Positions 1 to 33,011 of a DNA stretch of 33,011 nucleotides are shown here, in pieces. Numbering within the stretch: position 1 is the stretch's first letter; each line of letters begins with the position of its first letter. Made by a program: the position numbers and the translations under genes. The DNA comes from Alphaproteobacteria bacterium. GTDB taxonomy: Bacteria > Pseudomonadota > Alphaproteobacteria > JAEULF01. The stretch spans positions 1-33,011 of the forward strand of contig JAEULF010000269.1 in NCBI GenBank assembly GCA_016793965.1, read 5' to 3'. The notes under the pieces are model-generated. The model worked only from the letters and a program-made list of their open reading frames with translations, was not told where the DNA came from and did not search any database.

Positions 1-420
1 GAGCAGCAGCGGCCTGATCACCACCAACGTGAAGTAAGCGAAGATCGCGAAGCTGAAGGCCACGGGCACGTGGAAGCCGATACCGAGCTTGCGGCAGATC
101 TCCACCTCGCGCAGAGCCCAGGAGACGAAGGCGCCCAGCGCGCAGATCGTGATGAGCTGCCAGAGCCCGCCCTCCTTCAGGGGCGCGAAGGCCAGCCCGT
201 AGCTCAGGTCGGGCGGCGCGATGCTGATCTGCCAGGGATTCCATGTCGGGCCGAGCGCCGCGCCCCACATGATCAGCGCGATCCCGACGAAGGAGAAGAA
301 GATCGTCGTGACGCCGAAGAAGCCGACGTAGAACGGCCCGAACCAGAAGTCGAAAAGGTCGCCGCCGAGCAGCGTGCCGCCGCGCACCCTGTACTTTCTC
401 TCGAAGCTAAGCATGGCCAT
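1..420 (-). CDS. pufL: Photosynthetic reaction centre L subunit (5' part, cut by window edge)
   Basis: Encodes the first 140 residues of the L subunit, a membrane protein that with M and H holds the special-pair bacteriochlorophylls and quinones of the type II reaction centre. The N-terminus [15 protein letters not shown] matches the family, followed by the first membrane span and the typical segment [20 protein letters not shown]. The gene reads off the left edge, so the chlorophyll and iron ligands in the C-terminal part are not visible. The first ATG (420) is preferred over the ATG two codons later, because GGGGGA lies about 7 nt before it. It follows pufA after a 114-nt spacer holding two hairpins. 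pufM would be expected next, outside the window. Confidence 0.97.
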
Positions 421-449
421 GGCTGGATCCCCCGGTCGGGAGCGAGCGA

Positions 450-516
450 GCGCGCCTGCGGCGCGCCGCCCCTTCAGCAGCGGGGGAGGCGACCCGTCCG
501 GGTCGCCCGCCCCCGC
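450..516 (-). promoter_or_regulatory. Intercistronic pufA-pufL stem-loops
   Basis: Two inverted repeats lie between pufA and pufL. The larger pairs 480-486 with 510-516 and 488-495 with 500-507 (15 GC-rich pairs, a 1x2 internal loop, a GTCC tetraloop). The smaller pairs 450-456 with 460-466 (GCGCGCC/GGCGCGC). Neither is followed by a T-run, so they are not intrinsic terminators. In Rhodobacter, hairpins at this place protect the upstream pufBA message from 3' decay and so set the antenna to reaction-centre ratio. The same role is inferred here from position and structure. Confidence 0.7.
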
Positions 517-534
517 CGCCGTCCGCGGTCGCTC

Positions 535-723
535 CTACTTTTTCGGCGGGAGCGGCGACAGTTGAGCAGCGGAGCTCACCTTCATCGCGCGCGGACCTTC
601 GATCCAGTTGAACCGGTCGGTGCTGAGCAGGATGAAGTGGATCAGCAACGCCAGCCCGAACAGGAACGTGAACAGCGCGACGAGGACCCGCCGCGGATCG
701 AACAGAAGCCACAAGCGCCACAT
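535..723 (-). CDS. pufA: LH1 light-harvesting alpha subunit
   Basis: 62-residue core-antenna alpha polypeptide. It begins [20 protein letters not shown], has one membrane helix and carries the bacteriochlorophyll-ligating His in [15 protein letters not shown]. The C-terminus is short and polar and ends PPKK. The ATG at 723 has AGGAGG about 7 nt upstream and lies 11 nt after the pufB stop, so the two antenna genes are translated from one message. Together with PufB it forms the LH1 ring around the reaction centre in the intracytoplasmic membrane. Confidence 0.96.
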
Positions 724-734
724 TGCTCGTCCTC

Positions 735-962
735 CTATGCCACGTAGGTGATCAACGAGCTCGCGGTCGTGCTCACGCCGTCGAGGAGCGAGGAATAGCC
801 CTTCGCGCTCGGCAGCCACGGCCGCCACATCCACGCGAGGATGTGGGCGACGATGGCGACCACCGTGAACATGATGAAGCTCGACATGAAGATGCCGTGG
901 AACTCACGGGCCTCGTTCTCGGTCAGGCCCGAGAGCGATCCCTTTCCGTCCGAATTGGCCAT
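735..962 (-). CDS. pufB: LH1 light-harvesting beta subunit
   Basis: 75-residue core-antenna beta polypeptide. The family core [13 protein letters not shown] is followed by one membrane helix with the bacteriochlorophyll-binding His in [14 protein letters not shown]. After this core there is a tail of about 24 residues ([12 protein letters not shown]... to ITYVA), longer than in the well-known Rhodobacter and Rhodospirillum proteins. The start is set by the ribosome site: GGAGGT at 972-977 abuts an ATG at 971, which is too close, and sits about 9 nt before the ATG at 962. The latter gives MANSDGKGS, a normal beta N-terminus. No pufQ lies between bchZ and this gene. Confidence 0.95.
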
Positions 963-1006
963 CTGCTGCATACCTCCGTACTGGGCTTCAGGGCCGTTAC
1001 CGCGCA

Positions 1007-1050
1007 GGTCCCGCGCGGCAGGGACCGTCGTCAGGGCTCTCCCGACGACG
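1007..1050 (-). promoter_or_regulatory. Two adjacent stem-loops in the bchZ-pufB leader
   Basis: In the 142-nt gap between bchZ and pufB, CGTCGTC (1026-1032) pairs with GACGACG (1044-1050) and GGG (1034-1036) with CCC (1041-1043) around a CTCT loop. Next to it GGTCCC (1007-1012) pairs with GGGACC (1021-1026). No T-run follows on the minus strand, so transcription from bchZ into puf is not obviously stopped. These could mark the 5' end of a processed pufBA message or give partial attenuation; the role is inferred. Confidence 0.5.
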
Positions 1051-1104
1051 AGCTCTTGGCCGGCGCGCGCCCGGCTGGTCGGCGTGGCGGCCCGCTCGCC
1101 CCGG

Positions 1105-2562
1105 TCATGCGGGCTGACCCTCTCGGAGCGCCGCGCGCACGCGCTCGACGCGCGCGACCGTGACGCGATCCTCCCCGGCGCTGCGCGCGTCGCGCTCGGC
1201 GCGGTCGCGCATGCGCTTGGCGGCGGAGATGCGCACGAGGATCGGCTCCATCTCGACCAGCTCGTCGAGCCGGCGGTGCGCGTCCTCGTCCCAGGGCGCG
1301 GCGGCCGCCGGCGCCAGGCGCGACGGCGTGGCCTCGACGCGGTCCATGTCTGTGGCCAGGGGCAGGATGTGGAACAGCGCGTCGAACAGCGCGTTGCACA
1401 GCTCCTGCACGATGTAGGTCGCGCCGGCGTAGCCCATGAACGGCGTGCCGGCATGGCGCCTGATGATCGCGCCGGGGAAAGACGCCGGGATGTAGGCCGC
1501 GCGCCCGCCGGACTCGGCGAGGTACATGCGCTCGTTGTAGCTGCCGAACATCACGAGCGGCGGCTTCTCGCGCACGGCCCGGCGCACGGCATCGTTGTCC
1601 GTCTTCGCGCCGGCGCACCGCGCGAAGGAGAACGTGCAGGGCAGCCCCAGCTCCGTCTCCAGGAAGTGGCGCACGCCGCGCGCGTAGGTCTCGCTCGCCA
1701 CGATGGCGAAGCTCGCCGTGCCGAAGAAGTCCTGCGTGACCGACCGCCAGAGGTCCCAGAGCGGCTTGATCGTCGTGTGCTTCTCGCGCTCGATGAACGG
1801 CTCGGGATCGAGGCCGAGCAGGCCGCCCAGCGCGCGCAGGAACTTGGTCGTGCTGTGCAGGCCGATCGGCGCCTGCAGGTACGGCCGGTCCAGCGCGTCG
1901 CAGAGCATCCGCCCGAACTCGCGGTACATGCAGACGTTGACGTCGGCGTCGACCAGCCGGGGCACGTCGGCCAAGTGGCTCCCGAGCGGGAAGACCATGT
2001 TGACCTCGGCGCCTATTCCCTCGACCAGGCGGCGGATCTCCGCCAGGTCGGACGGCGCGTTGAACGTTCCGTAGATAGCGCCGACGATGTTGACGCGCGG
2101 CTTCTGCCCCGGCTGGCGCGGCTTGCGCTCGGGGATGCGCTTGGCGCCGTACTCCGTCCAAAGCCAGTAGAGGGCACGGTTGGCGCTCTGCCACTGGTCC
2201 TCGTCGATGGTGCGCGGCAGGAAGCGCTGGATGCCGCTGCCCTCCGGCGTGACGCCGCCGCCGATCATCTCGGCGATCGACCCTGTCACGACGACGGACG
2301 GCAGGCCCGGGTCCAGCGTCCTGTGCGCCCGCTTCATCGCCTTCTCGGTGCCGTGCTGGCCGAGCTCCTCCTCGGCGAGCCCCGTGACGACGATCGGCAG
2401 CTCGTGCGGCGGCAGCGCGTCCGTGTAGTGCAGCACCGACGTCACCGGCAGGTTCTCGCAGCCGACCGGGCCGTCGATGATGACCTGCAGGCCCTTGATC
2501 GCCGTGAAGACGTAGACCGAGCCCCAGTAGCCGCCCGCGCGATCGTGGTCGAGGACCAGCAT
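1105..2562 (-). CDS. bchZ: Chlorophyllide a oxidoreductase, subunit Z
   Basis: 485 residues. BchY and BchZ form the nitrogenase MoFe-like catalytic component of chlorophyllide a oxidoreductase (COR), which reduces ring B on the way to bacteriochlorophyllide a; BchX donates electrons. Cys35 in GPVGCENLP is at the position of the single BchZ ligand to the COR [4Fe-4S] cluster. The N-terminus [14 protein letters not shown] is typical, and the length is close to the roughly 490 residues of the family. The ATG overlaps the bchY stop by one base (TGATG), so translation is coupled. It is followed by pufB, linking pigment synthesis to antenna genes. Confidence 0.97.
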
Positions 2563-4190
2563 CAGCCCATCTCCTCCGCCTTGCGCTGCTTCGCCTTCGC
2601 GGCGAGCTGCTTCCGGTGGCGGTCGCGGAACTCCGGCCGGTCCTTCGGCGCGTCCTGCCAGATGCCGGCGGCATGGCCCGTGCCGACGCCGGCGAAGAAG
2701 CTGCGCATGGCGTCGAAGCGCGGCTTGCTCGCCAGCGCCGCGTTGATCACCTGCGCCAGCGAGCCGGCGCCCGCCGGGCCCATGAGCGGGCGCGCCGAGA
2801 TCAGGTTGGTGAAGTAGAGGGCAGGGATCGCCCGCTCCTTCGCCTTCTGCACGACCGGCGTCGTGCCGACGGCGAGGTCCGGGTTGAACTCCTCCATCGC
2901 CGCCAGGTCCTGCTCGAGCGATGCGCGGAACTGCACGCGCACGCCCTTGGCCTCCAGCCAGGCGCGGTCGGCGTCCGACCAGGCGGAGCGCGCGCACGCC
3001 GTGCCGACGTAGCGCAGGTCGGCGCCGCTCTCGACGAGCAGCCGACCGACCAGAAGCTCGGACCCCTCGTAGCCGGACAGCGTCACGCGCCCGGCGATCG
3101 GCGACCGCGCGAGCGCCGCCTTGATCGCCGGCAGGATTCGCGCTTTCGCTGCATCGACGGCGGCATGGGCGACGCCGCAAGCCGCGCCGATGGCGTCGAG
3201 CCAATCCGCCGTGCCGTCGAGGCCGACCGGCGCCGATCCGACGATCCTGCGTCCCGCCGCCTCGAACTCGCGGAAGGTCGCGGCGTAGAATGGATGGATG
3301 GCGGCGACGGCCGCGCAGTCGAGAGCGGCATAGAGCTCGCGCCACTCGCGCGTCGGCACCGCGGGTCCTGCCGCGAGGCCGAGCGGCTCCAGCATCATGC
3401 CGATGCCGACAGGGTCGGCCGGGAACATCTCGCCGACGAGCGTCACGGTCGGCCGCTGGCTGCGGCCGGTGCGGGGCGCCTGCACCGGGCCATGCTCGAC
3501 CTCCGAGCGCGCGTACTTGAGCATGGCGCCCGCCAGCACGTCCTTCGCCTCGGCATGCGTCGGAACGCCGAATCCCGGCACGTCGATGCCGATGATGCGG
3601 ACGCCGTCGATCTCCTTCGGCAGCAGCCGCAGCGGCACGCCGGACGCCGTGGGCACGCAAAGGTTGGTGACGACGACGGCGTCGACCTTCTCCGGGTCGG
3701 CAAGCTTGAACACCGCCTCGCGGATGTCCTCGAACAGCTTGCCCGTGACCAGCGTCTCCGAGCTGAACGGCACGTAGCCGACGGTGCGCCGCGCGCCGTA
3801 GAAATGCGAGGTGAAGGTCAGGCCGTAGACGCAGCAGGCCGATCCCGAGAGCACGGTCGCCGTCCGGCGCATGCGCAGGCCGACGCGCAGCGACCCGAAG
3901 GCCGGGCACATGCTCTGCGGCTGGTCGTGCGGGCCGACCGGGTAGTCCGCGGCATAGCGCGCGAGGGTCTCGCTCTGGCCCGCCGCCGCCGCTGCGCGGC
4001 GCAATTCGTCCTTGCCGGCATGGCAGCCCAGCCCGTCGGCCGCAGCCGCGCCGGCGGCAGGAGCCGCCGCCGGCGCGGGGCTTGCCGCGCGCGCGCCATC
4101 GTCTTGCATCGGCGCCGCGCCCGCTCCGTCATAGACGACCTCGGCCCGAGCATGGCCGGCGGCGTCGGTGCGCAGCCCCAGATCGCTCAT
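2562..4190 (-). CDS. bchY: Chlorophyllide a oxidoreductase, subunit Y
   Basis: 542 residues, the partner of BchZ in the COR catalytic component. Cysteines fit the three BchY cluster ligands: Cys95 (MCPAFG), Cys119/120 (SACCVYG) and Cys178 (NLCVPTASG). The region around residues 22-55 is rich in Ala and Pro and makes the protein somewhat longer than common homologues; it looks like a low-complexity N-terminal extension. The start MSDLGL at 4190 has GCGAGGC just upstream and lies 21 nt after bchX. A later start at Met28 is possible but would leave a long gap. Confidence 0.97.
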
Positions 4191-4211
4191 GTGCCTCGCG
4201 CTCCCGCTGCT

Positions 4212-5249
4212 TCAGACGGCGTCGTAGACGACCTCGAGCGACTTCCTCGCGACGACGGCCTTGCCGAGCATGTCGGCGTCCGAGGCGGGATCGAGCGTCA
4301 CGCCGCGGCCGACGGCCTCGCCCTTGAAGAGGCCGAGCAGCGAGTCCTGGCTGAGCGGCTTCGGGCGCACCGGGGGCGCCTCGGCGACGCCCTTGCCGAG
4401 CTGCTCGAAGAGCGGCGCCCAGGGCGTGCCCGGCCGGCCGATGATCTCGTAGTTGGCGCTCTTGCGGCGGATCTCGTCATTGGCCGGGATGGCGGCCAGG
4501 ACGGGGATGCCGGCCGCGTCGGCGAAGGCCTGCGCCTCCCCGGTGCCGTCGTCCTTGTTCACGACCAGCCCGGCCACGCCGACATTGCCGCCGAGCTTCC
4601 GGAAGTACTCGACCGCCGAGCAGACGTTGTTCGCGACGTAGAGCGACTGCAGGTCGTTCGATCCGACGACGATGACCTTCTGGCACATGTCGCGAGCGAT
4701 CGGCAGGCCGAAGCCGCCGCAGACCACGTCGCCGAGGAAATCGAGCAGGACGTAGTCGAAGCCCCACTCGTGGAACCCCAGCTTCTCCAGCAGCTCGAAG
4801 CCGTGGATGATGCCGCGCCCGCCGCAGCCGCGGCCGACCTCCGGACCGCCGAGCTCCATGGCGAAGACGCCGTCGCGCTTGAAGCAGACGTCGCCGATGC
4901 CGACCTGCTCGCCCGCGAGCTTCTTCTTCGACGAGGTCTCGATGATGGTCGGGCAGGCGCGGCCGCCGAACAGGAGCGACGTGGTGTCGCTCTTGGGGTC
5001 GCAGCCGATCAGGAGCACGCGCTTGCCCTGCTGCGCCATCATGTAGGACAGGTTGGCGAGCGTGAAGCTCTTGCCGATGCCGCCCTTGCCGTAGATCGCG
5101 ATGATCTGCGTCTGCTTGGTCGGCGGCGCCGTCGGGACGGGATCGGGCTCGACCGCCGCCTCCTTCCGGAGGTGGTCGCGCACGCCCTCGTGCACCGCGC
5201 CCTGGAGGATCGACGCAGCCGCGCCGCCGCACGCCATGCTCATGTCCAT
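4212..5249 (-). CDS. bchX: Chlorophyllide a oxidoreductase iron protein
   Basis: 345 residues, a NifH/BchL-like ATPase that passes electrons from its [4Fe-4S] cluster to BchYZ. The P-loop GKGGIGKS lies at residues 54-61. The two bridging-cluster Cys motifs, GRGCGGRGI and DVVCGGFGLPIA, are both present. A family N-terminal extension precedes the P-loop. Three in-frame ATGs (5249, 5243, 5237) occur close together. The first is chosen because GGAGAG lies about 8 nt before it. It overlaps the end of bchC by 10 nt, which suggests translational coupling. Confidence 0.97.
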   Translation of the reverse strand: MDMSMACGGAAASILQGAVHEGVRDHLRKEAAVEPDPVPTAPPTKQTQIIAIYGKGGIGKSFTLANLSYMMAQQGKRVLLIGCDPKSDTTSLLFGGRACPTIIETSSKKKLAGEQVGIGDVCFKRDGVFAMELGGPEVGRGCGGRGIIHGFELLEKLGFHEWGFDYVLLDFLGDVVCGGFGLPIARDMCQKVIVVGSNDLQSLYVANNVCSAVEYFRKLGGNVGVAGLVVNKDDGTGEAQAFADAAGIPVLAAIPANDEIRRKSANYEIIGRPGTPWAPLFEQLGKGVAEAPPVRPKPLSQDSLLGLFKGEAVGRGVTLDPASDADMLGKAVVARKSLEVVYDAV

Positions 5250-6187
5250 GCGCTGTCTCTCCAGTCCAGGATCATCTTCAGGCACGACGAGTCGCCGAAC
5301 GCGGTGCGGTAGGCCTGCTCCGCGTCGGCGGCCCGGTGACGGTGCGAGATCAGGCCGTCGAGCGAGAGGCGCCCGGACTCGATGAGAGTCTTGACGGCAT
5401 GCAGATCCGGCTCGCGCCACTCGGCGGCGACGCGAAGGCGGGCCTCGCGCATGAAGGCCGGGGGGAAGGCGAAGGCGAGCCGCTCGCTGTAGAAGCCGGC
5501 GAGCACGATCTCGCCGCCCGGCGCGAGGCGCCCGATCAGGCTGTCGAGCAGCGACGCGTCGCCGCTGACGTCGTAGACGGCGCGATAGTCGCGCCGCGGG
5601 TCGGCGTCCGGATGGAGCACGACGTAGCCGTTCGCGCCCGTCGCGCGCCCGGCGTCGCGCTCCCAGACGACCGGCGGCACGTCGGAACCGAGCACGGCCA
5701 GGCGCGCAAGCAACCGGCCGAGGACGCCGTGGCCGACGATCAGCTCGGGCAGCCGCGCTCCGGGAGCCGCGACGGCATGCTGGGCCGTCGCCGCCAGGGC
5801 AAGGAGCGTCGCATGCTCCGCGAGGCGCTCGCTGACCGGGATGCTGCGCGCACCGGGCAGCACTACGCGCGCCGCGGCGCCGCCGAACAGGCTGCGCACG
5901 CCGGTGAATCCGCGCGACCCTGGCACGAAGACGCGCTCGCCGACCAGCCGCCCGGAGTCCGGGCCGGCCAAGCTGACCCGCCCGACCGACTCGTAACCCG
6001 GCACGAGCGGGTAGCCCATGCCCGGGAAATCGGGCATCCGGCCCGACCAGAGCAGGCGCTCCGTTCCCGTGCTGACGCCGCTCCACTCGATGTCGACGAC
6101 GATGTCCTGTGCGCCGGGCTCCGCCAAGGCCACGCGATTGAGCGCGAGGCTTCCCGGCTTCTCTAGGACCACGGCGACGGTGTCCAT
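5240..6187 (-). CDS. bchC: Bacteriochlorophyllide a dehydrogenase (hydroxyethyl oxidation)
   Basis: 315 residues. BchC oxidises the 3-hydroxyethyl group of the bacteriochlorophyllide precursor to acetyl. It has an alcohol-dehydrogenase-like N-terminal fold (VSTGTERLLWSG, PLVPGYESVGRV) and a nucleotide-binding half around residues 145-175 (LIVGHGVLGRLLARL). The start ATG at 6187 has GGGGAGG about 7 nt upstream. It heads bchCXYZ-pufBAL and has its own PpsR-type promoter in the 97-nt gap after crtF, while also being positioned for read-through from crtEF. Confidence 0.95.
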   Translation of the reverse strand: MDTVAVVLEKPGSLALNRVALAEPGAQDIVVDIEWSGVSTGTERLLWSGRMPDFPGMGYPLVPGYESVGRVSLAGPDSGRLVGERVFVPGSRGFTGVRSLFGGAAARVVLPGARSIPVSERLAEHATLLALAATAQHAVAAPGARLPELIVGHGVLGRLLARLAVLGSDVPPVVWERDAGRATGANGYVVLHPDADPRRDYRAVYDVSGDASLLDSLIGRLAPGGEIVLAGFYSERLAFAFPPAFMREARLRVAAEWREPDLHAVKTLIESGRLSLDGLISHRHRAADAEQAYRTAFGDSSCLKMILDWRDSAWT

Positions 6188-6234
6188 CGGCGGCCTCCCC
6201 GGCCGGGGCGCGTTGACCGCTGCCCCTTCATGTA

Positions 6235-6252
6235 TGTCAGCCTAGAATGACA
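6235..6252. promoter_or_regulatory. PpsR/CrtJ operator 1 of the bchC promoter
   Basis: TGTCAGCCTAGAATGACA matches the extended palindrome TGTC-N10-GACA of the PpsR/CrtJ repressor exactly. It covers the presumed -10 element of bchC (TAGGCT on the minus strand, 6244-6239). A second site starts 8 bp away, the spacing known for cooperative CrtJ binding at the Rhodobacter capsulatus bchC promoter. Confidence 0.85.
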
Positions 6253-6266
6253 GTTACATATGTCAA
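6239..6266 (-). promoter_or_regulatory. Sigma-70-type promoter of bchC
   Basis: On the minus strand TTGACA (6266-6261), a 16-bp spacer and TAGGCT (6244-6239) form a housekeeping-type promoter. It would start transcription near 6232, about 45 nt before the bchC ATG. Both elements lie inside PpsR palindromes. Confidence 0.6.
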
Positions 6267-6278
6267 GATCAATTTACA
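6261..6278. promoter_or_regulatory. PpsR/CrtJ operator 2 of the bchC promoter
   Basis: TGTCAAGATCAATTTACA fits TGT-N12-ACA and is separated from operator 1 by 8 bp. It covers the -35 element of bchC (TTGACA on the minus strand, 6266-6261). Repression by blocking both promoter elements is the likely mode. Confidence 0.82.
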
Positions 6279-6284
6279 TTGCCA

Positions 6285-7394
6285 TCAAGCTTGACGTCGC
6301 GCGGCGATCACTTGAGTCAGCAGGGGCAGACGGGTCGGGAGCGACCGCCCGCGGTCAAAGCCCGCGGCCATCAGCAGCGACCCAATCTCGGCAACGGTGC
6401 GCGCGCGCCCGCTGCCCATCGCCAGCAGATAGAAGCCGAAATAGGCGTCACCGACCGGCTCAGCTCCGGGCGTTCCCGCCAACGGCTCGGCAACCAGGAG
6501 CGTGCCGCCGATCGGGAGCGCACGGTGGGCTGCCTTGAGGATCGCCAGCACCGCCGCGTCATCGTGATCGTGCAGGACGCGCACGATCGAGACGAGATCG
6601 GCCCCGTTCGGCAACGGGTCCACGAGGAAGTCCAGCGCATGCGCCACAGCGCGGTCGCGCAGGCCGAGTTCGTCGAAGCGCGCCTGCGCCAGCGCCGCCA
6701 CAGCCGGCAGGTCGGCCAGCATCAGGCGCAACTTCGGCCAGCGCTCGGCCGCAGCGGCGAGGAACACGCCGGCGCCGCCGCCGACGTCGAGCAAGCAGCG
6801 ATGCTGGCGCATCGGGTAGGCGTCGAGGATCTCGGCAGCGATGAAGGATTGCGACGCAGCCATAAGCGCCGAGTAGGGCACCACCCCGTCGCTCGGCAGC
6901 GCGGCCGGCCGGTCGGTGCCGGCATAGGGCCAGAACCCGGCCAGCGCCCCTGCCGGCCGCTCGCCGCGCAGCAAGGCGACGGGGTCCTGGAGATCGGCAT
7001 AGAGCAGGGCATGATGCTCGATCAGCGGCCCCAGCGCCGGATTGCCGCGGAGGGCGGCCCCCAGGACCCCGAGACCGAAGCGCCCGCCACGGCGCGGCGC
7101 GACCAGGCCCAAGGCGGCTGCCGCGCGCAGCAGGCGCTCCGCCGCGCCCGGCGACAGCCCGGTCCGCTCGGCCACCACGGCTGGCGCGCACGGCGATCCG
7201 GCAAGCACGTCGAACAGGCGCAACCGCACGCAGGCCAGGAGCACCTGCGAGTAGACGAATCCCGCGCAGAGATCGAACAGCGCGCGCGCCTGGCGGCGTG
7301 CGATCGGTCGCGTGAAGGGCAGCATGGCCGCCCAACGCTGGAAGCGGGAGCTGGCAAGCCAGCGGTCGCGCAGCGCAAGCAACCGGTCGAGCAT
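6285..7394 (-). CDS. crtF: Demethylspheroidene-type carotenoid O-methyltransferase
   Basis: 369 residues. CrtF methylates the 1-hydroxy group of acyclic carotenoids with S-adenosylmethionine, giving the methoxy ends of spheroidene and spirilloxanthin. An N-terminal winged-helix dimerisation region (VVAERTGLSPGAAERLLRAA) precedes the methyltransferase fold. The SAM-binding glycine loop LLDVGGGAGVFLAAA is clear, and VLHDHDD fits the small-molecule O-methyltransferase family. It starts 22 nt after crtE, so crtEF is one operon, and ends just before the bchC control region. Confidence 0.95.
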   Translation of the reverse strand: MLDRLLALRDRWLASSRFQRWAAMLPFTRPIARRQARALFDLCAGFVYSQVLLACVRLRLFDVLAGSPCAPAVVAERTGLSPGAAERLLRAAAALGLVAPRRGGRFGLGVLGAALRGNPALGPLIEHHALLYADLQDPVALLRGERPAGALAGFWPYAGTDRPAALPSDGVVPYSALMAASQSFIAAEILDAYPMRQHRCLLDVGGGAGVFLAAAAERWPKLRLMLADLPAVAALAQARFDELGLRDRAVAHALDFLVDPLPNGADLVSIVRVLHDHDDAAVLAILKAAHRALPIGGTLLVAEPLAGTPGAEPVGDAYFGFYLLAMGSGRARTVAEIGSLLMAAGFDRGRSLPTRLPLLTQVIAARRQA

Positions 7395-7416
7395 GCTGCA
7401 GCGCCCGTCGGCCCCG

Positions 7417-8283
7417 TCAGGCAGCCGACCGCGCCAGCCTTCTGGGCATCAGGCGACGCGCCTCGGAGGCGATCAAGGCGCGCAGCTCGTCGGCGCGCGC
7501 ACATGGCGGGATCGCATCGATCGCCCGTGCGACGAGGCGCTCGAGGTGCGCGACCGTGCCGGGAATGCCGAGCGCCGCGACCACGCTCGGCCGCCCGAGC
7601 GCCGCGTCGCGCGCGGTCGGCTTGCCGATCTCGTCCTCGTCGCTTGCCGCGTCGCGCAGGTCGTCTGCGACCTGATAGGCCTCGCCCAACGTTTCGCCGA
7701 GCTGCCGCCAGCCGTCCGGCGACGCGCCGGCGGCGACAGCGCCCGCCACCGCGGCAGCGGAGAACAGCGACCCGGTCTTCGCCCGGTGGTACTCGCGCAG
7801 ATCGGCCTTGGGCTCGCATTCCCACGCCTGGCCGGCCACGATGCCCGCTGGCATGCCGACCGACCGCGCGATCACGAGCGTCAATGGCACGATGCGTTGC
7901 GGCGCGCAGGCGACCTGCGCCACTGCCTGGAACGCCAGGACGATCAACGCGTCGCCCGCCAGCACCGCCAACGGCTCGCCGAACGCGCGATGCACCGAGG
8001 GCTTGCCGCGCCGGGTCGCAGCGTCGTCGAAGCATGGCAGGTCGTCATGCACGAGCGAGGCGCAGTGCAGGAGCTCGATCGCCGCCGCAGCCGCGTCCGG
8101 CAATGCCTGGTCGTCGCTGCCGCAGGCCCCCGCCACTGCCAGGCAGAGGCGCGGCCGTACGCGTGCTCCCTGCGGGAACACCGCGTGGCGCATCGCTTCC
8201 GCCAGCCGCGGCGGACTGCCGGTGCCTTCAGCCAAGTCGAGGGCAGCATGCAACGCGCGCTCGATGCGTCCGACCGTGTCCAT
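7417..8283 (-). CDS. crtE: Geranylgeranyl diphosphate synthase
   Basis: 288 residues, a trans-isoprenyl diphosphate synthase that makes the C20 precursor of carotenoids and of the bacteriochlorophyll tail. The first Asp-rich motif is LVHDDLPCFDD and the second is YQVADDLRD; the substrate-binding GARVRPRL is also present. The reading frame is open 13 codons further upstream, but GGAGG at 8290-8294 sits correctly for the ATG at 8283, and the longer version would run through a PpsR operator. It is the first gene of the crtEF-bchCXYZ-puf superoperon and is divergent from crtD. Confidence 0.95.
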   Translation of the reverse strand: MDTVGRIERALHAALDLAEGTGSPPRLAEAMRHAVFPQGARVRPRLCLAVAGACGSDDQALPDAAAAAIELLHCASLVHDDLPCFDDAATRRGKPSVHRAFGEPLAVLAGDALIVLAFQAVAQVACAPQRIVPLTLVIARSVGMPAGIVAGQAWECEPKADLREYHRAKTGSLFSAAAVAGAVAAGASPDGWRQLGETLGEAYQVADDLRDAASDEDEIGKPTARDAALGRPSVVAALGIPGTVAHLERLVARAIDAIPPCARADELRALIASEARRLMPRRLARSAA

Positions 8284-8303
8284 GATGGGCCTCCAGGGAC
8301 AAC

Positions 8304-8321
8304 TGTACACGAATAATGACA
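8304..8321. promoter_or_regulatory. PpsR/CrtJ operator 1 between crtE and crtD
   Basis: TGTACACGAATAATGACA fits TGT-N12-ACA. It contains ATGACA (8316-8321), a good -35 for crtD. The next site begins 7 bp away. Confidence 0.8.
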
Positions 8322-8344
8322 CTCAATATGTCATGTTGTATAGA
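8316..8344 (+). promoter_or_regulatory. Promoter of crtD
   Basis: ATGACA (8316-8321), 17-bp spacer, TATAGA (8339-8344). Transcription would start near 8352, which excludes the ATG at 8333 as the crtD start and supports a start downstream. A clear -10 for crtE on the other strand could not be assigned. Confidence 0.55.
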
Positions 8345-8346
8345 CA
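8329..8346. promoter_or_regulatory. PpsR/CrtJ operator 2 between crtE and crtD
   Basis: TGTCATGTTGTATAGACA is a full TGTC-N10-GACA palindrome. It contains TATAGA (8339-8344), a -10 spaced 17 bp from ATGACA at 8316-8321. The pair therefore sits across the plus-strand crtD promoter and is placed to control the divergent crtE promoter too. Confidence 0.85.
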
Positions 8347-8389
8347 CATCCTGACGTCGGACCCCATCGCTCTGGAGCCAGGGCAACGC

Positions 8390-9967
8390 TTGCGCACCGA
8401 CCGTGTCATCGTGATCGGCGCCGGGATCGGCGGGCTGACCGCCGCGCTGGTGCTCGCGGCGGATGGCCTTGATGTGACCGTCGTCGAGCGCGCCGACGAG
8501 CCCGGCGGCAAGCTGCGCGAGGCAACCCTCGGTTCGGCCCGCATCGATGCCGGGCCGACTGTCTTCACCATGCGGTGGGTGCTCGAGGAGATCCTGGCCG
8601 CAGCCGGGGCGTCGCTCGCTGCCGAGCTGACGCTCCGACCGGCTGCGCTCTTGGCGCGCCATGCCTGGAGCGAGCGCGCGAGACTCGACCTCTTCGCGGA
8701 CATCGAGCGATCCGCGGACGCTGTCGGCGCATTCGCCGGCGCGGCCGAGGCGCGCCGCTTCCGCGCCTTCAGCGCGCGCGCGCGCAGCGTCTACCGCGCG
8801 CTGGAGCGGCCGTTCATCCGGGCGCAGCGCGTCAGCCCCTGGTCGCTGACGCGCGATTGCGGTCTGCGCGGCATCGGCAGCCTGCTGAGCATCGCGCCGC
8901 ATGCGACGCTATGGCAGGCCCTCGGCGCGCATTTCGAGGATGGGCGGCTGCGCCAGCTGTTCGGCCGCTATGCGACTTATGTCGGCTCCTCGCCGTTCCA
9001 GGCGCCGTCGACCCTGATGCTGATCGCGCACGTCGAGCAGGACGGCGTGTGGCTGGTCGAGGGCGGCATGCATCGGATCGCGCGCTTGCTGGCGCGGCTG
9101 GCTGCGACGAAAGGAGCGCGCCTGCGCTATGCCGCGGAAGCGAGCGAGATCCAGCTTGAGGGCGGCCGCGTTGCCGCGGTCCGCCTGAGCACGGGCGAGC
9201 GCATCGAGGCCGATGCCGTCATCGTCAACGCCGACGTCGCGTCCCTGGCCGGCGGCAAGCTCGGCCGCGATGCGGCCGCGGCCGTGCCTGCGATGCCGCG
9301 CGCCGGCCGCTCGCTCTCCGCCGTCACCTGGGCGCTGGTGGCCGAGACCGAAGGGTTTCCGCTGCAGCGCCACAACGTGTTCTTCTCCAGCGACTACGCG
9401 GCCGAGTTCGAGGACATCTTCCGCTGCGCGCGGCTCCCGCTGTCGCCCACCGTCTATGTCTGCGCGCAGGACCGCGATGGCGGCGCGGATCGAGCGGCGC
9501 GCGGGCCGGAGCGGCTGCTCTGCCTCGTCAACGCGCCGCCGACCGGCGACACGCATCCTTTCGACGCCACGGAGATCGAGCAATGCGCGGACCGGACCTT
9601 CGGCCTGCTGCGCCGCTGCGGACTGACGGTTCGCCGCAGGCCCGAGCTGACGGCGGTGACGACGCCCGCAGGTTTCGAGCGCCTGTTCCCGGGGACGGGC
9701 GGGGCGCTCTACGGCCAGGCGACGCACGGCTGGAAGGCGTCCTTCGCCAGGCCGACGGCGCGCACGCGGATTCCGGGCCTGTACCTCGCGGGGGGCAGCG
9801 CGCATCCGGGAGCGGGCTTGCCGATGGCGGCCCTGTCCGGGCGGATGGCAGCGTCCTGCCTGATGGCGGATCGCTCGGGGCGGAGCCCGGCGCGACGCAT
9901 GGGGGGCCACGCTTCGACGCCCGGGTCGCGCCCGGCGGCTACGCCTGGTGGTACGCCGACGCGCTGA
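8390..9967 (+). CDS. crtD: Hydroxy/methoxyneurosporene desaturase (C-3,4 desaturase)
   Basis: About 525 residues. CrtD is an FAD-dependent phytoene-desaturase-family enzyme that introduces the 3,4 double bond in acyclic hydroxy or methoxy carotenoids. The Rossmann motif VIVIGAGIGGLTAALVLA is near the N-terminus and the FAD C-terminal motif GLYLAGGSAHPGAGLPMA near the end. A TTG at 8390 gives the usual short N-terminus (MRTDRVIVIG) with AGGG 6 nt before it. The only upstream ATG (8333) lies inside a PpsR operator and before the likely transcription start. The last 23 codons overlap the crtC coding region in another frame. Confidence 0.88.
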   Translation: MRTDRVIVIGAGIGGLTAALVLAADGLDVTVVERADEPGGKLREATLGSARIDAGPTVFTMRWVLEEILAAAGASLAAELTLRPAALLARHAWSERARLDLFADIERSADAVGAFAGAAEARRFRAFSARARSVYRALERPFIRAQRVSPWSLTRDCGLRGIGSLLSIAPHATLWQALGAHFEDGRLRQLFGRYATYVGSSPFQAPSTLMLIAHVEQDGVWLVEGGMHRIARLLARLAATKGARLRYAAEASEIQLEGGRVAAVRLSTGERIEADAVIVNADVASLAGGKLGRDAAAAVPAMPRAGRSLSAVTWALVAETEGFPLQRHNVFFSSDYAAEFEDIFRCARLPLSPTVYVCAQDRDGGADRAARGPERLLCLVNAPPTGDTHPFDATEIEQCADRTFGLLRRCGLTVRRRPELTAVTTPAGFERLFPGTGGALYGQATHGWKASFARPTARTRIPGLYLAGGSAHPGAGLPMAALSGRMAASCLMADRSGRSPARRMGGHASTPGSRPAATPGGTPTR

Positions 9968-10827
9968 GCGACGACGGGCGCCACGCCCTGTCGATCATCG
10001 CCTTCGTCGGCAGCGTGTTCTCGCCCTACTACGCCTGGGCGCGCAGAGGCGGGAATGCGGAGCCGCTCGACCACTGCGCGCTGAACGTCGCGCTCTACGG
10101 TCCCGGGTCTCGCTGGACGATGACGGAGCGCGGCCGCCGCAGCGTCCATGCGGAGCGCGACGCGCTGGCGATCGGGCCGAGCAGCCTGCGCTGGGACGGC
10201 GCCGGCCTGACGATCGCCATAGACGAGATCGCCGTGCCGCTGCCCGTCCGCGTGCGCGGCAGGGTGCGCGTCATGCCGTCGGCGCCGAGCGGCCTTGCCC
10301 TGGCGCTCGACGGGCGGGGCCGCCACCGCTGGTGGCCGCTGGCGCCATGCGCCCGGGTCGAGGTCGCGCTCGACCGGCCTCGGCTGCGTTGGTCGGGAGG
10401 CGGCTATCTCGACGCCAATGCCGGCGACGAACCGCTCGAAGCCGCCTTCAGCCGCTGGACTTGGTCGCGCGCGGCGCTGCGCGAGGGTGCCGCCGTCCTC
10501 TACGACGTCGCGCTGCGCGACCGCGCCGAGGCTGCAGCGCCGATCGCCTTGCGCTTCGACGGGCGCGGCGGCGTCCAGGCCTTCGCGCCGCCGCCCATGG
10601 CCGCGCTGCCGCCGACGCTCTGGCGCATGCGGCGCGAGGCCCGGTCGGAGAACGCGGTCGGCGTCGAGCGGACGCTCGAGGATGCGCCGTTCTACGCGCG
10701 GTCGCAGCTGACGGCGGAACTGCTCGGCGAGCGGGTCACGGCGATGCACGAGAGCCTGTCCCTCGATCGATTCCGCAGCCCTTGGGTGCAGGCCATGCTG
10801 CCGTTCCGCATGCCCAGGCGCGCCTAG
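9899..10827 (+). CDS. crtC: Acyclic carotenoid 1,2-hydratase; start region apparently frameshifted
   Basis: CrtC adds water to the C-1,2 double bond of neurosporene or lycopene. The family block VAPGGYAWWYADALSDDGRH, then IIAFVGSVFSPYYAWA, is followed by a full-length body of about 309 residues. No ATG, GTG or TTG occurs in this frame near the homologous N-terminus; the nearest is an ATG at 9583, deep inside crtD. An ATG at 9899 is followed by a run of G (9901-9906). It is one base out of frame: one more G would give MGGPRFDARVAPGG. The given length is thus not a multiple of three. A sequencing slip, a true mutation or slippage are all possible. The stop shares a CTAG with the opposite gene. 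Confidence 0.85.
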
Positions 10828-10993
10828 CCGCCGTCGGTCCCTTGGCGCCCTTCCGCAGCGACCTTGCGCCGGTCGTAGCGGCGGAGCTCCAGGAGCTCGC
10901 GCACGCCGAAGGCCAGGACGCCGCCGAAGACAAGCGCCAGCTCGAGCGCTACGACCCAACCCGAGTCCGTGCCGTCCCCTCCCCGTCCGCCAC
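10824..10993 (-). CDS. Small single-span membrane protein after crtB; start region apparently frameshifted
   Basis: A peptide frame ending at 10824 reads DSGWVVALELALVFGGVLAF, then GVRELLELRRYDRRK: one membrane helix followed by a basic cytoplasmic tail. It follows crtB on the same strand, and its TAG stop overlaps that of crtC. The frame has no ATG, GTG or TTG at its head. One extra G in the G-rich run at 10976-10984 would join it to a GTG at 10993, three bases after the crtB stop, giving MADGEGDGTDSGW and about 56 residues. As it stands the open frame could only start at a rare codon such as ACG (10970). Function unknown. Confidence 0.5.
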
Positions 10994-10996
10994 GCC

Positions 10997-12061
10997 TCAG
11001 GCCGTGCCGCGCGCCTCGCGCTCGCGCCTCTCCAGGCGCTCGAACAGCTCGATCACCCAAGCGGCGCGCCCGGCGAGGTCCCACCACCGGATGTCCGCCC
11101 CGGCCGGCGGCGCCGGCGCCGCAGCCACGGCCGCGACGAGGAATCGCGTCTCGTCGAGGGCCGGCACATGCAGGCCGCTCTGGGCCGACAGCGCCGAGGA
11201 GGCGATCCGCGGCAGCAAGCGCAGCATCCGCCCGGCCGGCACGACGGCGCGGCGCGAGACCGAGTCCAGCCCCTGTCGCTCGACCTGCCGGCCGATCTCC
11301 GCATAGAGGTGCCGGGCGGCCTGGATCGCCGGCCGGCAACCCGCCGGAAGCGCCGCAATCCCGGCACCAGACCGCGCATAGAGCGCGTCGGCCGCGCCCA
11401 GCAGACGCCGCACGGTCCGGCCGAGCGCATGGCTGTAAGACGGCGCCGCCAGGAAGCGCTCCGGGTCGATGCCCTCGGCGCGCAGCCAATCGAGCGGCAG
11501 GTAGAGCCGCCCGGCGCACGCGTCCTCGCCGACGTCGCGCGCAATGTTGGTGAGCTGCATGGCGACGCCGAGATCGCAGGCGCGGGCGACCACCTCGGGC
11601 GCGCGCCGCCCCATCAGCACGCTCATCATGGCGCCGACCGTGCCGGCCACGCGCGCGGCATAGGCCTGCAGCTCCGCGAGCGTCTCGTAGCGCCGGCCGG
11701 CCGCGTCCCAGGCGAAGCCCTCGATCAGCGCCTCCGGCAGCGCGCGCGGCATGGCGAAGTGCGCCACCATGGCCGCGAAGGCGCGATCGGCGACGATGTC
11801 GAGCGGCCGGCCCGCATAGGCGCGGTCGAGCCGGTCGCGCAGGCGATCGACCGCTTCGGCCGCGCCGCCGCCCAGGTCGATCTCGTCGTCGGCGACGCGG
11901 CAGAAGGCGTAGAGCGCGCAAGCTGGGTCGCGCAGGGAGCGCGGCAGCAGCAGGGCGGCGGTCGAGAACGTGCGCGAGCCTTGCCGCAGCGCGACGCGGC
12001 AGGCCGCCATGTCGGCCCGGCGGCGCGCTGCGTCGTCCCTATCGAGCCAGGTCGCGTGCAT
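10997..12061 (-). CDS. crtB: Phytoene synthase
   Basis: 354 residues. CrtB condenses two geranylgeranyl diphosphates to phytoene, the first committed carotenoid step. The two Asp-rich diphosphate-binding motifs are VADDEIDLGG and NIARDVGEDACAGRLYLP. The ATG at 12061 lies inside the end of crtI (23-nt overlap), with AAGGTGG upstream, indicating tight coupling of CrtI and CrtB. The C-terminal 60 residues after the catalytic fold are Ala-rich and less conserved. Confidence 0.95.
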   Translation of the reverse strand: MHATWLDRDDAARRRADMAACRVALRQGSRTFSTAALLLPRSLRDPACALYAFCRVADDEIDLGGGAAEAVDRLRDRLDRAYAGRPLDIVADRAFAAMVAHFAMPRALPEALIEGFAWDAAGRRYETLAELQAYAARVAGTVGAMMSVLMGRRAPEVVARACDLGVAMQLTNIARDVGEDACAGRLYLPLDWLRAEGIDPERFLAAPSYSHALGRTVRRLLGAADALYARSGAGIAALPAGCRPAIQAARHLYAEIGRQVERQGLDSVSRRAVVPAGRMLRLLPRIASSALSAQSGLHVPALDETRFLVAAVAAAPAPPAGADIRWWDLAGRAAWVIELFERLERREREARGTA

Positions 12062-13535
12062 CCGGCACCACCTTGTCGAGAATCCGCGCCGAGGAGAGGA
12101 CGCCCGGCAGTCCCGCGCCGGGATGCGTTCCCGCGCCGACGAGGTAGAGCCGGTCGATCTCCTCGCTCCTATTGTGCGGCCGAAACCATGCGCTTTGCCA
12201 GAGGACAGGTTCGAGCCCGAAGGCAGCCCCCTGGAACGACAGGAGGCGGTCGCGAAAGTCCTGCGGCGTCGTCACGCGCGAGGTGACGACCTGCTCGGCC
12301 AGCCCGGGCAGGAGGGTCGCGGCCAAGTGGCGCTCGATCGCCTGCCGGTACGGCTCGGCCTGCTGGCTCCAGTCGATGCCGCCGCCCAGGTGGGGGACGG
12401 GCGACAGGACGTAGAAGGCGTCGCAGCCCGCCGGCGCCAGCGACGGGTCGGTGGCCGTCGGCCGGTGCAGGTAGAGGCTGAAATCCGCGGCAAGCACCTT
12501 GCGCGAGAAGATGTCGGCGAGGAGCGCCCGGTAGCGCGGTCCCATCAGGATCGTATGGTGCGGCACCTCGGGATAGCGCCGGCGCGTGCCGAAGTACCAG
12601 ACGAACAGGCCGTTTGAGTAGCGCGCGCCCTCGATGCGCCGGTCGGTCCAGCGCCTGCGATGCGCGGACGGGAGCAGGTGCCGGTACGTCCACGCCGAGT
12701 CGGCATTGGACACGACGATGTCGGCCGCGATCGTCTCGCCGGACGCCAGCCGCACGCCCACGGCCCTGCCGCCCGCGACCAGGATCTCCGTCGCTTCCGC
12801 GCCGCAGCGCAGCGCGCCGCCCTGCCCCGCGACCAGGTCGGCGAGGCCCTGCACCAGCCGTCCCGTGCCGCCCATCGCCGACCATACGCCCCAGCGCCGC
12901 TCCAAATGCGCGATGAGCGCGTAGATCGAGGCGACGCTGAACGGGTTGCCGCCGATCAGCAGGGGGTGGAAGCTCAGCACCATGCGCAGGCGCGGGTCGC
13001 GCACGTGCTTGGCGACCAGGCCGTGGACCGTGCGGTAGCTCTCGAGCCGGAGCATGGCAGGAACGATGCGCGCCATGTCGCGCCAGGAGCTGAACGGCAG
13101 GTCGCCGAGCTGCTCGAAGCCGATCTTGTAGATCGCCTCGGCCGCCGCCATGAATCGCTCGTATCCCGCGACGTCGGCCGGGGCCAGGCGAGCGACCTCC
13201 GCGCGCATCGCCGCTGCGTCGCCGCTGTAGTCGAAGCAATTGCCGTCGTCGAAGCGGATGCGGTAGAACGGCGCCATGAGGCGGAGCTCGACGTCGTCCG
13301 CTAGGCGACGGCCGCAGAGGCCCCAGAGCTCGTCGAGGAGGAAGGGCGCGGTGATGATCGTCGGCCCGGCGTCGAAGGTGAACCCGTCCTGGCGGTGGAC
13401 GTAGGCGCGGCCGCCGGGCGCGTCGAGCCGCTCCAGCACGGTCACGCGATAGCCGCGGGCGCCGAGGCGGACCGCCGCGGCCAGGCCGCCGAAGCCGCTG
13501 CCGATCACCACCGCGTGCGGCGCGGTCCCGGTCAC
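12039..13535 (-). CDS. crtI: Phytoene desaturase
   Basis: 498 residues, an FAD enzyme that introduces the double bonds turning phytoene into neurosporene or lycopene. The N-terminal dinucleotide motif is VVIGSGFGGLAAAVRLG, followed by GGRAYVHRQDGFTFDAGPT. The C-terminal carotenoid-desaturase signature is LYLVGAGTHPGAGLPGV. The start is a GTG at 13535 that shares GTGA with the bchO stop, with GGAGG about 10 nt upstream. The number of desaturation steps cannot be read from sequence, but crtC, D and F without crtA favour spirilloxanthin as end product. Confidence 0.95.
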   Translation of the reverse strand: MTGTAPHAVVIGSGFGGLAAAVRLGARGYRVTVLERLDAPGGRAYVHRQDGFTFDAGPTIITAPFLLDELWGLCGRRLADDVELRLMAPFYRIRFDDGNCFDYSGDAAAMRAEVARLAPADVAGYERFMAAAEAIYKIGFEQLGDLPFSSWRDMARIVPAMLRLESYRTVHGLVAKHVRDPRLRMVLSFHPLLIGGNPFSVASIYALIAHLERRWGVWSAMGGTGRLVQGLADLVAGQGGALRCGAEATEILVAGGRAVGVRLASGETIAADIVVSNADSAWTYRHLLPSAHRRRWTDRRIEGARYSNGLFVWYFGTRRRYPEVPHHTILMGPRYRALLADIFSRKVLAADFSLYLHRPTATDPSLAPAGCDAFYVLSPVPHLGGGIDWSQQAEPYRQAIERHLAATLLPGLAEQVVTSRVTTPQDFRDRLLSFQGAAFGLEPVLWQSAWFRPHNRSEEIDRLYLVGAGTHPGAGLPGVLSSARILDKVVPDARDLAR

Positions 13536-14443
13536 GGCGCGGCCTCCACGAGCGGCGCCACGTCCTGCGGGCGCTCCTCGTGCGCCAAGTGGCCGAGGCC
13601 CGGCAGGCGCACGATCTCGGCGGCCGGCAGTCGCGCGCGCGCGATCTGCGCCTCGTGCGGGCTGATCGTCCTGTCGCGCAGGCCCACCGCCAGCACGAGA
13701 GGCGGCTTGAGGTCCGGCAGCGCCCGAGCCAGTGGCTCCAGGTCCCATCCGGCCATCATCTGGAAGGCAGCGGCGACATGGGCGGGCGACCGCGCGAGGC
13801 GCGCATAGAGCGCGATGCCGGCCGCGTCGAGCGTCGAGCCCGTGTCGGCGATCAGCCGCGCCACCACGCGCGGGCTGGCAGCGGCGTGGCAGGCGAACAG
13901 GCGCGGCACCAGCCGACTGCGCGCGCAGAGCCGCGCGAGCGGCGAGAAAAGGTGGCCCGGCAGGCCGCGCAACGGCAGGAGGGCGCCGTTAAGGCTGAGG
14001 ATGCGCCGCGGCGCGATCGCGCCGTCGAGCCCCATGCGCACGAGGATGGCGGCGCCGGCGGAGTGGCCGACGACGACGGACGGCGCCGCACCGAGCGCGC
14101 GCAGCAGCGCGCCGAGCGCGGCGGCCATGCCCGGCAGCGTCATGCGGCGCAGCGGCAGCGCCTGCGAGAAGGCGTGCCCGGGCAGGTCGGGCGCGATCAC
14201 CGTGAAGCGCTCGGCCAGGAGCGGCGCGAGGCCGCGCCAGGAATGGGTCGAGGCGCCGGTGCCGTGCACGAGCAAAGCCACCGGGCCGCTGCCGAGCTGC
14301 TGCACATGCCAGCGCAGCCCGTCCGCTTCGACAAAACGGCTGGCGTCGCGCAGCGGCCAATCGCGACCGTCGCTCTCCCACGTCAAGCTGCCGCTCACCT
14401 GATGCACAGACGCAGCACGTCCGTCCCTTCTGCGCCGCGGCAC
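13532..14443 (-). CDS. bchO: Alpha/beta hydrolase BchO (Mg-chelatase-associated)
   Basis: 303 residues with the longest start. BchO genes accompany bchI/bchD in purple bacteria; a role in Mg insertion is proposed but the reaction is unknown. The oxyanion segment LLVHGTGASTHSW, nucleophile elbow GHSAGAAIL and C-terminal LPGLGHLAHEERP give a complete Ser-His hydrolase signature. The family N-terminus (WESDGRDWPLRDASRFV) begins about residue 21, so a later start is likely: GTG at 14407 or 14398, or TTG at 14386 with AGGTGA before it. The stop overlaps crtI. It is separated from bchD by three Calvin-cycle genes on the same strand. Confidence 0.9.
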   Translation of the reverse strand: MPRRRRDGRAASVHQVSGSLTWESDGRDWPLRDASRFVEADGLRWHVQQLGSGPVALLVHGTGASTHSWRGLAPLLAERFTVIAPDLPGHAFSQALPLRRMTLPGMAAALGALLRALGAAPSVVVGHSAGAAILVRMGLDGAIAPRRILSLNGALLPLRGLPGHLFSPLARLCARSRLVPRLFACHAAASPRVVARLIADTGSTLDAAGIALYARLARSPAHVAAAFQMMAGWDLEPLARALPDLKPPLVLAVGLRDRTISPHEAQIARARLPAAEIVRLPGLGHLAHEERPQDVAPLVEAAP

Positions 14444-14444
14444 G

Positions 14445-15326
14445 CTAGCGGCCCTGCGCCTGCTTGCGCCGCTCCATCAGCCGCCAGATCATCGGCGTGA
14501 AGATGAGCTGCATCGCGAGGTCCATCTTTCCTCCCGGGCAAACGATCGTGTTGGGCCGGGACATGAACGAATCATGCAGCATGGAGAGCAAGTAAGGGAA
14601 GTCGATGCCGCGCGGGTTGGCGAAGCGGATCACGAGCATGCTCTCGTCTGCTGACGGGATGTGGCGAGAAATGAAGGGATTGGACGTGTCGACCACGGGC
14701 ACGCGCTGAAAGTTGATGTGCGTGCGCGAGAACTGCGGGCAGATGTAGTGCACGTAGTCGTGCATGCGGCGCAGGATCGTGTCGGTGACGGCTTCGGTGC
14801 TGTAGCCGCGCGTAGCCTTGTCGCGGTGCAACTTCTGGATCCATTCCAGGTTGATCACCGGGACGACGCCGATGAGCAGATCGACATGCCGCGCGACGTC
14901 GGCGCTGCCGATCGCAGCCGCACCGTGCAGCCCCTCGTAGAACAGCAGGTCCGTCCCCGCGGGAACGTCTTCCCAAGGCGTGAACGTGCCCGGCGGGCAT
15001 CCGCACTGCTCTGCCTCCGCTTCGTCATGCACGTACTTGCGGCGGCGCCCGGTGCCGCTCTCGCCGTACCGGCGGAACAGCGCCTCGAGCTCTTCCAGCA
15101 GGTTCGCTTCCGGGCCGAAATGGCTGAAGGTCGCGCTGCCGCGCGCCACCTCCTCCGCCATCCTTCGCTTCATCGCCGCGCGGTCGTAGCGATGGAAGCT
15201 ATCGCCCTCGACGAAGGCAGCGTCGATACGCTCACGCCGGAAGATCTGCTCGAACGTGCGCATGACCGACGTCGTGCCGGCACCTGACGATCCAGTGATG
15301 GCGATGACCGGGTGCTTGGCGGACAT
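14445..15326 (-). CDS. prkA: Phosphoribulokinase (prokaryotic, octameric type)
   Basis: 293 residues. It phosphorylates ribulose 5-phosphate to the RuBisCO substrate ribulose 1,5-bisphosphate, the Calvin-cycle-specific step. The Walker A loop is ITGSSGAGTTSVMRTFEQIF. Substrate and catalytic segments FVEGDSFHRYDR and LLFYEGLHG and the block VVPVINLEWIQKLHRD are all intact. The length matches the bacterial class I family. The start at 15326 removes a long non-conserved upstream open frame and leaves a 14-nt gap from the fbp-like gene. bchO begins right after its stop. Confidence 0.96.
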   Translation of the reverse strand: MSAKHPVIAITGSSGAGTTSVMRTFEQIFRRERIDAAFVEGDSFHRYDRAAMKRRMAEEVARGSATFSHFGPEANLLEELEALFRRYGESGTGRRRKYVHDEAEAEQCGCPPGTFTPWEDVPAGTDLLFYEGLHGAAAIGSADVARHVDLLIGVVPVINLEWIQKLHRDKATRGYSTEAVTDTILRRMHDYVHYICPQFSRTHINFQRVPVVDTSNPFISRHIPSADESMLVIRFANPRGIDFPYLLSMLHDSFMSRPNTIVCPGGKMDLAMQLIFTPMIWRLMERRKQAQGR

Positions 15327-15340
15327 GCGGCGCCCCGACC

Positions 15341-16411
15341 TCAACCAGTCGCGCGGAACAGGCCACGTGCGCTGAACAGAGGCGCATCGCCGTCCTGCTG
15401 GTGGCCTTCGGAATGATAGGCCTCGACGCGCTCCACCTCGTCGCGCGACCCGAGGGCCAACCCGGTGCACTGGTGCAACTTCGTGGGAACGATGTCCAGC
15501 ACGCGACCGCACCCGGTGCTGGCCCGGCCCCCTGCCTGCTCGACGATGAAGGCGAGCGGATTGGCCGCGCAAAGAAGCTGCAGATGGCCCTCACGCGACG
15601 CCTCGCCGCGGTCGCTGGGGTAGAGGAGCATTCCGCCACGCAGCAGCAGGTGATGCGTCTCGGCGACGACCGAGGCCACCGAACGCGCATTGAAGTCCCG
15701 GCCGCGAGGCCCTGCGCTGCCTGCAAAGCATTCGTCGACATAGCGCTTAGCGGCCGGCTCCCAGAAGCGGCAGGTCGAGGCATCGACGGCGAGTTCGCGC
15801 GCCTCGGCCGGCATAAGGATCGCGGGGTGAGTCAGCATGAACTCGCCGGAGGCGGGGTCGAGGGTGAACCCATGCACGCCCCTGCCGACAGTCATGACCA
15901 GCACGGTCGAGGGGCCGTAGAGGGCATAGCCGGCGCACGCTTGACGCGTACCGGGCTGCAGGAAGTCAGCCGCGGTCGGATCCGCGGTCGCGGATGGTGC
16001 GCGCAAGAGTGAGAACACGCTCCCCACCGTCAGGTTCAAATCGACGTTCGACGATCGGTCGAGCGGATCGACGGCCAGCAGGTACTTGCCACGGATGCGC
16101 CCGGCCGGCACCCGAAAGGGCTGCTCCAACGCCTTCGAGAGGATTCCGGCGAGCAGGCCGCTCCAGTCGATCGCCTTGAGGAATTGGTCGTTGGCAGCCA
16201 GGTCCATGTCGAGCTGCGCCTCTCCGTGCGCGCTGGTCGGCTGCGCCGCGCCGACTGGAGCGCCGAGCCGGCCGTAGGCTGCGAGATTCGCCACGGATCG
16301 GCACGCTTGCGCCACGGCGAGGATCAGCTGGTCCAGGTCTTCCTTTGCGGACGGAAGGCGGCACCGCTCCCCGATCAGGAACTGCGCGAGCGTCACGCGG
16401 GCACCGTGCAT
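15341..16411 (-). CDS. Class I fructose-1,6-bisphosphatase homologue with altered active site
   Basis: 356 residues. The fold and order of motifs are those of class I FBPase (GEAQLDMDLAAND, DPLDRSSNVD, GGMLLYPSD, NPLAFIVEQAGG). By alignment to pig FBPase from memory, several key residues differ: the metal ligands Glu97-Glu98 are Lys93-Ala94, Glu280 is Ala282, Gly122 in DPLDGSS is Arg119, and substrate-binding Tyr244 and Lys274 are Ser244 and His276. Asp115 and Asp118 (DPLD) remain. The start has AGGAGA about 8 nt upstream. Position between prk and cbbY is that of cbbF, but activity as a normal FBPase is doubtful. No symbol is given for that reason. Confidence 0.88.
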   Translation of the reverse strand: MHGARVTLAQFLIGERCRLPSAKEDLDQLILAVAQACRSVANLAAYGRLGAPVGAAQPTSAHGEAQLDMDLAANDQFLKAIDWSGLLAGILSKALEQPFRVPAGRIRGKYLLAVDPLDRSSNVDLNLTVGSVFSLLRAPSATADPTAADFLQPGTRQACAGYALYGPSTVLVMTVGRGVHGFTLDPASGEFMLTHPAILMPAEARELAVDASTCRFWEPAAKRYVDECFAGSAGPRGRDFNARSVASVVAETHHLLLRGGMLLYPSDRGEASREGHLQLLCAANPLAFIVEQAGGRASTGCGRVLDIVPTKLHQCTGLALGSRDEVERVEAYHSEGHQQDGDAPLFSARGLFRATG

Positions 16412-16479
16412 GCGGCTTTCTCCTGGCTCCCGGGCGCATCCCGTGCCGTGCCGGCGCGGGCCGCCGCGAAGCGCGAACG

Positions 16480-17274
16480 TCACGTGGCAGCGGCGCGACT
16501 TGCAGCTGGTCCGCGCGAGTGGAGCAGGCTCTCCACTTGCGCGAGCCCCAGATAGGGAACGCCGCCGAGCCGTGCAGCTAGCAGCGGCGGCAAGGGGTCG
16601 TGGGGATCGCCGAGCGACGGCAGAATCAGGTCGGCAGCCCGGAGATCCTGCCCCCGCGTCCACCGGCTCGGCGTCGCGACTGTCACGAGTCCCGCGGCCT
16701 TGGCTGCCGCAACCCCGTTCGCAGAGTCTTCGAATGCGACTGCGGCGCGCTCGTGGACCCGGAGGGTCGATAGCAGCAGCTCGTAGACGTCGGGGGCCGG
16801 CTTCTTGCGCGCGACCCAGTCGACGCAGACGATCGCCGTCACGATGCGACGCGAGTCCGGCCCGAATGCCGCCGCGACGAGCGACTGAACGTTGGCAGCA
16901 GCAGACGTCGCTGCCAGCCCGACCTTGATCCCGGCGCGCTGCGCGTCCTTTATCAAGCGCTCGACGCCCGGGCGAAGCCGTGCCGCGCTCGAGGACAGGA
17001 GCTCGCCGTAGATCCGCGTCTTCTCCCGATGCACCGACGGGACGAGTTGGCGCAGCCGGGTCTTCTCCGTCGACGTCGTGTCCAAGCGGTCGATATGCGC
17101 CGCCATGCGCTCGACGCCGCCCGACACGGCCAGCAGGTCCGCATAAAGATCCGGCGCCCATTCCCACCCCAATCCGAAAGTAAGGAACGCCTGATTGAAT
17201 GCTTGGCGATGGATTTCCTCTGTATCGACGAGCGTTCCATCTACGTCGAACAGCAGAGCGGCGACCTCAGTCAT
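16480..17274 (-). CDS. cbbY: CbbY-like HAD-family sugar-phosphate phosphatase
   Basis: 264 residues. CbbY proteins remove phosphate from xylulose 1,5-bisphosphate, a misfire inhibitor of RuBisCO. HAD motif I is FDVDGTLVDTEEIHRQAFNQ, motif II is in GLAATSAAANVQSL, motif III Lys is in ARKKPAPDVY and motif IV is VAFEDSANGVAAAKAAG; all are intact. The ATG at 17274 has a strong GGGAGGAG directly after a 5' hairpin. It is the first gene of the block cbbY-fbp-prk, with a 68-nt gap to the fbp-like gene. Confidence 0.9.
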   Translation of the reverse strand: MTEVAALLFDVDGTLVDTEEIHRQAFNQAFLTFGLGWEWAPDLYADLLAVSGGVERMAAHIDRLDTTSTEKTRLRQLVPSVHREKTRIYGELLSSSAARLRPGVERLIKDAQRAGIKVGLAATSAAANVQSLVAAAFGPDSRRIVTAIVCVDWVARKKPAPDVYELLLSTLRVHERAAVAFEDSANGVAAAKAAGLVTVATPSRWTRGQDLRAADLILPSLGDPHDPLPPLLAARLGGVPYLGLAQVESLLHSRGPAASRAAAT

Positions 17275-17762
17275 GTAATGCTCCTCCCTTTATCTCAGGT
17301 CTTTGCGCAGACCGAGATTTTTTATAAGGCCGGCGAAAGCACCGGGTCACCGACGTCAAGTCATCGCAAAACCACAGATCGCGAGCATGCCCCCCCGGAT
17401 CCCCACGCCAGGTCACTCGACAGCGGCAGCCTCGCGGAACGATGCCCCGCCGAAAGCCGGCTCTCCTCACGCAGGTCGATGCAATGGCGGGCAGCGTACG
17501 CAGCAGCGACGCCCAGCACGAGTTGCGCGGGCTCCTGCGACAGACCGGCTGTTGGCAGGGCCAATCCCGCCCATTGCCTGGGAACTCGACGCGGTGCGCG
17601 ACGCGCGCAACCATGCCCTGGCCGGGGCCGCGGCAGCGGTCCGCGCTCCCTTTGGCGCTTGCCAGGATCACCGCGACGTCTTCGCGGATGCTCATCCGCG
17701 CCCGTGGCCAGACGTTGACGTCGCGCAGTCGATCGCCTTGGCGACGCGCCGACCACATCGTC
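17275..17762. other. 488-nt spacer between bchD and the Calvin block
   Basis: No protein of recognisable family is seen in any frame. Open frames on both strands are rich in Arg, Pro and Cys and resemble random high-GC reading. The only clear element is the leader hairpin at 17292-17323. It may hold the promoter of the Calvin block; no TGT-N12-ACA palindrome was found. A decayed gene cannot be excluded. Confidence 0.5.
17292..17318 (-). promoter_or_regulatory. Hairpin in the cbbY leader, next to the ribosome site
   Basis: ATCTC (17292-17296) pairs with GAGAT (17314-17318) and GGTCT (17298-17302) with AGACC (17309-17313), with one bulged A and a TTGCGC loop. On the minus strand the hairpin ends 3 nt before GGGAGGAG and 18 nt before the cbbY ATG. 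On the plus strand it is followed by six T (17318-17323) and looks like an intrinsic terminator, but no plus-strand gene leads into it. A leader element that affects cbbY translation or mRNA stability is the simplest reading. Confidence 0.45.
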
Positions 17763-19586
17763 CTATCCGGCCGTCGGCATGCCAGCGCGCACGGCGCGCG
17801 ACAGGATGGCTGCGTCGGCCTGCGGCAGCGGCACATAGCGCGCGCCCATCGCCTCAGCGAGGCGGCGGGCGGGCGGCTGCGGCTGCGGAGCCGTGTCCAA
17901 GAGGATTGCGGCGATGCCTCCAGCTCGAACCTGTTCTGCTGCCTGCAGCGCCTCCGCCTCAGCACGCTGCCGGCCGCCGCTTCCGTCGCGCGCCACGTTT
18001 GCGCGACCGTCCGTCAGCAGCACCAAGACCGGCGTCTGTCCCCGGCGCGCGGCTGCCGCGGCGACCGCCGCAGCGGCATCGATGCCGGCCGCGAGCGGAG
18101 TACCGCCACCGCCCGGGAGGCCGGCAAGGCTTCGCTTGGCGCGCACGAGCGATCGCGTTGGCGGCAGGAGCAGGTCCGCACCGCGGCCGCGGAACGCGAC
18201 GACGCTGACCTGGTCGCGCCGCGCGTAGCAGTCGGCAAGGAGGAGTTCGACGGCCCCCTTCGCCTCCGCCAGCCGATGCAGTGCTGCCGAGCCAGAGGCG
18301 TCGACGACGAAGATCGTCGCGGATTCCGCGCGATGCTTGAACCGCCGGACACGAAAGTCCTCGGCCCGCGTCAGGACGCGGCGGGATGGAAGGCCACGCT
18401 GCGCGGCGTCGCGCTGCCGCAGCGGCTGCCAGGGAGCCGCTGCGCGCAGAGTCTCGACCAGTGCCAATCGGTTCGTCCCGCCTGGCTTGCCTGGTCGAGC
18501 TCCTGCTGGTCGGCCTCGGCGCGCTGAACGCTTCTGCGCTCCGGCGCGCCCTGCAGATGCCGCCCCCCTGCCCACCGCGCCACCCAGGCGGATCTGCGCC
18601 AGAAGTCCAGACGGGATCGATGCCTGGGCGGCAGCGAGGACAATGTCTCCGAGCGACTTGTCGGGCATGCCGGCGCTGCCCTCGGTTGATTCGGCATGGC
18701 CCTCGGACGGCGATGCCGGATCCGCATCGTCGGCCGGCGTTTCGTCAGTCGGACGGCCGTCAGCCTGCGGGCCAGCGGCCGGCACCGTCGTTGCGCGCGG
18801 CGCCAGGACGAGGCGGGCAGCTGTCGCCGCGTCCTCGGCCGCGACCATGCGGCGGCCATCGAGCGCCGCCGCGGCGCGCGCGACGCATAGCGCAAGGAGC
18901 GGCGCCCGTAGCGAAGCGACGCCCAGCACGGCTGCCGCCGCGCAAAGCGCCTCGACCACCGACTCAGAGGCGTCGATCTCGGGCAGCAGCAGTCGCGCCG
19001 CGTCGATGTCGGCGCGCACAAGCGACACGCCCGCAGCCGCGGCGACGCCGACCGGCGTCAGGTCGACGCGCAAGGCAAGCCGCTCGAGAAGCACCTCCGG
19101 AGGATGCTCGTCGGGCGCAAGTCCTTCGTCGAGGGCGACGACCCCGAAGCTCACCGTCTGGCGCAGCGACAGGCCTTCGCGCTCGACCGACACCGTGCCG
19201 GCATCGAGCGCTGCACTGAGCATCCCGGCTGCCGCCGGGGCAAGTCGCTCTGCCATGCCGACGAGGAGCAGGCCGCCGTTCGCCTCGGCAATCAGCCCGC
19301 GCTCGGCGACCGGCCGGCCGGCGCGAAGGGTTGCCGCCAGGTCCAGGCTACCGAGGAGGCGGGCATCGGAGACGTGTGCCGGGACCCGACGCAGGGGCAT
19401 CGCCTCCGGCACCAAAGACCGCAGTAGGTCGAGCCATCGGTCGCGCACTGGTCCAGCCCCGGCGCGGAGCACGACGCCGCCGCATCCCCTCGGGTCGACA
19501 GCGACCAACGCGGCCGCGCGCACGGCATCGTTCCATGCGGAGGACGCCACGCTACCGTCGGCGCCACCAGTCTCCGGGACGATCAT
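17763..19586 (-). CDS. bchD: Magnesium chelatase subunit D
   Basis: 607 residues. BchD forms with BchI the AAA+ platform that drives insertion of Mg2+ into protoporphyrin IX by BchH. The N-terminal half (to about residue 250) is a degenerate AAA+ module. A low-complexity acidic and Pro-rich linker (about 265-310) follows. The C-terminal von Willebrand A domain has an intact MIDAS: VVDASGSAALHRLAEAKGAV, the Thr in PGGGGTPLAAGID, and LLTDGRANV. The start ATG overlaps the bchI stop as ATGA. Unlike the common order, bchO does not follow directly. Confidence 0.95.
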   Translation of the reverse strand: MIVPETGGADGSVASSAWNDAVRAAALVAVDPRGCGGVVLRAGAGPVRDRWLDLLRSLVPEAMPLRRVPAHVSDARLLGSLDLAATLRAGRPVAERGLIAEANGGLLLVGMAERLAPAAAGMLSAALDAGTVSVEREGLSLRQTVSFGVVALDEGLAPDEHPPEVLLERLALRVDLTPVGVAAAAGVSLVRADIDAARLLLPEIDASESVVEALCAAAAVLGVASLRAPLLALCVARAAAALDGRRMVAAEDAATAARLVLAPRATTVPAAGPQADGRPTDETPADDADPASPSEGHAESTEGSAGMPDKSLGDIVLAAAQASIPSGLLAQIRLGGAVGRGAASAGRAGAQKRSARRGRPAGARPGKPGGTNRLALVETLRAAAPWQPLRQRDAAQRGLPSRRVLTRAEDFRVRRFKHRAESATIFVVDASGSAALHRLAEAKGAVELLLADCYARRDQVSVVAFRGRGADLLLPPTRSLVRAKRSLAGLPGGGGTPLAAGIDAAAAVAAAAARRGQTPVLVLLTDGRANVARDGSGGRQRAEAEALQAAEQVRAGGIAAILLDTAPQPQPPARRLAEAMGARYVPLPQADAAILSRAVRAGMPTAG

Positions 19587-20629
19587 GCGCCATCTCCCGG
19601 CCCGAACAGCTCGTCGACCGCGCGCTGGACGCGGATAGTCGAGCCAGCCTCGTCGAGAGGACTGCGACGCAACCTGTGCCGGAGCGCCAAAGCAGCAACG
19701 CGGCGCAGCTGCGCATCGCCGACGCTAGCCGCGCCATCGAGGCTGGCGGCAGCCCGTGCGGCACGCATGAGGGTCAGTTCTCCGCGCAGCCCGTCGGTGC
19801 CAAGGGCCACGCAAAGCCGTGCTGCGCGCTCCAGCGAGGTTTCAGGCACGCGCACGGTGCCGAGTCGGCTGCGCGCTGCCACTATCCTTCGACGCAGTTG
19901 CGCCTCGGATTTCTTCCAGCCGGCGCCGAAAGCAACGGGGTCGCGCTCGAACGAGTCGCGCCGACGCACGACCTCGACGCGACTTGCGATGTCCTGCGGG
20001 GTCTCGACCTCGACCGACAGGCCGAACCTGTCGAGGAGTTGTGGCCGCAGGTCGCCTTCCTCCGGATTGCCGCTGCCGACCAGAACGAAGCGCGCGGGAT
20101 GCCGGACGCTCAGACCCTCGCGCTCCACGACGTTCTCGCCCGAGGCTGCAACATCGAGCAGCAAGTCGACCAGATGGTCCTCCAGCAGGTTGACCTCGTC
20201 GATGTACAGGAAGCCACGATGGGCACGCGCCAGCAGCCCCGGCTCGAAGGATTTCACGCCGTGCGACAGCGCGCGCTCCAGGTCGAGCGCGCCGACCACG
20301 CGGTCCTCGGTCGCGCCGAGCGGGAGATCGACGACCGGCACAGGTGCCATTCGGGACTTGGGAGGACCTGACGCCGGACGTGCTGCACAACCCACGGCGC
20401 AGAGCGCACGATCGACCGAAGGATCGCAGCCATAGGCGCAGCCAGCGACCACCCTCATCTGCGGCAAAAGCGCGGCCAGGGCGCGAACGGCGGTCGATTT
20501 CCCGGTGCCGCGGTCGCCCAAGACCAGGACGCCGCCGACCGTCGGGTCAACGGCGGCGATGAGCAAGGCAAGCTTCATCTCCTCCTGGCCGACAATCGCA
20601 GCGAACGGGTAAGCGGGCCGGGGGCTCAC
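19583..20629 (-). CDS. bchI: Magnesium chelatase subunit I
   Basis: 348 residues, the AAA+ ATPase of Mg-chelatase. YPFAAIVGQEEMKLALL opens the domain. Walker A is GDRGTGKSTAVRALA, Walker B is GFLYIDEVNLLEDH, and the arginine region is LRPQLLDRFGLSVEVE. The frame can begin at TTG 20641, but GTG 20629 is preferred because GGAG lies about 7 nt before it. It is divergent from ppsR across a control region with four PpsR palindromes, and TTGACA (minus strand, 20693-20688) is a likely -35 inside one of them. Confidence 0.95.
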   Translation of the reverse strand: MSPRPAYPFAAIVGQEEMKLALLIAAVDPTVGGVLVLGDRGTGKSTAVRALAALLPQMRVVAGCAYGCDPSVDRALCAVGCAARPASGPPKSRMAPVPVVDLPLGATEDRVVGALDLERALSHGVKSFEPGLLARAHRGFLYIDEVNLLEDHLVDLLLDVAASGENVVEREGLSVRHPARFVLVGSGNPEEGDLRPQLLDRFGLSVEVETPQDIASRVEVVRRRDSFERDPVAFGAGWKKSEAQLRRRIVAARSRLGTVRVPETSLERAARLCVALGTDGLRGELTLMRAARAAASLDGAASVGDAQLRRVAALALRHRLRRSPLDEAGSTIRVQRAVDELFGPGDGA

Positions 20630-20644
20630 GGGGCGCTCCAAGAC

Positions 20645-20662
20645 TGTCCGGTGGAATGCACA
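20645..20662. promoter_or_regulatory. PpsR/CrtJ operator a (bchI side)
   Basis: TGTCCGGTGGAATGCACA fits TGT-N12-ACA. It lies 16 bp before the bchI GTG, so it is probably in the leader or at the start of transcription. It pairs with operator b, 25 bp away. Confidence 0.65.
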
Positions 20663-20687
20663 GTAAGGATCACCGGCCGATCCGAAA

Positions 20688-20705
20688 TGTCAATTCCGCC
20701 TGACA
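20688..20705. promoter_or_regulatory. PpsR/CrtJ operator b (bchI side)
   Basis: TGTCAATTCCGCCTGACA is a full TGTC-N10-GACA palindrome. Its left half is the reverse complement of TTGACA, the best -35 candidate for bchI. The centre is 43 bp from that of operator a. Confidence 0.82.
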
Positions 20706-20768
20706 GCACCTCTACGCGGTCTTGCAGGAAGCAGCCTGAACTCAGCCGACGGCCTTGGAAAACGAACA

Positions 20769-20786
20769 TGTTTCGCAAATTTCACA
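20769..20786. promoter_or_regulatory. PpsR/CrtJ operator c (ppsR side)
   Basis: TGTTTCGCAAATTTCACA fits TGT-N12-ACA but lacks the flanking C and G of the extended consensus. It lies 75 bp before the chosen ppsR start and 25 bp from operator d. Confidence 0.6.
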
Positions 20787-20811
20787 CACCGCGCTGCGAA
20801 AAATGGTAGAC

Positions 20812-20829
20812 TGTCAATCAATGTATACA
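20812..20829. promoter_or_regulatory. PpsR/CrtJ operator d (ppsR side)
   Basis: TGTCAATCAATGTATACA fits TGT-N12-ACA with the preferred TGTC half. It lies 31 bp before the chosen ppsR start, a position suited to autorepression. The centre is 43 bp from operator c, the same spacing as in pair a/b. Confidence 0.7.
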
Positions 20830-20860
20830 GGCCCAAATGCGAAGCAGTAAGAAGGCCAAT

Positions 20861-22222
20861 ATGCCAACTCTTAGTATCGCTCAGCCGGACATCACCCTCC
20901 GCTTGGACCTCAACGGGGTGATCCGCGAAGCTTCGTTCTCCGACATCTTCCGCGAAAGCAGCGCCGAGGCGTGGCTGGGCCGAGCCTGGATCGACACCGT
21001 CAACCAGTCCGGTAGCGACCGGGTCAAGCGGATGGTCGATGACGCGCTGACGAAAGGCGTGTCAGCCTTCCAGCAGGTCACGCAGCGATTCCCCAGCGGC
21101 ATCGAGATCCCGATCGAGTACACGGCAGTTCGCCTCGGCGGCAACGATGGGATCTTGGCAGTGGGCAAGAACCTGCAGGCGGTCGCGGAGCTGCAGACCA
21201 GGCTCATCGCGGCGCAGCAGGCCATGGAGCGCGACTATTGGAAGCAGCGCGAGATCGAGACGCGCTATCGCCTCTTGTTCGACGCGTCGAACGAGGCAGT
21301 ACTGCTGATCACGACGGCGTCGCTCGATATCGTCGAAGCGAACCCGGCAGCTATCAGAGCGCTCGGCGTCAATCCGGTCGGACGGGAGTTCCTCCTCGAA
21401 CTTCCGCTCCAAGAGCGCGAGACGTTCCAATCCATGCTGCAGCGCGTGCGCGAGCACGGCAAGGCGCCGGGCGTGCTCCTGCACCTCGGACGCAACCGCG
21501 ATCCATGGATCATCCGCGCATCGCTCATGCCGGCGGAATCTCGATCGATGTACATGTTGCGCTGTGCCCCGGTGGCGACGACGCAGCCGACCGGGGGGCG
21601 GTTGGAGCGCGTCGACCTGGAGTCGCTTGTCGACCGCATGCCTGACGGCCTCGTCGTTTTTGACCGCGACGGCGCGATCGTCTACGGCAACCGCGCCTTC
21701 CTCGAGCTGATCCAGGTCGGCAGCGAGCGCACGATCGTCGGCGAGCAACTCGCGCGCTGGCTCGGCCGCCCCGGCGCCGACGTGGATCTGCTCGCGTCCC
21801 AGCTGCAGCGCAACGGCAGCGTCCGCCGTTTCACCACCGTGATCAACGGCGAGTTCGGCGCGCAAACAGACGTGGAGATCTCCGCAGTCGCGGGCACGGA
21901 CAACGAGAGGCACTACGCTGCGGCCATCCTGCGCGGCATCGTGCAGAGGCTGCCGCAAGCGAGCCCGGAAGCCAACGAGCAACTCAGCGACATGCTGCGC
22001 GCCCTCGTCACCCGTGTCGGCAAGTCCTCGCTGCAGTCTCTGGTCAAGGAGACGGTCGGCGTCGTCGAGCGTCACTACATCGAGTCGGCGCTCAAGCTCA
22101 CCGCCGGCAATCGGACGGCAGCATCCGAGATCCTAGGGCTCAGCCGTCAGAGCCTCTATTCGAAGCTGGCGCGCTACGGTCTCGACGCTAGCGCCTCGGC
22201 CCAGAGCGAGTCGCAGTATTGA
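20861..22222 (+). CDS. ppsR: Photosynthesis gene repressor PpsR/CrtJ
   Basis: 453 residues. PpsR represses bch, crt and antenna genes under oxygen or, in some species, until a phytochrome relieves it. An N-terminal PAS-like domain (about 1-115) is joined by a Gln-rich helix (LQTRLIAAQQAMERDYWKQR) to two further PAS domains (about 135-235 and 245-370). A Fis-type helix-turn-helix (GNRTAASEILGLSRQSLYSK) forms the C-terminus. The ATG at 20861 has AAGAAGG 5 nt upstream; an ATG at 20837 has no such site. Only one Cys (235) is present, and none in the DNA-binding domain, so the intramolecular disulphide of the Rhodobacter protein cannot form. bphP follows after 18 nt. Confidence 0.95.
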   Translation: MPTLSIAQPDITLRLDLNGVIREASFSDIFRESSAEAWLGRAWIDTVNQSGSDRVKRMVDDALTKGVSAFQQVTQRFPSGIEIPIEYTAVRLGGNDGILAVGKNLQAVAELQTRLIAAQQAMERDYWKQREIETRYRLLFDASNEAVLLITTASLDIVEANPAAIRALGVNPVGREFLLELPLQERETFQSMLQRVREHGKAPGVLLHLGRNRDPWIIRASLMPAESRSMYMLRCAPVATTQPTGGRLERVDLESLVDRMPDGLVVFDRDGAIVYGNRAFLELIQVGSERTIVGEQLARWLGRPGADVDLLASQLQRNGSVRRFTTVINGEFGAQTDVEISAVAGTDNERHYAAAILRGIVQRLPQASPEANEQLSDMLRALVTRVGKSSLQSLVKETVGVVERHYIESALKLTAGNRTAASEILGLSRQSLYSKLARYGLDASASAQSESQY

Positions 22223-22240
22223 ACATGGAGGTGCCGGCGC

Positions 22241-24415
22241 GTGGCGTCCAAGGAACTGGCGACAACGGCCTTCGGCAGGGCTGACCTCTCGAACTGCGAG
22301 CGAGAGCAGATCCATCTGGCGGGATCAATCCAGCCGCATGGCGCCTTGCTCGTCGTCAGGGAGCCTGACCTCGTCGTCATCCAAGCCAGCGCCAACGCCA
22401 GTACGTACCTCGGCATCGGCGCCCCGCTGATCGGAAGGGCCCTCAGCGAGATCGACGGCGACCTGGCGGCGAGCGTGAGGCCTTACCTGGACGACCTGCT
22501 GTGGACCATTCCTGCCGCGGTGCGCTGCCACGTCGGCAGCTGCGCTGCGCGCTTCGATGGCCTCTTGCACAGACCTCCTCAGGGCGGGCTCATCATCGAG
22601 CTAGAGCGCGCCGGGCCGCCGGTCGACCTGTCCGGCAGCGTTGAGAAGGCGCTGCACGCGATCGTCGCCTGCTCGTCGCTGCGCATGCTCTGCGACGAGT
22701 CGGCCCGACGCTTCAAGGACATCACCGGTTACGACCGGGTGATGATCTACCGCTTCGACGAGCAAGGCCACGGCGAGGTCTACTCCGAGGTCCGCAATCC
22801 TTCCTTGGAGTCCTATCTCGGCAACCGCTACCCGGATTCCGATATCCCTCAGATCGCGCGCCGGCTTTACGAGCGCAACCGCGTCCGCCTGCTCGTGGAT
22901 GTGGGCTATGCGCCTGTGCAGCTCGCGCCGAGGCTGTCGCCGGTCACCGGGCAGGAGCTCGACATGTCGCTCTGCTTCCTGCGCAGCATGTCGCCGATTC
23001 ACATACAGTACCTCAAGAACATGGGCGTCGCCGCGACGCTCGTCGCTTCCCTCGTCGTCGGCGGCAAGCTCTGGGGGCTCGTCGCGTGCCACCACTACTC
23101 GCCCCGCGTCGTGCACTATGAGGTCCGCGCGGCATGCGAGGTTCTCGCAGAGACGATCGCCGCGCGCATCGCGGCCCTCGAGAGCTTCGTCCGCGCCCAA
23201 GCGGAGATCTCGGTGCGGCGACTCGAGCAGCGCATGATCGAGGCGATCTCGCGCGACGGCGACTGGCGAAATGCGCTGTTCGATAACTCGCAGTCGCTGC
23301 TGCAGCCGCTCGACGCCACGGGAGCGGCGCTGCTGTTCGAGGGCCAAGTGCTGACCGCCGGCGAAGTGCCAAGCACGCCGCAGCTGCGAGCGGTCGGCGC
23401 GTGGCTCGATCTCCAGCCGCGCGCCCCCATCTTCGTCACCGCCTCGCTCAGCCTGGACGAGACCAATTTCGCGGATCTCAAGGCCGTCGCCAGCGGCCTG
23501 CTCGCCACGCCGGTGTCGGAATCCCAGGGCGAGTATCTCATCTGGTTCCGCCCAGAGCGGATCCGGACGGTGACCTGGGCCGGCGACCCGACCAAGCCGG
23601 TGGTCATCGGCGACAACCCGAGCGACCTCTCGCCCCGTCGGTCCTTCGCGCAATGGCATCAGCGCGTCGAGGGAACGTCCGACCCGTGGACCCAGTCGGA
23701 CCTATCGGCCGCGCGCTTGATCGGCAGCACGGTGACGGACGTCATCCTCCAGTTCCGGGCCGTCCGGCTGCTTATCGCCCAGGACCAGCTGGAGCAGGTG
23801 ACGCGGCAGGTGCGCGTGGCGCAGCTGCCTGTGGCGATCGCCGATTCCGGCGGCAGGATCCTGCTGGCAAACGACGCGCTCCGCCGGTTGCTGCCGGCGG
23901 CACGCCCGCCCCTCGAGCGCGTCGAGCAGCTCGCAACGTACTTCGTCGAGCACGCCGAGATAGGCGAGCGCTTGCGCGAGCTTCTCAATCACTGGCGGAC
24001 CTGGCGCGGCGAGGCCCATCTTGCGCCGACCAGCAGCGGCGCGCAGCCGCTGCTGGTGCGCTTCGACCCCGTGTTCTCCTCACCCGACCGCGTTCAAGGC
24101 TTCGTCCTGCTGTTCACCGACGTGACCGAGCAGAAGGCCGCAGACGCTGCCCGGCGACGCTTCCAGGAGGGGATCATCGAGCGTCATCGCGTGAAGCCCA
24201 CGCACCTCAATTCCAGGGCCGACCTCGTCTACCGCAACCTGCTGGCGACGCTGATGGAGAACGCGCAGCTCGCAGCGCTCGAGATCACCGACGGGGTCGA
24301 CATGGCGCGCATGCAGGAACTGCTGGAGAGCCTGCGCATCTCCGTGGCCCGTTCGGCTGAGGTGCTGGAGCGCCTCGTGTCCCATGCGTCGCGGGATGCC
24401 GAAGACAAGCCCTAG
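22241..24415 (+). CDS. bphP: Bacteriophytochrome without histidine kinase domain
   Basis: 724 residues. A red/far-red photoreceptor that binds biliverdin through Cys19 (NCEREQIHLAGSIQPHG). PAS (about 15-130), GAF (140-310) with DIP at 201-203 and His254 (SPIHIQYL), and PHY (320-510) with tongue motif PRRSF at 465-469 are all intact. A further PAS (about 525-640) and a short helical C-terminus follow, with no H-box or ATPase domain. The same plan occurs in BphP1 of Rhodopseudomonas palustris and BphP of Bradyrhizobium ORS278, which antagonise PpsR directly. The start is GTG 22241, with GGAGG at 22227-22231. Its stop shares CTAG with the heme oxygenase gene. Confidence 0.94.
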   Translation: MASKELATTAFGRADLSNCEREQIHLAGSIQPHGALLVVREPDLVVIQASANASTYLGIGAPLIGRALSEIDGDLAASVRPYLDDLLWTIPAAVRCHVGSCAARFDGLLHRPPQGGLIIELERAGPPVDLSGSVEKALHAIVACSSLRMLCDESARRFKDITGYDRVMIYRFDEQGHGEVYSEVRNPSLESYLGNRYPDSDIPQIARRLYERNRVRLLVDVGYAPVQLAPRLSPVTGQELDMSLCFLRSMSPIHIQYLKNMGVAATLVASLVVGGKLWGLVACHHYSPRVVHYEVRAACEVLAETIAARIAALESFVRAQAEISVRRLEQRMIEAISRDGDWRNALFDNSQSLLQPLDATGAALLFEGQVLTAGEVPSTPQLRAVGAWLDLQPRAPIFVTASLSLDETNFADLKAVASGLLATPVSESQGEYLIWFRPERIRTVTWAGDPTKPVVIGDNPSDLSPRRSFAQWHQRVEGTSDPWTQSDLSAARLIGSTVTDVILQFRAVRLLIAQDQLEQVTRQVRVAQLPVAIADSGGRILLANDALRRLLPAARPPLERVEQLATYFVEHAEIGERLRELLNHWRTWRGEAHLAPTSSGAQPLLVRFDPVFSSPDRVQGFVLLFTDVTEQKAADAARRRFQEGIIERHRVKPTHLNSRADLVYRNLLATLMENAQLAALEITDGVDMARMQELLESLRISVARSAEVLERLVSHASRDAEDKP

Positions 24416-25107
24416 CCCCCTGCTCCGGACTTGCCTGCCGCCGACGCGACCGCGCGGGACAGGGCGATGTTGTCCCGGAACGCCTCAGCGGCCTCCTCGA
24501 CAACAGCGACCGGATCGGAGAGCCCGAGGCCAGCCTGATCGAGAGCCATTCGGTAGGTTGTCGCGAATGCCCGCGTGTCGGGGATCTCCGGGTAGTCGAA
24601 AAAGGCTAGCGCGCCCGGCTCCAGCCCGAGCGAATTGATTGCCAAGCGACGCAGGATGCGACCGCCATTGAGGTCGCCCATGTAGCGGACATAGGCATGC
24701 GCCAGGAGCGCCGCGCCGTCGCCAAGTCCCGCCAAGGCCGCGCGGCGCGCATAGTGTTCCGCCTCTGGCAGTATCGGCAATGACTGCTCCCATCCCCCTC
24801 CGCCTATCGCGCGGAGATCGGCAACGATCCTGTGGGCCCGGCGCAGCAGCGGATTAGCGATGCCGGCGAACTGGGTATCGGCGCGATGGCTGTCGAGGCC
24901 CCGCTCCATCGCTTCATAGGTCGGCAGCAGGTTGCGCAGGTAGAGCGCATAGCCGTACCGACGGGCGCGACCTGCGATCAGGTCCGCAACGAAGCCCGTG
25001 TTTTCCGCCTCATCGTGGAGTTCTCGCGTGCGCGCGCGCATCGCTGACGTCAGCGATGGGCGAGCGTCGGCGATCATGCTCTGCGCATCGTCAGCTCCAG
25101 CCTTCAT
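24412..25107 (-). CDS. Heme oxygenase (biliverdin-forming)
   Basis: 231 residues of the HO-1/HmuO family. It opens heme to biliverdin, the chromophore of the adjacent bacteriophytochrome, so it is a good bphO/hmuO-type candidate. The proximal His is His31 in TRELHDEAEN, and the distal helix HAYVRYMGDLNGGRILRR carries the conserved Gly residues. The open frame runs 47 codons further up without similarity. ATG 25107 is chosen, with ATG 25077 as an alternative; neither has a strong ribosome site. It is convergent with bphP, their stop codons overlapping. Confidence 0.9.
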   Translation of the reverse strand: MKAGADDAQSMIADARPSLTSAMRARTRELHDEAENTGFVADLIAGRARRYGYALYLRNLLPTYEAMERGLDSHRADTQFAGIANPLLRRAHRIVADLRAIGGGGWEQSLPILPEAEHYARRAALAGLGDGAALLAHAYVRYMGDLNGGRILRRLAINSLGLEPGALAFFDYPEIPDTRAFATTYRMALDQAGLGLSDPVAVVEEAAEAFRDNIALSRAVASAAGKSGAGG

Positions 25108-25180
25108 TGGCGCCCGAAGGTTTGCGGCCCCATCATCATCGCGGGCCGACTTGATTGCGGCTCGATGCCCATGGGCTGAC

Positions 25181-25447
25181 CTAATGGCGCCAACGCCGGT
25201 AGACGTCGGCGAGGTGCGCGACCAGCGCGATGGCAAGCCACGCCGCAACCAGCTCCCAGCCCGCTTGCGTCAATGAGGCACGCAGGGCCATCAGGAGCCC
25301 AGCGCCAGCCAGAAGGTTGCCCAGCATGTCGGCCAATCCGATGCCGCGTCCGGTGCGCCGATAGTGGATTGCGACAACGACGCACTCGATGGCCATGATC
25401 GCGAGGATGAGGTCAATGACTGCTCCGGAGCTGAAAAGCTCGCTCAT
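25181..25447 (-). CDS. Small three-span membrane protein, function unknown
   Basis: 88 residues with three predicted membrane helices at about 9-29, 38-58 and 62-82, short loops (HYRRTGRG) and an Arg-rich C-terminus (DVYRRWRH). No signal peptide or metal motif is visible. The ATG at 25447 has GGAAGG about 8 nt upstream. It lies 73 nt before the heme oxygenase on the same strand, so the two may be co-transcribed. I do not recognise the family. Confidence 0.75.
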   Translation of the reverse strand: MSELFSSGAVIDLILAIMAIECVVVAIHYRRTGRGIGLADMLGNLLAGAGLLMALRASLTQAGWELVAAWLAIALVAHLADVYRRWRH

Positions 25448-26027
25448 GGCTCAGGGCCTTCCGAGATCGGGAATGGACTGCCGATGGACGGGTGGCAACC
25501 ATGCCTTGTATCGCCTGGGCCAGGCATCTGCGTAAGCATTTCGTCTCAGCGCGATCGAGACGGAGATCCTCGGCCGTCCGGTTGAGCAGCGCCGCGCCGC
25601 CTGCAAATCTGCGCGGCCGCTCGGACCATTGGGCGCCCCAGGCCTCGCTGATCGCGCCTGACCACGCTTACTGCTTACCCTGCGCCTGCCCTTTGCTCAG
25701 CTCACGCTCAGCCTCAGAATCACAATGCCCCTGAAACATCCTTGTGTTTCAGGGGCTTGATTTGGTTGCGAGGGCCCGCTTGCTGCTTTGCCGACCTGAG
25801 TCCCGCACCATCAGGCCGCGAACCGACAAGTGCCGCCCTGCCTCGCGCTGGTCCGTTCAAGAGCGGCATGCCGGTCGCGCTCGTGCTCGACCGAGCCAAG
25901 TCGACACCGTCATCCCGAAAACATCTGAACTCTTCCAACTCGCCCGAGGGCTTCGCGCCTGATAGCGCCCTGGCACTTGCGGATCTTGTACCGTTGCCCC
26001 AGACTTTCGCCTCTGGGTTGGGCGCAG
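25448..26027. other. 580-nt non-coding boundary region
   Basis: This gap separates the photosynthesis-linked genes from the fix genes. No convincing coding frame is seen. It holds the 12-bp hairpin and tRNA-end-like sequence listed separately, and must contain the divergent promoters of the small membrane protein and fixL. No FixK-type (TTGA-N6-TCAA) or PpsR-type palindrome was found. Confidence 0.55.
25727..25775 (-). terminator. Perfect 12-bp hairpin next to a tRNA 3'-end-like sequence
   Basis: GCCCCTGAAACA (25727-25738) pairs perfectly with TGTTTCAGGGGC (25745-25756) around TCCTTG. On the minus strand it is preceded by GCCCTCGCAACCA (25775-25763), which looks like the acceptor end and CCA of a tRNA, and AATCAA. 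That order, tRNA end then stem-loop, is how tRNA genes often finish. No T-arm or anticodon arm can be found further up, so only the last dozen bases would remain. The T-run after the hairpin is poor. Confidence 0.4.
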
Positions 26028-27479
26028 ATGCTGAGATTGAGGCTGATCCTTGCCGTCGCTTTCGCGGCGACGGCTGTGGCTGTTGCCGCCGTCGCTCTCT
26101 GGGCCGCGCTTCCCGGAGGGGTCGGCCCTGCCTACGATGACCCAGGGACGCCGTCCCGCATGCTGGCGGTCGGGGCTGCGATCGCCGCGGCTGCGGCGGC
26201 GGCCGGCTGGCTCTTGGGCGCCTGGATCGCGGAGCCCGTTCGCCAGGTGGCCGACGCCTTGGCCGCTGCCGGTCCTTGCGCTGCCGGTGCGCTGCACGGT
26301 GCGACGCGCTACCGCGAGGCCGCGGCCCTGGCGCGCGCCGTTGCGCTCGCGGCGGACCGGGACCGCGAGCAAGCGTCGCGGCTCGGCGCCGCGCTCGACG
26401 CCTCACGCGACGCGATCATCACCATCGACGATCGCGGCGCGGTCCTGGCCTTCAACGCCGCCGCCGAGCGGCTGTTCGGCTACGCCGAGGCCGAGATCGT
26501 CGGGCGCAACGTCCGGCTGCTCATGCCCGAGCCCTATCGCGGCCAGCATGACGGCTACCTGGAGCGCTACGCCGGGACAGGCGAGCGGCGGATCATCGGC
26601 ATCGGCCGCCTCGTCATCGCCCAGCGCCGCGACGGATCCACCTTCCCTTGCCACCTGTCGGTCGGCGAGGCGCGCGTCGTCGGCGGGAAGCGCACTTTCA
26701 CCGGCTTCATCCGCGACGTGACGCAGCAGCACGAGATCGAGGCAAGACTAGCCACGCTGCAGACGGAGCTGCTCCAGCTGTCGCGGCTCAGCGCCCTCGG
26801 CCAGATGGGGAGCCAGCTCGCCCACGAGCTGAACCAGCCGCTCGGCGCCATCGCCAACTTCCTCGAGGCGAGCCGGCAGGTCGCCGCCGCCACCGCCGAC
26901 CCGGTCGCGGCGCGGGCGCGCGGCCTCGTGGAGAAGGCGCTGGAGCAGGTGGCGCGCGCCGGCGCCATCGTCAAGCGCATGCGCGGCTTCGTGTCCGCCG
27001 GCGCGGCGGACCGGCGCGCGGAGAGCCCGAACGTCGTCGTCGAGGAGGCCCTCGCCCTGGCGACCGTCAGCACGAAGTTCCATGACGTCCGCATCGCGAC
27101 CGAGCTGACGCCGGGCCTGCCGCAGGTCTGCGTCGACCGCGTGCAGGTGCAGCAAGTGCTGCTCAACCTCGTCCGCAACGCGATCGAGGCCATGACGGAG
27201 TCCAAGGCCGGCGTCCTGACGGTCCGCACGGCCATGGCCGACGGCATGGTCGAGGTGTCCGTCGCGGATCGCGGCCATGGCATCGCCGCGGAGCTGCGCA
27301 GCCGCCTGTTCTCCCCCTTCGTCACCACCAAGGAGAGGGGCCTCGGCCTCGGGCTCTCCATCTGCCGCACCATCGTCGAGGCGCATGGCGGGACGATCGC
27401 CGCACGCCCCAAACCAGGCGGCGGCACCGTGTTCTCCTTCACGTTGCCGCGCATCGGGGAGCCCGATGAGCAGGCCTGA
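26028..27479 (+). CDS. fixL: Oxygen-sensing histidine kinase FixL
   Basis: 483 residues. Two membrane helices (about 2-24 and 43-68) precede a heme PAS domain. His174 in MPEPYRGQHDGYLERY is the proximal heme ligand and GERRIIGIGR carries the distal Arg, both as in FixL. The H-box is LAHELNQPLGAIANF with His266. The ATPase domain has N, G1 and G2 motifs (LLNLVRNAIEAM, VADRGHGIA, GLGLGLSIC). ATG 26028 is used; the frame is open to a TTG at 25977. Its end overlaps the fixJ fragment by 14 nt, as in an intact fixLJ operon. Confidence 0.93.
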   Translation: MLRLRLILAVAFAATAVAVAAVALWAALPGGVGPAYDDPGTPSRMLAVGAAIAAAAAAAGWLLGAWIAEPVRQVADALAAAGPCAAGALHGATRYREAAALARAVALAADRDREQASRLGAALDASRDAIITIDDRGAVLAFNAAAERLFGYAEAEIVGRNVRLLMPEPYRGQHDGYLERYAGTGERRIIGIGRLVIAQRRDGSTFPCHLSVGEARVVGGKRTFTGFIRDVTQQHEIEARLATLQTELLQLSRLSALGQMGSQLAHELNQPLGAIANFLEASRQVAAATADPVAARARGLVEKALEQVARAGAIVKRMRGFVSAGAADRRAESPNVVVEEALALATVSTKFHDVRIATELTPGLPQVCVDRVQVQQVLLNLVRNAIEAMTESKAGVLTVRTAMADGMVEVSVADRGHGIAAELRSRLFSPFVTTKERGLGLGLSICRTIVEAHGGTIAARPKPGGGTVFSFTLPRIGEPDEQA

Positions 27480-27786
27480 CGCGGCGCTGCCGGCGATCGA
27501 GATGACCGGCGACGGCGACGTGCCGCTCGCCGTCAGGGCGATGCGCGCCGGTGCCTTCGACCTCGTCGAGAAGCCTTTCGAGAGCGACATGCTGGCCGCG
27601 ACCGTCGAATCGGCGCTGCGCGCCAGCACGGAGCGGCGCGAGACCGCGGGCGCGGGAGACGGAGACGATCAAGGCCGACAGCTTCTCGCCGCTCGTGCGG
27701 AAGGGGCTGGCGCTGCATTCCATGTCGGCCGCTGGGCGAAAGGATGCGTAGTCGCCCGCATTGGGGAGCGCGCCTGCGTCCCCTAG
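27466..27786 (+). pseudogene. fixJ: Truncated FixJ-type response regulator
   Basis: The ATG within the end of fixL opens a 106-residue frame. Residues 8-58 match the last third of a FixJ receiver domain: IEMTGDGDVPLAVRAMRAGA with the conserved Thr, then FDLVEKPFESDM with the conserved Lys. The first two thirds, including the acidic pocket and the phospho-accepting Asp, are missing, and so is the LuxR-type DNA-binding domain. The remaining C-terminal residues show no similarity. It looks like a fixJ with an internal deletion just after the start and a lost 3' half. Confidence 0.75.
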
Positions 27787-27795
27787 CTTGGCTGC

Positions 27796-28218
27796 ATGGA
27801 AAAGACTGCGACCGGCAAGGGCGCCGGAGGCGCGCCCGGCGGCAACGAGCCACCGCCATCGCGCAGCGACGGCGGCGTCATCGCCGTCGTCGACGATGAC
27901 GACGGGTTCCGCGAATCGCTCGGCGCCCTGATCGAGGCCGTCGGGCGGCAAGCGCGCCTGTTCGCCTCTGCGGATGCCTTCGTCGGCGCGCTCGCAACCT
28001 CCTCCTTCGCTTGCGTCTTCCTGGACGTGCACATGCCCGGGCTCAGCGAGGTCGCAGCCGTGGCCGCCGTGCGACGCATCGCGCCCGACCTGCGGATCGT
28101 CTCGGTGAGCGGCCGAATGGAGCCGGGCGACAGGGAGAGGATGGTCGCTGCCGGCGCCGCTGCGTTCCTCGAGAAGCCGCTGTCGTTCAAGGACATCGAG
28201 GCGCTGATCGGCGCTTGA
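27796..28218 (+). CDS. Stand-alone receiver protein, FixJ-like
   Basis: 140 residues: a polar N-terminal tail of about 25 residues, then one complete receiver domain. The acidic cluster is VVDDDDGF (33-36), the phospho-acceptor Asp77 is in VFLDVHMPGLS, Ser replaces Thr in SVSGRM, and the Lys is in FLEKPLS. There is no output domain. It may take phosphate from FixL now that FixJ is broken, act as a phosphate sink, or serve another kinase. It starts 9 nt after the fixJ fragment, so it is likely co-transcribed. Confidence 0.85.
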   Translation: MEKTATGKGAGGAPGGNEPPPSRSDGGVIAVVDDDDGFRESLGALIEAVGRQARLFASADAFVGALATSSFACVFLDVHMPGLSEVAAVAAVRRIAPDLRIVSVSGRMEPGDRERMVAAGAAAFLEKPLSFKDIEALIGA

Positions 28219-28277
28219 CCTGTCGCGCCTGTCGCGCCCGCTTGGCCTGACCCGCCTTTGCGGCGGAATGAGGGCAT

Positions 28278-28285
28278 CTACGTAG
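28278..28285. promoter_or_regulatory. Candidate FixJ-type palindrome before fixK
   Basis: CTACGTAG, an 8-bp perfect palindrome 85 bp before the fixK start. It resembles the TACGTA core seen in FixJ targets, but the match is short and the transcription start is unknown. Confidence 0.25.
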
Positions 28286-28370
28286 CAGTCGCCCGCATAT
28301 CGGACGAACGCTCCCAGGTCTACGCATGGTCCGGCCCGTTGCGGAGCGAGACAGGAAAGCGGAGGAAGCC

Positions 28371-29081
28371 ATGCTGACTGCGGTGAACGCGATCCCGGCG
28401 TCGTCGATCCCTGTCCGAGGGGCGATCGCCCTGCGCCCGACCGGCGCCCGGCCGTTGCCGAGACCGGCGACGCTGGCGCCTCTCGCTGACCGCGCCCGAC
28501 GAATCGCTCTCGACCGCGACGCGACGCTGTTCTCGGAGGGCGACGACGCCAGCCGGATCTATGAAGTGACCTCGGGCATCGTGCGCCTGACGAAGACCCT
28601 CGCCGACGGGCGGCGCCAGGTGCTGGACTTCGTCGATTCCGGGCGGTTCATCGGCCTTCACGAGGACGCGCTCCACGGCGCCACAGCCGAGGCCGTCACG
28701 CCCGTCACGGTCATCTGCTACGAGAGCGCGGGCGTGGCCAGGGCCGTCGCCGAGGACGCGGCGACGGCGCAGCGGCTGCTGGCGGAGCTGCTCGGCGCCG
28801 CCGCGCGGGCGGAATCGCGGCTGGTGGTGGTGGGCCGCATGACGGCCGAAGAGCGCGTCGCGTCGTTCCTTCTGGCAAGGGCCGGAGACGAGGCGGCTGA
28901 CGGCGACGTCTTCAAGCTCCAGATGGGCCGCGCGGACATCGCCGACTACCTCGCCCTCACGGTCGAGACCGTGAGCCGGACGCTGAGCCGCTTCAAGGCG
29001 CAAGGGCTCGTAGCGATGACCGATGCCCACTCGATCGAGCTGACGGACGTCGACGCGCTGCGCGACCTGGCGAGCATGTGA
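28371..29081 (+). CDS. fixK: Crp/Fnr-family regulator FixK
   Basis: 236 residues. A cyclic-nucleotide-like sensor fold (DATLFSEGDDASRIYEVTSG, LDFVDSGRFIGL) is followed by a winged helix with recognition helix TVETVSRTLSRFKAQGLV, the E-SR signature of FNR/FixK proteins. There is no N-terminal Cys cluster for an Fe-S centre, so it is FixK-like rather than FnrL-like. ATG 28371 is chosen over an upstream in-frame start (28326) because GGAGGAA lies 3-4 nt before it. Expected targets are high-affinity oxidase and microaerobic genes. Confidence 0.9.
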   Translation: MLTAVNAIPASSIPVRGAIALRPTGARPLPRPATLAPLADRARRIALDRDATLFSEGDDASRIYEVTSGIVRLTKTLADGRRQVLDFVDSGRFIGLHEDALHGATAEAVTPVTVICYESAGVARAVAEDAATAQRLLAELLGAAARAESRLVVVGRMTAEERVASFLLARAGDEAADGDVFKLQMGRADIADYLALTVETVSRTLSRFKAQGLVAMTDAHSIELTDVDALRDLASM

Positions 29082-29490
29082 CGATCTCCCGATGATCGGC
29101 CTGGGCGTCGGGGCCTGAAGCGAGCGCTGCGCGTCGCCCGATCGCCTCTGCCTTCTGGCGGCAGCGCGGGTGCGCGATCGGCGCCGCTTCGCCAACCAAC
29201 CGACATTCAGGCGCCGATTGCGCCACGCGACCGATCGAGCCGACCCACGCGCCGTTGAATCTTATGGCCTATGCACGCTTTTCTGGTTCGGCGCATCGCG
29301 CCCTAACCTGCTACCAGGCTGAGATTTTCGCGCCGAGACACATTTTGACACGAAGCAGAAGTACACAAAAGCGATCGAAGGACGTAAGCAAGGGCTCGGT
29401 TTATACCTGAGCGTGGCAGTCCACTATGCGCACTCGCTGGCCTTTCGGTCGCGCTGACGTCGGCCTCAATTCGCCGAGCCGAGGCCGGCT
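29082..29490. other. 409-nt non-coding region after fixK
   Basis: No coding frame was recognised. The right half is AT-richer than its surroundings. It contains TTGACA at 29345-29350, a possible -35 for the next operon, but no good -10 at the expected distance. Weak inverted repeats just after the fixK stop (CGATC...GATCG) are not followed by a T-run. Confidence 0.5.
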
Positions 29491-29793
29491 ATGAGCAAGA
29501 ATCCGATCTACCCTGCGTTCCAGAAACTCGCCGAGCACATGGACAAGCGCGCGGCGATGCACGAGCAGGTGGCGTTCCGCGCCGAGGCCAAGATCAAAGA
29601 GTACGAGAGCATCGGCCATCGCTCCGCGATAGCGGACGTGCGCGCCATCGTCCTGGCGAACCAGAGGGCGGCCGAGCAGTTCCGGCTGCGCGCGCGGGAG
29701 CTCCGCAGCGGCAAGATCGACAAGCCCGATCGCGGCAGCGGCATGGAGAAATTCGCCTCCGGCAAGACGCTCAGGCAGCGCCTGGGCATGTGA
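29491..29793 (+). CDS. Small helical protein, function unknown
   Basis: 100 residues, strongly charged and predicted to be almost all alpha-helical (KLAEHMDKRAAMHEQVAF, EYESIGHRSAIADVRAIV), with no membrane segment or signal peptide. The end (SGKTLRQRLGM) is basic. CGAGGCC precedes the ATG by about 6 nt. The stop overlaps an alternative GTG start of the next gene as GTGA, so it probably belongs to the receiver/EAL operon. I do not recognise the family. Confidence 0.7.
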   Translation: MSKNPIYPAFQKLAEHMDKRAAMHEQVAFRAEAKIKEYESIGHRSAIADVRAIVLANQRAAEQFRLRARELRSGKIDKPDRGSGMEKFASGKTLRQRLGM

Positions 29794-29864
29794 GCGCAGC
29801 GACGACTGACGCGACGGGGCGCCGCGGCCCCTTGGAGCTCGACCCTGGATCGGAACGACGGACG

Positions 29865-30329
29865 ATGAGCGACACCGCATCGATCGCAGCCCTGGTCGTC
29901 GACGACATGGACGACAATCTCTACGTGCTCGGAAAGATCCTGCGCGACGAGGGGCTCGACGTGACCACGGCCGCCTCCGGCCAGGAGGCGCTCGACGCCC
30001 TGCAGAAGCAGCATTTCGACGTCGTGTTCCTCGACATCATGATGCCGGAGATCGACGGCTTCGCCGTGCTGCAGCGCGTGCGCAGCCTCTACTCGTTCTT
30101 CGACCTGCCCGTCATCATGGTCTCCGCCCTCGACGACGCGCCGTCGGTGGTCAAGGCCTTCGAGCTGGGCGCCAACGACTACATCACCAAGCCTTTCGAC
30201 CATGACGTGCTGGTGGCGCGGGCCTTCCACCAGCTCGACGTGGCGCGCGCGCTGCGCAAGCCCGCGGCTCTCCAGGGCAAGGAGCTGACCAAGGGCCTCG
30301 GCAACGGCGTCGCCGGCGCGAGCGCGTAG
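29865..30329 (+). CDS. Single-domain response regulator (CheY-like)
   Basis: 154 residues: a complete receiver with acidic pair Asp13-Asp14, phospho-acceptor Asp57 in VVFLDIMMPEIDG, Ser in MVSALDD and Lys in YITKPFD, then a short helical tail. There is no output domain. ATG 29865 gives a standard receiver N-terminus; the frame is open to GTG 29790, which overlaps the previous stop and would add 25 residues without similarity. It abuts the EAL gene, whose start directly follows its stop. A shared phosphorelay is likely. Confidence 0.9.
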   Translation: MSDTASIAALVVDDMDDNLYVLGKILRDEGLDVTTAASGQEALDALQKQHFDVVFLDIMMPEIDGFAVLQRVRSLYSFFDLPVIMVSALDDAPSVVKAFELGANDYITKPFDHDVLVARAFHQLDVARALRKPAALQGKELTKGLGNGVAGASA

Positions 30330-32042
30330 ATGGGCGAGCGCATCCTGGTCGTCGACGATAACGACGACAACCGCTTTACGCTGGTCGAGCGGCTGCGGCG
30401 CGACGGCTTCCGCGACGTCGTCGCCGCCGACGGCGGGCGCGCGGCGCTCGATGTCCTCGCGGCGGAGCCGATCGACCTCGTCCTGCTCGACATCATGATG
30501 CCCGACGTGGACGGCCTGCGGGTGCTGGAGATCATGCGCGCGGACGCGAGGCTGCGCGAGGTGCCCGTCATCATGGTCTCCGCCGTCGACGATCCGGGAA
30601 TCGCCGCGCGCTGCATCGAGCTCGGCGCGGACGACCGGCTGCCCAAGCCGTTCGACCCGGCCATGTTCCGGGCACGCGTGCGCGCGGGCATCGAGCGGCG
30701 CCGGCTGCGCGAGCTGGAGCGCCAGTACTTTCGCAGCCATGACCCGGGAACCGGCCTGCCGAACCAGGAGCGGCTGCGCGACGCCGTCGTCGGCGCCATC
30801 GACTCCGGGCGCCCGTTCCTCGTGGCGGGGATCGCGCTGGGCGGCCTCGACGAGCTGCGACACAGCCGCGGCGCCGCCGCGATCGATGCCGTGGTCCGCA
30901 GGACGGCCGCGAGCATCGGCTCGCACCTCGACCCGGCCGACATGCTGGCGCGCGTCGCGACGGACGAGCTCGGCCTGGTGCTTCTCCAGGCGCCGGGCGC
31001 CGTGGAGCCGCTGGCACGGCTGCAGGCCGCGATCGAAGCGATGGCGCAACCGATGCGGATCGACGGCACCGAGGTGGCGCCGCTGCCGCACGCCGGCGCC
31101 GTCATCCGCGACCTTCAGACCGCAGCCGACGGTCCTTCCGAACCCGACGCCCTGATCGCCGGCGCCCTGGCGGCGATGAGCCGGGCCGTGGAGACCGAGG
31201 CGCCGATCGAGATCGGCAACGTCGCCCTCCGCGACGCCGCCCTGCAGCGCTTGGCCCTTCAGTCGGACCTGGTGCGCGCGATCGGGGCCGGCGAGCTGGC
31301 GCTGCACTATCAACCCCTGGTCCATCTGGGCACGGGCGCCGTGCATGGCGTCGAGGCCCTGGTGCGGTGGCAGCATCCGGAGCGGGGCGCGATCTCCCTG
31401 GGCGCCTTCATCCCCGTCGCCGAGCGCTCGGGCGTCATCGTCGGGCTGGGGCGGTGGGTCATCGAGGAGGCGTGCCGTCAGGCGCGCGCCTGGCAGGACG
31501 CTTTCGGCCCGGCCGACTCCCCGACGGTGGCGATCAACGTCTCGCCGCGCCAGGTGCACGACCCCGGCTTCCTCGACCATCTCGGCCGCGCCATCGCGGA
31601 CACCGGCGCCGATCCGAGCAAGCTGAAGATCGAGGTCACCGAAGGATGCGCGGTGCGCGACCCCGCGCTCACCCGGCGGCTGCTGGACGCCATCGGGGCG
31701 CTCGGCATCGCGCGCGCGCTCGACGATTTCGGCACCGGCTTCTCCTCCCTCTCCTACCTGCAGCAGCTCCCGTTCGACACGCTGAAGATCGACCAAGCCT
31801 TCGTGCACGGCATCGGCGACCACGACCGCAACCGGGCGATCGTCCGCTGCATCGTCGACCTGGCGCACGCGCTGGGCATGGACGTCGTCGCCGAAGGCGT
31901 CGAGACCGCAGCGGACCAGGCGGCATTGCGCGCCCTCGGCGTCGACATCGGCCAGGGCTACCTGTTCTCGCGGCCGCTGGACGCCGCTGCGGCATCGGCG
32001 GCCATTCGGGCCATGCGCCTCAGCGCGACCACGGCAGCCTAG
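30330..32042 (+). CDS. Response regulator with degenerate GGDEF and EAL domains
   Basis: 570 residues. Receiver (1-125) with Asp9-Asp10, Asp54 in LLDIMMPDVDG and Lys in LPKPFD. The GGDEF-like domain (about 135-290) begins DPGTGLPNQ, but the catalytic loop reads ATDELGLV instead of GGDEF, so it is inactive as a cyclase. The EAL domain (about 310-560) keeps VEALVRWQHP, INVSPRQ, IEVTEG, LDDFGTGFSSLSYL, LKIDQAF and VAEGVET, so it should hydrolyse c-di-GMP under phosphorylation control. It is adjacent to a single receiver and a membrane sensor. Confidence 0.93.
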   Translation: MGERILVVDDNDDNRFTLVERLRRDGFRDVVAADGGRAALDVLAAEPIDLVLLDIMMPDVDGLRVLEIMRADARLREVPVIMVSAVDDPGIAARCIELGADDRLPKPFDPAMFRARVRAGIERRRLRELERQYFRSHDPGTGLPNQERLRDAVVGAIDSGRPFLVAGIALGGLDELRHSRGAAAIDAVVRRTAASIGSHLDPADMLARVATDELGLVLLQAPGAVEPLARLQAAIEAMAQPMRIDGTEVAPLPHAGAVIRDLQTAADGPSEPDALIAGALAAMSRAVETEAPIEIGNVALRDAALQRLALQSDLVRAIGAGELALHYQPLVHLGTGAVHGVEALVRWQHPERGAISLGAFIPVAERSGVIVGLGRWVIEEACRQARAWQDAFGPADSPTVAINVSPRQVHDPGFLDHLGRAIADTGADPSKLKIEVTEGCAVRDPALTRRLLDAIGALGIARALDDFGTGFSSLSYLQQLPFDTLKIDQAFVHGIGDHDRNRAIVRCIVDLAHALGMDVVAEGVETAADQAALRALGVDIGQGYLFSRPLDAAAASAAIRAMRLSATTAA

Positions 32043-32053
32043 GGTGCTCCGTC

Positions 32054-33011
32054 ATGCGACCGCGCGCCGTTCGACTGAGGATCGCAGGGTTCACGGCGCT
32101 GATCGCTCTCGTGGGCCTGGCGACCTCGGGCCTGACGCTCTGGCTGCAGTACGACGCAGCGATCGCGCGCGCGGTGGCCGACCTAGCCTCCGCGGCCGAT
32201 CGCCACGAGCGCCTGATCCCGCGCCTCGCGGGGCTGCGCGACGCCGATAGCAGCGTCGATTCCAGGGCCAGGTCGGCGGCCATCGCGCAGGTGGCAGACG
32301 CTTACGGCGACACGTTCAGCAGCCGCGACAGCTACCGGCTCTCGATCGTCGACGCCGAGGGGGCCGACCTCCGCTTCCTGGTCGATCTGGGGCCGACGGG
32401 CGGCCTGCCGGCGCAATCGATCGCGACCGATGCTGCGGCCGCCCTGCCCGAGCGCCTGGGGCTGGCCGGGAGCACGGGCGTGACTCGCTTCGAGAGCGGC
32501 GCTCAGGTCGACTTGATCGCCGCTTACGCGCCGCTGCCCCAGCTCGGCGCCGTCCTGGTGATCCGTCGCGACCTGGCCCCGCTCAATGCCTCGTACCGCA
32601 AATCGGCGCTGATCGGCCTTGCCGGCGCTGCGACCATAGCGCTGATCGGCGCACTGCTGGCCCAGCTCGTCGGCGCGCCCATGCTCGCGCAGGCCCGCGC
32701 CGAATCGGCGCTCAAGCGCAGGGACGACGAGCTCACGCGCGCCTCGACGATCCTCGAAGCGGCGATCGAGAACATTGCCCAGGTGCTCTATGTCTCCGAC
32801 GCGGACGGGACCATCGTCCTCGCGAACCGGCGGTACCTCGATCTCTTCGGCGCCGACGCCTCCGCCTTGCGCGAGGGTCGGCTGACCGTTCGCGGCACCG
32901 TCGAGCGGGCCGTCCGCGACGGATGGTTCGGCCCGGGCGACCCGTCCCAGCTCGTCGAGCAGCGCCTGAGAGAGCTGGCCGCGGAGACGGCCGAATCGTA
33001 CCGCGAGATGA
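32054..33011 (+). CDS. Membrane PAS sensor protein (3' end outside window)
   Basis: The frame is open from ATG 32054 through the last base, 319 codons. A membrane helix at about 10-30 (FTALIALVGLATSGLTLWL), a periplasmic region to about 180, a second helix at about 182-205 and a cytoplasmic linker lead to a PAS domain from about 230 (IENIAQVLYVSDADG, then NRRYLDLFGAD). The output domain lies beyond the window. A histidine kinase or cyclase is likely given the receiver and EAL genes 11 nt upstream. Confidence 0.8.
   Translation, partial: MRPRAVRLRIAGFTALIALVGLATSGLTLWLQYDAAIARAVADLASAADRHERLIPRLAGLRDADSSVDSRARSAAIAQVADAYGDTFSSRDSYRLSIVDAEGADLRFLVDLGPTGGLPAQSIATDAAAALPERLGLAGSTGVTRFESGAQVDLIAAYAPLPQLGAVLVIRRDLAPLNASYRKSALIGLAGAATIALIGALLAQLVGAPMLAQARAESALKRRDDELTRASTILEAAIENIAQVLYVSDADGTIVLANRRYLDLFGADASALREGRLTVRGTVERAVRDGWFGPGDPSQLVEQRLRELAAETAESYREM

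Follow-up and report, generated by a model that had tools for sequence, protein, structure and literature searches.

The cbbF gene at positions 15341..16411 (minus strand) of the window, the whole 33,011-nucleotide stretch of alphaproteobacterial contig JAEULF010000269.1 analysed here, encodes a class I FBPase homologue that profiles and alignment show to be stripped of residues in both its metal site and its substrate site. The explanation considered most probable, although it is held with measured rather than strong confidence, is that CbbF lost its FBPase activity once GlpX covered the reaction, and that it persists as a folded protein in a reduced operon, with the constraint on it weakened. 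The protein has lost active-site residues and remains a homologue at the family level, its rate of evolution has shifted, glpX is present in the genome, and a relic of cbbX lies close to the gene.

The 356-amino-acid product is covered end to end by the domains PF00316 (146.8 bits) and PF18913 (114.2 bits) and scores 371 bits against NF006779, the NCBIfam model for class 1 FBPase, for which the cut-off is 349 bits; by profile match and the presence of both domains it belongs to the class I FBPase sequence family. The frame is open with zero internal stops, in agreement with the first-pass annotation, which had noted the lack of a frameshift, and a Shine-Dalgarno-like AGGAGA can be read at 16419..16424 (minus strand), 7 nt before the ATG. 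Structure prediction, one of the checks proposed at that stage, gave an AlphaFold2 model (23 input sequences) with a pLDDT of 80.5 and a pTM of 0.83, for which the nearest structure is 7k74. The intact CbbF of L010, serving as control, reached 82.3 and 0.84 with identical weak loops, and the idea that structural confidence is lower in the window protein than in an intact relative was rejected because both share these loops. The fold is thus predicted to be intact, like that of the control, and a predicted fold that is kept together with catalytic residues that are lost is the combination expected of a pseudoenzyme.

Active-site residues are given here in pig FBPase numbering, as obtained from an alignment with pig FBPase and relatives. 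The window CbbF has K97, A98, R122, D212, T215, S244, H274, Q276 and A280, at positions where the usual bacterial CbbF has E, E, G, N, N, W, K/R, R and E, respectively. Relative to the pig enzyme the replacement of Glu97-Glu98 by Lys-Ala (E97K, E98A), G122R, Y244S, K274H and E280A are exactly as the first-pass annotation had read them, and N212D, Y215T and R276Q are additional changes. Retained are E68, D74, D118, D121, S123, S124, N125, R243 and Y264. According to crystal work on muscle FBPase, the metal is ligated by Glu97, Asp118, Asp121 and Glu280, and the phosphate is contacted by the amides of Gly122/Ser123 and by Arg276 (PMC3785478). From the metal site of active class I FBPases (E97, E98, D118, D121, E280) only D118 and D121 remain in the window protein, which, judged by its residue losses and these ligand and contact assignments, would be catalytically dead.

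Such losses are rare among relatives. The metal site is kept in more than 100 of them, the exceptions being one actinobacterial clade and one MAG; among 85 relatives these exceptions are represented by three proteins of the Nocardia family and by L079, from a Rhodocyclaceae MAG. In the 21 same-class homologues, E97, E98, D118, D121, G122, W244, R276 and E280 are kept in all that align there, three of the 21 being partial with positions 97-98 outside their coverage. An alignment placing the Glu residues elsewhere would have overturned this reading, yet the window CbbF aligns with its nearest relatives L009, L010 and L011 with zero gaps, which excludes misalignment and a mere shift of the Glu residues to other positions. 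Sequencing error is implausible given this many substitutions in an open frame. Overall, among 119 columns that show conservation in at least 95% of relatives, the window protein departs from the conserved residue at 21. The density of losses is higher at active-site columns, with a p of 0.012 for one column set and 0.13 for another, and this dependence on the column set leaves the enrichment suggestive and not robust.

The rate of evolution of cbbF differs from that of its neighbour. The window PRK is about 79-80% identical to those of L009 and L010, which equals the identity between L009 and L010, whereas for FBPase the window shares 58-60% with L009 and L010, against 78% between these two. 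In the IQ-TREE family tree, the window CbbF pairs with L009 within the cbb-operon clade and has an end branch of 1.25 compared with 0.12 for this sister, a roughly tenfold difference, while the neighbouring PRK evolves normally; the exact placement is unsure because the branch is so long. In this tree the second FBPase of a same-class genome is closely tied to Rhodospirillaceae, which points to Alphaproteobacteria. A codon model purpose-written for this analysis gave an omega of 0.11 on the window cbbF branch and 0.068 elsewhere, and 0.05 for the window PRK. A dN/dS comparison had been suggested by the first-pass annotation. Setting omega to 1 on the window branch is worse by 30 lnL units, but two omegas improve on one by 1.5 lnL units, a gain that is not significant and that is kept small by the saturation of synonymous sites and by a trade-off between branch length and omega. 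When 150 neutral substitutions were simulated, about 6% of runs remained stop-free, with indels uncounted. The rejection of omega = 1, the lack of gaps and the rarity of stop-free runs together indicate that cbbF was not neutral for most of the branch. Neutrality along the entire branch is rejected, but a recent neutral phase is possible and would fit the raised rate. GC by codon position was examined as a sign of decay, and bchI and bchD look alike in this respect.

The gene sits between a cbbY-like gene (16480..17274, minus strand), whose HAD phosphatase product has the HAD motifs and is 52-57% to CbbY of L010 and L011, and prk (cbbP; 14445..15326, minus strand), which begins 14 nt past the stop codon of cbbF and encodes a phosphoribulokinase with its active-site residues kept. 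Both neighbours are intact, as had been claimed, but what the first-pass annotation called a tight operon is a fragment from which the RuBisCO end is missing. Downstream lies an alpha/beta-hydrolase ORF (13532..14443, minus strand), a putative bchO named by its position, and upstream lies bchD (17763..19586, minus strand); the surrounding photosynthesis gene cluster includes pufL, bchY, bchX, crtD, crtC, bchD and bchI. Elsewhere in the window, at 20837-24415 (plus strand), a PAS-domain regulator-like ORF adjoins a bacteriophytochrome-like ORF that, as read from the sequence, seemingly has no kinase domain, a pair that presumably resembles the PpsR-BphP pairs of phototrophs.

Between bchD and cbbY, on the expected strand (minus), positions 17564..17719 match only residues 167-218 of Cupriavidus CbbX, the RuBisCO activase (E 5e-6). 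The CbbX profile scores 12.6 bits on this relic, compared with a best score of 7.9 in 1000 shuffles, and more cbbX pieces were looked for outside this short match and not found. A complete cbb operon would have RuBisCO and CbbX beside cbbF and prk; the window has the cbbX relic only. In L010 and L011 the gene order is cbbL-S-X-Y, followed by F-P-T and fba, and the syntenic place of the relic marks the window operon, on sequence grounds, as the stump of a cbbLSXYFP-type operon. The RuBisCO end was probably lost from this site, as the relic stands where the L010/L011 order predicts it and the rest of cbbX is unrecognisable.

In the genome, which is 75% complete, a single class I FBPase, a single PRK and a single, full-length glpX were detected, the last located elsewhere and adjoining a homoserine-dehydrogenase-like ORF. 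The earlier expectation that another FBPase would be needed elsewhere is thereby satisfied, and the search for a second fbp or glpX returned glpX only. No match to the large or small subunit of RuBisCO was found in the 75%-complete genome, nor any to CbbX beyond the relic, in a search run with no positive control for CbbX; the incompleteness of the assembly makes these absences weak, and the quarter that is missing may hold RuBisCO. The genome thus has a PRK with all active-site residues, and RuBisCO was not found in the 75% that is available.

According to the preferred explanation, the window protein is a CbbF, a class I FBPase/SBPase of the Calvin cycle, whose FBPase activity would have been lost. 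With GlpX, encoded elsewhere, able to perform the reaction, catalysis by CbbF would no longer have been under selection. Three acidic groups of the metal site (E97, E98, E280) have gone, positions 97 and 122 now carry Lys and Arg, and the sugar-phosphate-holding residues 212, 215, 244, 274 and 276 have been replaced. The gene remained within the photosynthesis cluster, in an operon cut down to the cbbX relic, cbbY, cbbF and prk, and evolved fast under weakened purifying selection, its product being intact and probably still translated and folded. GlpX would have taken over the reaction, and RuBisCO would have been lost or be located elsewhere. Of the outcomes that the first-pass annotation had raised (a non-catalytic or regulatory role, a changed substrate, early decay), branch length, truncated operon and the relic of cbbX point towards catalysis having been lost as constraint relaxed, and early decay fails as a neutral process over the whole branch. 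Against the preferred explanation, a fading of the whole pathway would sit oddly with the full conservation of PRK, allowing two omegas brings no significant gain over one, and glpX coexists with intact CbbF in L009, L018 and L031, so that its presence does not by itself account for the loss. In L009 the actinobacterial FBPase-PRK pair (6629-8610) is on a 17.7 kb stretch with no RuBisCO.

Metal-site changes also occur in other CbbF proteins. A search of 301 Nocardia-family genomes yielded 22 altered loci (L124-L145, among them the genes of L062, L082 and L071), all of them with R276 and E280 lost and all but L143 with E98 lost (21/22); a few have E97Q or E97K, and L132 has K97, as does the window. 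Every one of these 22 genes adjoins prk, cbbS and cbbX, and cbbL is also present at L062, L071 and L082, the loci with longer flanks; at L141 a TAG is reported within the matched frame. CbbF is intact in L150 and in L146-L149, whose short flanks contain prk but neither cbbS nor cbbX. Pairwise omega among the altered proteins lies at 0.01-0.05, on a par with PRK or somewhat higher, and glpX is present in the three Nocardia-family genomes tested. By sequence, the Nocardia-family CbbF appears to be an independent, conserved, metal-site-altered form under strong purifying selection, and its separate clade indicates that loss of the metal site in CbbF has happened at least twice. The Rhodocyclaceae MAG protein (L079:2297-3340) shows another altered metal site, with E98D, D121N, S124G and a long branch.

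The Nocardia-family clade raises the odds of the main rival, in which the window CbbF is a selected regulatory pseudoenzyme with a non-catalytic job, such as binding sugar phosphate, AMP or PRK and so tuning the pathway. Omega well below 1, a gapless sequence, the Shine-Dalgarno-like site and the keeping of D74, D118, D121 and most conserved glycines are consistent with such a role, as are Nocardia-family proteins that evolve slowly without E98, R276 and E280 beside cbbS, cbbX and prk. However, the branch is strongly accelerated with saturated synonymous sites, the highly conserved columns lost suggest weakened constraint here, no partner is known and the active-site enrichment is not robust, and this role is possible but doubtful. 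A broader proposal, that CbbF repeatedly became a conserved non-catalytic PRK partner in GlpX-capable bacteria, both in this phototroph and in many Nocardia-family species beside RuBisCO genes, is similarly tentative. Somewhat less probable again is a pseudogene in early neutral decay, with the Calvin cycle being lost in a photoheterotroph. The cbbX relic, the failure to find RuBisCO and CbbX in the 75%-complete genome and a raised rate that a recent neutral phase would fit speak for it; a pseudogene should however have a broken frame or an omega near 1, whereas cbbF has no stops or gaps and rejects omega = 1 over the whole branch, neutral substitutions on the scale simulated seldom leave a frame open even before indels, PRK shows no relaxation, and the genome in which absences were recorded is incomplete. 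An enzyme with changed substrate or metal use, although compatible with D74, D118, D121, a retained phosphate-binding SSN and an intact predicted fold, is very improbable with three metal-site acidic residues lost, Lys97 and Arg122 introduced and the substrate side stripped too.

Profile-based annotation labels the window CbbF a working class 1 FBPase, so that any model of Calvin-cycle capacity relying on this label would be in error; should the Nocardia-family proteins likewise be inactive, a conserved non-enzyme sits in many cbb operons. No report of an FBPase pseudoenzyme, or of cbbF together with bchD, was found in the literature searched. Among known systems, the CbbF proteins of cbb operons (Cupriavidus pHG1, Azoarcus pAZKH, L010/L011) share family, length, fold and the cbbY-cbbF-prk neighbourhood with the window, but the window CbbF lacks the metal-site and substrate residues, and RuBisCO, cbbX, tkt and fba are missing alongside it. 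GlpX, a class II FBPase, carries out the same reaction as CbbF and is encoded in the same genome, yet it belongs to a different protein family and occupies another genome site. The Nocardia-family CbbF resembles the window protein in the loss of E280 and R276 and, in nearly all loci, of E98; it differs in its separate tree branch, in keeping G122, N212 and W244, in adjoining cbbS, cbbX and prk, and in its strong purifying selection.
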